Virus record (IMG/VR): IMGVR_UViG_3300047554_001102
Location: 1 to 46,409 of that record
Length of the DNA: 46,409 bases
Strand: one strand, 5' to 3'
From: a virus
Shown here: piece after piece, positions 1 to 46,409 of the stretch
Layout of the letters: each line of letters begins with the position of its first letter
Position numbering within the stretch: the first letter of the stretch is position 1
Position numbers and translations under genes: made by a program
The notes under the pieces: model-generated
What the model was told of the DNA's origin: nothing
What the model saw: only the letters and a program-made list of their open reading frames with translations
The model's database searches: none

Positions 1-146
1 CCACCATTCTCTTTATAGTCATCCCGACCAACGGCTCTCGGAGTCCACAAGGTATAGTCCTTCTCAGGTAAAAGTAGGGGCTGACGATAATCTTTGCCCT
101 GTTGAATCGCAGCCTCATTAATTAAGTTGATTGACTCAATAGCCAT
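1..146 (-). CDS. Hypothetical protein, partial (3' end outside window)
   Basis: The first 48 residues of a minus-strand gene that leaves the window at its left edge. It begins MAIESINLINEAAIQQ. The ATG at 146-144 follows the stop codon of the preceding gene by one base (TAGTATG), and a strong GGAGGGGG Shine-Dalgarno lies upstream inside that gene. This spacing implies translational coupling downstream of the portal. The fragment is too short to assign to a family; from position alone it could be a head-completion or capsid-associated protein. Confidence 0.7.
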   Translation of the reverse strand, partial: MAIESINLINEAAIQQGKDYRQPLLLPEKDYTLWTPRAVGRDDYKENG

Positions 147-147
147 A

Positions 148-315
148 CTAATCCCCCTCCACTATCTCAGCCCGTAAAATACCCTTAAACTCTACGTCTG
201 GGGGTTTTTCTTCCCACTTTTTGACAGCATCTTCTAAATCAGTTTCATCACAGTTCGCTTTTCTCAATAAAGTTGCCATTGGGGGCAAATTGATTGCAGT
301 CGGTTGAAAAGTCAT
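148..315 (-). CDS. Small hypothetical protein downstream of portal (55 aa)
   Basis: A 55-residue acidic protein beginning MTFQPTAINLPPM and ending in IVEGD. The ATG at 315-313 follows GGGAGG with good spacing and starts two bases after the portal stop codon, so it belongs to the same transcript. It has no signal peptide or membrane segment. I do not recognise a family. Small proteins at this place in head operons vary widely between phages. Confidence 0.7.
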   Translation of the reverse strand: MTFQPTAINLPPMATLLRKANCDETDLEDAVKKWEEKPPDVEFKGILRAEIVEGD

Positions 316-317
316 CG

Positions 318-1655
318 TTAATGCCTCCCATTAGTTGCTATTAAGTCAAAATCTTTAAGCGATCGCTGTGAAACTGGCTCACTCCCAACCCCGCCCATAT
401 CGAGGTCATTAATACCAGCAGCAGAAGTTTCATCATTATTAGCCCCCGCTTGACCCCCAACCAAGGCTGACATATTCCACTGGGGCCAGACAATCCGATA
501 AAACTGACCAGTCTTTCGCCAAAACTCTTCACCCCGCTTTAACTTAATCTCGGTGTCAATGACTTGCCGAATGATTTGAGTTAGGGCATTACAGTATTCG
601 TTTCGGAGTCGGGCGTGTTGGAAAGCTGGTTGGGCTGATAACTCCCTAGCCGATCCCGTCATCGTTCCTGGAAAAAGATAAAGGGGCCAACCAGGTAACA
701 TCATTTTGAATCGCCACTGAAGGTAAACGTCAATGAGAGTTTGTAAGTTGGGGTTTTGGGAGCCAAGTTTTTTAATGTCAGCCCCAGGGAGCATATAAAG
801 ATCAGTTACGACACCATTCAACTTATTTGCTTCGTGGTTTGTGATATATGTGTCACGTCCAGCACTATTTAACAAGTCAAACGTATGAACATTAGGATTA
901 ATGCCGATGTCATTGGCGGCGATCGCCAAATCGTGAGTAATCTGTTTAAGCTTTGCCCAAATCCCAGTTGCTACGCTGGTCTTCCACTCACTCTCACCGT
1001 AGAGATGTTGCTGGTTGCGTCGGAGATGAATAATTTTCCATGCGGGGAATTGAATTGCCTCTTTATCATCCAAATAACGCCGTTGCTCAAACCCTGTCAA
1101 ATAGCCATTATCTTCTTCTTTCCGAAACATCTCAAACGTAGGCAAAAACAACGTTCTCCCTACCGTATAGCCACTCCCATCCCTCTCTAAACCAATCTCT
1201 AAAAATGTATCACCATACCCCAACCATTGCTTTAAAGCCAATTTGAGCTTATCCCCACCGATGACATATTCACCTGGCCAAGACTGACGACGAATAATAT
1301 CTAGTCCACAGTCGTAAACCCATTTATCAATCGGTGTAAAGTCTGGCTTTTGGGCAGTCCCAAAATTAAAATCTGGTGCAATCCCAAATCCCCAATCATC
1401 CCCATCCGTAGAGCCGTAAACCGCATTCACCGCAAGGTTTAGGGTGTGTTTAATCTCATAGCAATATTGATAAGCTTCAACAATCTCCCTGGTAATCCCC
1501 CGCCGATCTTGACGAACGATATTCTCCTCAATCTCCAGGTCATAACGCTTAGATTGATCCAAGCCAGCATAACCCACCACTGATAAAGGACGTTGCGATC
1601 CATCAATACCAGCAGAGGGATTTTGGTTGGGCTTAGATTTCTTCTTTTTAGCCAT
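318..1655 (-). CDS. Phage portal protein
   Basis: A 445-residue protein that would form the dodecameric ring through which DNA enters the capsid and to which the terminase docks. Portal-like features are the central segment with AWKIIHLRRN followed by YGESEWKTS, the GYGDTFLEIGL stretch near residue 145, and the helical C-terminal half. A very basic start (MAKKKKSK) leads into a low-complexity leader. It lies two genes downstream of the large terminase on the same strand, the usual order. The length is normal for the family. The assignment rests on motif pattern and position, not on a search. Confidence 0.85.
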   Translation of the reverse strand: MAKKKKSKPNQNPSAGIDGSQRPLSVVGYAGLDQSKRYDLEIEENIVRQDRRGITREIVEAYQYCYEIKHTLNLAVNAVYGSTDGDDWGFGIAPDFNFGTAQKPDFTPIDKWVYDCGLDIIRRQSWPGEYVIGGDKLKLALKQWLGYGDTFLEIGLERDGSGYTVGRTLFLPTFEMFRKEEDNGYLTGFEQRRYLDDKEAIQFPAWKIIHLRRNQQHLYGESEWKTSVATGIWAKLKQITHDLAIAANDIGINPNVHTFDLLNSAGRDTYITNHEANKLNGVVTDLYMLPGADIKKLGSQNPNLQTLIDVYLQWRFKMMLPGWPLYLFPGTMTGSARELSAQPAFQHARLRNEYCNALTQIIRQVIDTEIKLKRGEEFWRKTGQFYRIVWPQWNMSALVGGQAGANNDETSAAGINDLDMGGVGSEPVSQRSLKDFDLIATNGRH

Positions 1656-1737
1656 AACAAAATTATAACCTACTTTAGTCCGTAGCTTGACAACTGTGAT
1701 TAACGTTGCAACTAATTAAACACCAGCGAGGGAAAGA

Positions 1738-2259
1738 TTAGGAGTAAGTATTCGGCTTACTATCTTGCCGACGATCTAAACTGCCAAAATACTGTCTCAT
1801 GTGGTCAACTACGGGTCTGGCCGAATCAAACTCTCGTTTAGTTGCTTCCATTTCACGTCGTAAAAAGTTGACAGTCTCATCTTTATTAGACAATCTAAGG
1901 TCTAAAGCTGTTAACTTTTCCAGTAACAAATTTTTATCTGCTTCTCTTTTGACTTCTAAAGTATCAAACTTTTGATTCATAAAATCTTTAATAAAATTAG
2001 CACTATCTGACTGCGCCTTAGCTATCTCAATAGACGTAGCTTGTCTATTTAAGTCTATCCTTTTCTCTAAATCTTCAAGCTTTTTAGAATCATCTTCAAC
2101 TTGTTTTTTCAAGTTATTAACTGTTGTTTGGAATATGCCCCATGTCAGACCAACACCCAATAAAGCCCCTCCAATAGCCCAAAAAAAAGTAACATCTTCT
2201 CGATAATTTGGTATTTGTTTTGGCTCTGTCTCAACAGCTAAATAATATTGGTGTTGCAT
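1738..2259 (-). CDS. Membrane-anchored coiled-coil protein
   Basis: A 173-residue protein with one predicted membrane segment at about residues 24-45 (FFWAIGGALLGVGLTWGIF). A long charged coiled coil follows (about 47-150), rich in Lys, Glu and Leu heptads. It starts two bases after the terminase stop, so it is in the packaging-head operon between terminase and portal. An N-terminal membrane anchor with a cytoplasmic or periplasmic coiled coil resembles some holin-like or XhlA-like phage proteins, but I see no diagnostic motif, and a spanin or structural role is equally possible. Confidence 0.65.
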   Translation of the reverse strand: MQHQYYLAVETEPKQIPNYREDVTFFWAIGGALLGVGLTWGIFQTTVNNLKKQVEDDSKKLEDLEKRIDLNRQATSIEIAKAQSDSANFIKDFMNQKFDTLEVKREADKNLLLEKLTALDLRLSNKDETVNFLRREMEATKREFDSARPVVDHMRQYFGSLDRRQDSKPNTYS

Positions 2260-2261
2260 GA

Positions 2262-3866
2262 TTAAATATACCTATTTTGTCTTGATTGTTGAGGAAGATA
2301 ACCAACAAAGTTTGTATCTGAACTAATTATAATTGCATTTTGGGCGTTTGTGACCTGTTCATAAGCCCCAGTTGCGGAATCAACGATGTCATTCACAGTG
2401 GCCTTAAATAATCCGTCAAAACTCTCCACAGCCGATAAAAACTGCCCATTCCAATCCCCCCTAATCAAAAAGACGTGACCCTGTTGCGCCTGGGTAGCCA
2501 AGGGTAACGCCCGTTGTAACTTACTTTTGTCGGGTTTAATGGCCCTAATATCAAATTCCCTATTAACAGATTGCAGTTCCCCCGCAAAGTCACTCTCTAA
2601 AATCTTAGAACTGGCCCCACCCTCCAACTCGTAGCGAATTTTGGTATTTATCCCATCGGCGATCGCAGTCCCCTTAATAGCCTCAAAAACTTCACCAGCT
2701 TTGCGTTGAAATACCAGCAGGTCGAGAATGTAGATATTGGTTCCGATCATTGCCATCAAACAACCAGCAGTAGAACAGGTCTTTTTCCCCGCATCTTCCC
2801 GACTGGTAGCAGCCAAATCCCAAAACCTGATTTTAATAAGCGGCTCACAGGGTAAATCTTTATAGTCAATGACTTTAAACCACTCACCACTAAAGACAAG
2901 ACCCGCAGCAAACCTAATTTTCCAGTTACCAAATAATAATCGTTCTTTTTCAACATTGTGCTGTGCATTTAACTCAGCTAAATAGCCAGGGTTTTTATCC
3001 AGTAACAGCCTATTATCAAAGACACTAGAGCAGATAAACGTAAAACTTTTAATCAAATCTTGGGGCTTAACCAAGCCAAAAGATTGTTCACAAATCTCAT
3101 CCAGTTCATCTCTAAACTCAGTAATTAACGATTCTTTATCATCTGCCCAATAGATAACCTGATTAATCCTTAAAAAATAACGAACAACCCCAGACCGTTC
3201 GGGAATAGCGTAACCGTCTTTAGGGTCCCACCACCACTGAATAAATCTTGCAACCCAACTGTCGGGATCGGGGTTAGTCGTAGCTCTTGTCTGGGGTTTA
3301 ATCCCACACATAGAACGGTTCCGAGATAGCATATAGAAGAATTGATCTTCACTAAAACCCTGGGTTTCATCACCAGCTAACTCATCAAATCCCAATCGTG
3401 TAAATTGCGCCCCCTTATATTGATATTTAGTCTTTTCGTGTTGTAAATGTCGAAATTCTATCTTGCTACCGTAAGCGTTCCATCGCCAAACAGGATTAGG
3501 CTTAGCAACAAATTGACCACCAAGATCGGAATATAATCCATAGCTTTCATCCACCAGTCCCAACGGGGCTAATAACTCAGGGTAAGACTTCCGAAATATC
3601 ACCCCACGATAAAGATTGGTTTTGATATATTGGGGTTTGGCAAAGTCCAAAAGCAAGCCAAAGCTCTTGCCCCCACCAGCCGCGCCCCCATAGATCACCA
3701 CATCAACATCGGACTCATAAAACTGTTTTTGTGGCCCATCCTGGGGTTTAGGTAATAACCAAACATCATTTGATGCAGATGCCAAACTTTTAGCCCTAGT
3801 CGTCGTCGCGCATTGTTGACGAAAACGAGGGCTAAGTCTTGCCGATGGTGAAACGCTACTCGTCAC
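2262..3866 (-). CDS. terL: Terminase large subunit (ATPase-nuclease)
   Basis: A 534-residue packaging motor. Walker A is GGAAGGGKS at residues 60-68, and the Walker B/catalytic pair is GFDEL (D161, E162). The C-terminal RNase H-like nuclease shows IRFWDLAAT (D350), a second acidic strand at YILDLL (D382) and a late DIVDSA acidic motif. These are the three metal-binding positions expected for TerL. The start is a GTG overlapping the end of the upstream gene by 11 bases, suggesting coupled translation. The first 35 residues are basic and Ser/Thr-rich and may be dispensable. Confidence 0.95.
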   Translation of the reverse strand: MTSSVSPSARLSPRFRQQCATTTRAKSLASASNDVWLLPKPQDGPQKQFYESDVDVVIYGGAAGGGKSFGLLLDFAKPQYIKTNLYRGVIFRKSYPELLAPLGLVDESYGLYSDLGGQFVAKPNPVWRWNAYGSKIEFRHLQHEKTKYQYKGAQFTRLGFDELAGDETQGFSEDQFFYMLSRNRSMCGIKPQTRATTNPDPDSWVARFIQWWWDPKDGYAIPERSGVVRYFLRINQVIYWADDKESLITEFRDELDEICEQSFGLVKPQDLIKSFTFICSSVFDNRLLLDKNPGYLAELNAQHNVEKERLLFGNWKIRFAAGLVFSGEWFKVIDYKDLPCEPLIKIRFWDLAATSREDAGKKTCSTAGCLMAMIGTNIYILDLLVFQRKAGEVFEAIKGTAIADGINTKIRYELEGGASSKILESDFAGELQSVNREFDIRAIKPDKSKLQRALPLATQAQQGHVFLIRGDWNGQFLSAVESFDGLFKATVNDIVDSATGAYEQVTNAQNAIIISSDTNFVGYLPQQSRQNRYI

Positions 3867-4185
3867 TTAACACCGTAAATTCAGCTTCCCCCATCTCCAA
3901 ACCTGGGACGGGATTAATACCAGCAGAGCAAGTTGTAGGGGTAGGGGTAGGGGTAGGGGTAGTTACTAACTCAATAATTAGTTCCGAAAATGCTGTCAAC
4001 AGTTCATCAAACTTGGGTATAGCTTGCTCAATGTACTCGTTATAGGTCTTATTAGAGCCTTTTTGAAGTAAGTCATTGGCTTGATCAAGCAATGTTTTTA
4101 CGCTAGAAGACAACGTAACGATCTTGTCTCGACCGTCATAACCCAATTCCCGCAATGCACTTGATACAGCACGATAACCACTCAC
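3856..4185 (-). CDS. Hypothetical protein upstream of terL with Thr-Pro repeat
   Basis: A 109-residue protein with a helical first 75 residues, a (TP)n linker encoded by a tandem hexanucleotide, and an acidic tail. The GTG at 4185 is preceded by AAGGAGG, one of the best ribosome sites in the window. It has its own upstream TTGACA promoter and overlaps terL by 11 bases. Its position suggests a packaging accessory or small terminase, but no helix-turn-helix is obvious. The repeat length is likely to vary between relatives. Confidence 0.6.
   Translation of the reverse strand: MSGYRAVSSALRELGYDGRDKIVTLSSSVKTLLDQANDLLQKGSNKTYNEYIEQAIPKFDELLTAFSELIIELVTTPTPTPTPTTCSAGINPVPGLEMGEAEFTVLSDE
3935..3962. 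repeat. Tandem hexanucleotide repeat (GTAGGG x4)
   Basis: Four perfect copies of GTAGGG plus a partial one lie inside the gene upstream of terL. Read on the minus strand they encode alternating Thr-Pro. The unit length keeps the reading frame, so slippage would change only linker length. Confidence 0.9.
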
Positions 4186-4213
4186 TTAACAACCTCCTTA
4201 ATACGTTTTAATT

Positions 4214-4243
4214 AGTCTAGCCTTTTGATTTTATAGTTGTCAA
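4214..4243 (-). promoter_or_regulatory. Promoter for the terL-portal operon
   Basis: On the minus strand, TTGACA (4243-4238), an 18-base spacer and TAGACT (4219-4214), about 30 bases before the GTG of the gene preceding terL. It belongs to the GCTTGACAACT promoter family seen across the window. Confidence 0.6.
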
Positions 4244-4257
4244 GCTAATGTGCCAAA

Positions 4258-4638
4258 TCAACCAAACTGATTTTGTGGGTTAACTAATTTTAGTCGGGCT
4301 GACTTTTTTGTGAGTTCTAAAGCGAATTTATCGGGGTCAGTGGCGACAATCTCAGTAAAAACCTGCTTAATAAATGCTGCGTTAAACTTGCAACCCACGT
4401 TACGGCTGCCAAAAGCAGTTGCCACTTCCCTGGGACTCATTACACCATTTAGCTCGACACGATCCGCAATATCAGCTTTTAAACGTTCAATACCTAGCGA
4501 GTTGCGAGACTCAGTAACCAATTGACCACGCTCAATCAACTGCAATTTCAATTCTAATTCCCGATTCCTGAGAGCCTGTGACTCATTTTTGAGACGTTGT
4601 AGCTCAATTTGCCGATCTAGCTGTTCCAGTGTTACCAT
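4258..4638 (-). CDS. Coiled-coil protein with FGSRNVG domain (possible small terminase or DNA-binding protein)
   Basis: A 126-residue protein. Residues 1-45 form a charged coiled coil. The C-terminal half contains MSPREVATAFGSRNVGCKF (about 67-85), nearly repeated near the C-terminus of the primase-helicase at 27293-30229. About 15 of 26 aligned residues are identical by eye. The shape suggests a winged-helix or similar nucleic-acid-binding module joined to an oligomerisation helix, which would suit a small terminase or a regulator. It lies just upstream of the terL transcript and downstream of noncoding region R1. The function is inferred, not recognised. Confidence 0.65.
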   Translation of the reverse strand: MVTLEQLDRQIELQRLKNESQALRNRELELKLQLIERGQLVTESRNSLGIERLKADIADRVELNGVMSPREVATAFGSRNVGCKFNAAFIKQVFTEIVATDPDKFALELTKKSARLKLVNPQNQFG

Positions 4639-5568
4639 AATCTTGTAATCCTTGCTCTATAAGGGTTATCGTCCCCCGAACGCTCTAACGTTGCGGGGTC
4701 TTTTTTATTCTATCCCACAATTACATTCTTTTGCAAAGCAATCAAGCTCAGTTTAGGGACGTTTAAACGGGCTGTTATCAGCTAAACGACTCAATATAGC
4801 TGAACAGGATTTTACACAGCTAAAACGCGATTCTATCCCCATCTCAGAGAGGATTAACACCAGCGAGAGGGAATAGTTGGGAGTGGATTAGTCTTAAAAT
4901 AACGCTATAGACTATAAAACGATACAGGAAGAACTTGGATATGGGGGTGCAGGGGTATGTACCAAATAGATATAGAGAGTATTTATAATATAATATATTA
5001 TATTATTATTATTATTATTATTTATTATTATTATTATTATCTTTATTCTTTTTACTATTATTTCCCCTGTACTCTTGTTGGTATTCATTCCCCACTTGTA
5101 AGCATCCTCTATCCCTTACTACCACTACATTCCACTCTTTTCTCCCCCACTTGTTAGCATCCCCTCCCTGTCGCGTTTTTTTTCTCTGTTACTATATTTT
5201 GTACTCCCATCAAATATTCACTTCTTTTTTTTCAAACACACATAGGGGTAGGATGCTGCATACAAGTCCCAAAAACCCCAAAAGCTACACACGGCAATAG
5301 TTATAGCGATTTATAGTTCTTAAAACAGTGCTAACAACTTTTTTAATAAATTTGCTCATATTCAATACATAAGATTAGTTTGCTGATTAACGATATAAGT
5401 CAGGGGTGGGAGATGGGTCGGATACTACCCAGTTATTGTATGTCTAATACTGTCACGGTTAGCGCGTATTATAATGTTAACAACTTTGTCAATGTTTCTT
5501 AAACAACAAAATAGCGACTAGATTTGTTAGATCATAGTCACTATAAGTCTTTCTGCTGGTATTTGTTA
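4639..5568. other. Gene-free region R1 (TTA repeats, pyrimidine-rich, possible origin or control region)
   Basis: No credible gene. In order it holds the hairpin near 4690, one AACACCAGCGAGAGGG motif near 4857, an AT tract with about 60 bases of TTA/TAT triplets (about 4978-5040), about 190 bases rich in C and T on the plus strand, a CACACA stretch (about 5236), CCCAAAAACCCC, TTATAGTTCTTA (5311-5322) and GCTAACAA (5330-5337). The same elements recur in the same order at 18600-19040. The long apparent ORF over the TTA repeats is low complexity and not a gene. Unwinding-prone AT DNA beside a strand-biased tract fits a replication origin, but this is inference. Confidence 0.55.
4674..4707 (+). 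terminator. Intrinsic terminator-like hairpin (plus direction)
   Basis: CCCCGAACG (4674-4682) pairs with CGTT-G-CGGGG (4689-4698), with one bulged G, and is followed by TCTTTTTTA. The T-run lies on the plus strand although surrounding genes are on the minus strand. It would stop rightward or antisense transcription before region R1. Confidence 0.45.
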
Positions 5569-6285
5569 TTAATTGTCGTCTAGTGTCTCAAATTGAGTGC
5601 TTGACTGTTCTGGAAGCAATAGAGCATCATTTTGTGATACAAGTAGGGTGGGATCGGTCACTTCAAAGCCAGATTTAGTCAATAATTGGAAGGCTTTGTC
5701 GAGGTCATTTTGACAGCCCAGGTTATTGATTAGGGTGACGCATTCTTTGAGTAAGACCACCGCATCCACAAAACCTTTCGTTTCCCGTCCAACAAAAACC
5801 TGAATGGCGGGTCTGCCATCGTCGTACATCCTAGTCGTTTCAATGGTTACAGTGGGCATAGAGGCGATTTCATCAGCCCTTTGCAGTAGTTTGGAGGTTA
5901 CACCCAACACCTTAGACTGACATTCTCTCTGCTGGTGTTCTCTCCAAGCCAAGTCGTCTTGTTGACGTTTTTGCCAGTACGCTCGGTGACGCTCCTGCCA
6001 ACGATAGATTTTTTCCCAACGTCGCCAAACAGCGTTAGGGCTTTCTGTTCGTAGGGCTGTAGTTCTGTTGTTGGGTATATCAGTATCGTTGTTCTTGTCG
6101 GGATTACGATCTGTTATTAAAATATCTGAATGTTCGTTGTTTAACCACCTTCTCCACGCTGGTGTTAGTGATGGTTTAGTCCCAGGTAAATAGTATTGGG
6201 AAAACTTGATAAAAGCCTCTGAATCCTCATCTTCCTGTAGTTCCCAGATGGGCCACTTGCTAAATTCTATTGGTTCATCTTGCAT
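5569..6285 (-). CDS. Possible terminase small subunit-like protein
   Basis: A 238-residue protein rich in Trp, Arg and Gln. Two related segments, AWRRWLN (about residue 43) and VWRRWEKIYRWQERHRAYW (about 86-105), lead into a long basic helix, then a beta-rich part (VTIETTRMYDDGRPAIQVFVG) and an acidic tail. A Trp/Arg-rich helix followed by a conserved core recalls small terminase-like proteins of some phages. It is the first minus-strand gene on the far side of R1 from terL. There is no clear helix-turn-helix, so the role is tentative. Confidence 0.5.
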   Translation of the reverse strand: MQDEPIEFSKWPIWELQEDEDSEAFIKFSQYYLPGTKPSLTPAWRRWLNNEHSDILITDRNPDKNNDTDIPNNRTTALRTESPNAVWRRWEKIYRWQERHRAYWQKRQQDDLAWREHQQRECQSKVLGVTSKLLQRADEIASMPTVTIETTRMYDDGRPAIQVFVGRETKGFVDAVVLLKECVTLINNLGCQNDLDKAFQLLTKSGFEVTDPTLLVSQNDALLLPEQSSTQFETLDDN

Positions 6286-6404
6286 TTTAGTAACGGTTGT
6301 CTTTTTATCCTTCTACTCTACCAAAAAAAATTTTATTACACCACCCTCTGGGTCTTGGGAGTTGGAATAACCCCCCCTCCCCCCGTACTAAGTCCAGTTT
6401 TAGC

Positions 6405-6505
6405 CTCCCAGTACACTTATTGGTAGAACGATACTGGGAGTAGTGCTAACAGAACAGGGGGACTGGCTGACTACAGTTACCTAGTAGGTGGAGTGGTAAC
6501 TGTAG
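6405..6505. repeat. Two adjacent perfect inverted repeats
   Basis: CTCCCAGTA (6405-6413) pairs with TACTGGGAG (6432-6440), and CTACAGTTAC (6471-6480) pairs with GTAACTGTAG (6496-6505). Both lie in the 229-base gap between two minus-strand genes, close to a C7-T-C6 tract near 6371-6384. Neither is followed by a T-run, so they do not look like ordinary terminators. RNA processing or protein binding are alternatives. Confidence 0.65.
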
Positions 6506-6514
6506 CGGGTGATA

Positions 6515-7525
6515 CTATTTGACTTTGATCTCAGTCAATCCTTCAGGGAGAACTAACTGATAAGTGTTGGGAGCTATCAACTCATAGCCATAGCCGTTCA
6601 TTAACGACACTTGTCGGAACTTCCAGCTAAATTGCGATGGATTAATCATCTCGCACTGATTTGTGTCAGCAAGGGACTGTAGGGACGCGATCGCGGACTC
6701 AGATTTGTCCTTAACATTGATCCCTTGCTCCAAGGCCAACAATGCTAGGTGAGCAGACGATCCCCGCTTAACTGCTTTAATGCGATCGCTCTCTACGGGG
6801 ATCGAGGGATCGGGACGATCAAAAGGATCGCTTAGTCCCCCCTTTGTACTCCCTGTTGATCCCACCGACCGTTGGGAGTGTGGCTTCTTATTCCCCCCAT
6901 CCCCAAACTTGGTAAATCCGAACTGCTCTACCTTGTTTACTGTGTAGGGAATCTCGTGGTAGCGTAAGAATGCCTTGAGATCGGACTGTTTAGTGAATGT
7001 ATAGTCACTGAGATCAAACTTTGTTTCAATCTCATAAGTAACTGAGACAGTAGCGTTATATTTTACTGTGGGAATTTGTTTTTTTAGTTCGGCCTTGACC
7101 GCCTTTGTGTCAATTAGCTTGACTGTATGAAAGTGAATAGAGAACTTAGCCCAATCTTCCTTTGTGATGGAAAAATCTTTATTGTAGGGAGAAACACAGT
7201 AGCGATCAAACTCAGGCCAGAAAAACAACTCAGTCCCAGTATGGCCAGCCTTTCCCGTCCCCACAGGCTCATTACTTTCTACTGCTAGTGCTGATTCTAC
7301 AATAGCTTGATCGTTGACTTGATCTAAGTTATTTTGGTCGTTTTCAATAGCAAGATCGGACTCTAGCTCTGACAAGATAGACTCTAAAACATCAATAGCA
7401 AACTCCCCGTTCTTGCATTCTAGTCGGGGATCAATTTTAGCTAGTTTTTTTAGCTCACGCTGAAAGCTGTCACCTGTTAAATTTAATGCGCGATCTACTT
7501 GTTTTGCTGTTAATTGAGAAGACAT
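6515..7525 (-). CDS. Hypothetical protein (336 aa)
   Basis: I do not recognise a family. The first 60 residues are helical (LTAKQVDRALNLTGDSFQRELKKL) and could bind nucleic acid. An acidic stretch follows (about 56-90), then a beta-rich middle (TVKYNATVSVTYEIETKFDLS), a Ser/Gly/Pro-rich linker (about 210-245) and a compact C-terminal part ending PNTYQLVLPEGLTEIKVK. It starts with an ATG behind the recurring GGAATTAATCAT context and has its own TTGACA promoter. Position suggests replication or regulation. Confidence 0.65.
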   Translation of the reverse strand: MSSQLTAKQVDRALNLTGDSFQRELKKLAKIDPRLECKNGEFAIDVLESILSELESDLAIENDQNNLDQVNDQAIVESALAVESNEPVGTGKAGHTGTELFFWPEFDRYCVSPYNKDFSITKEDWAKFSIHFHTVKLIDTKAVKAELKKQIPTVKYNATVSVTYEIETKFDLSDYTFTKQSDLKAFLRYHEIPYTVNKVEQFGFTKFGDGGNKKPHSQRSVGSTGSTKGGLSDPFDRPDPSIPVESDRIKAVKRGSSAHLALLALEQGINVKDKSESAIASLQSLADTNQCEMINPSQFSWKFRQVSLMNGYGYELIAPNTYQLVLPEGLTEIKVK

Positions 7526-7574
7526 AATGATTAATTCCTTTGTTAGTTGTTTAAGCTGTTTTGCTTATGTAACT

Positions 7575-7603
7575 AATCTAAGACATTCTCAGTTCTTTGT
7601 CAA
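7575..7603 (-). promoter_or_regulatory. Promoter for the 6515-7525 gene
   Basis: On the minus strand, TTGACA (7603-7598), a 17-base spacer and TAGATT (7580-7575), about 50 bases before the ATG at 7525. It is preceded by GGC, as in other copies of the family. Confidence 0.65.
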
Positions 7604-7678
7604 GCCTTTTCCCAAACTTTTTTTATCAACAGACCGTACACTATGCGGTGTAAGCATTCTAGACTATTAGATAAAAGT

Positions 7679-9205
7679 CTAATCTATTCTAACGGCCTTA
7701 ACACTTAGCAAAGACTCTAATCTATCTATAGAAATGTCAGCATAGCTAGGCGATAATTCTATACCATACCCCACCCGACCAGTACCAGCCGCAGCAATGA
7801 GGGTAGAACCCGATCCACAAAAACAGTCAACAACTAGATCACCTTTATCACTAAAAGCCTTTATAAACCATTCTGGGAGTTTATGGGGAAAGGCTGCCTG
7901 ATGTCCATTATTTTTGTTTACCGTATGTACTTTAAGCACGTTACTAGGGAGGGCAGTCCCCGATACCAGATCGCTATTATCTAGCACAGGCATATTCCAA
8001 TGAGTGCCATTGCCCCCATCTATTCTCGCTTCGCCCTCACCACTGAAACAATAGTCAGACTCATGCCCTACACGCTCAGGGTAGAAGCGTTCGATTGCCT
8101 TATCTGATTTGGTAAAGTGAAACACAGGCTCAAAGCCGTTCTTAAAACGATTAGGCCAACTCCCAGGCGCGGCATTGCGTACCCAACAAAACTCATCTAC
8201 GAAACACCAGCCCCAGTCATCTACATGGCTTATAGTAAGCTTTTTGACGTATAAATGCCTTTGCCCTTGTTCGCAGTGTTCTTTGATATTTAAGAAGTAA
8301 CTACCGCTATTAGATAGCCACAATTTAATGTTTTTTTGCACACTCTCAAACCATTTACTATAGCCGTCTGCTGGTATTGGTTTAAAGCCACTACTTTCGT
8401 CATATTTACGTTGACTGGCATAGGGCGGTGAAGTAAATAAAATATCAATCTTGCGATCGCCTAACAGTTTGTCCCACACAGCTAAGTCTAGGCAATCACC
8501 GACAATAATCCTATGATCGCCTATCGCCCATAGATCGCCTGGCTTAGAACTCGGCTCGATTATCTTGTCTAAGCTGTCTAAAATTTGATCGTCTAAGTTA
8601 TCAGTTACACTATCATCTAGATTATTGTCTAATTCACTGTTTAAATCGTCATTAAAGCTTGTCTGTTGACTGTCATTATAGATACTATCTAAACTATCAA
8701 AACAAGCTAGATTTGTTACGTTGTTTTGTAATAAATAATCACTTTGGGCCGCTAACGCCACACTATCAAAAAGCCCAAAAACCACCCCATCCCCCAACGC
8801 TGCAACAGTAGTGGCATTGTGGTCTATGCTGTAGGCTATAGCGGCGGCTTGACTATCTGATTTAGCGATAGTTGCTGGCACTAACCAGTCAATTACTTTG
8901 TCGCCTTTTAAATCTTTACTAACACCATTAGGCGGATTGTTGCGGTCTTTTTTAAATAAGGTTTTAAGGCAATTAAGGCTACGATCATGCCCTTCTACCA
9001 ACGTAAACATGACCGTTTTATCGGCTAAAAGCTGGTCAATTGAAAGGTCTTTATACTTATCATCTAGGAATACCAGATCAACCTGGATAGGGTCGCGGAA
9101 GCCGTGATAGTCAATACTGGCTAACGTGTTACTGGTAGAGTGCTTTTTGGAGTTATTGACAAGGCCTTCTAGTCGGGATAAGGGTATAAGGCGATATTCA
9201 AGCAT
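7679..9205 (-). CDS. ParB-like nuclease domain fused to class-beta DNA methyltransferase
   Basis: A 508-residue protein. Residues 1-130 resemble the ParB/sulfiredoxin fold (FRDPIQVD, LVEGHDRSLNCL). An Asp/Leu/Asn-rich low-complexity linker covers about 165-215. The methyltransferase follows, with the catalytic motif TSPPY (258-262) before the SAM motif FCGSG (462-466), the class-beta order. TSPPY favours N4-cytosine methylation, although N6-adenine is possible. ParB-methyltransferase fusions are common in phages and usually have no restriction partner, and none is visible here. A likely role is protecting phage DNA from host restriction. Confidence 0.9.
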   Translation of the reverse strand: MLEYRLIPLSRLEGLVNNSKKHSTSNTLASIDYHGFRDPIQVDLVFLDDKYKDLSIDQLLADKTVMFTLVEGHDRSLNCLKTLFKKDRNNPPNGVSKDLKGDKVIDWLVPATIAKSDSQAAAIAYSIDHNATTVAALGDGVVFGLFDSVALAAQSDYLLQNNVTNLACFDSLDSIYNDSQQTSFNDDLNSELDNNLDDSVTDNLDDQILDSLDKIIEPSSKPGDLWAIGDHRIIVGDCLDLAVWDKLLGDRKIDILFTSPPYASQRKYDESSGFKPIPADGYSKWFESVQKNIKLWLSNSGSYFLNIKEHCEQGQRHLYVKKLTISHVDDWGWCFVDEFCWVRNAAPGSWPNRFKNGFEPVFHFTKSDKAIERFYPERVGHESDYCFSGEGEARIDGGNGTHWNMPVLDNSDLVSGTALPSNVLKVHTVNKNNGHQAAFPHKLPEWFIKAFSDKGDLVVDCFCGSGSTLIAAAGTGRVGYGIELSPSYADISIDRLESLLSVKAVRID

Positions 9206-9256
9206 AAGGTTTTAGTTAGATGACAACTAAAATCAATTATGGCATAAAATGACAAA

Positions 9257-9290
9257 AATACCAGCAAGGGCAAATTCTCTCGCTGGTATT
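9257..9290. repeat. Inverted pair of the ACCAGC motif
   Basis: AATACCAGC (9257-9265) and GCTGGTATT (9282-9290) form a perfect 9-bp stem just downstream of a small minus-strand ORF. It is one of several paired copies of the dispersed motif AAYACCAGCRRGG. Confidence 0.8.
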
Positions 9291-9298
9291 AATAAACC

Positions 9299-9454
9299 TT
9301 AAGCTAAAAGGTCATAGATTTGTTGGAAGTAACTATCCCGCCACAAGTGCAATAACTTGTTAAGGTTAATTGTCTTATTACCATTATTGTCAAAGGCAAT
9401 TAGCGAGATGACGGTTGTTGATAGTTTGTTGCTGGTATTAATAAGGACTAACAC
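9299..9454 (-). CDS. Small ORF in frame with the upstream stop codon (51 aa)
   Basis: This ORF is in the same frame as the gene ending at 9467, directly after its TAA. Its first possible start is a GTG inside an ACCAGC motif, with no good ribosome site. The predicted sequence (VISLIAFDNNGNKTINLNKL) has protein-like composition, so it may be a lost C-terminal extension, a readthrough product or a small gene. It is bracketed by two inverted ACCAGC pairs, which suggests that insertion of the motif could have split an older longer gene. Confidence 0.35.
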   Translation of the reverse strand: MLVLINTSNKLSTTVISLIAFDNNGNKTINLNKLLHLWRDSYFQQIYDLLA

Positions 9455-9458
9455 CAGC
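9431..9458. repeat. Inverted pair of the ACCAGC motif
   Basis: GCTGGTATTA (9431-9440) faces TAACACCAGC (9449-9458). The ten-base arms pair with one G-T wobble, just after the stop of the gene at 9467-9922. Confidence 0.75.
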
Positions 9459-9466
9459 GAGAAGGT

Positions 9467-9922
9467 TTACAGATCAAAAATGTTTACGGGTTGGGAAGGC
9501 GTGATGACAAACTTAAGAGTGCCATCTGCAAATGCTTTGTCAACGATGCCTTTGATCTTTAAATGATCGTCTAAGACCTGGCGATCTCGGTCACACATTT
9601 GGTCATACCACTTGTCTTTAAACGCTTGAACCTTTGCGGTGTCGCAGTAATAATTGATGCTGGCACTATCACAATGCCCCTCGTCGTTGACAAACAAGAC
9701 GGTTAAGAGATTGTAAGTGCCACCTTTAGGCTTATTCCAAACCAAGCCAGATGCTTTTGGGTTGCTGGTGCAAGTCATCACCCGATACTCGCCTTTTTTA
9801 GCTCCTTTAGTGGCAATCTCAATCCACATTTTACGCTGGCAACGCAGGCGAAAACCGTAGGGATAATCGGGCGTAATATGGGCAGTTTCAAAACTTTCGT
9901 GACCGTTTAATAGTTGGTACAT
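9467..9922 (-). CDS. Hypothetical protein (151 aa)
   Basis: A soluble protein with a basic, Cys-containing first half (GFRLRCQRKMWIEIATKGAK, with TCTSNP later) and a mixed second half ending in a beta-like VITPSQPVNIFDL. Several Cys residues are present but not in a clear zinc-binding pattern. The ATG follows AGGAATTAATC, the recurring start context. I do not recognise a family. It appears to share the leftward transcript of its neighbours. Confidence 0.65.
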   Translation of the reverse strand: MYQLLNGHESFETAHITPDYPYGFRLRCQRKMWIEIATKGAKKGEYRVMTCTSNPKASGLVWNKPKGGTYNLLTVLFVNDEGHCDSASINYYCDTAKVQAFKDKWYDQMCDRDRQVLDDHLKIKGIVDKAFADGTLKFVITPSQPVNIFDL

Positions 9923-9988
9923 GATTAATTCCTAAATGATGGTTGGTTAACAGTTAGCCTTTTAAGGACTTGCTAAAGTCGGGGTAAA

Positions 9989-10399
9989 TTAATAGCTGTC
10001 TCGAAACCGCTCTGTCATTGCGGTTTGGTAATCGTTAACGATCAGCTTGGCAGTTTTAATGTCAATTTGCTTAAGGTTTTTGCCATCAAAATAGTGAATG
10101 ATGCAATTACGAGGCATAGAGGCTACAGCCCGAACGCCGCAACCTGAAGACTTTAATAAGTGCCAACGGTCAGCCTGACCGAATAGATATGGAACAAAAA
10201 CGCCTGGGGCGGGATATGCCTCAAAGGGCGATAACAGGTCAAGATATGTGCCTGTGGAATAGGCAATGTGAATAAATTGGGTTGTTGGGTTTAACCCAAT
10301 AATTTGCTTGTCATGGTCGAAGTCGGTGCGGTATGCCTCAACGATGGCTTGAGACTGTTCAAACAATTGGTCGTAAATAGTTGCGGTTAGGGTGGTCAT
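9989..10399 (-). CDS. Hypothetical protein (136 aa)
   Basis: Begins MTTLTATIYDQLFEQ; the ATG at 10399 is preferred over an upstream TTG because AAGGA lies nine bases before it. The protein is mixed alpha/beta with no membrane segment and ends in a basic/acidic helix (TAKLIVNDYQTAMTERFRDSY). I do not recognise a family. It sits between two inverted-repeat-separated genes in the leftward operon. Confidence 0.65.
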   Translation of the reverse strand: MTTLTATIYDQLFEQSQAIVEAYRTDFDHDKQIIGLNPTTQFIHIAYSTGTYLDLLSPFEAYPAPGVFVPYLFGQADRWHLLKSSGCGVRAVASMPRNCIIHYFDGKNLKQIDIKTAKLIVNDYQTAMTERFRDSY

Positions 10400-10423
10400 A
10401 ATCAAAAATCCTTAGATTGTGAG

Positions 10424-10462
10424 TAACACCAGCAGAGGGTAATAGTTACCTTGCTGGTGTTA
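10424..10462. repeat. Inverted pair of the ACCAGC motif
   Basis: TAACACCAGC (10424-10433) and GCTGGTGTTA (10453-10462) are perfect ten-base arms in the gap between two minus-strand genes. The transcript would fold into a stable hairpin without a T-run. Confidence 0.85.
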
Positions 10463-10467
10463 GTAAA

Positions 10468-10677
10468 TTAAGCCTTAAACTCGACGGCTAAAATAGCTTT
10501 TGCGGTTTCAATTAAGTTGCCTTCTAAATCAATGCAAATACCGTAACGATGAAGGTTTTCTAAAGCGGCAATTCGAGAAAGCCCCCGACCATTAATCAAT
10601 TCTTTTAACTCACAACGGATGTTATGGCGATCTGTAGCGGTTAGAATGCGATAGGGGCGAATGATGTAGCTAATCAT
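10468..10677 (-). CDS. Small hypothetical protein (69 aa)
   Basis: Starts at the ATG at 10677 (MISYIIRPYRIL), behind GGAGGGTAAATAAG; an upstream TTG in frame would overlap the preceding small gene and lacks a ribosome site. The protein is helical, with IRCELKELINGRGLSRIAALENLHRYG in its middle, and could bind nucleic acid. There are no diagnostic motifs. Confidence 0.65.
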   Translation of the reverse strand: MISYIIRPYRILTATDRHNIRCELKELINGRGLSRIAALENLHRYGICIDLEGNLIETAKAILAVEFKA

Positions 10678-10678
10678 C

Positions 10679-10786
10679 TTATTTACCCTCCCCACCAACT
10701 AAAACGATTGTATAGATTGAAAGGCGAACACGACGGGTGGTGTTATTGGTGCGAACCTTAAACAATTGACTTTTTGTATGTAGCAT
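10679..10786 (-). CDS. Small basic protein (35 aa)
   Basis: Begins MLHTKSQLFKVRTNN and is rich in Arg, Lys and Thr. The ATG follows the recurring GGATTAATC context. Its end overlaps the ribosome site of the next gene, so it may act partly as a leader that couples translation. It is the first ORF after the TTGACA promoter at 10856-10885. Confidence 0.5.
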   Translation of the reverse strand: MLHTKSQLFKVRTNNTTRRVRLSIYTIVLVGGEGK

Positions 10787-10855
10787 GATTAATCCCTATA
10801 AACGACAAAACAGTTAAGTTATCAACTTTTATTAGCTAACTTCTTAACTGTTTTA

Positions 10856-10885
10856 ATAATAGCTTTAATCTAGGATATTTGTCAA
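10856..10885 (-). promoter_or_regulatory. Promoter for the 10786-9299 gene group
   Basis: On the minus strand, TTGACA (10885-10880), an 18-base spacer and TATTAT (10861-10856), about 70 bases before the first ATG. It is embedded in AAGCTTGACAAAT and overlaps the end of the sliding-clamp gene region. Confidence 0.7.
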
Positions 10886-10887
10886 GC

Positions 10888-11913
10888 TTAGTCAGTTTTA
10901 ATCTTTACTAAACCAACCAGCAAGCCGTTAACTGCACACATGGTTTGACCGTCACTAAACTTAATCATTGTTTGTTGGCTGCTACCAATAGCATTGAGCA
11001 AGGTTTGAGGCGATAAGATGAGTGTAAAATCAGCACCAGCGCAAGCAATATCGGGCTTAAATGTGTGGTTTTTGCTGTTAACGGTTAGCTGATTATCTTG
11101 CCAGCAAAATTTAAGGTAATCATCATATTTATTGCACATCTTAGCCATTTTAATCAGTCCTTTGCTATCGGCTAAGGTGATAGAATCACCCAAAAAGCTT
11201 GACATCAATTTGGTGGTTGAATCATACATCCGTCTGGCATTTGTTCGCCCATATTCAAACGGCTGTGTCAGTGTTAGGTCGTCTTTAATGATGTTTATTG
11301 AGTTATCATCGCAGTCAGTGCCACCGTCATAAACATTAATAGTTGCACCGATAGGCATAAACTTTTTAATTAAGTTTATTAGGGGCGTATAGATGCGAAA
11401 CCCAGTGTCACTATCGGCATAAAAATCTTGTTCTACCGACTTGTAGTAAAGCATTATGCCATTGGTAGCAAACACAGTGATCTTGTCATCTTTGGGCATG
11501 ATTGCAACCCCATTTAAGTCTTGCCTTGCATCTTTAGTCGTGCAAAACTGGCTTGCATCAATAATCATTTGGCATAAACTATCTGTAAGGATGAAACTGT
11601 AGATTAATTTACTTTGGCTGGCATTATTAAAACTACTCTCTGGCTCCCGCCCACACATTTTAAACTGCCCGTAGTCATAATTGATCACCAGTAAATTATC
11701 TGGGTCATAATCAAACCCCAAGCTAAAGTTTTTAAGCTTGTTTAAGACCGTATTAAGTATAGTTGTGGGTAATTCCAAACACCATTCAACATCCTTATTA
11801 AATGGTGTGGTAGCAACACTTACATTGCCACCGTAAATACGGCCATTGCTATTGATTGTGACCGAATCGGATACGGTTTTAATCGCTTGAATTGCCTGTT
11901 GTAAACTGTACAT
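10888..11913 (-). CDS. DNA polymerase sliding clamp-like protein (divergent beta clamp)
   Basis: Three-domain pattern of a bacterial beta clamp in about 341 residues. Domain 1 has LPTTILNTVLNKL and LVINYDYGQFKMCG, like the family's vpa-L-ILR and kIksGksrFkL strands. Domain 2 has TTKDARQDLNGVAI followed by KITVFATNGIMLYY, matching the kdesRpiLnGV and lvATDGhrLa signatures. The C-terminus is VNGLLVGLVKIK. I prefer the ATG at 11913 over an upstream start that would overlap the neighbouring gene by 116 bases. It would tether a polymerase, probably the host's, since no polymerase gene is in the window. Confidence 0.7.
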   Translation of the reverse strand: MYSLQQAIQAIKTVSDSVTINSNGRIYGGNVSVATTPFNKDVEWCLELPTTILNTVLNKLKNFSLGFDYDPDNLLVINYDYGQFKMCGREPESSFNNASQSKLIYSFILTDSLCQMIIDASQFCTTKDARQDLNGVAIMPKDDKITVFATNGIMLYYKSVEQDFYADSDTGFRIYTPLINLIKKFMPIGATINVYDGGTDCDDNSINIIKDDLTLTQPFEYGRTNARRMYDSTTKLMSSFLGDSITLADSKGLIKMAKMCNKYDDYLKFCWQDNQLTVNSKNHTFKPDIACAGADFTLILSPQTLLNAIGSSQQTMIKFSDGQTMCAVNGLLVGLVKIKTD

Positions 11914-12331
11914 AGTAGTTAATAACCTGCCTAATAGTTGACGTAATGGTTGATTTTTTTTGCTGTTGGCGCAACCAGCTAATCTCTTCCGCACTTAAAA
12001 AGGTAATAGTGGTTTGACGCAATGGTTGGTCGTAGTCATCAATGACCTTGACTTTGCAACCATCCTGTTTGAATTTGGCGATCGCCGCCGATAACCACCC
12101 TGGGGTAAAAGCTAAAGCCCGTTGCGACTCGGTAAGACTGGCACAGACCCGATAGGTTTTTTTACGCTTAGTTGGACAGCCTTTACAGTTCTGCTGCTGG
12201 TGCTTTTTATAGCTGGCAGCGTCTATGTCATAAATACGACCACAGCCCTCACATTTGACGGTATGAGTTAGTCTTGCCCGACTCATTTCTGGGGTGTGTT
12301 TATTGAAAGTTGATAAAATTGTTAATGGCAT
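11879..12331 (-). CDS. Zinc-ribbon protein (about 150 aa)
   Basis: The N-terminal part holds CEGC and CKGC pairs about 20 residues apart (KCEGCGRIYDIDAA, NCKGCPTKRKK), a zinc-ribbon arrangement. The C-terminal segment STITSTIRQVINYYVQF resembles a small helical DNA-binding or dimerisation motif. The ATG at 12331 is chosen because the predicted transcript starts near 12351, which would leave no leader for the upstream TTG. It overlaps the clamp gene by 35 bases. Probably a DNA-binding accessory protein. Confidence 0.6.
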   Translation of the reverse strand: MPLTILSTFNKHTPEMSRARLTHTVKCEGCGRIYDIDAASYKKHQQQNCKGCPTKRKKTYRVCASLTESQRALAFTPGWLSAAIAKFKQDGCKVKVIDDYDQPLRQTTITFLSAEEISWLRQQQKKSTITSTIRQVINYYVQFTTGNSSD

Positions 12332-12357
12332 ATTGTTAGTAATAAGGTTCAATTGAT

Positions 12358-12385
12358 ATTATAGTCAATCAAACCTTATTGTCAA
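12358..12385 (-). promoter_or_regulatory. Promoter for the zinc-ribbon and clamp genes
   Basis: On the minus strand, TTGACA (12385-12380), a 16-base spacer and a consensus TATAAT (12363-12358). Confidence 0.75.
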
Positions 12386-12393
12386 AGGCTAGA

Positions 12394-12759
12394 CTAACTA
12401 AATGATTGGCTTAAGCGACCAACATTAAGCTGGTATCGAATCTTTTTAGCATCTTCAAGTAGAAAGCCTTTCTTTTCAAGCCTTTCAATTGACTTGCTGA
12501 CTCTTTCCATTTCTACCTGATTAGCCAAAATCTGTTCAAATTGACCGCTAAACTTTGGGTTTTGGTTGTCAATTCGAGGGCGAAAACCGTCTTGGTACAT
12601 GGTTTTCCAGATGTGATCATTAAACCGAGATAAGCCATCACGCTTAGAATCTAGTGCCAACAATCGGCGCATTTTAGGGCAGTCTGGCAACACTTCTTTG
12701 CAAAGCCGTTGATGGGCTTTTTGGTAGCGGATTGATTGTTTTAGTTTGCTGGTGGTCAT
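12394..12759 (-). CDS. Hypothetical basic helical protein (121 aa)
   Basis: Starts MTTSKLKQSIRYQ behind GAGGG with suitable spacing. The protein is basic and strongly helical, with a C-terminal coiled-coil-like stretch (EMERVSKSIERLEKKGFLL). No family recognised. It is followed downstream by the promoter of the next transcript. Confidence 0.65.
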   Translation of the reverse strand: MTTSKLKQSIRYQKAHQRLCKEVLPDCPKMRRLLALDSKRDGLSRFNDHIWKTMYQDGFRPRIDNQNPKFSGQFEQILANQVEMERVSKSIERLEKKGFLLEDAKKIRYQLNVGRLSQSFS

Positions 12760-12771
12760 AACATTAAACCC

Positions 12772-12999
12772 TCAAAGTAATGGTGTGCGAGTGACTGTGC
12801 AACGGTGGTTATTAACAACAAATTGCACCGTCCTTTTGGTGTCATCATTTGTCCTGATACCTTCAATAAAGACATCAAAAATGGTTGGATCAAATGAGCC
12901 GCCACAAGACTTTAGCCGTTGCTCAATGTCATAGCTGCGAAGATAAGCCTCAATTACTGGGTTGTCTTTTTCAAAGTAGATAACTAGAATGTAAATCAC
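12772..12999 (-). CDS. Small hypothetical protein (75 aa)
   Basis: GTG start at 12999 behind GAGG. The N-terminus MIYILVIYFEKDNP is a beta strand rather than a membrane helix, followed by an alpha/beta body and a basic end. It lies 12 bases upstream of the next minus-strand gene, so the two are probably cotranscribed. No family recognised. Confidence 0.6.
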   Translation of the reverse strand: MIYILVIYFEKDNPVIEAYLRSYDIEQRLKSCGGSFDPTIFDVFIEGIRTNDDTKRTVQFVVNNHRCTVTRTPLL

Positions 13000-13030
13000 A
13001 ACTACCTCGGCAAACGTTTTAAATTACCTC

Positions 13031-13057
13031 GCTGGTATTTGTTGAATTAATACCAGC
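13031..13057. repeat. Inverted pair of the ACCAGC motif
   Basis: GCTGGTATT (13031-13039) and AATACCAGC (13049-13057) are perfect nine-base arms around a nine-base loop, flanked by CCTC and AAGGGG. Located between two minus-strand genes. Confidence 0.85.
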
Positions 13058-13069
13058 AAGGGGAAGTGT

Positions 13070-13501
13070 TTAGACTAGGCAAAGCATTTTGCCAAAGTGT
13101 TCATAAACTGGTTGGTTTAAATCGTCCGACTTCCAATCAATAGGCATAGAAGTCAAGATTTCTTGGTTAACAACATTGCAACCATAAACAGATACTTGGT
13201 AAGACTCATAAAACCAATTCCATTCAAAAACAATGCGCTTGCCATTATCAAACTTGGCGATAAGCTCTTCACCTAAAACTTTAAGCCCTCGCTCATTACA
13301 AATACCAGCGACAAAGTTTTTGCCAAGGTCGGTTAAACTCCACAGATCACGGTATCCCCACGAACAAGGAACACACTCAGACAGGCAAATATAGCCATTG
13401 CTTTCAAGCTGACTAATTTGGTTGGTTTCAAGGTCGGAAATTGGAAAACCACAACCAATATAATCAGACACCATTGCATCAATTACATCTTGACTTAACA
13501 T
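13070..13501 (-). CDS. Hypothetical protein with possible winged-helix features (143 aa)
   Basis: Begins MLSQDVIDAMVSDYIG; the ATG is behind GGAATTAATC. The segment RDLWSLTDLGKNFVAGICNERG resembles a winged-helix tail in which a wing precedes TDLGK. Its last third is beta-rich. It has its own promoter at 13533-13561. A DNA-binding or phage regulatory role is possible but unproven. Confidence 0.6.
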   Translation of the reverse strand: MLSQDVIDAMVSDYIGCGFPISDLETNQISQLESNGYICLSECVPCSWGYRDLWSLTDLGKNFVAGICNERGLKVLGEELIAKFDNGKRIVFEWNWFYESYQVSVYGCNVVNQEILTSMPIDWKSDDLNQPVYEHFGKMLCLV

Positions 13502-13532
13502 GATTAATTCCTTAACTTTTTAAACTATCCTA

Positions 13533-13561
13533 ACAATAGCTTAGTCTAAGATTATTGTCAA
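13533..13561 (-). promoter_or_regulatory. Promoter for the 13070-13501 gene
   Basis: On the minus strand, TTGACA (13561-13556), a 17-base spacer and TATTGT (13538-13533). The spacer and flanks form a dyad: GCTTAGT before the -35 box and ACTAAGC at the end of the spacer. Confidence 0.7.
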
Positions 13562-13583
13562 CTAAGCTATTATTATAAACCAA

Positions 13584-14633
13584 CTACCAAGCCCGAACTG
13601 CAACAGTTTGAGTGTTGGCTTGACGGTTGCGTTCGGCGTAGGCAAAGCCACTGATAGACGCTAAAAACTCAGACTGTTTAACATTCACCGCACTGGTAGG
13701 ATCAATAACGCGATCAACCAACTTAGTAGCGTTCTTTTGTTTACCGTAGTTGTGGTTTAAATACTCGGTGGCGACATTCAAAAGACCCCAACAAGTGTTG
13801 TAAGCCGATAACATTTCACCGCCCATATAATGCCCAGACTCAAACTGTTCAATCAAACTTTGCACAACCTTATTTTGATCGGCTAATGTCTTGAGTGGAT
13901 CACCAAACTGTTTAACCAACTGAGTAACCGCTACAGACATCGGCATTTCAGTTTCAGCCAATAACTGAAAATCAGCCTGCGTCTTTTCCCATTTTGCTTG
14001 AGCTTTTTGCATGGTCTGGCGCACTTTGTTAACATCCAAGTTTTTATGGCTGATAATCAAGTTGTCGCTGACTTTTGCCGTCATCCCATTGGTGCAGACA
14101 AGCCGTTCAGCCATCAACCCAACACTCAGCCCATACCCATAGTTGTAAGGCATCCGCAAGATGACTTTGCCATCTACACGATCACTGCCTGGCAGAGCCA
14201 TCGTGCTATTTGACCCAAGAGTACCAGCCGCAAAAAGCGTTAACTTAAGCTGTTCCTCACCATATTTGTCATCCTCAATAGTTTGGATTGTGCCAATTTT
14301 TTCAAGGTCAATCTGGTTAGCTGATGCAAATTCACGAAAAAGGTCAACAGTCTCACCAAAAGCTGGCGCATTCCAATCCTTCGATACCACATCCATAAAC
14401 ATCCCATCCTCTAAACGGTAGAGTACAGGACGTTTCCCCTGCTGGTATTGAAACATATGGCCATACTGGCAATCGGACTTAGCAAAATGCCAATCCAACC
14501 CAATATCATTCAAAATTTTATCGGTTGACATCGAACTATCAACATCAACCCCCAAACCCCGAAAAATGTCTTTCTCTTCTTTACTGGCAAGAGAATAGCC
14601 AGCCGAACGTGCCAAATCAGATACTAATGACAT
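13584..14633 (-). CDS. DUF932 family phage/plasmid-like protein
   Basis: 349 residues matching the pattern of DUF932 (phage/plasmid-like protein) proteins: an early conserved region (YRLEDGMFMDVVSKDW), the central RLVCTNGMTAK, and the C-terminal SAYNTCWGLLNVATEYLNHNYGK. The family is widespread on phages and plasmids; its biochemical role is unknown, though it is often near replication or recombination genes. It has its own promoter. Confidence 0.85.
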   Translation of the reverse strand: MSLVSDLARSAGYSLASKEEKDIFRGLGVDVDSSMSTDKILNDIGLDWHFAKSDCQYGHMFQYQQGKRPVLYRLEDGMFMDVVSKDWNAPAFGETVDLFREFASANQIDLEKIGTIQTIEDDKYGEEQLKLTLFAAGTLGSNSTMALPGSDRVDGKVILRMPYNYGYGLSVGLMAERLVCTNGMTAKVSDNLIISHKNLDVNKVRQTMQKAQAKWEKTQADFQLLAETEMPMSVAVTQLVKQFGDPLKTLADQNKVVQSLIEQFESGHYMGGEMLSAYNTCWGLLNVATEYLNHNYGKQKNATKLVDRVIDPTSAVNVKQSEFLASISGFAYAERNRQANTQTVAVRAW

Positions 14634-14662
14634 ACGTTAAATCCTAAAATTGAACTATAATC

Positions 14663-14691
14663 AATATAGCTTAATTTTAGTTATTTGTCAA
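14663..14691 (-). promoter_or_regulatory. Promoter for the DUF932 gene
   Basis: On the minus strand, TTGACA (14691-14686), a 17-base spacer and TATATT (14668-14663), about 30 bases before the ATG. Confidence 0.75.
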
Positions 14692-14692
14692 A

Positions 14693-15325
14693 TTATCTAA
14701 CACTTAAATAACGTATAAAGGTGCTGGCAATAAAATCATCTAAGTTATAGTTTTTATGCTTTAAATAAGCCTGTAACTTTTCATAAATTGGCTTGAATAT
14801 TTTAACCTCAATCGTAGTCGTGGCGGGAAGATTGAGCCTACTGGGAACATCGTTGTTTTCAATCATTCGCCACACCGCTTTATTAAAACTAACGTCATTA
14901 AATGTTATCCAACCCATGATGTCATTGCCCTGTACCTTGTAAGGAATTTTGACGGGTCTAATCGTGTCTTTTATGCCAATTCCCTTCGGCTTAAACATTC
15001 GTGCGTGGCGCAAGACTCTGGCAATATTAGACTTATTGTCATAATTAAAAATAACCGCCAACATCTCGTAACTATGCTTATGAACAAGGTAATAATCTAG
15101 GATGTATTGACCGTTCTGAATGTGGGCGGTTTTAGCTTGATAGCCACTTAAAATGTGTAGGTTAATATCATCTTTTTGCGAGTGCAAAAACTCACATAAC
15201 TGGTAATAATCAGCCCCCAACTTATCTGCCACATCTGCCAGCGTGTGTAGTGGTTCTTCTGCATTCCCACCCCGCTTCTGGCTGTAATAAATATCGGTAA
15301 TCTGTTCAAGATCAAATTTAACCAC
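14693..15325 (-). CDS. Hypothetical protein (210 aa)
   Basis: GTG start at 15325. The N-terminal third contains TLADVADKLGADYYQLCEFL and the middle contains YEMLAVIFNYDNKSNIARVL; both resemble helix-turn-helix segments, with DNKSNIARVLRHARM as a likely recognition region. The C-terminus is helical and basic. A DNA-binding role is likely, possibly regulatory. No closer family recognised. Confidence 0.6.
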   Translation of the reverse strand: MVKFDLEQITDIYYSQKRGGNAEEPLHTLADVADKLGADYYQLCEFLHSQKDDINLHILSGYQAKTAHIQNGQYILDYYLVHKHSYEMLAVIFNYDNKSNIARVLRHARMFKPKGIGIKDTIRPVKIPYKVQGNDIMGWITFNDVSFNKAVWRMIENNDVPSRLNLPATTTIEVKIFKPIYEKLQAYLKHKNYNLDDFIASTFIRYLSVR

Positions 15326-15394
15326 ATTAAACCCTGCCTATTTGTATAGACAGAGTTTAACATTTAAAGTCAGTTGTCAGGAAACTAATTGTGA

Positions 15395-15610
15395 TTATGC
15401 CCAAATCACTCCATGCTCAATTAAATAACTTCGGTGTACGGCTTTTGACTTGCCTTCTGCGTTTTCGACTAAGTAAAGAGGGTTTTCTTTGTCTGCAAGA
15501 ATCACCTCTGTCACTTTGGCTAGTTCTTTTGCCTTGATAAAGCAAGGATCAAAAGCCCATGCAGAAGGAGAAAAGTCTTTTGATAACGTGAATGGTATTG
15601 TAATTTTCAT
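15395..15610 (-). CDS. Small hypothetical protein (71 aa)
   Basis: Begins MKITIPFTLSKDFSPSAWAF; the ATG follows GGATTAATCA. A small beta-rich protein with a KSKAVHRSYLIEHGVIWA tail. No family recognised. It lies immediately beyond the right-end hairpins of the IsrB element, so the insertion appears not to have broken it. Confidence 0.6.
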   Translation of the reverse strand: MKITIPFTLSKDFSPSAWAFDPCFIKAKELAKVTEVILADKENPLYLVENAEGKSKAVHRSYLIEHGVIWA

Positions 15611-15648
15611 TGATTAATCCAATCCTCAAATAATCGTGTTTTAGCTGT

Positions 15649-15700
15649 GGGGTCAAATTCATACCCCACTCCAATACCCAAGGCTTCGTGTTGGGAGTGG
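15649..15700. repeat. Tandem hairpins downstream of isrB (candidate element end)
   Basis: GGGGT (15649-15653) pairs with ACCCC (15663-15667). CCACT (15666-15670) with inner CCCAA (15677-15681) pairs with TTGGG (15691-15695) and AGTGG (15696-15700). Subterminal hairpins are the transposase recognition sites in IS200/IS605-type elements. They lie 14 bases past the isrB stop. Confidence 0.55.
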
Positions 15701-15713
15701 CAGGGAATTTCTG

Positions 15714-16814
15714 CTAGTGAGAAATGGTTAAACCGTTGGATCGACGAATTAATTGAATCTTGCTAACAGCTATCTGCCCTAATCGTTTCCAATTGGCATC
15801 GTTAATAGATAGCAGTTTTTTAGTGTCTCCACCAACATAGCCGATTCCTTTAGGAGAAAAAACTAAATCCCCCTTGCGAAACTCCTTATATCTTGTAGTG
15901 GAGCCACCATACTTACGTCGCTTACCACCCTTGGCAGTAACCATAGAATGAAGTTGACGACGGCTAATGGGAGGACGTTTGACGATGGCAAAAGGAGAAT
16001 TCGTTACTTCAACAGAGCCTTTCCATTCGTGGCCATGCCCGTTAGAGGTATGGAATGGCAAATAATCTAAAAACCGAAAACAGGCGAGAGTAATTCCATC
16101 GTTAGCATGGCTTTCTGGAGTTTGTTCTGCCTTATTTTTGGATTTTTCTAATCCCAAATGCTTCCTCAGATTATATGTTTGCCAACCAAATTTGGTATGA
16201 ACCGTAGCAATCCTAGCAAGTTGTTCGATAGCCCAGTTTTGACCGATCATAACGGGAGAAAAGCTTTTACCTGATTTAGCTCCTTTCCTACCTGAAGTCA
16301 GTTCTATATCAGCTTTGACGTATTCAAAATAAATATCTGTAACTGGGTAGATTTTGGCTAGTTCAGAAACAACTCTCAGTTCGAGTTGACGATTAGCTCT
16401 TATGGAAGGGGCTAACTTATTTTTTCTTCTATTGGAGAATCGTTCTTGACGATGCGCCCTACGGTTAAAAGGAATGTTACGGTTGATTCGCCGTCCCCTT
16501 CTAAGTTTTCGCATCATTCGCCGATTGTCCATTCGTTTCCTTATCTGCTTAAAGGGAAGCTCTAAATGGGCTTTCCATAAGGTAAAAAGAGAAGATTGAA
16601 CACCGATTCCAGAAAATAATTTACCTGGGTCAATGCCAATAGAAATTGGTTGAGTCTTATCGTCGGAAGACTCGGTAGTTAACTGGACATAGAAAATATC
16701 TAAGTCGTTAAATTTGCCGATAGCTTTTCCTTCTTTGATCCACCGCCTAGCCCGACTTGGTTTAGTTGGCATTAACGGCTTTCCGTCTTTTGAAATAACA
16801 GGAACTCTTGGCAT
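15714..16814 (-). CDS. isrB: IsrB-type RNA-guided RuvC nickase (HNH-less IscB relative)
   Basis: 366 residues with the order that defines IscB/IsrB proteins: a PLMP domain (GKPLMP, residues 11-16), RuvC-I SIGIDPG (D62), an Arg-rich bridge helix (about 92-133), RuvC-II IYFEYVKAD (E164), and RuvC-III ESHANDG (H236, D239). Only about 70 residues separate RuvC-II from RuvC-III and contain no HNH motif, so it is IsrB rather than IscB. IsrB proteins nick the non-target strand of DNA using an omega RNA encoded just upstream. All catalytic residues are present. No transposase gene is adjacent, so any element would be mobilised in trans. Confidence 0.9.
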   Translation of the reverse strand: MPRVPVISKDGKPLMPTKPSRARRWIKEGKAIGKFNDLDIFYVQLTTESSDDKTQPISIGIDPGKLFSGIGVQSSLFTLWKAHLELPFKQIRKRMDNRRMMRKLRRGRRINRNIPFNRRAHRQERFSNRRKNKLAPSIRANRQLELRVVSELAKIYPVTDIYFEYVKADIELTSGRKGAKSGKSFSPVMIGQNWAIEQLARIATVHTKFGWQTYNLRKHLGLEKSKNKAEQTPESHANDGITLACFRFLDYLPFHTSNGHGHEWKGSVEVTNSPFAIVKRPPISRRQLHSMVTAKGGKRRKYGGSTTRYKEFRKGDLVFSPKGIGYVGGDTKKLLSINDANWKRLGQIAVSKIQLIRRSNGLTISH

Positions 16815-17039
16815 GGAGATAATCCTTAAGAGTAAAGTTTAAGTCCCTTCGCCCACCTAACAAACTATGTCTTGTCTTACAACGTCTCACCAATGAGACT
16901 TAGAGGGAATCCGAACTAGGGAAGTATTCGGAAGTCTGTAAGATTGTTAGGCTCTACGGGCTAGTCTCTACTTACGTTGCCTAAATTGGCTTAGGCAAAC
17001 CCCGTCCATTTTAGACAGTGTTAGTGATCGTTAGAACAG
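16815..17039 (-). ncRNA. Candidate omega RNA of the IsrB element
   Basis: The 225 bases before isrB are gene-free and highly structured on the same strand. Stems: TTGCCTAA (16977-16984) with TTAGGCAA (16991-16998); TCCGAA (16910-16915) with TTCGGA (16927-16932), enclosed by GACTT/AAGTC; GTCTCA (16884-16889) with TGAGAC (16894-16899); and a long-range junction of CTAACAA (16857-16863) with TTGTTAG (16944-16950) plus TCTTACA (16875-16881) with TGTAAGA (16937-16943). In this family the RNA lies 5' of the gene, with its guide at the 5' end; that end would be near 17020-17060. Confidence 0.7.
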
Positions 17040-17294
17040 TCAGGGATAGGGACTCCAAAACCATTCAGATTTAGGGTGAGTTTTCATCCATTCATCTGTT
17101 TTGGTCATCTCACAAATCATACGGTCTGTCTCGTATGGCTGCATTACACAGCTAGTCTGGATGACGTAAAGAACACTGCCTGGGGGGTGAGGATATTTGG
17201 GTTTGGGGCCAAGCCAACCCCAAAGGCAAGCACCGCAAAATGCCAAAAATAAAACAGTATTAACTAAATCTTGATCGGGTTTTTTAGTCGGCAT
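17040..17294 (-). CDS. Small membrane protein (84 aa)
   Basis: The ATG at 17294 (MPTKKPDQDL) is chosen because it overlaps the preceding stop by 11 bases; an upstream in-frame start would bury it in that gene. One membrane segment is predicted at about 11-25 (VNTVLFLAFCGACLWGWL), then a Pro-rich stretch and a soluble tail with two Cys. Its stop lies at the presumed 5' border of the IsrB element. No family recognised. Confidence 0.6.
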   Translation of the reverse strand: MPTKKPDQDLVNTVLFLAFCGACLWGWLGPKPKYPHPPGSVLYVIQTSCVMQPYETDRMICEMTKTDEWMKTHPKSEWFWSPYP

Positions 17295-17508
17295 GGATGA
17301 AAATTGTAGGAGGGCGTTTTTTAATAGAAATACCAGCAGGGAGAAATTCAAGGCTACCCTTAATGATTTGATCAACCGTTACCACTGTCGGCCTGTGATT
17401 GGTTGCGAAGAATGATGGGCCGTGACGGTGGCGGCGTGAACAATAAACGGCGAGTTGGAGAGTTTGACCCACCTTGTAGTGATTGGGCAGCATCGTCGGC
17501 GATAACAT
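17284..17508 (-). CDS. Hypothetical protein (74 aa) overlapping its upstream neighbour
   Basis: Begins MLSPTMLPNHYKVGQTLQLAVY and is basic, with a beta-rich second half (PTVVTVDQIIKGSLEFL). It overlaps the ORF at 17372-17605 by 137 bases in another frame and the membrane-protein gene by 11 bases. Its composition looks more protein-like than the overlapped part of 17372-17605, so the two may be one gene joined by a frameshift. Confidence 0.55.
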   Translation of the reverse strand: MLSPTMLPNHYKVGQTLQLAVYCSRRHRHGPSFFATNHRPTVVTVDQIIKGSLEFLPAGISIKKRPPTIFIHAD

Positions 17509-17605
17509 GATTGCAATTTACCTCGCTGGTGTTTGGGTAGTGACTTAAAAACTTTCTGGCCGCACTTCGCCAGTCTGTGTCAGTGATTGGGGGGAGTTGG
17601 GGCAT
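17372..17605 (-). CDS. Hypothetical ORF (77 aa), possibly the N-terminal part of a frameshifted gene
   Basis: Its ATG overlaps the preceding stop (TAATG) and has a strong GGAGGG site, so translation initiation here is well supported. The first 30 residues (MPQLPPITDTDWRSAARKFL) look real. The C-terminal half, overlapping 17284-17508, is Pro/Ser/Arg-rich and may be out-of-frame noise. A shift near 17500 would join it to the other frame. Confidence 0.5.
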   Translation of the reverse strand: MPQLPPITDTDWRSAARKFLSHYPNTSEVNCNHVIADDAAQSLQGGSNSPTRRLLFTPPPSRPIILRNQSQADSGNG

Positions 17606-18474
17606 TATTTACCCTCCGCTTTGGCGATCGCAGTTTTAGCATTGCTTAGTCCGTCAACGACACGACCATAGACAACGCCCTCATTTTCAACGGCATAAAC
17701 AAAGCCTTTCAACGCCTCCAACAACTCAGGAGCGGCGGCGATCAAGTTAAGTTGTGTCTCGGTGACATAAGCAACACGGAAACTTGAGGAGACATCTTCA
17801 CCAGGCTTTAACCAACAATCTAATCGTGCATCCTCATCTCCGACACGATCGGAAGCCATGCGTAACGTTACTTGCCAACTTTGTTCAGTCTTAGTCTCAA
17901 GTTTTGCGGCATCCGCTTTCATGATCGCTTCCTCGCCCAACTCAAAAAGCTCTGCATCACCATCGCTGTTGAGGCGGTTTGCATTTTGGTAAGCGTGTAA
18001 TGCCTCTAGCAGGTGATCATGGGCCACTTGTTGTTGCTCAAAACTTCCCGTAGCGAGTAGAGTGCCATAGTTTTTTGTGGCAGACACTAAATCATCAATC
18101 GTTGCATCGGCCGACTTGCAAATCATCTCCATCACATCTGAAACATGGGAGTCGGGTTGGTCTTCCCGTAACGCCCCGCATTCTGGGCAAGAATCTTCTG
18201 ACTTGGGGTGAATATACTCTTTTGCACATTCACAATCCCAATACTCACAGGTTAAATGATGACCGCTACCACCGTCCTTAATGCCCCGTACAGCCGCGAA
18301 AACGTCCTGCCATAGGTGAAGTCCCAAAACCGTCCTCGTAGAGCTAGGATACGCCTCTAAATGCTCTGCCAAGGCTGTCAACGTTGCAACCATCTCAGGT
18401 AGCTTGTTTAAGATCGCTATCGTATCAAAGCCTTGCTCTGTAAGCTTTTTATCTATTGAATGTAAGTGAATCAT
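17605..18474 (-). CDS. Hypothetical protein with zinc ribbon and phage-type C-terminal motif (289 aa)
   Basis: A zinc-ribbon-like cluster, CEYWDCECAKEYIHP with CPEC, lies at about residues 76-97. The middle is helical and acidic. The C-terminus, LIAAAPELLEALKGFVYAVENEG followed by AKTAIAKAEGK, is a short motif found at the ends of many phage accessory proteins. The ATG has GGATTAATCGTA just before it. First gene of the leftward transcript running from region R2. Function unknown. Confidence 0.7.
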   Translation of the reverse strand: MIHLHSIDKKLTEQGFDTIAILNKLPEMVATLTALAEHLEAYPSSTRTVLGLHLWQDVFAAVRGIKDGGSGHHLTCEYWDCECAKEYIHPKSEDSCPECGALREDQPDSHVSDVMEMICKSADATIDDLVSATKNYGTLLATGSFEQQQVAHDHLLEALHAYQNANRLNSDGDAELFELGEEAIMKADAAKLETKTEQSWQVTLRMASDRVGDEDARLDCWLKPGEDVSSSFRVAYVTETQLNLIAAAPELLEALKGFVYAVENEGVVYGRVVDGLSNAKTAIAKAEGK

Positions 18475-18507
18475 TACGATTAATCCCTAAAAACTGATTA
18501 CTGTAGC

Positions 18508-18537
18508 AATCTAATCATTTTTGATTGTAGTTGTCAA
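18508..18537 (-). promoter_or_regulatory. Leftward promoter at the R2 boundary
   Basis: On the minus strand, TTGACA (18537-18532), an 18-base spacer and TAGATT (18513-18508), about 30 bases before the ATG at 18474. The -35 context is GCTTGACAACT. Confidence 0.7.
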
Positions 18538-19229
18538 GCTCGCAACCAACAGCCACAAATACCAGCAGAGAAAATGTGATTATATGATTAAATAGTGTGC
18601 ATTAGTAAAAGTATAATATATTATTAATATATTATTATTATTATTATATTTATTATTATTATTATCTTATTTATTCTCTATTTTCTCCTGTACCCTATAC
18701 CTCTTTCCCCCGTACTCTTGTTAGTATTACTCAGCACTATTCCTTGTTCTATCTTTTTTTCTATCCCTTACCCCGTAAGCTTTTCACTCTTTTTAATTCT
18801 TGTATGTATTTTTTCTCTCTCATTCCATTTTATTATCGTTTCTATAATACTGTACTGGGGCGTACTATCTCATTTTTACTCACTACTATCTCCGTATCCC
18901 ACCTATTCCCAGTACGTTCGATAATCTCCCTTTCTCTCAGGCTACATACACACACAAGACCCCAAAAAATGAAACTATTGCTGTGTAAGTGTTACAGTAT
19001 TTTATAGTTCTTAGAATAATACTGAGTAATGCTAACAAGCATACAGTTTGTCGCTATACTATAGCAATACATTTTCCCTTGCTGGTGTTTTTGCTTGACA
19101 ACTGTGTTATTATGGCAATGTAGCGAAAGATCGGAACGCCTCAAATAATGTTTGGCTACTTGCTTAGACTACGATTAATTCCTTTAAATGATGGCGGGGT
19201 TAAACACCTTGCTATTTTTTTTTGCAAGC
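18538..19229. other. Gene-free region R2 (TTA repeats, pyrimidine-rich; relative of R1)
   Basis: No credible gene. It contains an ACCAGC motif near 18557, a TTA/ATT-rich tract (about 18608-18665), about 290 bases strongly biased to C and T on the plus strand, a CACACACA stretch near 18948, CCCCAAAAAA, TTATAGTTCTTA (19002-19013), GCTAACAA (19031-19038), a GCTATA-C-TATAGC dyad near 19052, another ACCAGC motif near 19078 and a TTGACAACT box near 19093. It separates the leftward from the rightward transcription units. The shared order with R1 suggests duplicated control or replication regions. Confidence 0.55.
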
Positions 19230-19258
19230 TTGACAACTATAGTTATTAATGATTAAAT
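19230..19258 (+). promoter_or_regulatory. Rightward promoter of the recombination genes
   Basis: TTGACA (19230-19235), a 17-base spacer and TTAAAT (19253-19258). The dyad AACTATAGTT directly follows the -35 box. About 30 bases downstream is the GTG of the first rightward gene. Confidence 0.7.
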
Positions 19259-19292
19259 TGTGATTGTAGTTTCGTAATTGAGTGAATTAATC

Positions 19293-19442
19293 GTGTCTAA
19301 TAATGAGAATTGGATTGATTGCGCGGGGCGATCTGTTTTAGTGCCATCTAATGACCCACCAGAAGATTACATTGACGAGAGCGATCAGCCTGACCAGCTT
19401 GTTATTGGTTGGGTTGAACCGTTGTGTTTTGTTGAGTTTTAA
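19293..19442 (+). CDS. Small acidic protein (49 aa)
   Basis: GTG start behind GAATTAATC, encoding MSNNENWIDCAGRSVLVPSNDP and ending GWVEPLCFVEF. A small acidic beta-rich protein and the first gene of the rightward recombination transcript. Its start context matches four other GTG genes in the window, which supports it despite its size. Function unknown. Confidence 0.65.
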   Translation: MSNNENWIDCAGRSVLVPSNDPPEDYIDESDQPDQLVIGWVEPLCFVEF

Positions 19443-19470
19443 AGTAATTAAATTTAGTTAGGTGAAAACA

Positions 19471-20529
19471 ATGTTTAAGAAGGCTAAACGTGGCAGTAAA
19501 AAGCTAAAGCTATCCATTAACGGCCCGTCTGGATCGGGCAAAACTTACTCAATGTTATCAATTGCGGAGCATTTAGTTAGTGATAGCGACAAACCACTTG
19601 ATGAAAAAATTGCCGTGATCGATACTGAACATGAGGCGGCATTGCTTTATGCGGAGGAGTATTTTAATTTTGCTCATTGCAACCTCAAGCAGCATCATCC
19701 AACCAAGTATATTGACGCTATCAAAGAAGCTGCTGGTAATGGCTTTGAAGTTATCATTATTGATAGCCTAAGCCATGCTTGGTACGAAGCTCTGTCTCTC
19801 GTTGATAAAAGTGGTGGGGGGAATTTTAATGGTTGGGCAAAAGTGCAGCCATTACTAAGAGATTTGATTGAAACTATTTTGTCTTGTCCTTGCCATGTGC
19901 TGGTGTCAATGAGATCGGCATCTGATTACGTTGATGGCGTGGGTAAAAATGGAAAACCAACTAAAGTGAAAGTCGGCACTAAGGCTGTTTTTAAGGACGG
20001 TATCGAATTTGAATTTGATATTGCTGGTGAAATTGATGGAAACCATGAATTAACTATCAGTAAAAGCCGTTGTAAACCACTCCAAGATACAACTTGGTCT
20101 AACCCAGGCAAAGAACTTGCTGAACAATTAAAGCAATGGCTAGAACAGGGTGCTGAAAGTATTGAAGTGCGACCTGAGCAGGTGGTTGTCAAAACTGAGC
20201 CAGCAGTTAAAGCTGCTAAACCATTAACCCCCCGTGATCAAATTGCAATCACTTTCAAGAATCATTACACCAATTTAGGTGTGTCGCGTGATGTGGCGGT
20301 TAGTTTTATGAACTCCCTAGATGCTAATGCCAAACACCCCGCAGATTTAAAACCCGATGAACTTAAACAATGCCTTGATCTGATTAGTGAAGAGGCTAAA
20401 AAGATGCAAGCTTTGGCTGATAAGATTGCACAACCCAACAATCTTGTTGAACCTGAAGGTGATGCTTTATTGGCTGAACATTTACCAACCGATGATGGCG
20501 AAGCAGCCGTAAATTGGATGCACAAGTAA
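19471..20529 (+). CDS. RecA-like phage ATPase (Sak4/AAA_24 type, putative recombinase)
   Basis: 352 residues. Walker A is GPSGSGKT (18-25) and Walker B is FEVIIIDS (92-99). The RecA-like core continues to about residue 200 with the family's KSRCKPL segment, then a variable helical, acidic tail. Sak4-like proteins anneal single strands and act with SSB in phage recombination. ATG at 19471 is preferred over the upstream GTG because AGGTG sits eight bases before it. Exonuclease, SSB and Gp157 genes nearby support a recombination module. Confidence 0.8.
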   Translation: MFKKAKRGSKKLKLSINGPSGSGKTYSMLSIAEHLVSDSDKPLDEKIAVIDTEHEAALLYAEEYFNFAHCNLKQHHPTKYIDAIKEAAGNGFEVIIIDSLSHAWYEALSLVDKSGGGNFNGWAKVQPLLRDLIETILSCPCHVLVSMRSASDYVDGVGKNGKPTKVKVGTKAVFKDGIEFEFDIAGEIDGNHELTISKSRCKPLQDTTWSNPGKELAEQLKQWLEQGAESIEVRPEQVVVKTEPAVKAAKPLTPRDQIAITFKNHYTNLGVSRDVAVSFMNSLDANAKHPADLKPDELKQCLDLISEEAKKMQALADKIAQPNNLVEPEGDALLAEHLPTDDGEAAVNWMHK

Positions 20530-20538
20530 ACGATTAGC

Positions 20539-20569
20539 ACCAGCAAGAGGCTAATAACTTCTTGCTGGT
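20539..20569. repeat. Inverted pair of the ACCAGC motif
   Basis: ACCAGCAAGA (20539-20548) and TCTTGCTGGT (20560-20569), a perfect ten-base stem, fill most of the 50-base gap between the ATPase and exonuclease genes. Confidence 0.85.
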
Positions 20570-20579
20570 ATTTGTAACA

Positions 20580-21317
20580 ATGTTAGTGACAATTATTGAC
20601 TTAGAAACGACTGGTTTAGACCCACAAAAAGATGAACTTATTGAGGTGGGGGCCATTCTTTACTCGGTAGAGCATCAAATAGTTTTGCAGCAGTTTTCCT
20701 CCTTATACCCAGTAAAAGAAAACCCCCAAGAGCTTATCAACAGGATTCCAGTAACGGCAAGTAATAAGGCATTTTCAAGCAGGGCTATTTGTTACTCCGA
20801 CCAAAAGATTCCGCTAAGGATTGAATACTTATTCTTTTCTGAAATGGTTCGGCGTGGAGAGTTTTTAATTGCTCACAACGCCAAATTTGACAAGTCTTGG
20901 TTGGAAGAGTTTTTTGAGGTAGAGGGATATACAAAACCATGGCTCTGCACCTACGAAGACTTTATCTGGCCCCGCAACCATCAAAAAACTAACTTGATTA
21001 ACACTTGCTTAAATCATGGCATTGCAGTTACTAAAGCCCATCGTGCATTATCTGATTGCCAATTGATTGCCGAACTGTTTGATCGGGCTGATAATTTGCA
21101 GGGCTTGTTTGATGTGGCGATCGCTCGTTCAAAAGAGCCACTTCTAACTGTCCTTGCTGGTGTTGATTACGATACCCGTCAACTTGCACAAGACGCTAAG
21201 TTCTATTGGAGTTTTTGTGACAGTGCTGGCAAAAAAGTTTGGCAAAAACAACTAAAACAATCCGACCTTATCAAAGAATCAGTCAACTGGGGGTTTGGCT
21301 ATGAAATCTTACATTGA
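20580..21317 (+). CDS. DEDDh-family 3'-5' exonuclease (DnaQ-like)
   Basis: 245 residues with all three exonuclease motifs: IIDLETTGLDP near the N-terminus, FLIAHNAKFDKSW in the middle and HRALSDCQLIAELFD (DEDDh type). The C-terminal 60 residues may contact DNA. The ATG at 20580 is chosen because the motif starts four residues later. It lacks an obvious ribosome site because an inverted repeat fills the leader. It probably supplies proofreading or end processing for recombination or replication. An ACCAGC motif lies in the gene near 21154. Confidence 0.85.
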   Translation: MLVTIIDLETTGLDPQKDELIEVGAILYSVEHQIVLQQFSSLYPVKENPQELINRIPVTASNKAFSSRAICYSDQKIPLRIEYLFFSEMVRRGEFLIAHNAKFDKSWLEEFFEVEGYTKPWLCTYEDFIWPRNHQKTNLINTCLNHGIAVTKAHRALSDCQLIAELFDRADNLQGLFDVAIARSKEPLLTVLAGVDYDTRQLAQDAKFYWSFCDSAGKKVWQKQLKQSDLIKESVNWGFGYEILH

Positions 21318-21558
21318 ACAATTCCTACAACCAACCCACCGCCGCGAACGTGATTTAGTTTTTAATATAGAGGCTTATGCTCGAATTACAGGTCAATGGC
21401 CCAACAGAGGGATTTGTCCCTACTGTGGACAAGAAGGAACACTGCCAAAAAATAGCACCACTACAAGGTGTGACAACAAACATTGCCAAAGCAAAAAAAT
21501 ACGGGACAGGCCGAAGAAAGCGGCTAAACGGCGTAAGCAAAAAAGCCCAAACAATTAA
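21301..21558 (+). CDS. Zinc-finger protein, N-terminal part (probable frameshift)
   Basis: Starts MKSYIEQFLQPTHRRERDLVF, overlapping the exonuclease stop by 17 bases. It holds CPYC and, about 20 residues later, CDNKHC, a zinc-binding set. After an A7 run (21493-21499) the frame turns into a very basic stretch and stops. Shifting +1 at that run gives a continuous zinc-ribbon protein ending at 21730, so this is probably the first half of one gene. Confidence 0.55.
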   Translation: MKSYIEQFLQPTHRRERDLVFNIEAYARITGQWPNRGICPYCGQEGTLPKNSTTTRCDNKHCQSKKIRDRPKKAAKRRKQKSPNN

Positions 21559-21730
21559 AAACAACTTAATTCAAGAATTGTTAGATTTGTTTGGTCAAAA
21601 ACCACTTAATTGCCGATGTGGTAACTGTAAATCAGGTGAGATTGTCGTCTGCGAGAAGTGTTGGCAGTTAAAGCCCTATTGCTTAAACCAACCTTTTAAC
21701 TTAGTCTGCAATGATTGTTTGAAGCGTTGA
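21377..21730 (+). CDS. Zinc-ribbon protein, C-terminal part in the +1 frame
   Basis: Only the part after about 21490 looks coding: KKAQTIKNNLIQELLDLFGQK, then CRCGNCK, VCEKCW, YCLNQ and CNDC, two zinc-binding pairs. The ATG at 21377 lies inside the overlapped region and has no ribosome site. The segment is best read as the continuation of the 21301 gene after a +1 shift at the A7 run. Function unknown; a DNA-binding role would fit its neighbours. Confidence 0.5.
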   Translation: MLELQVNGPTEGFVPTVDKKEHCQKIAPLQGVTTNIAKAKKYGTGRRKRLNGVSKKAQTIKNNLIQELLDLFGQKPLNCRCGNCKSGEIVVCEKCWQLKPYCLNQPFNLVCNDCLKR

Positions 21731-21755
21731 CTTTTTGCTTGACAACTACTATAAT
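21727..21755 (+). promoter_or_regulatory. Strong promoter before the CRISPR-repeat-like element
   Basis: TTGACT (21727-21732), a 17-base spacer and a consensus TATAAT (21750-21755). The predicted start is about 21762, just before the repeat-like sequence. A TTGACAACT box also overlaps the spacer. Confidence 0.7.
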
Positions 21756-21761
21756 TGTCTA

Positions 21762-21857
21762 AGGACGTTAAGCATAATCCCTATGAGGGGTTGAAACTCT
21801 GTACTTTGTTTACTTATTTTCAATCGTCCTATTAATCCCTATGAGGGCTGGCATTCT
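21762..21857 (+). CRISPR. Short CRISPR-repeat-like pair (solitary or degenerate unit)
   Basis: Two copies of TAATCCCTATGAGGG (21775-21789 and 21833-21847) lie 58 bases apart. The first ends GGTTGAAAC, giving AATCCCTATGAGGGGTTGAA-AC, like the 3' half of many cyanobacterial CRISPR repeats, with a hairpin CCCT-ATG-AGGG. The second is preceded by TTTTCAATCGTCCTAT, like a repeat 5' half, and degenerates after AGGG. About 19 bases lie between. A promoter starts right at the first copy and no cas genes are in the window. It could be a phage solitary repeat or a CRISPR remnant. Confidence 0.45.
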
Positions 21858-21882
21858 CGTTATTCAATGTCAGGTAAAATTC

Positions 21883-22080
21883 ATGCTTAACCCAGACGGA
21901 TTTGACTCAAAACTCATGCTTTCACATGAAGATATTGAACGTACAAAAAAACGTTCAGATGATTATAAACGGGGTTATTCTCAAGGCTATTGGCATCAAC
22001 CTAAAGAAGAACCAGAAAACCCTGAATACATGAAGGGATATGATTCTGGATGGGATGACAAAGTAATGGATCGAAATTAA
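21883..22080 (+). CDS. Small hypothetical protein with Gly-Tyr motifs (65 aa)
   Basis: Starts MLNPDGFDSKLMLSHEDIER; the ATG at 21883 is preferred to one inside the repeat-like element because CAGG precedes it. The second half has spaced aromatic/Gly motifs (YKRGYSQGYW, YMKGYDSGWDD). A charged helical protein. Function unknown. Confidence 0.6.
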   Translation: MLNPDGFDSKLMLSHEDIERTKKRSDDYKRGYSQGYWHQPKEEPENPEYMKGYDSGWDDKVMDRN

Positions 22081-22103
22081 CTAACACTAAAAAGGATTTT
22101 ATT

Positions 22104-22370
22104 ATGAAAGCCATCATTACAAAAGTTGTTTGCAATGCAGATTGTCCCCTAAATATGCGTTTCTTTGGTGTTTTGCCTCCAAAACTAGAAGAATCTCATC
22201 CGCCAGTGCGATGGGATGTTTGCGAAAACGATTATCAGGGGATGGTTGAGTTTACTACATCTGAGATTTTTGAGCATAAAAAATATCAACCCGTAGAGGT
22301 TGAGTCTTGCGATATTCTCACAATGCTAAACGTTAAACAGCCAGAAACTTGGTATTACCAAGAAGCCTAA
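22104..22370 (+). CDS. Hypothetical protein (88 aa)
   Basis: MKAIITKVVCNADCPLNMRFF with AAGGA before the ATG. A small alpha/beta protein with four Cys residues spread along it, two in the N-terminal CNADC. Cotranscribed with the gene before it. No family recognised. Confidence 0.65.
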   Translation: MKAIITKVVCNADCPLNMRFFGVLPPKLEESHPPVRWDVCENDYQGMVEFTTSEIFEHKKYQPVEVESCDILTMLNVKQPETWYYQEA

Positions 22371-22380
22371 CATAATTAAA

Positions 22381-22534
22381 TATCTAGCCTACTACCAGGA
22401 TGGAATCGGGTAGTGAATAATCAATAACAATCACCCTCCGATTAAGTGTGACTGGTAACACAGCAACATCACTTAAGGCTCGGTAAAAGTTGTAAAGGCT
22501 GTGAGACCCGCCCCTGTCAGGAATGGGGGCTTTT
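22381..22534 (+). ncRNA. Structured leader or small RNA ending in an intrinsic terminator
   Basis: This 188-base gap carries ACTACC (22391-22396) pairing with GGTAGT (22409-22414), AAGTG (22444-22448) pairing with CACTT near 22470, and a terminator GCCCC (22510-22514) with GGGGC (22526-22530) followed by TTTT. It ends about 25 bases before the GTG of an XRE regulator. It could be an attenuating leader or the terminator of the upstream genes; no riboswitch class is recognised. Confidence 0.4.
22510..22534 (+). terminator. Intrinsic terminator before the XRE gene
   Basis: GCCCC and GGGGC arms around TGTCAGGAATG, then TTTTAATT. It ends the rightward transcript of the exonuclease region or attenuates the next gene. 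Confidence 0.6.
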
Positions 22535-22558
22535 AATTATTAATAAGAGGATTTAATC

Positions 22559-22855
22559 GTGTCTAATTTGGCTATTGATAGCGAGGATTGTAATGTTTTT
22601 GATCATCTTGATTCAGTAATTGAAGAAGGCTATGCTCAACGACATAAAAAACTCGCCAAACTAATGCGAGAAACAAGACAAGCCACTGGACTAAAGCAAT
22701 CGGAACTAGCAGAACGATTAGACGTAACCCAGTCTTGGGTGTCAAAAATGGAATCAGGCTCAAACCATACTCTTGACAACCTTGTTGATTACTTTGAAGC
22801 GATGGGTTACAAAGTCAAGTTAACCGTTTATAAGCCAGAAGAGATTGAGCTTTAG
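22559..22855 (+). CDS. XRE-family helix-turn-helix regulator
   Basis: 98 residues, GTG start behind AAGAGGATTTAATC. The helix-turn-helix TGLKQSELAERLDVTQSWVSKMESG lies at about 43-67 and continues into NLVDYFEAMGYKVKLTVY, a form common in antitoxins and small phage regulators. No toxin gene is adjacent; its neighbour is the convergent integrase (stops one base apart). A regulator of integration or of the adjacent genes is plausible. Confidence 0.8.
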   Translation: MSNLAIDSEDCNVFDHLDSVIEEGYAQRHKKLAKLMRETRQATGLKQSELAERLDVTQSWVSKMESGSNHTLDNLVDYFEAMGYKVKLTVYKPEEIEL

Positions 22856-23899
22856 TCAACTTAATTTAGTCATAATTCTATCAAAAGCCTTCTGGTGAGT
22901 ATCATCATCAAGCCATAAATTATACGTTGCGGTATGGACAGTGTGACTATGCCGCATTTGTTTTGCGGCTAATCTACTATCTAGCCCCAATTCAATCGTC
23001 CTTCTGGCCCAACAATGTCTAAGCGCATAGGGCGGAAAGGGGATGTGGTTGCGTTGAAATATTTTGGTGATGCGATCGCCATAGTCCCGATAATATTTTG
23101 CTTTTTGGCAATTAGGTAAACAACAATCAGTCAAATTAAATTTATCAAACCAGTCGGGATAGAAGGGCCAAACTTTCCCCGCCCCCCGTTTGCCCTCGGT
23201 GACATAACAAATTCGATTCTCTACCAGGTAATCCAGATCAACAAAAAATAATTCATGGTTCCGCAAGCCGAATGTTGCCAGCATCCCGTAAGCCCATTTG
23301 CTTGACGGGTATTTAATTTTGTCGTACCACTCCACAATCGCATCATCTGATGGCAATAATCTGGGATTGACTTTACTGGCTGAATAATTCCCCCGCAATA
23401 GCCCAACATCTAAATCTAACCGCAAAAACTTAGCCAACCCACCCAAAATCACACAAGCTTTTTTGCGGGTAGAGGTATTTGGCTTAGTTTTTGTCTCGAT
23501 AAACTCCTGTAACACTTTACTGGTAACGATCTTGTCACTGTCGAACTGGCTTAAAACGGATAAATAATCATGCTCCCATGTGCCTAGGCTTTGAATCGTC
23601 GGTAGATGCTCAATAAAATACTGCTCTTTAAATCGGGCGATCGCATCCTTAAAGGTCAGCTTACAAATACCAGCAGGGGAAGTTTTATCTGGCCAGGTAA
23701 ATGTCCCATCTTCCAATTGAATCGCTAAAACCAACGCCCTATCTTTTGCTTTCTCCCATCCTATCGGGTCACTCGACAACCCTGTTGCTATCCTTTGCTG
23801 GTGTTTATTCTCTTTTCCACTCCCAGGCTTAGGGGGTAATGTAGCGACTAAGTATAACCACCCATTTCTGTCCACTATCGTCACGTTTTTTACTTTCAT
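22856..23899 (-). CDS. int: Tyrosine-family integrase
   Basis: 347 residues. The catalytic domain shows Arg I (GLRNHE, R213), a Lys-containing strand (EGKRGAGKVW), box II LRHCWARR (R294), H317 in MRHSH and the nucleophile in TATYNLW (Y326). The usual first His of box II is Tyr (PPYALRH). The N-terminal 80 residues resemble an arm-binding domain, then a core-binding region. It starts beside attP, as expected of a temperate phage integrase that uses a tRNA gene. Confidence 0.9.
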   Translation of the reverse strand: MKVKNVTIVDRNGWLYLVATLPPKPGSGKENKHQQRIATGLSSDPIGWEKAKDRALVLAIQLEDGTFTWPDKTSPAGICKLTFKDAIARFKEQYFIEHLPTIQSLGTWEHDYLSVLSQFDSDKIVTSKVLQEFIETKTKPNTSTRKKACVILGGLAKFLRLDLDVGLLRGNYSASKVNPRLLPSDDAIVEWYDKIKYPSSKWAYGMLATFGLRNHELFFVDLDYLVENRICYVTEGKRGAGKVWPFYPDWFDKFNLTDCCLPNCQKAKYYRDYGDRITKIFQRNHIPFPPYALRHCWARRTIELGLDSRLAAKQMRHSHTVHTATYNLWLDDDTHQKAFDRIMTKLS

Positions 23900-23926
23900 C
23901 GTGGCTTAAATTTGGCTTAAATCAGG

Positions 23927-23951
23927 GCCAATTGGTAAGGCAGAGGTCTGC
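23927..23951 (+). other. Cys-tRNA 5'-half-like sequence
   Basis: A 25-base segment matching the D arm and first anticodon-stem strand of a cyanobacterial Cys-tRNA (GCCAATTGGTAAGGC followed by AGAGGTCTGC). It is in the opposite orientation to the 3' half at 24047-24090 and diverges right at GGTCTGC, the bases shared by both halves. Confidence 0.6.
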
Positions 23952-24046
23952 TCAGGGCAGAGAATCTGTTACTGACGACAAATAATTTGTTACGGTGACA
24001 TCAATCCGTTACTGATGACAAATAGTGTGTGACTGTACAAAAAAGA

Positions 24047-24090
24047 AGGCGGCACCCGGATTTGAACCGGGGGTGGAGATTTTGCAGACC
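24047..24090 (-). other. Cys-tRNA 3' half (attP core)
   Basis: On the minus strand, GGTCTGCAAAATC contains the GCA anticodon in its CTGCAAA loop, followed by a short variable loop, a complete T arm (CCCGG-TTCAAAT-CCGGG) and acceptor strand TGCCGCC with U73. No 5' acceptor half lies upstream in this orientation, so it is not an intact tRNA gene. Phage attP sites typically carry such a 3' tRNA segment to restore the host gene on integration. Confidence 0.8.
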
Positions 24091-24153
24091 TAAACTCGAC
24101 GACATCTAAATACTGACTATACAGGAGGTTGACAACTCTGTAAATTAATTGGC

Positions 24154-24621
24154 TTAAGTTTGGCCTGGATTTAGCTTTTTAAACATTTCTGCGATAGTTT
24201 TTGCCCATTCCACTTGTTCCCTCATCTTATCAACACTTATCACCATTAGTTTAATAGCCAATGGTGCTATATCCTCTGGTTCGAGGTGCTTTATAACGAT
24301 ACTCTCAATCATGCTTTTGTCTAGGGGTTGTCTCACGGCTTGTTGGTAAGCCTTACTGGCTTCTTTAATGTCTTTAATCTCATCATTTTCAAAATAATAA
24401 TTCAATTCATCAAGGGTGACATTCCACATCTTAGCAATAGTTTTCATGTTGTCCCACTCAGGCGTAGAGGTCTTTTTGGGGCTTGTCATCGTTTGAATAA
24501 AGCCGTGAGAAACCGTATTACCACCTAACTCAGAAAACCACTTTGCCAGTTGTTCTTGGGTCATACCAAGCTCATCTTGCTTATCTACAAATAATTTAAT
24601 TAATTTTTGTCGGTTTAACAT
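24154..24621 (-). CDS. CI-like repressor (XRE helix-turn-helix)
   Basis: About 155 residues from the ATG at 24621 (MLNRQKLIKLFVD). The helix-turn-helix contains MTQEQLAKWFSELGG and GNTVSHGFIQTMTS. The C-terminal half is helical with no LexA-type peptidase motif, so it is unlikely to be self-cleaving. It has a divergent promoter pair with the rightward genes at 24651-24746 and lies next to int and attP. This is the position and size of a lysogeny repressor. The upstream in-frame start would extend past its own promoter. Confidence 0.7.
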   Translation of the reverse strand: MLNRQKLIKLFVDKQDELGMTQEQLAKWFSELGGNTVSHGFIQTMTSPKKTSTPEWDNMKTIAKMWNVTLDELNYYFENDEIKDIKEASKAYQQAVRQPLDKSMIESIVIKHLEPEDIAPLAIKLMVISVDKMREQVEWAKTIAEMFKKLNPGQT

Positions 24622-24650
24622 TTTGATTGTGATTAAAAAGGTGTAATCAA

Positions 24651-24680
24651 TTAATAGCATCGAGTAACATAAATTGGCAA
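24651..24680 (-). promoter_or_regulatory. Promoter of the repressor gene
   Basis: On the minus strand, TTGCCA (24680-24675), an 18-base spacer and TATTAA (24656-24651). The predicted start near 24644 supports the ATG at 24621. A TTGATT/AATCAA dyad (24623-24650) in the leader could be an operator. Confidence 0.55.
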
Positions 24681-24715
24681 GGCTATAAAGCAAAATAGTC
24701 ACTAAAATTGCAAGC

Positions 24716-24746
24716 TTGACAACTCTAGTTAGTTGTGAGATGATAA
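24716..24746 (+). promoter_or_regulatory. Rightward promoter divergent from the repressor
   Basis: TTGACA (24716-24721) and a -10 region around GATGATAAA (24739-24747). ACAACT-CTAGTT-AGTTGT, a perfect palindrome around the AACTCTAGTT dyad, overlaps the spacer, a natural repressor site. Confidence 0.65.
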
Positions 24747-24770
24747 ACTAAAGTTTGGAGAGGATTAATC

Positions 24771-25415
24771 GTGTCAAAACAAAGACATAATAACGATGCC
24801 TACTACACCCACGCTGGGTTGGTTAAGACATTACTGGATAATGTGCCGATTTGTGGTGATGTATGTGAACCCTGTGCGGGGGAGGGGCATATTGCATATC
24901 AGTTACTTAATGTTCCCCTTGATGTGGTTAGTGCAGACATCGATCCCAACGCTGGCTATGCCATGTATGAGGGTGAGGATATGACAAGTCCCGATACATG
25001 GAAAAAGATTCTGTGGGATTTGGATAAAACTGGCTTTGACTGGACAGTAACCAACCCACCCTACCGTCAGCCTGACTGCCAAAAAATTATTGAAAATGCC
25101 TGGGAACATTCAAAAATTGGTGTTGCAATGTTGCTGCGGTTGACTTATTTGGAGCCTTGCGCTTTATCTGCTAAGGATGGGGCTAATTGGCTTGCACGTT
25201 ATCCCGATCGCCCGTTGGGGGATGCCTTTGATGGTCGCGCCCCGTTCCTAAAATCAGCACCACTTTCCCATCTGCTGGTATTTAATCCCCGTCCCCAATT
25301 TCGCACCGATACTAAGGGGACTGATAACACAACCGTTGCTTGGTTTGTCTGGCAAAAAGAGTGGGCTGATAACACTCAAATTAAATTTATTACGGATTGG
25401 AAAACCAATGTTTAA
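24771..25415 (+). CDS. DNA N6-adenine methyltransferase-like protein
   Basis: 214 residues, GTG start behind GAGAGGATTAATC. The SAM motif is CEPCAGEGHIA (about 32-42) and the catalytic motif NPPY lies at 95-98 (TVTNPPYRQP), typical of N6-adenine methyltransferases. No specificity domain is obvious, so it may be a small phage methyltransferase of relaxed specificity. It is the first gene after the promoter opposite the repressor, so it is probably an early gene. Confidence 0.85.
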   Translation: MSKQRHNNDAYYTHAGLVKTLLDNVPICGDVCEPCAGEGHIAYQLLNVPLDVVSADIDPNAGYAMYEGEDMTSPDTWKKILWDLDKTGFDWTVTNPPYRQPDCQKIIENAWEHSKIGVAMLLRLTYLEPCALSAKDGANWLARYPDRPLGDAFDGRAPFLKSAPLSHLLVFNPRPQFRTDTKGTDNTTVAWFVWQKEWADNTQIKFITDWKTNV

Positions 25416-25842
25416 GAACTGTACGTTTAATATCAATATCTTGCCTGATGATAAGCACCAGCAAGACGAATTGCCTACCCATGTTAAGTTTGATAGCTTT
25501 TGGCGCAACCAACAAGATGACATTAACTGTTTATTAAAAGAACTGCATTTAGTTGAGGGGGCTGATTATTATTGGGAGGATTATCGTCTAATTGGCAGGG
25601 TTGAGTTATGGGTTATGCCTACTTGCTTTGGGCAGGTCTATAATGCAATTCAGACATCGGCGGATGTTGAAAAAGAGCCTTTATCAGCTATCCATATATC
25701 GAGTGCATTAGGTATAGAAGATAATGAACTTCTTACTCAATCTATTTATGATTGTTTATCAAAACATAAAACCATTTTTATTGAGTTTGATAAACCCAAT
25801 GACATAGTGTACATCTACAAGGTAAATCAAAATGCAAATTAA
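25408..25842 (+). CDS. Hypothetical protein (144 aa)
   Basis: Starts MFKNCTFNINILPDDK, overlapping the methyltransferase stop by eight bases; an upstream in-frame start would lie deep in that gene. A mixed alpha/beta acidic protein with a Trp-rich centre (FDSFWRNQQDD, YYWEDYRLIG). It overlaps the start of the SSB gene by 11 bases, so the three genes form a coupled operon. No family recognised. Confidence 0.65.
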   Translation: MFKNCTFNINILPDDKHQQDELPTHVKFDSFWRNQQDDINCLLKELHLVEGADYYWEDYRLIGRVELWVMPTCFGQVYNAIQTSADVEKEPLSAIHISSALGIEDNELLTQSIYDCLSKHKTIFIEFDKPNDIVYIYKVNQNAN

Positions 25843-26197
25843 CACAGTAAACTTGGTGGGTCGGTTAGGGCGTGACCCAGAAATTAAATGGTTTGAATCG
25901 GGCAAAAACAATGCCACGTTTAGCATCGCTGTTAACAACCCATTCAACAAAGATCAAGCCGATTGGTTCAATGTTGAGGTGTGGGGGAAGCCAGCCGAAG
26001 TCGTTGCTACTTACTGCAAAAAAGGCTCTCTAATTGGCTTGACAGGCCATGTCAAAATTGATCATTGGAACGACAAAAATACTGGTGCTGCTCGTTCTAA
26101 ACCAGTGATTAATGCTGACAACATCTATCTTCTGGGTGGCAAACAAGACCAGCAACAGGCACAACAAACTGACAACGATCAGGAGATTAATTTTTAA
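25832..26197 (+). CDS. ssb: Single-stranded DNA-binding protein
   Basis: 121 residues with the OB-fold pattern MQINTVNLVGRLGRDPEIKW, ADWFNVEVWGKPAEVV and LIGLTGHVKIDHW, and an acidic tail ending DQEINF in place of the usual DDDIPF. It binds single-stranded DNA during replication and recombination. A second OB-fold protein is encoded two genes downstream. Confidence 0.9.
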   Translation: MQINTVNLVGRLGRDPEIKWFESGKNNATFSIAVNNPFNKDQADWFNVEVWGKPAEVVATYCKKGSLIGLTGHVKIDHWNDKNTGAARSKPVINADNIYLLGGKQDQQQAQQTDNDQEINF

Positions 26198-26199
26198 TT

Positions 26200-26730
26200 A
26201 TGAACAATTCACTTTATAGCATTAGTAATGAATTGTCAGAATTTGACCAAGCTATTAGTGAGGTGATGGATTCTGATGATTATACCCCCGAACAAAAAGA
26301 TGAGATAACATCTGTTATTTTCGCCAACTATCTGTCAGTTGAAGAACGGTTTGATGAGCGTGTAGATTTTCTGGCGGCTGATAGCAAACGACTAAAAGCC
26401 CAAGCCGATGCTTGCAAGGCGGAAGCCAAACGAATCAGTCAAATTGCCGCAACTTATGAGGCACAAGCTGAACGCAACCGCCAAGTAATTCTTGATGCCA
26501 TGCAACAGCATAATAAATCAAAGGTTGAGGGTACTTTTTGCAAGTTATCTATTCGCAAAAATGCCCCTAAGTTGGTTATTGATTTACCTATTGATAAACT
26601 GCCAACTCTTTTTGTCAATGAAAAGATTATCAAGGAAGTTGATAAAGAAGCCATCAAAGAACACTTAGCGGCTCGACCTGAGACGCATATCGCTCACTAC
26701 GAACAAACTCAATCATTGGTAATTAAATGA
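26200..26730 (+). CDS. Siphovirus Gp157-like protein
   Basis: 176 residues. A central coiled coil (DFLAADSKRLKAQADACKAE onward) is followed by the conserved C-terminal part with GTFCKLSIRKNAPKLVI and LPTLFVNE, then AIKEHLAA. This is the Gp157 family of siphoviruses, present near replication and recombination genes; its exact role is unsettled. It lies between the two SSB-like genes. Confidence 0.85.
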   Translation: MNNSLYSISNELSEFDQAISEVMDSDDYTPEQKDEITSVIFANYLSVEERFDERVDFLAADSKRLKAQADACKAEAKRISQIAATYEAQAERNRQVILDAMQQHNKSKVEGTFCKLSIRKNAPKLVIDLPIDKLPTLFVNEKIIKEVDKEAIKEHLAARPETHIAHYEQTQSLVIK

Positions 26731-27014
26731 ACAACACAATTTTAAGTGGTGAACTGGGTCAAAATCCCACTATTAAAGATGCTGGTAGTAGTCAAGTCGC
26801 AAATTCCTTTTTAATCTTCACCAACTTTAAGGGCCAACCCGAACGCATGAAGATTGCAGCATGGGGGAATCAAGCCACCGAACTGCAAAAATACCAGCAG
26901 GGGGCAATGCTAATTCTGGAAGGTCGCTATAAGGTGATCGAACAGCAAAAAGAGGGCTATAAAGAGCAAGCCCTAGAACTCAACGTATCTAAAATTCATG
27001 GGGTGAACGTATAA
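26727..27014 (+). CDS. Second SSB-like OB-fold protein
   Basis: 95 residues: MNNTILSGELGQNPTIKD, MKIAAWGNQATEL, GAMLILEGRYKVIEQ, which keep the OB-fold strand order of SSB but lack an acidic tail. It overlaps Gp157 by four bases. Without a tail it would not recruit partners as the first SSB does; it may be a recombination mediator or a short SSB variant. An ACCAGC motif lies near 26891. Confidence 0.7.
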   Translation: MNNTILSGELGQNPTIKDAGSSQVANSFLIFTNFKGQPERMKIAAWGNQATELQKYQQGAMLILEGRYKVIEQQKEGYKEQALELNVSKIHGVNV

Positions 27015-27220
27015 TGCCAAATTCAAACCCACCCCCGTCACCCCCACCACAGACACCAAGCAAGCTACAACGCAACGAATTACACTTTCAACTTTACAAA
27101 GCCTCACTGACGGGTACCTTGGCTAATCCAAGTATCAACGGTTTTCCCGACTTTATAGCCAGGATGGCTTTTAAACAAGCTGATGCGGCTCTGGCTGAGT
27201 GGGAGAAAAACCAAATTTAG
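27014..27220 (+). CDS. Small proline-rich hypothetical protein (68 aa)
   Basis: MPNSNPPPSPPPQTPSKLQ then a helical part (QLYKASLTGTLANPSINGF, AFKQADAALAEWEKN). The ATG overlaps the preceding stop by one base. A disordered Pro-rich head with a short helical body suggests a protein-protein adapter. No family recognised. Confidence 0.6.
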   Translation: MPNSNPPPSPPPQTPSKLQRNELHFQLYKASLTGTLANPSINGFPDFIARMAFKQADAALAEWEKNQI

Positions 27221-27250
27221 TTAGCCGACTACCAACAGGACTAAGATCGA

Positions 27251-27276
27251 GGGGGGAGATTACCCCCTTATTTTTT
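27251..27276 (+). terminator. Intrinsic terminator or attenuator before the primase-helicase
   Basis: A run of six G (27251-27256), loop AGATTA and CCCCC (27263-27267), followed by TTATTTTTT. It lies 17 bases before the primase ATG, so it could attenuate rather than end transcription. Confidence 0.6.
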
Positions 27277-27292
27277 ACTCGCTATACAAACT

Positions 27293-30229
27293 ATGAACAA
27301 CCACCAAGCATTGATAGAAGGGCTACTGACGCTACATAAATACGCCCCTGATGCGTGGGTTTATCCCTGCGATGCTCAAAAAATGCCAGCAGCTTATCAT
27401 CGTGGCGCACCAGACCGACACATTATTCCCTCCGACCTGGCCAAGGCTCTCAAAAAGGGTGAACTGATACTGCCCTGTCCTGTTAAGGGGGATAAAGCTT
27501 TAAGCAAAAATGAGAACGTCATTCCCGACACCACTGGCTTTAAACTTCTCACTGGCCGCAAGTTTAGTTATCAATGCCAGCAAGTTGTCCTAATTGCCAT
27601 TGATGTTGATGGGGATGAGGCAAGGGAGACACTTAATGTTCTGCGGGGCGATCGCCCACTTCCCGCTACAGTCACATGGGGGTCGGGAAAGCCTGGGCGT
27701 TGCACCTATCTCTACTATTTCTCTGCTGGTGCTATTAAAGAGACTCTTAAGAATAAGTCTTTGGGCATTAAGGATGGTCGAGTCGCTAAGGTTAATGGGG
27801 GGAAGTTAGAGATCATTGCTAACTGGCCTGGGGTGGTTGTTCCACCGTCGGCTCACTCGGAAACAGACGGCTATACATTTTGGGAGGGTCGATCATTTAG
27901 CGAAACGGCGATCGCCGAATTGCCCGACTATTTTGTGAGTTATCTGTGGGAAGAAAAACGGGTTAAGTCGCTTGATGACATCAAGTTACCCGTAGATGCA
28001 ACCATTCCACTAATTGAGTGCTGTTCTAAAGATGTTCGGAATATGGTCGAGAGTGGTGTTCCTGAAGGTTCAGGACATAACGATCAAGCCATTATTGTTG
28101 CATTAGAATTGGTGGCAGTTCAACGTTACCTTGATTACTTAGGACAGACCTATGACTTTAATGCAGAGCATTATTTTGGCTTGTTTTTGTCTGCCAGCAA
28201 TGTAGATGGTCAACGTGCTGAAAATCGCATTGAGTGGGCTAAAAAGAAAGGTGTTATTGAGCCAGCTTGCAAGCAGGAAGGTGTCAATAATTGTATTCGT
28301 GGCTGGTATTGGCGGGAAATCTTAAAATTTGACCCAGTGCAGTCACAATTAACACCAGCCAGCAAAAATAAGGCAATTACCCCAGAACAACAAACTAATA
28401 TCTGGGAACAATTAAAAGCACTCTATCACAGTCAAAATTCTATACAGGATATAGAGCTAGGGATCGCTAAAATAGCGTCTGAAAACAGTCGCCAACGCTC
28501 TGAGATTGAACGTCTCTATCAATCAGTTAGCAAGTCCTTAGAACAGGATTTAGTTAAAGATTTAGCCCAAGAAGATTTTAAAGAGTTTCAATTAAATACC
28601 AACCTTTTAATTGATATTGCCGACATCCTACCCCCCGACTTAGCAGTAGAGTTAAAACGCAAAGCCAAAAACCGTTTTCATCCCCTACGTTATTTGGCTT
28701 ATTTATGGCCAGCTTGTGGAACATTAGTCGGCGCGAAAGCCCATGTAGTTGATCCTCGCGCCTCAGATTGGCAATCTTATTTTATTTTTTATTGTATTGA
28801 TATGGGACTTAAGGGGGATGGAAAAACACCAGCAGGGAACAGCATCATGTATTACTTGCTAAACAAGGTAATAGAAGCTGATCAGGAATGGGTAAGACTT
28901 CAAACCCAACTAAAGAATTTAAAACGGGCGTGGAAGCGAATGACCGTATTAGAACGTGAACATAACGCTGGTGATGCTAATTTTGATCCAGACGCTTTTG
29001 AGGATAGCATTGATGCAAAGAAAAAATGGGTTTTTAATAATCCCACTGTGCCAGCCGTATTAAAGTTTTTATCTGAACAAGATATTTGGCACTCTGCTAT
29101 TTTATTTAATGATGAACTTGCCAGTTTAATCAAAGGTTTTAACCAGTATAGTAAGGGGGATGGTAATGATAAGGAATACTGGTTGCAAGCTTTTAATGGT
29201 CGTTCCTACTACGGCAGTGAGCGCGTAACGGAGGGCAAAACCCACCAGTTACGGGGTCAGTTAATGCAGATCGCGGGGGGGATGCAACCTGACGTTTTCC
29301 GACAGCATTTATCTTTAGCAAAAAATCAGGATGGTTTAACAGACCGCTTTCTAATTTGCGATCCACCAGAGATTGATGTGCCGATGCGAATGGACTTTGT
29401 TGAGACAAACCATGTGGCTATGCTTAACAAGATTTTTCAGTCGCTAGAGTCAATACCCATTGATAAAGAACGTTTTAATTCTTACCCTATTTACTTTGAA
29501 TCAGAAGCGGCTAAGTATTGGGAGAAGTGTTGGGTAAGACTTAATCAATTAAAAGCTGAGAACCGAATTAAAAACCCAAACTTTAGCGGTTATTGTGCAA
29601 AACTAATCACATATTTTCCCCGTCTTGCTGGTATTCTTTCCCTGATTTGGCAAGCGCATTATCGGGATGAGGATGAACAATTTATACCAGCAAAGATACC
29701 TTTACATATTGCAGAAAAAACTTGGTCTTTGATCTGTTTTTACGCAACTCAATATGTCAAAGCCGCCGCTATGTCGGATGAATCTGCTAACCCACTCAGT
29801 AAATTAATGCTTGATATTTGGGGCGTGGTCGAACGTGACCGTGCTATCACCCCCAGGCAAGTTATTCAGTATTTTGGTAGTCGCAATGTTGGGCAAAAAT
29901 TTGATTCTGCTTTTGCCAAAAGTCAGTTACAAGCATTAGCTGATAATGGCTATGGAATTATTGAGCAAACTAAGGGGGGAAGTGTACGACTCGTTCATAA
30001 AGAACCATCTGTCGCGGAACAATCTGTTTTCCAATTACCAGAAATCCCCCAACAATTAACTAAAGGCTGTGCAGCCAAGGTCTTATCTCCCAACTATGGG
30101 GTTGAGGTAGATAGCGTTTGTTTCGTGTTTGAACTTGACCACGATAACGACATTGCCCAGGTGATGTTAGAGGGGATAGATGACCCAGTCCCCATTCCAT
30201 TTAGGCACTTGGCAAAGCAAGATCAGTAG
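27293..30229 (+). CDS. Primase-helicase (DUF3987 with N-terminal prim-pol-like region)
   Basis: 978 residues. The N-terminal half carries a primase-polymerase-like region (IAIDVDGDEARE near 103, then KLEIIANWPGVVVPPS). The DUF3987 helicase core begins about residue 470, with Walker A-like MGLKGDGKTPAG near 507. The C-terminus contains ITPRQVIQYFGSRNVGQKF (about 852-870), a module also present in the small protein at 4258-4638. These proteins prime and unwind during phage or plasmid replication. ACCAGC motifs occur inside near 28828, 29631 and 29683. Confidence 0.85.
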   Translation: MNNHQALIEGLLTLHKYAPDAWVYPCDAQKMPAAYHRGAPDRHIIPSDLAKALKKGELILPCPVKGDKALSKNENVIPDTTGFKLLTGRKFSYQCQQVVLIAIDVDGDEARETLNVLRGDRPLPATVTWGSGKPGRCTYLYYFSAGAIKETLKNKSLGIKDGRVAKVNGGKLEIIANWPGVVVPPSAHSETDGYTFWEGRSFSETAIAELPDYFVSYLWEEKRVKSLDDIKLPVDATIPLIECCSKDVRNMVESGVPEGSGHNDQAIIVALELVAVQRYLDYLGQTYDFNAEHYFGLFLSASNVDGQRAENRIEWAKKKGVIEPACKQEGVNNCIRGWYWREILKFDPVQSQLTPASKNKAITPEQQTNIWEQLKALYHSQNSIQDIELGIAKIASENSRQRSEIERLYQSVSKSLEQDLVKDLAQEDFKEFQLNTNLLIDIADILPPDLAVELKRKAKNRFHPLRYLAYLWPACGTLVGAKAHVVDPRASDWQSYFIFYCIDMGLKGDGKTPAGNSIMYYLLNKVIEADQEWVRLQTQLKNLKRAWKRMTVLEREHNAGDANFDPDAFEDSIDAKKKWVFNNPTVPAVLKFLSEQDIWHSAILFNDELASLIKGFNQYSKGDGNDKEYWLQAFNGRSYYGSERVTEGKTHQLRGQLMQIAGGMQPDVFRQHLSLAKNQDGLTDRFLICDPPEIDVPMRMDFVETNHVAMLNKIFQSLESIPIDKERFNSYPIYFESEAAKYWEKCWVRLNQLKAENRIKNPNFSGYCAKLITYFPRLAGILSLIWQAHYRDEDEQFIPAKIPLHIAEKTWSLICFYATQYVKAAAMSDESANPLSKLMLDIWGVVERDRAITPRQVIQYFGSRNVGQKFDSAFAKSQLQALADNGYGIIEQTKGGSVRLVHKEPSVAEQSVFQLPEIPQQLTKGCAAKVLSPNYGVEVDSVCFVFELDHDNDIAQVMLEGIDDPVPIPFRHLAKQDQ

Positions 30230-30230
30230 C

Positions 30231-30259
30231 TTGACAACTCAAGTTAGTTATGTTTTAAT
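30231..30259 (+). promoter_or_regulatory. Rightward promoter after the primase gene
   Basis: TTGACA (30231-30236), a 17-base spacer and TTTAAT (30254-30259). The dyad AACTCAAGTT follows the -35 box. It drives the cluster of small genes starting at 30296. Confidence 0.7.
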
Positions 30260-30295
30260 TGTTGATAGTTACTTTTAAATAAAGGTCTTTTAATC

Positions 30296-30520
30296 GTGTG
30301 TATTAAAGCTTTCAAAGACTTATTGCCTGGTGATTGTGTTTTGTTAGTTTATCCAAATAACACAAGTAGAATGGCCATCGTAGTAAAAAAACCAGACTTT
30401 TATTTTGGGGATTGCTTATTGCAAGACAATGGTGAGTTTTTTGGCGTTATTCGCAACAAAAACTTTCAACTACCTGTTTATGCCCAATCGGAGGTATATC
30501 GTGACATTAATCGCCCTTAA
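30296..30520 (+). CDS. Small hypothetical protein (74 aa)
   Basis: GTG start behind TCTTTTAATC, encoding MCIKAFKDLLPGDCVLLVYPNN. A beta-rich protein that may adopt a small barrel fold. First gene after the promoter at 30231. No family recognised. Confidence 0.65.
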   Translation: MCIKAFKDLLPGDCVLLVYPNNTSRMAIVVKKPDFYFGDCLLQDNGEFFGVIRNKNFQLPVYAQSEVYRDINRP

Positions 30521-30593
30521 ACAAAGTTCTACTTTTGCTTTGATTATGTTCTTGCCAACCCTAATTTGTCTTGTTTTTTGGCAACTCAACTAA
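30501..30593 (+). CDS. Tiny membrane protein (30 aa)
   Basis: GTG at 30501 behind CGGAGGTATATC, an excellent ribosome site, inside the end of the previous gene. It encodes MTLIALKQSSTFALIMFLPT, with one hydrophobic membrane helix (about 12-27). Strong initiation supports it despite its size. Possible roles are a membrane regulator or holin-like peptide, with no direct evidence. Confidence 0.55.
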   Translation: MTLIALKQSSTFALIMFLPTLICLVFWQLN

Positions 30594-30601
30594 CGCTTAA
30601 C

Positions 30602-30757
30602 GTAGAATCTCCAAGCTGTCCAAACTGTAAGCATTTTACCGCTACCAAGTATGGGTAGTGGAGAGATGGAGTGTTTTTCCCCGATGGCAACTGTGCTGTT
30701 TTGAAGCAATTGGTTTATCACTTTCGACCTATTTGTGAATCACATGAACGAGACTAA
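30602..30757 (+). pseudogene. Zinc-ribbon ORF interrupted by an in-frame TAG
   Basis: One frame reads ESPSCPNCKHFTATKYG, a TAG at 30656-30658, then WRDGVFFPDGNCAVLKQLVYHF and CESHERD before TAA. The CPNC-HF and later Cys pattern is typical of small phage zinc-ribbon proteins, so both sides of the TAG look like one gene. There is no obvious start or ribosome site for the first half. It could be a decayed gene or one relying on amber readthrough. Confidence 0.4.
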
Positions 30758-30983
30758 ATTTATTACCAAGTGGGCTTTAACACATGGCATTGTTAAGTCG
30801 GATGCACAACTTAAAGAGAGCGATGGTTGGCATTGTCGTGTTCCCTCTGGTTACAAAATAGTGGGAATAAATCACATCCACGACACACTAGAACAAGCCC
30901 AAGTCAAAGCCGAAGAAATGCGTTTGGCTGAGATTGAAAGGCTAAAAGCAAAAATCGTTACATTACAAAAATTGAGGTTTTAA
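30744..30983 (+). CDS. Hypothetical protein (79 aa)
   Basis: MNETKFITKWALTHGIVKSD, helical with a C-terminal coiled coil (EEMRLAEIERLKAKIVTLQK). A GTG nine bases upstream is an equal alternative; neither has a strong ribosome site. It stops immediately before the next ATG. No family recognised. Confidence 0.6.
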   Translation: MNETKFITKWALTHGIVKSDAQLKESDGWHCRVPSGYKIVGINHIHDTLEQAQVKAEEMRLAEIERLKAKIVTLQKLRF

Positions 30984-31271
30984 ATGACAACTAATCAAGT
31001 CGATCCCTATGACGAAGATCGGGCTATGGAAGAAATGGCTGTTTTTATTCTTAATACGCTAGAAATCTTCCAGAATATTGTTTATAACCCCCGTTATAAA
31101 GAACTCGAAAAGTTACTAGACGACGATGACAATGATTATTACCACAATGCCCTATTAGCAGCGCAAAAAATGAGAGAACACTTTGAGTCTGGTGATTATA
31201 ACAATATTCACCCTCAACTGGTTTCTATATGGGCAACAGAAGACTTTAAGCAATTATTAAACTTTGTTTAG
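30984..31271 (+). CDS. Acidic hypothetical protein (95 aa)
   Basis: MTTNQVDPYDEDRAMEEMAV: very acidic, mostly helical, no Cys. Its ATG directly follows the previous stop (TAAATG). Part of the tightly packed cluster of small genes. Acidic small phage proteins sometimes inhibit host enzymes, but nothing here shows this. Confidence 0.6.
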   Translation: MTTNQVDPYDEDRAMEEMAVFILNTLEIFQNIVYNPRYKELEKLLDDDDNDYYHNALLAAQKMREHFESGDYNNIHPQLVSIWATEDFKQLLNFV

Positions 31272-31281
31272 GAGTGTTCAA

Positions 31282-31587
31282 ATGACTAAAACCAAGCTTT
31301 ATATCACAAAATCAGACGGTTCTTACCAAGTATTTGAGTCTAGTTGTCCACTTGAAGAAGCTGTCGCTCAATGGCAATGGTATCACGATCCTCTTAATAT
31401 GATGCCGCTCCTTTCGATTTTCACTTTTCTCGTTGTAATGCCATTGTTCATAATCGTTGTTCTGTTGGCGATCGTGCTATACCTGCTTAAGTATTTAAAC
31501 AATTTAATCGGTTTTATCGCCAATTACTTAAACAACACTTGGAACACTATGACCGATAACCACACTCGATTAAGTATTAAACAATGA
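31282..31587 (+). CDS. Membrane protein (101 aa)
   Basis: MTKTKLYITKSDGSYQVFES, then a long hydrophobic stretch LLSIFTFLVVMPLFIIVVLL and more (about 44-70), perhaps one or two membrane helices, then an amphipathic helix. The ATG at 31282 follows GGAG with seven bases spacing; an earlier in-frame start would overlap the previous gene. Holin-like or a membrane modulator; unassigned. Confidence 0.65.
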   Translation: MTKTKLYITKSDGSYQVFESSCPLEEAVAQWQWYHDPLNMMPLLSIFTFLVVMPLFIIVVLLAIVLYLLKYLNNLIGFIANYLNNTWNTMTDNHTRLSIKQ

Positions 31588-31919
31588 TTTTTGCAGACTT
31601 AACAGCAGCAGAACAGCAACTAATGTTATTGCTTGTTGAAGGCATGACATCTGATGAGATTGCTGACACCCTTGGTAAATCTAAAAAGACGATTGATCAC
31701 AAAATTATTGAGTTACGAAAAAGGACAGGTCACGACTCTAGGATTCAGTTGGTTGGGGATTATTACCGCTCAACTCTCTGTAAAGACACCATTCAGGATG
31801 AGCTTAATATCCTAGATAAAAAAATCGCTGTGTGTGAGGCACAGTTAGAAGTTTATCGCACCATGCGACAAATTAAATTTAATCAATGGTTAAAGGTTCA
31901 AGATGCAAAAAACATTTGA
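31584..31919 (+). CDS. LuxR/GerE-type helix-turn-helix protein with coiled coil
   Basis: 111 residues. The N-terminal half is a GerE-type helix-turn-helix (LTAAEQQLMLLLVEGMTSDE, IADTLGKSKKTIDHKIIELR). The C-terminal half is a coiled coil (TIQDELNILDKKIAVCEAQL). No receiver or ligand domain, so it probably acts as a small oligomeric regulator of phage or host genes. It overlaps the preceding stop (ATGA). Confidence 0.75.
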   Translation: MIFADLTAAEQQLMLLLVEGMTSDEIADTLGKSKKTIDHKIIELRKRTGHDSRIQLVGDYYRSTLCKDTIQDELNILDKKIAVCEAQLEVYRTMRQIKFNQWLKVQDAKNI

Positions 31920-32151
31920 TATTTATATTCCCGACGATCAACCGCAAGCCGCCATAGACATTGAAAAGTTTATTAATCTTTGGGGTGGCATTGTATTTGG
32001 AACTGGCTACTCATTAAATTACTTTAATATTTGGGGGTATGCTAATCGAGATTTACTGCCAACACTTATCCAAAAAAGCAAAAAATCTGGTTGGTATATC
32101 AATGAATACCCTCCCGAAATTCAAGCTGATATAGATAGTGAGGATGGCTAA
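31903..32151 (+). CDS. Hypothetical protein (82 aa)
   Basis: MQKTFDIYIPDDQPQAAIDI, a mixed alpha/beta acidic protein with several aromatics (YSLNYFNIWGYANRD). It overlaps the helix-turn-helix gene by 17 bases and the next gene by up to 14. No family recognised. Confidence 0.6.
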   Translation: MQKTFDIYIPDDQPQAAIDIEKFINLWGGIVFGTGYSLNYFNIWGYANRDLLPTLIQKSKKSGWYINEYPPEIQADIDSEDG

Positions 32152-32542
32152 AGCAAAACCAGACATAACCTATTGCAGTTACAAGCCTAACCAAAAAGTG
32201 GATCAACTCTACAAAAAAGATGGTGTTGAGTATTGGGTTGGGCCGTATCTTGTCTTTGATCCAGGCCTAGAGATAAACACCAGCAAGGGGATGATTAAAC
32301 GCAAGCTTAAAGATCACCAAATTGGGCGATTACATGATCACGTTCCCGTCTGTACAAACCTAGAAAGTAAGCCTGTTGTTGTCCATAAAGATAGGATTAG
32401 ATCGCATAAAAAAGATGCTGTTACCTTTGCTTATGTCTTTGGAACTGTTAACAGTGGTGGCATTATCCTCGCTGGTGCTAGTTACGAAAAAGCGGAAGAT
32501 TTATCGTTGGGAATTGACTCAATTCAAGAGCTTGACAACTAA
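32144..32542 (+). CDS. Hypothetical protein (132 aa)
   Basis: MAKAKPDITYCSYKPNQKVD, basic and beta-rich. ATG at 32144 or a GTG six bases earlier could start it; the ribosome site is poor either way. An ACCAGC motif lies inside near 32276 and a variant near 32473. Last gene before the promoter at 32532. Confidence 0.6.
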   Translation: MAKAKPDITYCSYKPNQKVDQLYKKDGVEYWVGPYLVFDPGLEINTSKGMIKRKLKDHQIGRLHDHVPVCTNLESKPVVVHKDRIRSHKKDAVTFAYVFGTVNSGGIILAGASYEKAEDLSLGIDSIQELDN

Positions 32543-32560
32543 GCTTAGTTTTGATATTAT
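32532..32560 (+). promoter_or_regulatory. Rightward promoter of the small-RNA candidate
   Basis: TTGACA (32532-32537), a 17-base spacer and TATTAT (32555-32560). The dyad AACTAAGCTTAGTT, a perfect 14-base palindrome, lies between them. The best promoter of the rightward set. Confidence 0.8.
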
Positions 32561-32566
32561 TAAAAT

Positions 32567-32745
32567 ATTAAGCAGTCCAACTTAATTATTTAGTGGACAA
32601 AACAGACAACTCCCTGACAGTGTTCATTCACTGTCTTTGCATTGATAACTTAATTTGTGGAGTGAATAGGACAATGACCTGCAAAAAACACTAACCGTTT
32701 GAGGTTTGACTGCTCGGAAAGACGGGCTTTTATTTATTAACCAAC
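32567..32745 (+). ncRNA. Candidate small RNA between a promoter and a terminator
   Basis: Starts just after a strong promoter. It contains GTCC/GGAC arms (about 32575-32600), a perfect hairpin GACAGTG-TTCATT-CACTGTC (32616-32635) and a terminator-like GCTCG-GAAAGA-CGGGC with TTTTATTT (about 32713-32737). A 33-codon ORF from a GTG at 32593 spans part of it but has no ribosome site. It may be a small RNA or a structured leader of 32755-33060. Confidence 0.5.
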
Positions 32746-32754
32746 TAACTACTT

Positions 32755-33060
32755 ATGTGTTCAAAAATGCGATTAGGTTTACAGTCTAGATGCCAAGCTG
32801 AAGCAATTGCTCAGGGCTTTCATCCTGACTTGGGGTTAAGATTAATGACCCATTACCTTGATGAGATGTTGTCAGGTCAAGAGATTAGTGATGCTGCTTT
32901 TCAGATTCATTTCTGGCACAATTTTTATACTTTTGCCAATGACTTTGATGACCAGGCTGACAACAGGCTCCACCAAGTTTACACAGAAGTTCACAATGCA
33001 GTAAAAAACTATTTAGCCTATGTCAAAAATACGAGCGAAGAGAGATTATTGCTTAGTTAA
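32755..33060 (+). CDS. Hypothetical protein (101 aa)
   Basis: MCSKMRLGLQSRCQAEAIAQ, helical and His/Asp-rich (FQIHFWHNFYTFANDFDDQA). No ribosome site is visible before the ATG. It overlaps the start of the next gene by 41 bases. No family recognised. Confidence 0.6.
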   Translation: MCSKMRLGLQSRCQAEAIAQGFHPDLGLRLMTHYLDEMLSGQEISDAAFQIHFWHNFYTFANDFDDQADNRLHQVYTEVHNAVKNYLAYVKNTSEERLLLS

Positions 33061-33214
33061 AGGCGAAAGCCATATAAGAGGTCGTCTGACTGAATGGAAT
33101 AAGGATTACTTTATTTTTTATCCATTCCCAATAGGCGACATTGTTTACCCTCCGTCCATTCTTGTTCACAAACAAAGCGGGGAAGGGGAAAAAGGTTGGA
33201 CACTTGAATTTTAG
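33020..33214 (+). CDS. Small hypothetical protein (64 aa)
   Basis: MSKIRAKRDYCLVKGESHIR, basic and beta-rich, with YFIFYPFPIGDIVYPPSIL in the middle. Start lies inside the previous gene. The overlap is long, so translation is less certain than for its neighbours. Confidence 0.5.
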   Translation: MSKIRAKRDYCLVKGESHIRGRLTEWNKDYFIFYPFPIGDIVYPPSILVHKQSGEGEKGWTLEF

Positions 33215-33223
33215 GATGTTATT

Positions 33224-33361
33224 ATGTCCGAAAAAGAAAACAAAAAAACAGTAACGTATAACGCTGTCACTATTGAGCCTAAAAGTTACTTGGGCGCATC
33301 AATAGAGGAAGTGTTGGAGCGCAAAAAACAAATGCTGGCTAAATTTAGGAGTGGAAAATGA
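33224..33361 (+). CDS. Small hypothetical protein (45 aa)
   Basis: MSEKENKKTVTYNAVTIEPK, then a Lys/Glu helix (SIEEVLERKKQMLAKFRSGK). Preceded by AGGATGTTATT, a weak ribosome site. Its stop overlaps the ATG of the next tiny gene. Helical tail suggests dimerisation. Function unknown. Confidence 0.55.
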   Translation: MSEKENKKTVTYNAVTIEPKSYLGASIEEVLERKKQMLAKFRSGK

Positions 33362-33426
33362 GTTTAGCAATTCTTATTGCAAAAGGGCTTTTAGTTATCG
33401 TGCTGATTATTTCAATCCTTACTTAA
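33358..33426 (+). CDS. Tiny membrane peptide (22 aa)
   Basis: ATG overlapping the previous stop (ATGA) behind AGGAGTGGAAA, a strong ribosome site. Encodes MSLAILIAKGLLVIVLIISI and two more residues, a single hydrophobic helix. Such peptides can be holin-like, toxins or membrane-complex subunits. Good initiation signals support it despite its size. Confidence 0.5.
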   Translation: MSLAILIAKGLLVIVLIISILT

Positions 33427-33537
33427 TAACAAAGATGAAAATAACTTGAACTTAAACATCAAACAACTGTCACTTATTGTCTTGTGGATGACTGGTATCA
33501 TTCTGACAAAGTTTATTTTTTAACTGAGGAATTAATC

Positions 33538-33726
33538 GTGTTAATACCAGCAAAACAGTTATTACCAGGCTATCGAGTCTATGACCAAGTTAGTCAACGA
33601 TTGGCTACCGTTTTAAGCGTTAGTGATCAATCTTTTTGTTATCGAATTGATCACTGGGCTGGCTACACAACAGCCCCCATCAACGATCAATCTGTCTCTG
33701 TCGTTTCTTTAGGGGGTGTGGGATGA
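33538..33726 (+). CDS. Small hypothetical protein (62 aa)
   Basis: GTG start behind GAGGAATTAATC, the recurring context. It encodes MLIPAKQLLPGYRVYDQVSQ, a beta-rich protein ending VVSLGGVG. An ACCAGC motif (ATACCAGCAAAAC) overlaps its start. Overlaps the next gene by four bases. Confidence 0.6.
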   Translation: MLIPAKQLLPGYRVYDQVSQRLATVLSVSDQSFCYRIDHWAGYTTAPINDQSVSVVSLGGVG

Positions 33727-34241
33727 AAGAACGACCTATCTTATTCTCTACCCCGATGGTTCAAGCCATATTAGAGGGGCGTAAAACACAGACTCGACGA
33801 GTAATAAAACCACAACCTGAGCCATTAGAAGATGGCTTTATGTTACCACTACATCCAGACTGTCCTTATGGCTATATTGGTGACAGGCTTTGGGTTCGGG
33901 AAACGTTTGCTTATCATCACACTGGACGACTTTTTTACAAGGCAGATATTCCAGTCGTTTGTCATAAAAACTGGAAATGGAAGCCCCCTATTTTTATGCC
34001 ACGTTCAGCATCCCGAATCACCTTAGAAATAACGGATATTCGTGTTGAACGATTACAGGATATTACCCGTTCTGATATTTATGCGGAAGGCTTAATCGTA
34101 CCACAAGAGCATCAAGAAGATTACAAGGAATACTTGTTAAATGCTTGGATTGAACTGTGGGATTCCATCAACGCTAAAAAACACCCTTGGCAATCTAATC
34201 CCTACGTTTGGGTAGTTGAGTTTAAGAGGATTGAAAAATGA
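33723..34241 (+). CDS. ASCH-domain-like phage protein
   Basis: 172 residues beginning MKERPILFSTPMVQAILEGR and continuing KTQTRRVIKPQPEP, a very conserved opening in phage ASCH-related proteins. It continues with GDRLWVRETFAYH, MPRSASRITLEITDIRVERL and a C-terminal VWVVEFKRI. ASCH-like folds bind RNA or nucleotides, and the family's role in phages is unknown. It overlaps both neighbours. Confidence 0.75.
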   Translation: MKERPILFSTPMVQAILEGRKTQTRRVIKPQPEPLEDGFMLPLHPDCPYGYIGDRLWVRETFAYHHTGRLFYKADIPVVCHKNWKWKPPIFMPRSASRITLEITDIRVERLQDITRSDIYAEGLIVPQEHQEDYKEYLLNAWIELWDSINAKKHPWQSNPYVWVVEFKRIEK

Positions 34242-36205
34242 CCGCTTTTTTGTCACAACCCCCACCACTAAGTTTAGTTAAGCCCAAACTAACTCCACCT
34301 GTTTTACGAGAAGACCAGTTAAATGTTAAGCGTCAAGGCTATCAGTTAATCCGTGAAGGTCATAAACGCATTCAGTTTGTTTGCCCTTGTGGTTGGGGAA
34401 AGACTGTTTTAGCTGTTAGCTTGATTCACGACATCGCATTTAAAGCCCAGGAACAAAAGGGCGGGAAAGAACGTAAAGTTTTATTCTTAGTTCACGCCAA
34501 CTGTCTTGTTGAGCAAACCATTCAACAACTTGCCTCTGCTGGTATTTGGGCAGGAATTATTGCGGGGGGTTACAAGGAAAACCGCCACAAGAACGTTCAG
34601 GTTGCGATGGTACAAACCCTTGTCAAGCGTGACATTAGCTGGTTTGTTCCCGATGTAATTATTGCTGATGAAGCCCATGAATCGCTTTGGTATAAATGGT
34701 CGTTAGAGCGTTTCCCCAAACTCAAAGATGGCCAAACCATTTTTACGGCTGGTGCTTTAGATAATGAGTTGCGGGCCATCGGTTTTAATATTGACGCAAC
34801 TGTTTTAAACGGCGATCGCTACCCCACTTTTGAGGAGGTTAAGCACCAGCACAAAGAATTTTTAAAGGCCAATCACCCCGACGTTGGGGGAAGTAAAGAA
34901 ATTACTCAACAGGCCAATGCGGCTTGGGATGTTCTTAAGGATCATCGTGACCTGTTTGATAGCGGCGATCGCCCAACGAATGTTCCTACTTTGATCGGAC
35001 TGACTGCAACCCCCTGGCGATTATCCAAACGTCAATCAATGGGAGATATTTTCCCCGTCCAAGTGTTAGGCCCGACACCTGGGGAGATGGTTGAACTGGG
35101 TCAAGCGACTAATTTTCAACAGGGTTTAGTCCCGTTTGTTTACTGGGGTATCGCTGGGGCTGACACCAAATCATTACGAGTCCCGAAGGGGGGATCGGAC
35201 TTTACAGAAGCCCAATTAGATGAAAGCTTTGCCATTCCCGAAGTTGTCCAGTGTGCAGTTGATAATTACATGGACAAATCTAAGGGTCGTCGGTTCGTCT
35301 GCTTTCCAGTCAGCATCCACCACGCCCAAATGTTAGTCCATGCCTTTACTCGCGCTGGTGTTCCTTGCGCTCTTATTAAAGGCGATACTCCCAACGGTAG
35401 TAAGGACAAAATCACTGACAAAGAGACCCGTAATTCTATCTACGCCAAAGTTCGTAAAAAAGAGTTAATGGGGATAATTTCAGTCGGTTGCATCAATATC
35501 GGCTTCGACCTCCCTGAAATTAGCTGTGTTATTGATTGTTGTCCTACTTTAAGCCGTTCTAAATATGTTCAGGGGGCTGGTCGGGGCCAACGGGTCGCGC
35601 CCTGGGATGGAAAAGTTGATTGTCATTACCTCGATCAAGCGGGGAATGTGATGCGACCTGGTTTTGGGCAGATCGAATCTATCCAGTATGGGGAATTAAT
35701 ACCAGCAGGGGAAATTATTCCTGAAGAAGCCCCAATGAAAGAATGTCCTGACTGCCATCGGCTTTTAGTCACATTCCACATGAAATGCGTCCACTGTGGC
35801 TATGAGTTTCCCGCACCCGAAAAAGAGCTTGCTGTGGGTGATATGGTCTTAATTATTCGGGAAGATGAAGAAGGTCTTTATCAAGCTTTTAAAGACTTAT
35901 TGCGGAAAGCCTATCAATTTAATTATGCGCCATACTGGGCTGAAGCACAGATTAATGAACTTTATAAAAGTCACCCTTCTGTTGCCAAAAAACAGATTAA
36001 ACTTGATAAAAAAAATAAGCCGATGCAATGGCACCCAGTCAAGGCTTGGTATCACCACGCAATCTTTGAACACCCAACCAAGGAGGATGAACAAGCCTAT
36101 ATGCGATACTTGCAGAATGTAGCATCAAAGTACGCTGAACCTAAACCCGATTGGTGGTTTAAAAACTATATGAAAAAGGAATTTGGGGAGGGTTGGAATG
36201 GATAG
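34238..36205 (+). CDS. SF2 helicase with a J-domain-like insertion and a zinc finger
   Basis: 655 residues. Helicase motifs: Walker A-like CPCGWGKT (49-56), DEAH (144-147), motif III TAT (256-258) and motif VI GAGRGQR (446-452). Between DEAH and TAT lies YPTFEEVKHQHKEFLKANHP followed by DVGGSKEITQQANAAWDVLK (about 195-234). It includes an HPD tripeptide (213-215), the hallmark of DnaJ J-domains. A zinc finger, CPDC and CVHC, is at 503-520. DNA unwinding is likely; the J-domain suggests recruitment of host Hsp70 (DnaK). Confidence 0.85.
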   Translation: MTAFLSQPPPLSLVKPKLTPPVLREDQLNVKRQGYQLIREGHKRIQFVCPCGWGKTVLAVSLIHDIAFKAQEQKGGKERKVLFLVHANCLVEQTIQQLASAGIWAGIIAGGYKENRHKNVQVAMVQTLVKRDISWFVPDVIIADEAHESLWYKWSLERFPKLKDGQTIFTAGALDNELRAIGFNIDATVLNGDRYPTFEEVKHQHKEFLKANHPDVGGSKEITQQANAAWDVLKDHRDLFDSGDRPTNVPTLIGLTATPWRLSKRQSMGDIFPVQVLGPTPGEMVELGQATNFQQGLVPFVYWGIAGADTKSLRVPKGGSDFTEAQLDESFAIPEVVQCAVDNYMDKSKGRRFVCFPVSIHHAQMLVHAFTRAGVPCALIKGDTPNGSKDKITDKETRNSIYAKVRKKELMGIISVGCINIGFDLPEISCVIDCCPTLSRSKYVQGAGRGQRVAPWDGKVDCHYLDQAGNVMRPGFGQIESIQYGELIPAGEIIPEEAPMKECPDCHRLLVTFHMKCVHCGYEFPAPEKELAVGDMVLIIREDEEGLYQAFKDLLRKAYQFNYAPYWAEAQINELYKSHPSVAKKQIKLDKKNKPMQWHPVKAWYHHAIFEHPTKEDEQAYMRYLQNVASKYAEPKPDWWFKNYMKKEFGEGWNG

Positions 36206-36365
36206 AGATACCAGATCAAAAGCAATTGAATCTATTGCTTATTTAGCCCGACGAGTTTCAGAGCTTCAATTCGAGGACAAAATCACTGTCCTAGAACACC
36301 ACCACTTTATGAATCACATTTTTAGCTTGAAAGACATTATCTTAAAGGAGAAAATTGATGCTTAA
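36198..36365 (+). CDS. Small helical protein (55 aa)
   Basis: MDRDTRSKAIESIAYLARRV. The ATG at 36198 overlaps the helicase stop and has GGAGGG five bases upstream; a start fifteen bases earlier lacks this. A short helical, charged protein. No family recognised. Confidence 0.6.
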   Translation: MDRDTRSKAIESIAYLARRVSELQFEDKITVLEHHHFMNHIFSLKDIILKEKIDA

Positions 36366-36417
36366 ACAACTTATCGACAAACTACTTTTCCTCGCTGGTG
36401 TTAGTTTATGCAAATAA
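36358..36417 (+). CDS. Tiny peptide (19 aa)
   Basis: ATG behind AAGGAG with good spacing, encoding MLKQLIDKLLFLAGVSLCK. The ACCAGC motif (as CTCGCTGGTGTTAG) forms its second half. Overlaps genes on both sides. It may act as a coupling leader for the next gene rather than as a functional protein. Confidence 0.35.
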   Translation: MLKQLIDKLLFLAGVSLCK

Positions 36418-36557
36418 TTAAATTTATCTTTTTTGGCTTTTGTGCTTACAATGTCATCATCTTTAGCATCGGCTATTATTACGGCTCACAAGCAAATAAA
36501 CTAGAAAAACAAAAAGCTTGGCTAGAGTCTTTATTTTTACAATCACCCACAAAATGA
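36408..36557 (+). CDS. Small membrane protein (49 aa)
   Basis: MQIIKFIFFGFCAYNVIIFS has a hydrophobic N-terminal helix (about 3-24), followed by a soluble charged tail. Its stop overlaps the next ATG (ATGA). A single-pass membrane protein of unknown role. Confidence 0.55.
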   Translation: MQIIKFIFFGFCAYNVIIFSIGYYYGSQANKLEKQKAWLESLFLQSPTK

Positions 36558-37027
36558 GAACCAAAAACTTTATCAAAACCGTCAAGTCATTAATGACTGA
36601 GGCTGACTATCAAAAAGAATTTGACAACTACGTTAAATGGGAGTCAAAAAAGATAGAGCAAGGCAACCGTAACATTGAGTTGTTAGCTCAGGCAGTTAAT
36701 CAATCCGTAAGCAAAGTCAATAAAGCAATAGATGATTTTACCTGTTCTGTCGTTGATTGTTCAGAGATAATTAATAGCTTTACTCTATTCGTTAATAACC
36801 TTCTACCCATCCCCGAAGACTGCCAAGTTCCCCCAATGAATTTGCCTTGTAATTATGGGCGTGTATGGGGAATAGATTGGGATCGAACTGTGATGGGTAG
36901 TTTTGATGTTGAGTCACTTGAATCAAATAAAAAAATGCTCAACTGCCCATACTTTGCTAATAGTCCCCACTTAAAATGTACAGCAAACCCCACTAATACT
37001 AATTGTTTGGAGTGTAATGAACATTAA
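36554..37027 (+). CDS. Cys-rich hypothetical protein (157 aa)
   Basis: MRTKNFIKTVKSLMTEADYQ from the ATG at 36554, preferred because it overlaps the previous stop. The N-terminal half is helical; the C-terminal 70 residues carry several Cys (ending CPYF, LKCTANP, NCLEC) that look zinc-binding. Similar Cys-rich tails occur at 38261-38479. It overlaps the next gene. Family not recognised. Confidence 0.6.
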   Translation: MRTKNFIKTVKSLMTEADYQKEFDNYVKWESKKIEQGNRNIELLAQAVNQSVSKVNKAIDDFTCSVVDCSEIINSFTLFVNNLLPIPEDCQVPPMNLPCNYGRVWGIDWDRTVMGSFDVESLESNKKMLNCPYFANSPHLKCTANPTNTNCLECNEH

Positions 37028-37274
37028 CATCATCAAACAACTACGCAGTCTATTTGACATGAACCAACAAGCACTAGCAGAAAAAAGCGGTCTATCTAGA
37101 AGTTATTTGTCAGAAGTAGAAACTGGCAAAAAACAGCCTAGTATGGATAGCTTGGAAGCTATTGCAAGATGCTTTAACTTAAGACTTTCTCAGTTTTTGT
37201 GGCTTAGTGAAAATTCATTAACAATTGGGCAAGTCGCAGAAAACTATCAAGTAATTAAAAAAGCTACGGACTAA
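37017..37274 (+). CDS. XRE-family helix-turn-helix regulator
   Basis: 85 residues with a textbook helix-turn-helix: FDMNQQALAEKSGLSRSYLS and EVETGKKQPSMDSLEAIARC. Short C-terminal tail. Overlaps the preceding gene by 11 bases. It may regulate the late rightward genes or the adjacent tail gene; no operator is evident. Confidence 0.85.
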   Translation: MNINIIKQLRSLFDMNQQALAEKSGLSRSYLSEVETGKKQPSMDSLEAIARCFNLRLSQFLWLSENSLTIGQVAENYQVIKKATD

Positions 37275-37279
37275 ATATT

Positions 37280-38062
37280 ATGCTATTCACAACCCACGAT
37301 CGCAACCTTGTTATTGACAACGAAACGTATTTAGCAGCCTACAGTTTTGAGCCAACTGCTATTGAAACAACTGCCACACTTGACCCCAATAATGCTGAAT
37401 TAAAGTCAATCTATAGCGACCAAATTACACCAGCTTTTGTGTTGGGTGGTGGTTTACGCAATGCCAAAATCATTCACTTACAGGGTGTGGATTGGCGATC
37501 GCTTCCCCCCACTATTGAAGCCCATCCCTTTAAAGAAGTTGGGCAAGTCGGGAAAGTCACTGGTAAGGGTCGGACTGCTTTCACCGTAGAAAATCGCACC
37601 CGCATTAGTGCTGCTCTTGCTGGTGGTTCTGTCCTTAAAACCAGTCCAGTTTGCTTACACAATTTCTGTGACCAGCCCAGGGTTGTCATGGGGGGTGGTT
37701 GTGGGTTAAATATCGCTCCCTACACCCACGCCGCCACCATTACATCCGTTAGCAACCAAGCCAGTTTCCACATCACAGATACAGCCGATCACACCTACGG
37801 CTATATCGAGTTTACGTCTGGGGAAAATACGGGCTGTCGTTTTGCAATCGCCACTGGGGTCAACGGAGACATCGAACTCGCTGAAACACCAGAGGGAGAG
37901 GTAAAAGTTGGCGATACAGTTACAGCCGTTATGGGCTGTGCCAAAACCCCAACAGCTTGTAAGACCTATGGCAACTTCCTAAACTTTATGGGCATTCCTA
38001 CTGGGGGGAATTGGATGCCTGGGATGGATCAATATCAAAACGCGCCAATTGTGAGGGCTTAA
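37280..38062 (+). CDS. DUF2163 (BR0599-type) tail assembly protein
   Basis: 260 residues. It begins MLFTTHDRNLVIDNETYLAA, matching the DUF2163 fTdHDr opening, and ends with the family's signature CAKTPTACKTYGNFLNFMG-IP. In gene transfer agents and many siphoviruses this protein is part of the baseplate hub at the tail tip. It is slightly shorter than usual at the N-terminus. It lies on the plus strand away from its usual partners, opposite the tape measure gene. Confidence 0.75.
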   Translation: MLFTTHDRNLVIDNETYLAAYSFEPTAIETTATLDPNNAELKSIYSDQITPAFVLGGGLRNAKIIHLQGVDWRSLPPTIEAHPFKEVGQVGKVTGKGRTAFTVENRTRISAALAGGSVLKTSPVCLHNFCDQPRVVMGGGCGLNIAPYTHAATITSVSNQASFHITDTADHTYGYIEFTSGENTGCRFAIATGVNGDIELAETPEGEVKVGDTVTAVMGCAKTPTACKTYGNFLNFMGIPTGGNWMPGMDQYQNAPIVRA

Positions 38063-38283
38063 TGTATATTCAAGTTGATATTTTCGGAGAACACCAGCCA
38101 GTGGATAAACATGGCAATCTCTTGAAGATTGGGGATGAAGTTGCTTTTAGTAACTATGGCACTGGCTTTATTGCTGGCTATGAGGTTTGCCCTATTGTTA
38201 AAGACAATAGTGACGGAGTTGATCGTTGTTTTAAATTTGACTTATTAGAGAGAATTAACAATGTCCAAACAAACCTTTTCTAA
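38062..38283 (+). CDS. Small hypothetical protein (73 aa)
   Basis: MYIQVDIFGEHQPVDKHGNL; the ATG overlaps the previous stop (TAATG). A beta-rich protein with KIGDEVAFSNYGTGFIAGYE, a small SH3-like pattern. Overlaps the next gene by 23 bases. No family recognised. Confidence 0.6.
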   Translation: MYIQVDIFGEHQPVDKHGNLLKIGDEVAFSNYGTGFIAGYEVCPIVKDNSDGVDRCFKFDLLERINNVQTNLF

Positions 38284-38479
38284 TGGGATGGAACACTCTT
38301 TATTCCTAGACAAATACTGTAAAAAGTGTGTTAATCACCGTCTCGATCCCGCATCTCAAACGATGGGCTGTCCTGTTGAAGATTTGCACATTCTGGGGGA
38401 TGGGGAAGATGAGAATGGCTTTATCCAGTTCAATGATTCTGGTGTTGCCTTTTGTTTAATGTTTTTGGCTAAAAATTAA
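38261..38479 (+). CDS. Small Cys-containing (zinc-ribbon-like) protein (72 aa)
   Basis: MSKQTFSNGMEHSLFLDKYC. CKKCVNH is followed by MGCPVED and later FCLMF; the spacing resembles the small zinc-ribbon proteins found elsewhere in this window. Acidic centre. Function unknown. Confidence 0.6.
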   Translation: MSKQTFSNGMEHSLFLDKYCKKCVNHRLDPASQTMGCPVEDLHILGDGEDENGFIQFNDSGVAFCLMFLAKN

Positions 38480-38495
38480 TTATTACTTTACTAAT

Positions 38496-38708
38496 ATGTT
38501 GTCATCTTTTTATGCTTGGCTATCCTTGCTTGATCATCATTCTGATAGGGCATTTTATTTTTGGAATAGCTTAACTCCTCGATTCCTAGATGTTTATCGT
38601 GGTCACGATCATAGTATTGAAGATTATCCTACTATTCCCGCTTGGGACTATTTTTGGGATTTTGACTCTGTAACTGGTGATTGGATTCCATCAGATATAC
38701 CGTTTTAA
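38496..38708 (+). CDS. Small aromatic-rich protein (70 aa)
   Basis: MLSSFYAWLSLLDHHSDRAF, rich in Trp, Tyr, Phe and Asp (YFWNSLTPRFLDVYRGHD). No membrane helix is convincing. No ribosome site is clear before the ATG. Unrecognised. Confidence 0.5.
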   Translation: MLSSFYAWLSLLDHHSDRAFYFWNSLTPRFLDVYRGHDHSIEDYPTIPAWDYFWDFDSVTGDWIPSDIPF

Positions 38709-38726
38709 CTAACACTTGCAAAAACC

Positions 38727-38888
38727 ATGATTGACTTTACACCCCTTGAGTTACAGGTTATTCACACAATCCTGCGATTAACCAATGAAAAAAGTCCTGA
38801 GCCACTTCCAGAGTCTAGTCGGGAATGGGCAAATGCTATGAGGTCAGCTATTAAAAAGATTGAAGACTTTGCCAAGTCGGGAGGTTAA
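38727..38888 (+). CDS. Small hypothetical protein (53 aa)
   Basis: MIDFTPLELQVIHTILRLTN, helical, with REWANAMRSAIKKIEDFAKS near the end. Initiation signals are weak. It sits among similar-sized genes on the same strand, four bases before the next one. Confidence 0.5.
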   Translation: MIDFTPLELQVIHTILRLTNEKSPEPLPESSREWANAMRSAIKKIEDFAKSGG

Positions 38889-38892
38889 AATT

Positions 38893-39054
38893 ATGACTAA
38901 AAATCAAGCCACTCACCTCAGTAGCGAAACTGTCAGGGGATGGGGACATAGCATGGCTACTGGATGGAACGAAGGCGTAAAAGAAGAGTTTACTGCTCAA
39001 CTTGCGGTAATCAAACCCAAAAAACAAAAACCTGAATGGATGAGGTTGAATTAA
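38893..39054 (+). CDS. Small hypothetical protein (53 aa)
   Basis: MTKNQATHLSSETVRGWGHS from the ATG at 38893, behind GGGAGGTTAAAATT. A short basic protein. Its stop overlaps the next ATG (TAATG). No family recognised. Confidence 0.55.
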   Translation: MTKNQATHLSSETVRGWGHSMATGWNEGVKEEFTAQLAVIKPKKQKPEWMRLN

Positions 39055-39323
39055 TGAGTAATAAAGTTTTAAAGCCTGCAAAAGATTTAATTGTTGGCGA
39101 AAAATTCAACTTTAATAATGGGGAAAAACCTTCCTATGTGTGGGTAGTTGACAGCATAAAAAAAGACCCTCGATTCCCCAACGAAATAGAACCAATGGAT
39201 GTGTGGGAAGTTCTTTATCACATGGAACACGCTGAAATCACGAACCCTCGTACACATTTTTTTCACGCTGATGAAAGTGATCTTGTTTTAGCGATAGTTA
39301 ACGCACCCCCGCCCGTAGTTTAG
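39054..39323 (+). CDS. Hypothetical protein (89 aa)
   Basis: MSNKVLKPAKDLIVGEKFNF, beta-rich (YVWVVDSIKKDP). Ends in a tail (IVNAPPPVV) overlapping the end of the convergent tape measure gene by 26 bases. Last rightward gene in the window. No family recognised. Confidence 0.6.
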   Translation: MSNKVLKPAKDLIVGEKFNFNNGEKPSYVWVVDSIKKDPRFPNEIEPMDVWEVLYHMEHAEITNPRTHFFHADESDLVLAIVNAPPPVV

Positions 39324-42300
39324 ATAACTGGCGATCGCGCTCAATTTGACTCATTGACTTGCCCAGGTCATTCGTGTTGGCCACTTCAATCTTGATGGTC
39401 TGATTGAAGTTATTAACAGTTCCCTCGCTGGTATTTGTCTGAGTGGTGTTGGGGATGTAGGAGACGGGGCCGCCCTGAGCAAAGTTTTTTACATCCTTAG
39501 CCATACGATCCGACCAATCTTTATAGTTGCGGTAATCGCTGGCTTCGTTTGCAGAAATTACATACTCGTCAGTATTCAGGACGGCCAGGATGGGTTGCTT
39601 CCCACCCGACTGACTCCGTTCCCGATCCATTGCTTGACTGATGCCTTCTACCAGTCCCCCGCCAGCATAATTATCAATCTTGAGTGGGTCAACGGGGCCA
39701 CCATCGGCGAAACCGAAGACGTGACTAATGCTTCCCGTAAAGCCGCCCGATAAGCTATCTGCTACAGATTGACCCGCACTGGCATTACCAGCGTTAAATA
39801 GGTTGCCAAAGATATTACTGCCAGCATTAACAAAGCTACCACCACCGCCAAGTGTTAAAGCACCAGCAAAAACAGTTAAAGCCGTAGTCGCTTCCGTCAA
39901 ACCCAGGATAAACCCAACCATAGCGGGGTCGGTGGAAGTAATACCAGCGAGGAAAATGTTATCCATTGCTTGGCTGGTATTAGTCGTTGATTCTGTCAGG
40001 CTAGTAAATGCACTACTCAAATCAATCGTGTCGGGTAAGCCTTGACCTGTTGCCAACGTATTGTTTAAGTCAAGTGGAACGATGTTATTGGCCGCATTAG
40101 CTCCCCGTTCACCCAGCCCCTTAATTACCTGGGGATAAAATTCTTTACTATCTAGTCCGAGCATTGGCCCAATCCATTCAGCGATCGCATTCTGGAAGGG
40201 TTTGATTGCTAATTGCTCTAGCATCATTCCCAAAACAACGTCCTTAACTTTGTTGAGAGATTCCCCTAGTCCGTTAGAGTGCAGGATCGCGTCCTTAAGG
40301 CCAGAACTGAACTCTTTTAAGCCTGGGATAGCGTCAACGAATGATCGCTTAATATTTAACTCACTAATCTCAGCCTGGAACCGACGCATCTCACTGGCCT
40401 GTTGGGGTGAGTAATTGCCTTCCCGAATCTGTTTATCCAAATCAACTTTGGCTTGAGCCGCTTGCATCCGAGCATTGATAACCGCACTGGGGTCAATTAA
40501 TGTCCCCATTCCCCAATCATTCTGCGCCCCAACGTCATAGCGGGTTTTATAGAGGTCGGCTTGAACCTTGGCATAGCCCTGTTTATTTTTCATAACCTGG
40601 TCAAGTCGGGCAAACGCCTCAGCCGCCCGTCGAGTGGATTCTTCCCACGCCGCCATCGCTTTTTGCTGTTCGATAGCATTTTGTCGTTGTGCTTCTAAAA
40701 CACTGTCTTGCTTAACATAGAGAGCGATTTTCTCTTTCATTGAGTCCATCTGCTTCCGTTCACCATCAGTCATAGCCCGACCTGACTTAGTTAACTCAGC
40801 TTCTTTCGCCGCCACCGCCGTCATAATTGTGGCGATCGCTTCTGTATTCCCCTCTAATTGCCGAGTCAGACTTTTAATCTCATCTTCAAAAGCACGATTT
40901 TGTTGACGGAACTGGGCAGTCACGCCTTGGCCCACCAAAACAATTTCATCAAGGGAATTTTTATAGCCCTTGCTGGCGATCGCTAACTCATTGTATTTAT
41001 CTTTGTTGTCTTCCCATTTACGACTTAAGCCCAAAGACATATCTTGCAGACTTTGTAACTGTTGTAAAAAGGCATTATTGAACTTGACTAACTCAAGATT
41101 CTTTTGAGTTTCAATCAGGTCACGATTAAGACCTAAAGTTTTATTCTTAATATCATTAATCTGTCCAGCAGTAGCAGTTAAGCCACTTGTATCTTGCACC
41201 GTGACTGGATTGTGATCTTTGATTGAACTTACTAAGTCGCTATAAGTGTTAATCTCTTGCGGCTGGTATTGATCAATAACGCCTTTTGTTGGTGCGGGAT
41301 TAATGACATTACCACCGTTGATATTAAGACCTTGCTCAGGTTCAATTGGTTGATATGTAGGGAATTGGTTATATTTTTTGATGTTGGGATTTTGTAAGCG
41401 TGGTCGCGTATCAAATGGGCCAAACTGTTGGGGCGTAAAACCATTCCCACCGATTGAGTATTCAGGTTGTCCAGTAATCGGGTCTTTAGGGGGTTGTGGA
41501 ACTGTTTGAGTTTTGCCTTGATAGAGTTGATCATGATAGCTCTTAGTCGCGCCCTTATACGGCTGATTTCTTAAGCTATTGGGATCACTCGGAGGTTGTG
41601 GCAGTACTGGCATTGCTTGTGCTTGTGCGCCCAAGAAAAATTCAGTAACAGCTTTAACGGGATCGACGTTATTCTTGCCTTTCGCTGGTGTTTGTCCACC
41701 CAAAAACTTAATACCCTGTGACGCATAAAAACTATCTTTACTAAACGCTTCGGGGTAAAGTCCTTTTTGATATTTTAGAATTTCATCTAGGGATTTACCA
41801 TTAAATTGTGTATCATTTTTAAATTGTTCTGCTTTGAACTTTGTAATAGCGTTGGGGTCTTTACTGTCTAAGATTTTGCGTGGTTCACCCTTTGCATTGA
41901 TGACAGTTTTAACGCGAGAATCAGCTAACAAGGGATTCCCCATATCACTAATACCAGCAGCGATTTTAAACTCTTTAGGAATGTCAGAACGTAAATTACC
42001 ATAGAGAATACGACGCATTTTTGTTAATGCGCTGTTATATTTTGGCTTGTACAAAGGATCGGTAGCGTAACGACCATAACGACCTTTAAAATCACGAGCC
42101 ATGAAATCTTCAGGACTAGTAAAGAAAAAGTCTTTTTTAAGTTTAATGGCAGCATATTCTAGCCCATCTCCATAGGTTTTAAAATACTTATTATTACCAG
42201 CATCGTCGTTACCATAGTTGAGAGGATTCTTGGTGAATCGCCCTCTTCCTTTTGTCCCAAAATGACTTTCAATAAAAGCTTGAGTTACTAACGCATCAAT

Positions 42301-45300
42301 ATTGATTCCAGACTTAGCAGACGCACGTTTAAAGTCTTCAACCGTCATCCGAGAACCATACTGATTAAGTAGTCTTGCTAGATTTTTCTCCCATGTTTGA
42401 GTTGGAATAGTAGCAGCTTGAGCAGGGGGTGATAAATAATTGCCAATAGCATTAAGAGTTTGTTGGACAATATTTGGTTGTGTCGGAGCCGTAAAAGTAT
42501 ATTCTTTACCGACAGTAAGTTTTGCTTGAGGCTGTTGATAGGTTGGGCCTGCGGGTGCTTGATAAATGGGCTTAGTCGGCAGTTGATCGCGTACCTCTTT
42601 TTCTACATCCCGTTTAGGTTGAGTGTGAAGCTTGGAGGGTTTTGGTGTAGGATCGATCGCTGGCTTAGGTGTTGCAACCGTTGTAATCGGTGCTATGTGT
42701 GTCGTCGTAATCGTTGCACTTGTTTTGATTATGGGGGGGGTATCATTGCCATACATTCCCATCAAATCGTCAAGCGATCGCTTATCACCCTGGGGATAAA
42801 GTTTGATTTTTTGTTGAATTGGGACAACTACTGGCTTGGGCTGTTCAATGATCTGAGCGGTCTGTTGTGGCTGTTGAACAGGTTGGGGCTGATTGATTAT
42901 CGCCTCACCATAGCGAGGATCAATACCAGCAGGGGAAGTGTATGCTGGGCGTTCTGGTAGTTGATTAGGCAAATAATTTTGATAGCCACTGCCAGGAGCT
43001 TCTTTACTGATCCTGGTAATAATCTGTTCAAGTTCACGCCCCAGTTTGATAGATGAAGATTCCATCTGCATCATTAGGGAACGGAACTGCTCATTAAGCC
43101 GAATCATTGCCCTGGTGCGTTCTTCTTCGGCGCGTAGTTGTTTCTCCTGTTCATCCCGAATGCGCCGCAAGGTCGTCACATATTCTTGACCGAGTTGACG
43201 TTGTTTTTCATCAAGCGATCGCCCTTCCCCTTCCAAATTGCCAATGTTAGCCAGGAAGTCAACAAAGATACTGGCAGTCTTCTTACCAATACTGTCGGGT
43301 TGGAAACTGATTGACTCAACAGCCAGCGTCGCTTTAGCCTGTCTCAGTTTTTCGCTGGTATTTTTAAGCTCATTCTGAGCGGCCAATAGTTGACCTTCCA
43401 AATCAAACTGTAAATCTGCCCATGCTTCCTGTAATCCGCGAGTTTCAATAAAGGCATTACGGGCAGAATCCTGTACAGACCAGCCAAAATCACGGATTTG
43501 TTGCCGCCAACCAATCTCAGTCTCTAATACTGAACGGTTAAAATCTTCTACCGACTGGCCCAAGCCCCGATAATACTCTTCGGTATTCTGTCCAGACTGG
43601 GTTACCGCAAACTCAGCCTTGGCTACAGCTTCGTTGGCACTAGCTAACTGTTTAGCCAAATCTACTGGGTCTTGGTTTTTGTCGTTAAATAATGCCTTAA
43701 CATTTTCTAACTGACTTTTAGCTTTAGCTAAATCATTGTAAGCAGAAAAAGATTGAATATCTTGAGTACCAATCTTGCCCTTGCTGGCAGCCCGATACAT
43801 CTCAGTATTCGTGTTACTAGCAGCAATCTCAGTGTTAGCTTGACGGATGATATTAAGTCTTTGTTGGTGTAATTTAACAAGTTCAATTTGAGCTTGTAAA
43901 ACCTTGCCTTCCAACTCATTTGCTTGCTGGTATTTTTCTTTGAACTTAATAGATTGCTCTAAGAAGGTTTTTAGTCCCCCGCTAATACCATCCCCAGATT
44001 CAACCAACGCTTTCATCGTTTCCACGCTGGTATTCATGATCATATCTAAGGGGTCTTTATATTTCTCACCACCACGACCTCGTAACTCAAGACGATTCAT
44101 TGCATCCTGAGCGACACTTGGCTCTAATCCATTTAAAGCAAAACCCTTAAACGTTTCAGCATCTTGCTTAACAGGCAATAATTCTCGTTGAGCAGTAATT
44201 AAATTATCTAGTAACTGTTGACGTTGTAAATCAATGTCATCAATCTGTTGAGTTAATCGAGCGTCTAATAATTGATTGTTGCGGCGACTCACTAACCCCT
44301 GATTGTATTCAGCGATATTAGCACCAGCAGAAGAAACTAATTGACTTGCTCCTTGCAACCCAGGAATTTTCTGGTTAATAGAACCAGTGGACATCCTGAT
44401 TGCTTCTAGCATGACATTGTTCTCTGACATCGCTTTAGCAATGGCTTCTAACTGGGCATTACGGGCTTGAGTATCAGGGTTCTTTTGGACAGCCATTTTA
44501 CTAGCTTCAAGAGCTTTGTTCATCTGCTCTAAAGCAATCTGATTCCCAAAATAGCCATTAACAGCCTCTTCACGCTTGCCAACTTTTACAGCTAACTCAG
44601 TACTAAGGTTTTTAAATTCTTCACGGTTATTACCACCTAATTTACTGTTATTGGCTAAACGAGTTCTGATAACAGCAATCTCTCGATCTAATTGAGAAAT
44701 TGCGGCTTTACCCTCGGCTAGTCTTTCGGGCTTGGCAAAGTTTGCATCTGCGATAGATATTAGTCGTTTAGACCCTGCAACATTCCTGTCGGCTTGCTTG
44801 AGATTTTCCATCAAATCCCGTCGCTCATCTTTATCTATCCGAACGGATTTGGTAATATTACCCTTCTCATCTCGGTAGTCAATAACAACTTTACCGATAT
44901 TATCCATATCAGGCGCAGCATAGTTAAAGTTACCAGCCAAAAACTTCTCTATTGACGATAATAAACCAGGCTTGGCATTGAACCCAGTAGGATTTTTACC
45001 TCCCAAGATTAGATAATCTGGTGAACTTCGATCAATCTCATTGGGGTCTTTTGGTTGTCCAGTCAATGTCTTAGTACGTTGCAGATTATTAATCATCTGC
45101 TCTAACTCATCGTTGGTCTTTTTCAATTCCCCATGATAAGACTGCCAAATTTTAGTCCCCCGATCAACTACTAACCCAATCGCAGCAAAAGCAATCAGTT
45201 GGGGGGCGATTGCTAACAATGCACTTCCTACACCAGAGATAGCACCCAGTAAAGATGCAAACCCTCTTACTGCAATATTGCTAGACGTTCCACTGGCCAC

Positions 45301-46409
45301 TAAATTGATATTGAGCTTGGCTAGTCCCGCATTAAAGCCGTTTAGCATCCAGTTATTAGTCATAAACTCAAGCCCCAATGTCTTGAGTGCGATCGTCACG
45401 ATCCTTGAAGCGGTAGCGGTATCAAGTAAGGAGTAAACAAATTTACCAGCAAGAAATGTCACTAAAAGCCCCAGACTCGCCGTTAGCCCCGTCGCTACAC
45501 TATTGAGCGCATTCATCCCACCAGCCGCCAAATCCATTGCTGGCTTACCAACTCCCAAGATTGTTTCTCCCAACCGACCCTGTAATTTTTCCTGGGCGTT
45601 TTGGAATCGAGCGATACTACCGAGTGGCCCTTCCTTCACCGTATTAATCGGTAATGTTGCTTCGTAGGCTAGTTGTTTGGCCAATGGTTGCAAGTCTGTT
45701 TCGGGGAACATCTTACTGTTCTTCATCTGGTTCGTTAGCTGTTCCTGGGTTAATCCCTGGGAACGAGCCATAGCCCCGATAGCTTGGGGCATCACTTCAG
45801 CCAGTTGTGACCTCAACTCTTCAGCCAATATTTGACCCTTCCCGATCATCTGAACTACACTGAGGAACGCCCGTTGCTGTTCATCGGGGGTTGCACCTTG
45901 CCCAACCAAAGCAGTCGAGAATCCTTCAAAGATTTTTTGTACCTGGGGCGCGACGGTAGTGTTAGCGGCGGCGATTGTTAACTTCGTGAATGACTGGGCC
46001 GCAACCAACGCATTAGCTCCAATATCATCAGCATATTGGGCGATCTCTTTTAATTTGCTGGCTGCATTGATGCTTGAGTCATAAGTTAAAGCCGCTTTCA
46101 TCCGTTCCAATTGCAGAGCGGTATCAATCCCTTGACGGGCAAAATCAACTAAGACTTGCTCAATTTGTTGGAAGCCCATATACATCAACAGCCCACCCGC
46201 AAAGCCTTTGATGTTTTCAAGGATGCGACCAAGCCCAGGCATTTTTTCTTCTAATGCGCCCATGATGCGACCTAAGCCACGAATGCCAGCACCCGCCGCT
46301 CCTGCACCCGCTTCAATCTCATTTAGGATGTTGTTAAACCATTCCCAGAATCCCTTGTCAGCATTTTGGGGTGCTTGGGCGATCGCTTTCTCCACACCAT
46401 TGATGCGGT
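39298..46409 (-). CDS. Tape measure protein with glucosaminidase-like domain (5' end outside window)
   Basis: At least 2365 residues; the frame stays open to the right edge (RINGVEKAIAQ before the first in-window start), so the true start may lie outside. Residues about 60-240 match the N-terminal tape measure region (KGQILAEELRSQLAEVMPQA). Hydrophobic segments lie near 310-415 and 2160, with long coiled coils elsewhere. Near 1350-1450 a glucosaminidase-like domain has LVTQAFIESHFGTKGRG with its putative catalytic Glu. It sets tail length and may cut peptidoglycan during entry. By the usual ratio the tail would be about 350 nm. Confidence 0.9.
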   Translation of the reverse strand, partial: RINGVEKAIAQAPQNADKGFWEWFNNILNEIEAGAGAAGAGIRGLGRIMGALEEKMPGLGRILENIKGFAGGLLMYMGFQQIEQVLVDFARQGIDTALQLERMKAALTYDSSINAASKLKEIAQYADDIGANALVAAQSFTKLTIAAANTTVAPQVQKIFEGFSTALVGQGATPDEQQRAFLSVVQMIGKGQILAEELRSQLAEVMPQAIGAMARSQGLTQEQLTNQMKNSKMFPETDLQPLAKQLAYEATLPINTVKEGPLGSIARFQNAQEKLQGRLGETILGVGKPAMDLAAGGMNALNSVATGLTASLGLLVTFLAGKFVYSLLDTATASRIVTIALKTLGLEFMTNNWMLNGFNAGLAKLNINLVASGTSSNIAVRGFASLLGAISGVGSALLAIAPQLIAFAAIGLVVDRGTKIWQSYHGELKKTNDELEQMINNLQRTKTLTGQPKDPNEIDRSSPDYLILGGKNPTGFNAKPGLLSSIEKFLAGNFNYAAPDMDNIGKVVIDYRDEKGNITKSVRIDKDERRDLMENLKQADRNVAGSKRLISIADANFAKPERLAEGKAAISQLDREIAVIRTRLANNSKLGGNNREEFKNLSTELAVKVGKREEAVNGYFGNQIALEQMNKALEASKMAVQKNPDTQARNAQLEAIAKAMSENNVMLEAIRMSTGSINQKIPGLQGASQLVSSAGANIAEYNQGLVSRRNNQLLDARLTQQIDDIDLQRQQLLDNLITAQRELLPVKQDAETFKGFALNGLEPSVAQDAMNRLELRGRGGEKYKDPLDMIMNTSVETMKALVESGDGISGGLKTFLEQSIKFKEKYQQANELEGKVLQAQIELVKLHQQRLNIIRQANTEIAASNTNTEMYRAASKGKIGTQDIQSFSAYNDLAKAKSQLENVKALFNDKNQDPVDLAKQLASANEAVAKAEFAVTQSGQNTEEYYRGLGQSVEDFNRSVLETEIGWRQQIRDFGWSVQDSARNAFIETRGLQEAWADLQFDLEGQLLAAQNELKNTSEKLRQAKATLAVESISFQPDSIGKKTASIFVDFLANIGNLEGEGRSLDEKQRQLGQEYVTTLRRIRDEQEKQLRAEEERTRAMIRLNEQFRSLMMQMESSSIKLGRELEQIITRISKEAPGSGYQNYLPNQLPERPAYTSPAGIDPRYGEAIINQPQPVQQPQQTAQIIEQPKPVVVPIQQKIKLYPQGDKRSLDDLMGMYGNDTPPIIKTSATITTTHIAPITTVATPKPAIDPTPKPSKLHTQPKRDVEKEVRDQLPTKPIYQAPAGPTYQQPQAKLTVGKEYTFTAPTQPNIVQQTLNAIGNYLSPPAQAATIPTQTWEKNLARLLNQYGSRMTVEDFKRASAKSGINIDALVTQAFIESHFGTKGRGRFTKNPLNYGNDDAGNNKYFKTYGDGLEYAAIKLKKDFFFTSPEDFMARDFKGRYGRYATDPLYKPKYNSALTKMRRILYGNLRSDIPKEFKIAAGISDMGNPLLADSRVKTVINAKGEPRKILDSKDPNAITKFKAEQFKNDTQFNGKSLDEILKYQKGLYPEAFSKDSFYASQGIKFLGGQTPAKGKNNVDPVKAVTEFFLGAQAQAMPVLPQPPSDPNSLRNQPYKGATKSYHDQLYQGKTQTVPQPPKDPITGQPEYSIGGNGFTPQQFGPFDTRPRLQNPNIKKYNQFPTYQPIEPEQGLNINGGNVINPAPTKGVIDQYQPQEINTYSDLVSSIKDHNPVTVQDTSGLTATAGQINDIKNKTLGLNRDLIETQKNLELVKFNNAFLQQLQSLQDMSLGLSRKWEDNKDKYNELAIASKGYKNSLDEIVLVGQGVTAQFRQQNRAFEDEIKSLTRQLEGNTEAIATIMTAVAAKEAELTKSGRAMTDGERKQMDSMKEKIALYVKQDSVLEAQRQNAIEQQKAMAAWEESTRRAAEAFARLDQVMKNKQGYAKVQADLYKTRYDVGAQNDWGMGTLIDPSAVINARMQAAQAKVDLDKQIREGNYSPQQASEMRRFQAEISELNIKRSFVDAIPGLKEFSSGLKDAILHSNGLGESLNKVKDVVLGMMLEQLAIKPFQNAIAEWIGPMLGLDSKEFYPQVIKGLGERGANAANNIVPLDLNNTLATGQGLPDTIDLSSAFTSLTESTTNTSQAMDNIFLAGITSTDPAMVGFILGLTEATTALTVFAGALTLGGGGSFVNAGSNIFGNLFNAGNASAGQSVADSLSGGFTGSISHVFGFADGGPVDPLKIDNYAGGGLVEGISQAMDRERSQSGGKQPILAVLNTDEYVISANEASDYRNYKDWSDRMAKDVKNFAQGGPVSYIPNTTQTNTSEGTVNNFNQTIKIEVANTNDLGKSMSQIERDRQLSKLRAGVR
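39950..39977. repeat. ACCAGC motif pair inside the tape measure gene
   Basis: ATACCAGC near 39943 and GGCTGGTAT near 39972 face each other within the coding sequence. They are members of the dispersed motif family; flanking arms do not extend the pairing. Confidence 0.55.

What the first reader, a model, noticed from the sequence alone, without database searches (positions are those of the whole stretch)
15640..17060. An IsrB RNA-guided nickase element carried by a cyanophage
PLMP, all RuvC catalytic residues and a bridge helix are present and an HNH domain is absent, the signature of IsrB. It sits in a phage accessory region with a structured upstream RNA and downstream hairpins, and appears intact. 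Phage-borne IsrB could be a passenger of an IS200/IS605-like element or could be used by the phage against competitors. Family identity is established from motifs; the biological role is inference.
Basis: partly seen in the sequence, partly recalled or inferred. Interest (0 to 1): 0.85.

Follow-up and report, generated by a model that had tools for sequence, protein, structure and literature searches.

The report
Phage-borne IsrB nickase, transposon end lost
A phage that probably infects cyanobacteria carries a complete RNA-guided DNA-nicking gene (IsrB) and its guide RNA, picked up from a cyanobacterial jumping element and now stuck in place because one end of that element has been lost; the enzyme and its presence in Microcystis phages are already known, so this is a modest new example.

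Summary
ORF 15714-16814 (-), 366 aa, is IsrB: Pfam RRXRR 1.9e-53, full-length match to DtIsrB (PDB 8dmb, 1.1e-42), top structure match 8dmb (1e-26). PLMP, RuvC D62/E164/H236/D239 and the bridge helix are present; there is no HNH. An omega-RNA (HEARO) lies upstream at 16815-17028; 34 of its 48 pairs show compensatory changes across 20 sequences.

A sister phage (L041) has both neighbouring genes and no isrB. Phage homology resumes exactly at the isrB stop codon, so the 'downstream hairpins' (15640-15713) are phage sequence. Close relatives carry a ~59-bp right end (hairpin ... ATGA) after the stop; this copy lacks it. There is no TnpA. It is an immobilised copy, acquired independently from the Microcystaceae IsrB lineage, with complete ORF and omega-RNA.

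Phage-borne IsrB is known: Microcystis phages LMM01 and MaMV carry it, a host IsrB jumped into phage Mic1 in the laboratory, and K2IsrB came from a virome. No guide target was found. Most likely a stranded passenger; a homing or competition role is possible but unsupported. New member of a known kind. A CRISPR-looking repeat array beside isrB in Microcystis myophages is noted separately.

The parts
15714..16814 (-). isrB ORF, 366 aa; PLMP motif, RuvC-I D62, bridge-helix Arg cluster, RuvC-II E164, RuvC-III H236/D239, TAM residues R344/Q347 (equivalent to DtIsrB R323/Q326); no HNH
   Evidence: TAM residues from PMC9581776
16815..17028 (-). omega-RNA (HEARO-like) scaffold, 5' of isrB on the same strand; starts ATCACTAAC (GTCACTAACC in kin)
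   Evidence: 34 of 48 pairs with compensatory change; 97.4% of cells paired against 35-47% for slid controls
17029..17048 (-). inferred 20-nt guide TATCCCTGACTGTTCTAACG, taken from the phage flank (it overlaps the stop codon of the upstream phage gene)
   Evidence: position inferred from the DtIsrB omega-RNA (20-nt guide at the 5' end, PMC9581776) and the omega-RNA 5' end
15714..15715 (-). 3' junction: element homology ends at CACTA of the isrB stop region and phage homology starts at the next base (the stop TAG takes its G from phage DNA); the ~59-bp right end seen in kin is missing
15607..15713 (-).
   Evidence: L041 has the longer open frame (59 codons, start not identified)
17040..17294 (-). 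upstream phage gene (84 aa, MPTKKPDQ...), 75% identical to its L041 counterpart; ends 11 bases before the omega-RNA
15395..15610 (-). downstream phage gene (71 aa, MKITIPFT...), 87% identical to its L041 counterpart

Best explanation
This is an IsrB OMEGA nickase gene with its own omega-RNA. It came from a cyanobacterial (Microcystaceae-lineage) IS200/IS605-type IsrB element that entered this phage independently of the IsrB lineage in LMM01-type myophages. The copy later lost its right end, so it can no longer be moved by a TnpA supplied in trans, and it is now inherited as an ordinary phage gene. Shown: gene and RNA anatomy, absence of the right end, sister phage without isrB, multiple phage entries. 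[quoted passage not shown] the natural target would have been the isrB-less allele of this site; its present benefit to the phage is small or nil (stranded passenger under incomplete decay).
For: Pfam RRXRR 1.9e-53; DtIsrB 8dmb full length 1.1e-42; AlphaFold model pLDDT 79, best PDB match 8dmb 1e-26 ahead of IscBs; catalytic residues conserved in 22 homologues and TAM residues present; HEARO at 16837-17028 with covariation far above controls; sister phage L041 lacks isrB, with phage homology ending at 17053 and resuming at 15714; the right end (hairpin + TTTTTCG|ATGA) follows isrB in close kin, including the nearest host copy L098, and is absent here; no TnpA in the window; tree: the window groups with a host copy, L002 falls among Microcystis host copies, and LMM01-type phage copies form another clade; lineage pN/pS 0.19-0.20, constrained but about twice the host lineages' 0.07-0.11. 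A laboratory jump of a host IsrB (207 bp up, 59 bp down, at ATGA) into phage Mic1 is published (PMC11237433).
Against: L041 is the only relative with the site; 95 of its bases are replaced, so a clean insertion cannot be shown, and loss of isrB from L041 is not excluded. pN/pS of about 0.2 shows the ORF has not drifted neutrally for long, as a pure passenger would. The window IsrB has a long end branch (0.14), so its true donor is not sampled. No biochemical evidence; the phage host is not proven.
Confidence: 0.72

Rival explanations
1. Domesticated phage tool: with the transposon end gone, the phage keeps IsrB because the RNP nicks the isrB-less allele of this locus (or other sequences) in co-infecting phages, promoting copying of the isrB allele (homing-like gene drive) or exclusion of rivals.
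For: Intact ORF, RNA and catalytic residues despite loss of mobility; constrained pN/pS of about 0.2; isrB lies on the same strand as, and between, phage genes; some other phage IsrBs also lack a recognisable right end (L140, L144, L146/L147, by eye); TnpB has been shown to act as a gene drive for IS in plasmids (PMC11870625).
Against: No guide target found: one 17-nt guide match lies in an unrelated phage without the TAM, two seed+TAM matches lie in phages with no evident kinship, and there was one 3-mismatch match in 50 host genomes, all consistent with chance; L041 does not carry the guide sequence.
Confidence: 0.17
2. Still-mobile passenger: a complete IsrB element that can be moved in trans by a host TnpA.
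For: Left end and omega-RNA present; the same kind of element moved from host to phage Mic1 in the laboratory (PMC11237433); TnpA genes occur in Microcystis genomes.
Against: Right end absent: no match to its motif in the window with up to 3 mismatches, and the sequence after the stop codon is phage sequence shared with L041. IS200/IS605-type transposition needs both ends (established knowledge).
Confidence: 0.05
3. Dead relic: a pseudogene-like remnant with no RNP activity, sampled before inactivating mutations appear.
For: Right end lost; pN/pS on this lineage is about twice that of host lineages; longest branch among close kin.
Against: 366-aa ORF without stops, catalytic and other invariant columns kept, omega-RNA helices largely kept in this sequence.
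Confidence: 0.06

Closest known systems
DtIsrB (Desulfovirgula thermocuniculi), PDB 8dmb, PMC9581776
   Same: Same domain order (PLMP, RuvC, bridge helix, no HNH, TAM-interacting domain), full-length alignment, conserved TAM residues, omega-RNA upstream
   Different: Low sequence identity (31% in the structural alignment); thermophile source; not phage-borne in that study
CwIsrB (Crocosphaera watsonii) and K2IsrB (viral metagenome contig), PMC9581776
   Same: Crocosphaera watsonii WH 8501 IsrBs found here are 64-66% identical to this one; CwIsrB and K2IsrB were active with an NTG TAM, and K2IsrB shows that a viral IsrB was already characterised
   Different: Whether CwIsrB is one of those loci was not checked; this copy's activity is untested and it lacks the transposon right end
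IsrB element of Microcystis aeruginosa FACHB 1339 (orf2067) that inserted into phage Mic1 gp49, PMC11237433
   Same: An IsrB element of a Microcystis host entering a cyanophage; 207 bp upstream and 59 bp downstream match the left and right extents seen in the kin compared here
   Different: The Mic1 insertion has its downstream end and broke a phage gene; the window copy has lost its right end and sits between phage genes. Its sequence was not compared here
RRXRR/IsrB genes of Microcystis phages LMM01, MaMV-DC, DH01, CH01, CH02 (Fukuivirus; phrog_32617)
   Same: 83-84% identical IsrB in phages, same omega-RNA
   Different: Different phage group, different site, separate acquisition in the tree; those copies keep the right end and carry an upstream repeat array

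Membership tests
IsrB (OMEGA nickase) | N-terminal PLMP domain | tested here: met
   PLMP motif in the RRXRR match, residues 4-176; alignment to 8dmb from residue 2
IsrB (OMEGA nickase) | RuvC catalytic residues D/E/H/D | tested here: met
   D62, E164, H236, D239 invariant in 22 homologues and aligned with DtIsrB
IsrB (OMEGA nickase) | Arg-rich bridge helix | tested here: met
   Helix 91-109 in the model; invariant R105-R109 cluster
IsrB (OMEGA nickase) | No HNH domain, about 350 aa | tested here: met
   366 aa; no HNH family in Pfam; NCBIfam IscB model matches only 6-172, below its cut-off (114.4 against 175)
IsrB (OMEGA nickase) | Omega-RNA encoded directly upstream | tested here: met
   HEARO 16837-17028, E=0.003, below gathering score; covariation
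IsrB (OMEGA nickase) | Fold closest to IsrB | tested here: met
   Foldseek best hit 8dmb_P 1e-26, IscBs next
IsrB (OMEGA nickase) | RNA-guided nicking of the non-target strand | not testable with these tools
   Needs biochemistry
IscB | HNH domain inserted in RuvC | tested here: not met
TnpB | TnpB/Cas12-type RuvC with omega-RNA at the 3' end | tested here: not met
   No TnpB family in Pfam or NCBIfam up to E=1; best folds are IsrB/IscB; RNA is 5' of the ORF
Intact IS200/IS605-type IsrB element | Left end | tested here: met
   ATCACTAAC at 17028, aligned with GTCACTAACC of kin
Intact IS200/IS605-type IsrB element | Right-end hairpin followed by an NTGA target motif | tested here: not met
Intact IS200/IS605-type IsrB element | TnpA encoded in the same element | tested here: not met
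   No PF01797 match in the window record; IsrB elements commonly lack it, so this is weak evidence

The most novel reading that the evidence does not exclude
An IsrB-omega-RNA module domesticated by a phage: freed of its transposon end, with a guide fixed from the phage's own flank, it acts as an RNA-guided homing or exclusion nickase between related phages.
Probability: 0.15. Interest if true: 0.7.

Novelty: new member of a known kind. Interest (0 to 1): 0.36.

Why it matters
It adds a well-bounded example of an OMEGA system carried by a phage, with a sister phage lacking it and with the transposon end demonstrably missing. If such end-less phage IsrBs prove to be kept by selection, they would be candidates for phage domestication of RNA-guided nickases. 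As it stands it mainly documents repeated traffic of IsrB elements between bloom cyanobacteria and their phages.

Tried and rejected
(1) Guide targets: 14-nt seed plus NTGA in IMG/VR gave two phages with no evident kinship; a 17-nt guide gave one unrelated phage with TCGG instead of the TAM; 20 nt plus NTG with up to 3 mismatches in 50 Microcystaceae genomes gave one hit, against two reversed-pattern control hits. All read as chance. (2) Matching TnpA: 20 TnpA loci of Microcystis genomes and LMM01 did not carry the IsrB right-end hairpin; TnpB elements in Microcystis do share it, so the mobilising TnpA was not identified. (3) Near DNA match of window 1-25000 to known phages: none. (4) Terminase to name the host: only distant matches. 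(5) An automatic hairpin test for right ends was unreliable: it overshot stop codons, missed obvious right ends and flagged phage sequence, so right ends were judged by eye and, for the window, by the sister phage. (6) In the tree, row L100 was a wrongly extracted frame with an enormous branch; conclusions use only branches not involving it.

Full report
Observation. The window is a 46,409-base virus record of IMG/VR. The ORF at 15714-16814 on the minus strand encodes 366 aa. Pfam gives RRXRR (PF14239) at 1.9e-53 over residues 4-176 and no HNH. The NCBIfam IscB model matches only residues 6-172 and stays under its cut-off. phmmer aligns residues 2-363 with DtIsrB (8dmb) at 1.1e-42, while IscBs match only the N-terminal part. 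An AlphaFold model (pLDDT 79) has 8dmb as best PDB match, 1e-26, ahead of IscBs. RuvC D62, E164, H236 and D239 and the bridge-helix arginines are invariant among 22 homologues. DtIsrB reads its TAM with R323 and Q326 (PMC9581776); the aligned residues here are R344 and Q347, so an NTG(A) TAM is expected (inference).

RNA. No Rfam family reaches its gathering score in the window, but HEARO (RF02033) matches 16837-17028 (-) end to end with 27.8 bits, E=0.003. Bases 16815-17028 aligned with 19 relatives fold into a consensus of 48 pairs, 34 with compensatory change; 97.4% of cells pair, against 35-47% when partners are slid, and no shuffle of 500 reaches the covariation score. This is the omega-RNA. 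By the DtIsrB arrangement the guide is the 20 nt just 5', 17029-17048: TATCCCTGACTGTTCTAACG.

Boundaries. Relatives of both flanking genes occur in one other viral contig, L041 (IMGVR_UViG_3300048593_000672), whose terminase is 73% identical. It has no isrB at this site. Homology with the window runs to 17053 on one side and starts again at 15714 on the other, with 95 bases of L041 replaced by window 15715-17052. Because the flanks are not contiguous in L041, a clean insertion with an undisturbed empty site cannot be shown.

Missing right end. In close kin, from Microcystis, from LMM01-type phages and from the nearest host copy (L098), the isrB stop is followed by about 60 bases ending in a hairpin and TTTTTCG|ATGA or a near variant. 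The laboratory jump of a Microcystis IsrB into phage Mic1 carried 207 bp upstream and 59 bp downstream and landed at ATGA (PMC11237433), which agrees with these ends. The window has no such sequence, and the junction with phage DNA falls at the stop codon. No TnpA (PF01797) is found in the record. The copy is therefore immobile by established knowledge of IS200/IS605 transposition. In Microcystis the same end hairpin also borders TnpB elements, which suggests a shared TnpA; none was identified.

Origin and selection. IsrBs of this group are common in cyanobacteria: 24 of 50 genomes in the Microcystis family have protein matches, though some of these are distant, IscB-like matches, and 94 of 293 in the order have DNA matches. 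In the tree the window groups with a host copy (L098; support 85/87), phage copy L002 falls among Microcystis host copies, and LMM01-type phage copies form one clade; the label needs three changes, of which strongly supported branches force two. So phages most likely acquired IsrB about three times or more. Changes private to the window lineage give pN/pS 0.19-0.20, against 0.07-0.11 for two host lineages: constrained, but relaxed. The branch includes time before the phage acquired the gene.

Function. The RNP, if made, should nick DNA matching the guide. Searches for targets gave only chance-like hits. The most likely state is a stranded passenger that still encodes a working RNP. A homing or exclusion role between phages is possible, by analogy with the TnpB gene drive in plasmids (PMC11870625), but nothing here supports it directly.

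Known or new. IsrB in phages has been recorded as a gene (phrog_32617; LMM01 and MaMV phages), in a functional study (K2IsrB, from a viral metagenome; PMC9581776) and as a laboratory transposition (PMC11237433). The present copy is a new member, distinguished by the missing right end. Several other phage IsrBs (L140, L144, L146/L147) also show no obvious right end by eye; if confirmed, that would be a pattern worth testing.

Host. The phage has a terminase, a tape measure protein and an integrase, so it is probably temperate. Its cyanobacterial host is inferred from the IsrB lineage only.

Noticed in passing
L035 (LMM01) about 3670-3800; L036, L038, L039; L003, L005, L006, L007, L008 upstream of isrB: In LMM01-type Microcystis phages and uncultured kin the isrB omega-RNA is preceded by an array of about 4-8 irregular units, each starting with the element's own 5' end GTCACTAACC(CCGCCCTA...), often 25-40 nt apart with short variable spacers; unit number differs between close phages, and clusters were not seen in the host genomes tested or in the window copy. 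It looks CRISPR-like but may be tandem duplication; possibly a multi-guide or guide-renewal arrangement.
   Followed up: partly
L005 3804-4530; L036-L039 about 1390-1580: Short derivatives of the IsrB element in phages: an omega-RNA plus right end without a full isrB in L005, and a right-end fragment in MaMV phages.
   Followed up: no
L005 5813-7450 (also L004, L009): One IsrB element inserted inside the isrB of another, after the codons for ...YVQLT.
   Followed up: no
L003, L005, L035, L036 just after isrB: In phages the element's ATGA target motif appears to coincide with the start codon of the next phage gene (ATGA...), so the element abuts that start (L035 gp170 annotation).
   Followed up: no
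L140, L144, L146, L147: Other phage-borne IsrBs (43-60% identical) with no recognisable right end after the stop codon; L140 and L144 still match HEARO.
   Followed up: partly
window 22856-23899 (-), 24154-24702 (-), 22559-22855 (+): Integrase (PHROG integrase) near two short ORFs whose sequences look like helix-turn-helix regulators (not searched): probable lysogeny module.
   Followed up: no

What the first reader, a model, noticed from the sequence alone, without database searches (positions are those of the whole stretch)
16815..17060. The isrB leader folds into a branched RNA whose 5' guide would be read from the flank
A 14-bp discontinuous junction (CTAACAA/TTGTTAG and TCTTACA/TGTAAGA) encloses two further stems, with another hairpin 5' of them. 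This level of pairing is not expected by chance in 225 bases. In this family the guide precedes the scaffold, so it would come from the end of the upstream gene or the adjacent bases. What that guide matches would say whether it targets host, phage or the donor site.
Basis: partly seen in the sequence, partly recalled or inferred. Interest (0 to 1): 0.75.

Follow-up and report, generated by a model that had tools for sequence, protein, structure and literature searches.

The report
Guide RNA of a phage nickase
The bases just upstream of this cyanobacterial virus's isrB gene encode a real, evolutionarily conserved guide RNA (an ωRNA) that should lead the IsrB enzyme to nick DNA; it is a recognisable member of a known class, but its virus relatives carry unexplained CRISPR-like arrays of guide-end fragments that deserve testing.

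Summary
The window is a virus record with an intact isrB (15714-16814, minus strand). The leader is a genuine ωRNA on the minus strand: scaffold 17028→16837, guide 17029-17048 (20 nt assumed). A covariance model built without the window finds it at 194 bits, E 8e-52. Across 29 leaders 30 of 42 tested pairs show double compensatory changes, and a loop-3' end pseudoknot also covaries. Folding energy alone is only modestly significant.

The guide is the end of the upstream 111-aa gene plus 11 bases. Elsewhere in the family, guide+ATGA equals the empty insertion site: shown at one Microcystis locus (10 of 12 genomes empty) and, for the outer flank, at one phage locus. The window copy has lost the element's right end, so it is probably immobile, yet isrB is under strong purifying selection (dN/dS about 0.09). 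No target for its guide was found.

Best reading: a homing-like RNA-guided nickase carried by a phage. It is a new member of a known kind (IsrB/HEARO). Unexpected: related phages carry tandem arrays of ωRNA 5'-end stubs with variable spacers between insertion flank and ωRNA, so guide and insertion site are decoupled there.

The parts
16837..17028 (-). ωRNA scaffold (5' end at 17028, 3' end about 16837)
   Evidence: Full-length match of a covariance model built without the window: 194.2 bits, E 8.2e-52, model 1-193; weak full-length Rfam HEARO RF02033 match 17028-16837, 27.8 bits, E 0.0028, below the gathering score 83
17029..17048 (-). predicted guide, 5'-TATCCCTGACTGTTCTAACG-3' (20 nt assumed from DtIsrB)
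   Evidence: Sharp start of homology at the scaffold 5' end in all relatives; guide length 20 nt for DtIsrB (PMC9581776); guide+ATGA = empty site in a family member
15714..16814 (-). isrB, 366 aa, RuvC-type nickase without HNH; residues D62, E164, H236/D239 aligned with DtIsrB
   Evidence: Pfam RRXRR 1.9e-53; full-length PDB match 8dmb DtIsrB 1.1e-42; dN/dS 0.08-0.11 against relatives
16964..17028 (-). helix P1: 17028-17022 with 16970-16964 (5' strand GTCACTA in relatives)
   Evidence: Covarying: G-C/U-A, C-G/A-U/G-C, U-A/C-G
16851..16961 (-). helix P4: GCCCG 16961-16957 with TGGGC 16855-16851
   Evidence: 93.8% of cells paired, double changes at 3 of 5 pairs
   Evidence: 99.1% of cells paired, double changes at 7 of 8 pairs
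16844..16922 (-). adaptor-type pseudoknot: loop UCCCU 16922-16918 with 3'-end AGGGA 16848-16844
   Evidence: 99.3% of cells paired, double changes at 3 of 5 pairs, 0/500 shuffles on cells changed on both sides
17040..17375 (-). upstream gene, 111 aa, whose 3' end overlaps the guide
   Evidence: Homologue in isrB-less phage L055 (74% identity); homology stops at about 17053
15607..15713 (-). remnant of the downstream gene (...AEIPCHSQHEALGIGVGYEFDP...); the element's right end is missing here
   Evidence: Homology to L055 resumes at 15714; relatives have a hairpin and TTTTTC before ATGA

Best explanation
The leader is the ωRNA of an IsrB element that entered this phage. Transcribed from the minus strand, it starts with a guide copied from the left flank (end of the 111-aa gene), followed by a ~192-nt scaffold that folds as a HEARO-type RNA with a pseudoknot and ends just before isrB. 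[quoted passage not shown] the allele without the element. Because the window copy has lost its transposon right end, it probably no longer transposes. The nick would let it be copied into element-free relatives during co-infection by recombination in flanking phage DNA, as a homing nickase. Shown here: RNA structure by covariation, boundaries, protein family and catalytic residues, purifying selection, and guide+ATGA = empty site at other loci of the family. Inferred: transcription, complex formation, nicking, and the homing role of this copy.
For: Structure; blind model hit. Protein. Guide rule: filled L036 versus empty AAAGAAATTTTT|ATGACTGTACTGACC in 10 of 12 Microcystis genomes, no duplication; Fukuivirus filled L006 versus empty CAGACTTAAGT|ATGACAGCA in LMM01, MaMV-CH01, MaMV-DC, MaMV-DL01 (there the array separates this flank from the ωRNA). 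All 21 intact Microcystis/phage-type right ends are followed by ATGA. A laboratory insertion of a host IsrB gene plus 207 bp upstream and 59 bp downstream into phage Mic1 at ATGA is published (PMC11237433). In MaMV-DL01 the isrB body is replaced by an HNH endonuclease gene between the same element ends. Precedent for IS RNA-guided nucleases as drive/homing: PMC11870625.
Against: No exact empty allele for the window's own guide: the only relative without isrB (L055) has a different 95-nt junction, and 25 bases of the window's left flank do not match it. No guide target in any collection searched. No promoter above chance and no expression data for this copy. IsrB nicks rather than cuts, and nick-driven homing by IsrB has not been demonstrated to my knowledge.
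Confidence: 0.68

Rival explanations
1. An inert remnant: an IS200/IS605-type IsrB element that jumped in, lost its right end and is decaying; the RNA fold is an inherited relic with no current role.
For: Right end missing and downstream gene truncated; no Pfam-recognised TnpA among the ORFs of 100 aa or more tested; no target for the guide.
Against: Open reading frame with all catalytic residues and dN/dS about 0.09 at dS about 1; full-length ωRNA with nearly all pairs intact. When the right end was lost is unknown, so selection may predate it.
Confidence: 0.22
2. Co-opted by the phage as an RNA-guided weapon or regulator aimed at another phage or the host rather than at its own empty site.
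For: isrB is retained in several Microcystis phage lineages; Ma-LMM01 gp171 is transcribed and co-expressed with phage transposases/recombinase (PMC5584929); arrays in relatives decouple the guide from the insertion site.
Against: No target in phage, virus or cyanobacterial sequence for the window guide or the array guide.
Confidence: 0.08
3. A cis-acting leader (attenuator or autoregulator of isrB) rather than a guide RNA.
For: The RNA lies directly upstream of the start codon on the same strand.
Against: Fold matches HEARO end to end; orphan copies occur without isrB (phage Mic1; L045), where it cannot regulate isrB in cis.
Confidence: 0.02

Closest known systems
IsrB / OMEGA (Desulfovirgula thermocuniculi DtIsrB with its ωRNA; PDB 8dmb, PMC9581776)
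   Same: ~350-aa RuvC nickase without HNH, full-length homology, PLMP motif, RuvC residues, guide 5' of a large scaffold, adaptor pseudoknot, NTGA-type motif
   Different: Scaffold about 192 nt instead of about 264; sits in a phage genome; right transposon end lost
HEARO RNA (Rfam RF02033)
   Same: Weak full-length match with the same order of helices and matching 3' end
   Different: 27.8 bits, below the gathering score of 83; belongs to IsrB, not the HNH-bearing IscB the family is named for
Host IsrB element that inserted into Microcystis phage Mic1 in culture (PMC11237433)
   Same: IsrB gene with about 0.2 kb upstream and a short downstream end, inserted before ATGA in a Microcystis phage
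   Different: That copy has both ends and was newly inserted; the window copy is old (dS about 1 to relatives) and lacks the right end
TnpB/IscB IS200/IS605 elements as homing or gene-drive nucleases (PMC11870625)
   Same: Guide recorded from the insertion flank; target is the element-free site
   Different: IsrB nicks one strand; no TnpA seen in the window; homing not tested

Membership tests
IsrB (OMEGA nickase) | RRXRR/PLMP N-terminus and RuvC homology over full length to an IsrB | tested here: met
   Pfam RRXRR 1.9e-53; phmmer 2-363 to 8dmb, 1.1e-42
IsrB (OMEGA nickase) | No HNH domain, about 350 aa | tested here: met
   366 aa; only RRXRR found; NCBIfam IscB model matches residues 6-172 only and below cut-off
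IsrB (OMEGA nickase) | RuvC catalytic residues conserved | tested here: met
   IDPG, FE and HAND segments align with DtIsrB, invariant in 7 relatives
IsrB (OMEGA nickase) | Structured ωRNA upstream on the coding strand, with adaptor pseudoknot | tested here: met
IsrB (OMEGA nickase) | Guide from the transposon flank, with NTGA-type TAM in the empty site | tested here: inconclusive
   Met at other loci (outer flank only at the array locus); not demonstrable for the window copy because its right end is lost and no exact empty allele is known
IsrB (OMEGA nickase) | RNA-guided nicking activity and transcript | not testable with these tools
   Needs biochemistry or RNA-seq
HEARO RNA (RF02033) | Match at or above gathering score | tested here: not met
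   27.8 bits versus 83
Mobile IS200/IS605-type element | Both element ends present | tested here: not met
   Right end absent in the window
CRISPR array | Regular repeats with cas genes next to isrB (relatives' arrays) | tested here: not met
   Units of 16-108 nt sharing GTCACTAACCC, variable length; no cas annotation beside the Fukuivirus copies

The most novel reading that the evidence does not exclude
In relatives of this element carried by Microcystis phages, 44 degenerate copies of the ωRNA's 5' end (GTCACTAACCC...) lie in tandem between insertion flank and functional ωRNA in eight loci, with variable spacers. Each copy carries the 5' strand of helix P1, so an upstream copy could pair with the scaffold and bring its own spacer as guide, or recombination between copies could swap guides. 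That would be a CRISPR-like multi-guide array that arose inside an IsrB element on a phage. The window copy has no such array.
Probability: 0.13. Interest if true: 0.9.

Novelty: new member of a known kind. Interest (0 to 1): 0.55.

Why it matters
It places a complete, selected RNA-guided nickase with its guide RNA in a phage genome without an intact transposon, where the homing role proposed for OMEGA nucleases can be tested by phage co-infection. The related array loci are a possible natural intermediate between one guide per transposon and a multi-guide array, and laboratory phages (Ma-LMM01, MaMV-DC, Mic1) carry the loci needed to test it.

Tried and rejected
(1) Significance by folding energy on the stated interval: weak. 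(2) TCTTACA/TGTAAGA as part of the junction: rejected. (3) The inverted repeat after isrB (CCACTCC..GGAGTGG, about 15664-15700) followed by ATGA at 15662 first looked like the element's right end; L055 has the same sequence without isrB, so it is phage DNA. (4) Guide targets in the window, phages, IMG/VR, Microcystis and 388 cyanobacteria: none. (5) The array-adjacent spacer TATATCTGGAGT looked conserved, but 12 bases are too few against roughly 3% divergence of the neighbouring ωRNA (estimated by eye), and no ATGA-flanked target was found. (6) A second empty-site test at the L038 locus found no match. (7) Arrays in 12 Microcystis genomes: none. (8) No report of such arrays or of IsrB homing turned up in the searches; the founding OMEGA paper was not held, so precedence is not excluded.

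Full report
WHAT THE WINDOW IS. The window is a 46,409-base virus record with phage genes: terminase, SSB, Gp157, primase-polymerase, helicase, integrase, baseplate hub. No close relative is in the phage collection. isrB lies at 15714-16814 on the minus strand: RRXRR 1.9e-53, full-length similarity to DtIsrB (8dmb, 1.1e-42), RuvC residues aligned and invariant in relatives, no HNH domain.

THE RNA. The leader must be read on the minus strand. Rfam's HEARO model matches 17028-16837 end to end, far below its gathering score (27.8 versus 83 bits, E 0.0028). I collected homologous leaders from phages, IMG/VR contigs and cyanobacterial genomes from Microcystis to Calothrix. Nearly all start abruptly at GTCACTAAC or an equivalent. 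On an alignment of 29 leaders (A2), a HEARO-like structure of 42 pairs is formed in 94.7% of cells; 30 pairs show changes on both sides; no shuffle reaches this and sliding destroys it. RNAalifold, predicting on its own, finds 53 pairs, 39 with double changes. The pseudoknot UCCCU/AGGGA changes to UGUCU/AGACA in Crocosphaera (99.3% paired). A covariance model made without the window finds exactly 17028-16837, 194.2 bits, E 8e-52; the next hit in the window has 8.4 bits.

CTAACAA/TTGTTAG is confirmed. TCTTACA/TGTAAGA is a property of this sequence and one close relative, not of the family. Folding energy alone would not have justified the claim.

ELEMENT ANATOMY. In relatives the element runs from GTCACTAAC through ωRNA and isrB to a hairpin and TTTTTC(G), and the next bases are ATGA in all 21 intact Microcystis/phage-type right ends, very often the start codon of the next gene. 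At L036 the 5' flank AAAGAAATTTTT and the 3' flank ATGACTGTACTGACC are joined exactly in 10 of 12 Microcystis genomes: no target duplication, and the guide plus ATGA reconstitutes the empty site. At a Fukuivirus site, four phages have CAGACTTAAGT|ATGACAGCA where L006 has the element. A published culture experiment saw a host IsrB gene with 207 bp upstream and 59 bp downstream insert into phage Mic1 at ATGA (PMC11237433). A lead from memory, not tested: HEARO elements were first described as inserting at ATGA/GTGA.

THE WINDOW COPY. Compared with the isrB-less relative L055, homology stops at about 17053 and resumes at 15714, the last base of the isrB stop codon. The right end is therefore missing, and the start of a small downstream gene is gone. 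The ωRNA and ORF are intact and dN/dS against ten relatives is 0.08-0.11. No TnpA was recognised among the ORFs of 100 aa or more tested (the 2,365-aa ORF and a few short overlapping ORFs were not tested). The 25 bases containing the guide do not match L055, so the original target of this copy is unknown, and no target was found elsewhere.

FUNCTION. IsrB RNPs nick dsDNA next to NTGA (PMC9581776), and IS RNA-guided nucleases act as homing/drive devices in plasmids (PMC11870625). The most economical reading is a homing nickase that attacks the element-free allele. At one related locus (MaMV-DL01) the isrB body has been replaced by an HNH endonuclease gene between the same element ends, consistent with a homing niche. 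Expression of a homologue is known: Ma-LMM01 gp171 is transcribed in a bloom and co-expressed with transposases and a recombinase (PMC5584929).

ARRAYS IN RELATIVES. In eight phage loci the insertion flank and the functional ωRNA are separated by 3-10 stubs of the ωRNA's 5' end (44 units, 41 distinct; first 11 bases 88-100% conserved, but the search required similarity in the first nine, so that figure is inflated). Outside these loci only isolated 5' ends or whole orphan copies occur. No array was found in 12 Microcystis genomes. The same last spacer (TATATCTGGAGT) precedes the ωRNA at two different insertion sites, so guide and insertion site are decoupled. At a third locus (L008) the last spacer resembles the first flank. 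Whether the array supplies guides, swaps them, or is a by-product of recombination is undecided; no target was found. The window copy has no array.

Noticed in passing
L013 2376-2479, L014, L016, L003 2365-2785, L005 2618-2785, L006 2445-2784, L007 2559-2784, L008 2447-2784: Tandem arrays of ωRNA 5'-end stubs (GTCACTAACCC + variable spacer, mostly 27-65 nt) directly upstream of the full ωRNA, only in phage loci.
   Followed up: partly
L012 3000-3189 (phage Mic1 23333-23522): Complete orphan ωRNA without isrB between genes Mic1_18 and Mic1_19, ending in an element right end before ATGA.
   Followed up: partly
L015 1834-2618 (MaMV-DL01): isrB and most of the ωRNA replaced by a 192-aa HTH-HNH endonuclease between the element's remaining left and right ends.
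   Followed up: partly
L005 3001-4453: A second ωRNA-isrB element sits inside a resident isrB at CTAACTG, where relatives read CTAACTGATGA, i.e. at an internal ATGA; the rest of the first copy is missing.
   Followed up: partly
L005 777-1534: Element with intact ωRNA and right end but a 119-aa unrelated ORF in place of isrB.
   Followed up: partly
L002 2786; L012 3000: The element's 5' end TCACTAA supplies an in-frame stop codon to the interrupted upstream gene, while ATGA at the right end often is the next gene's start codon.
   Followed up: partly
L045 2491-2680 and 2777-2972 (Rivularia): An orphan ωRNA directly in front of a complete ωRNA-isrB element.
   Followed up: no
L033 1618-1700, L031 6616-6694: Short truncated ωRNA 5' ends in phage contigs away from isrB, next to unrelated genes.
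   Followed up: no
window 7679-9205: Phage-encoded N6/N4 DNA methyltransferase (508 aa).
   Followed up: no

Follow-up and report, generated by a model that had tools for sequence, protein, structure and literature searches.

The window analysed here is a 46-kb virus record (46,409 nt) with genes for a terminase, an integrase, an SSB, a primase and a baseplate protein, and it carries, behind a promoter-like site, two halves of a cyanobacterial CRISPR repeat laid out like one type I-D crRNA unit. The reading we prefer, which in our judgement has about an even chance of being correct, is that the element is a phage mimic of one host I-D crRNA unit and most likely serves as a Racr-like decoy. Its two copies of TAATCCCTATGAGGG are identical over 15 nt and spaced 58 nt apart (Table 1). 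Copy 1, TAATCCCTATGAGGGGTTGAAAC, contains a Cas6-type hairpin, CCCTATGAGGG (21779-21789), followed by the 8-nt handle GTTGAAAC (21790-21797). Copy 2, with its core at 21833-21847, is preceded by TTTCAATCGTCCTATTAAT, and its hairpin, again CCCTATGAGGG (21837-21847), lacks the TTGAAAC handle. Copy 1 has lost its 5' half and copy 2 its 3' handle, and the remainder follows the order hairpin, 8-nt handle, 20-nt interval, 5' repeat half, hairpin. Judged by type I crRNA biogenesis, the retained pieces would correspond exactly to the parts of one crRNA unit. A CRISPR array has at least two full repeats and spacers of regular length, whereas this element has half repeats and a 20-nt interval.

Table 1. 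Positions of the element and of the features on its predicted transcript in the window.
Feature	Position	Strand	Basis or remark
Sigma-70-type promoter, TTGACT-N17-TATAAT	21727..21755	+	consensus 11/12
Predicted RNA start and outer stem 5' strand, AGGACG	21762..21767	+	MFE fold, -10 box
GTTAAGCAT, 9-bp perfect complement of ATGCTTAAC (21883-21891)	21767..21775	+	complement contains the P0001 start codon
Copy 1, repeat 3' half: hairpin and handle	21775..21797	+	22/23 to TAATCCCTATGAGGGATTGAAAC
Guide-like linker TCTGTACTTTGTTTACTTAT	21798..21817	+	20 nt between copies
Copy 2, repeat 5' half and second hairpin	21818..21847	+	27/30 to SU2 repeat, 2-nt insertion
Outer stem 3' strand, CGTCCT	21825..21830	+	MFE fold pairing
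Hairpin CTGGCATT...AATGTCAG	21848..21873	+	ends at possible Shine-Dalgarno of next ORF
P0001, 65-aa ORF, first gene of transcript	21883..22080	+	ORF call
88-aa ORF	22104..22370	+	family searches without match
Intrinsic terminator, likely transcript end	22510..22530	+	terminator prediction

In local alignments against seven real cyanobacterial repeats, copy 1 scored 21-22 and copy 2 scored 17-22; the same alignment reached at most 15 in the rest of the window and at most 17 in 60 Markov shuffles. Ungapped comparison with the repeat 3' half gave 22/23 at position 21775 against a shuffle maximum of 17. The hairpin CCCTATGAGGGG taken alone was not significant, and significance arose because the flanking repeat halves were added. 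The best Rfam match in the region was CRISPR-DR5 (21767-21797), whose 25.4 bits are below the gathering score of 40, and the Rfam search at the gathering threshold returned nothing. The alignments bear out an earlier note on this DNA, which had described copy 1 as resembling the 3' half of a cyanobacterial CRISPR repeat and the second copy as keeping the 5' half; the interval from TTGAAAC to the second repeat-like start, given there as 19 bases, is 20 nt long. The promoter proposed in the same place also held up. With its boxes at 21727-21732 and 21750-21755, it agrees with the consensus at 11 of 12 positions and is the best of 20 sites in the neighbouring 5.8 kb (18400-24200), a region in which the total of promoter-like sites was not above the shuffle number. 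We infer that RNA is produced from this site; judged by the -10 box, it would start at about 21762, which coincides with the position near 21761 where a standard repeat ending at 21797 would begin.

The similarity to cyanobacterial repeats extends beyond the hairpin, the point on which the earlier note had made its reading depend. The core CCCTATGAGGGNTTGAAAC was present at 69 GTDB genome loci, about half of them true arrays and mostly cyanobacterial; many are long arrays (Spirulina, Lyngbya, ESFC-1, SU2 and others) whose units measure 37 nt, for example GTTTCAACTACTATTAATCCCTATGAGGGATTGAAAC. In place of the GGGA of the arrays, the virus reads GGGG, and the exact GGGG form occurred nowhere else in the genomes and virus contigs searched. 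DR5 repeats are of type I-D (PMC4916379). An array with this core adjoins csc2/csc1 homologues in ESFC-1, the Lyngbya array and csc2/csc1 occupy successive stretches of one contig, and csc2 scored above cut-off in all six tested genomes having CCCTATGAGGGNTTGAAAC-core repeats. Repeats with this core belong to type I-D (DR5), and the host would presumably be a cyanobacterium with a type I-D system. When 1451 spacers were compared with the window for a host link, no convincing match emerged.

Searches of virus contigs gave 28 stretches with the repeat 3'-half pattern and 12 with a gapped pattern; matches were also present in 28 of 388 Cyanobacteriales genomes, mostly as ordinary arrays. Solitary elements sharing the design of the window and otherwise unrelated in sequence were found in the virus contigs L117, L120 and L132, with L139 doubtful. 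In two genomes, the same design has phage-structure-like genes around it, at L172 and L173 (whose narrower versions are L153 and L154), and we take these loci to be prophages. On chromosomes, it occurs beside cas genes at L174, L175, L176 and L177 (narrower versions L163, L164, L165 and L146). A -10-like box lies shortly upstream of the outer strand in all of the design-sharing elements save L132, where it is unclear, and a terminator-like hairpin lies 3' of hairpin 2 in L132, L146, L153, L154 and L163-L165. Within the L172/L173 pair, the hairpins, the handle and the guide (15 of its first 16 nt) are kept, the flanking DNA diverges more, and the terminators vary in a compensatory manner. We dropped an attP reading suggested by the L117 element, which adjoins its integrase gene, as not general; the element in the window is 1 kb from int.

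The repeat family also appeared in other forms. One family of virus contigs (L107, L108, L109, L110, L111, L113, L115, L118 and L130) carries a single repeat half, AATCCCTACTAGGGATTGAAAC, inside a long stem (~27 bp in L107) and without a second hairpin; these elements are possibly Racrs of another design. Short CRISPR arrays whose repeats belong to the same family were present in the virus contigs L125, L126, L127, L129, L142 and L114/L116/L119. In Spirulina CCY15215, L206 lies upstream of the I-D regulator gene and has a degenerate hairpin 1, a terminator and a hairpin 2 that is exactly TAATCCCTATGAGGG, as in the window.

Where copy 1 misses its repeat 5' half, the RNA carries one strand of a predicted outer stem, and the partner is the linker-side strand; in the MFE fold, the two pair and enclose hairpin 1, the handle and the linker. 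The outer stem of the window itself is weak (shuffle p ~0.07), and the fold of the window was no more stable than those of shuffles. Summed over eight elements, the outer stems amounted to -108.9 kcal/mol, compared with -73.3 (sd 8.0) with permuted partners, and 2 of 20,000 partner permutations were as low as the actual pairing, a count in which the identity permutation may be contained. The outer stem is specific to each element, and its sequences are wholly different (AGCGCCA/TGGCGC, GGTCT/AGACC, CACTCTC/GAGAGTG, the palindrome GCGATCGC and GCCTTGA/TCAAGGC). Shuffle p values for single elements ranged from 0.0005 to 0.17. Control arrays mostly gave no outer-stem signal, and their combined p of 0.03 arose probably because repeat ends are mutually complementary. 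For six of nine elements, the predicted fold had hairpin 1 enclosed by the outer stem and hairpin 2 beyond it. The crRNA-like fold has a competitor, a longer fold with the leader paired to the start codon.

On the chromosomes, L174-L176 lie between a type I-D operon, with Csc2 and Csc1 above the NCBIfam cut-offs and Cas10d, and a conserved regulator of ~290 aa that was present in 15/15 genomes tested. The putative CreR-like RNAs of these Nostocales I-D loci occupy L174:7908-8072, L175:8001-8165 and L176:8001-8170. Their guides match sites of the type gtc followed by TGTAGTAAAGAAGTGA that lie ~95 nt upstream of hairpin 1 within the same intergenic region, at 15, 16 and 14 of 16 positions. The PAM of type I-D is GTN, which the GTC flank fits. 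Weaker guide matches were seen at L177 (a 9-nt seed with GTT) and at L201 (GTC, with a mismatch at position 6); the L177 seed had a local p of 0.02 and a P of 0.66 over all promoter regions searched, and is hence weak. The species of L174-L176 are related and represent one lineage rather than three independent cases. On this sequence basis, there is apparently CreR autoregulation in type I-D of Nostocales. CreR is known for I-B, I-E and V-A, and I-D is not among the subtypes named (PMC13131331).

As a decoy, the element would act through the host machinery. The phage promoter would start the RNA at the outer-stem strand, and host Cas6 would recognise hairpin 1 and cut its base, leaving the GUUGAAAC handle, a guide of ~20 nt and the second hairpin. 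The product would then load into host Cas6/Csc2/Csc1/Cas10d through hairpin and handle, and the decoy, by occupying the I-D Cas proteins of the host, would lower immunity. A mimic is supported by the repeat-half identity, the promoter-like site, the outer-stem pattern and the recurrence in phages and beside cas genes, whereas the fold competition, the weak stem of the window itself and the solitary rather than two-hairpin form of known Racrs count against it. Of the Racr-like reading in the earlier note, the phage context, the promoter, the repeat resemblance and the absence of cas genes stand (searches of the window found no cas-like protein), but the solitary repeat of a strict Racr does not. 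We regard the decoy as the most likely function because the guide matches nothing found.

Since the element is a two-hairpin crRNA-like unit, a guide-directed role is a serious rival: a phage-borne CreR/crlRNA whose guide steers host I-D Cascade to a promoter, that of the cas operon or of some other gene in host or prophage, so that it is repressed but not cleaved. Shmakov reportedly proposed in 2023 that phage mini-arrays repress effector genes. We consider such a role possible though rather unlikely, and the decoy about twice as probable. A decoy can do without a target, and direct experiments on phages provide its precedent; the precedent for guided repression is here architectural. That precedent is the same architecture at the I-D cas genes of the three Nostocales with their GTC-flanked matches, to which the weaker matches at L177 and L201 and the guide kept in L172/L173 may be added; the kept guide counts against a pure decoy, because a decoy would not need it. 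The target searches speak against the rival. The seed of the window guide, TCTGTACTTT, had 22 matches in 388 genomes, none of them near cas, in a sample from which the true host is perhaps absent, and the window contains no PAM-flanked target of its own guide. No nearby GTN-flanked seed match was found for the window, L117, L132, L139, L107, L172 or L173, and that of L120 was borderline (p 0.027 among the phage elements tested); phage guides matched nothing beyond chance in the 19 I-D promoter regions. These absences hold within the sample, which may not include the hosts of the virus contigs. Two candidates were rejected on the way: a recurring motif in I-D promoters (L209, L212), GTG followed by TCCGTAACTTG, was matched equally well by shuffled guides (P 0.52), and the prophage guide of G452/G475 was too AT-rich for the search of its host genomes, where a perfect PAM-plus-seed site was absent and the candidate sites lay within coding genes or, in one genome only, upstream of a toxin-antitoxin-like pair.

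The element is unlikely to be what is left of two repeats of a host or phage CRISPR array, decayed and now functionless. Each repeat is indeed reduced to half, and ordinary arrays exist in other cyanophages (L125, L126, L129; cyanophage N-1), but the 20-nt interval, the promoter placed exactly at the unit, the loss of just the dispensable halves and the design shared among unrelated phages with a self-specific outer stem do not fit a relic. The "complementary degeneracy" that the earlier note had counted against a working array is not supported as the mark of a broken one; it is better described as the retention of one crRNA unit, which also recurs beside cas genes and in which a strand that pairs back has taken the place of the lost 5' half. 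We give very little credence to a mini-array against competing phages with a guide matching another virus. Such interviral conflict is known from archaeal viruses (PMC6858448), and cyanophage N-1 has been proposed as a further case (PMC4916379), but the matches of the window guide in 2.9 million virus contigs had neither a GTN motif nor a cyanobacterial signature, and the published examples carry full repeats. Equally remote is a pair of operators for a phage repressor, for which one can cite the palindrome CCCTATGAGGG in two copies downstream of the promoter and an HTH gene nearby (22559-22855); the CRISPR-repeat similarity covers both flanks, the relatives change the loop as CRISPR repeats do while retaining the handle, and the window holds no further close copies.

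The transcript would also include P0001, and its leader offers an extension of the mimic. In random leaders, the chance of so long a complement over the P0001 AUG is ~0.001 (0.1%). With the leader complete, the predicted fold has the AUG at least 88% paired (97-100% for its second and third base); with the RNA trimmed back to the base of hairpin 1, the AUG becomes ~40-60% unpaired. The fold model suggests that Cas6 cutting could switch on P0001: the intact GUUAAGCAU (21767-21775) would pair with the start codon (21883-21891), and a Cas6 cut at hairpin 1 would release the 5' piece and open it. That the leader, besides being a mimic, senses Cas6, with P0001, a candidate anti-CRISPR, made only in hosts with matching CRISPR, strikes us as improbable, even if RacrIC1 and AcrIC5 on one transcript are a precedent for an RNA-protein pair (PMC10651486). 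P0001 had no match in PHROG or PADLOC, a single sub-threshold match in Pfam and no homologues among phage records. Neither the exonuclease nor the P0001 search among virus contigs, nor a DNA search among phages and plasmids, returned close relatives of the window.

Several neighbouring features were noted. The non-coding 150 nt ahead of the terminator (22380-22530) contain several inverted segments and had no Rfam match. Directly behind the transcript of the element, a small HTH protein is encoded (22559-22855), in a placement resembling that of Aca regulators of anti-CRISPR operons. A 366-aa protein (15714-16814, minus strand) has a strong RRXRR domain (E 1.9e-53), the N-terminal region in IscB/IsrB-type RNA-guided proteins, and two DNA methyltransferase-like genes (7679-9205, minus strand; 24771-25415, plus strand) are possibly anti-restriction.

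Racrs are promoter-driven repeat mimics in phages, and a survey found SRUs of all types save VI (PMC10651486). A Racr acts on its cognate CRISPR-Cas system as an inhibitor that binds Cas6/Cas7. The element in the window is likewise phage-borne and promoter-driven, mimics a host CRISPR repeat and is free of cas genes; its virus record and repeat alignment agree with the resemblance to a known repeat on a mobile element that marks SRUs. It differs in its two half-repeats, which together make up a single crRNA-like unit bearing an outer stem, whereas an SRU is a solitary full-length repeat with no partial copy within 100 bp. SRUFinder asks that a full match have a coverage of at least 90% and discards candidates with partial copies within 100 bp (PMC10651486), rules by which the element would escape listing. 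With CreR/crlRNA (PMC12737573, PMC13131331) it shares the degenerate mini-array and the single guide of a crRNA-like unit, a design also present beside Nostocales I-D cas genes, but CreR lies in a CRISPR-cas locus and this element on a phage contig, with no target among the genomes sampled. Cyanophage N-1 also carries DR5/type I-D repeats without cas genes, as five full 37-nt repeats with four spacers of 29-37 nt (PMC4916379). The mini-CRISPR arrays of archaeal viruses similarly have one guide and need host Cas proteins, but they consist of full host repeats with spacers against related viruses (PMC6858448).

Our analysis points to a class of two-hairpin, outer-stem phage crRNA mimics that published solitary-repeat searches apparently discarded. 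Next to I-D cas genes, elements of the same layout have a guide directed at the neighbouring intergenic region; a single RNA design may hence be used by hosts for autoregulation and by phages for counter-defence, and the chromosomal elements suggest CreR-like autoregulation in cyanobacterial type I-D.
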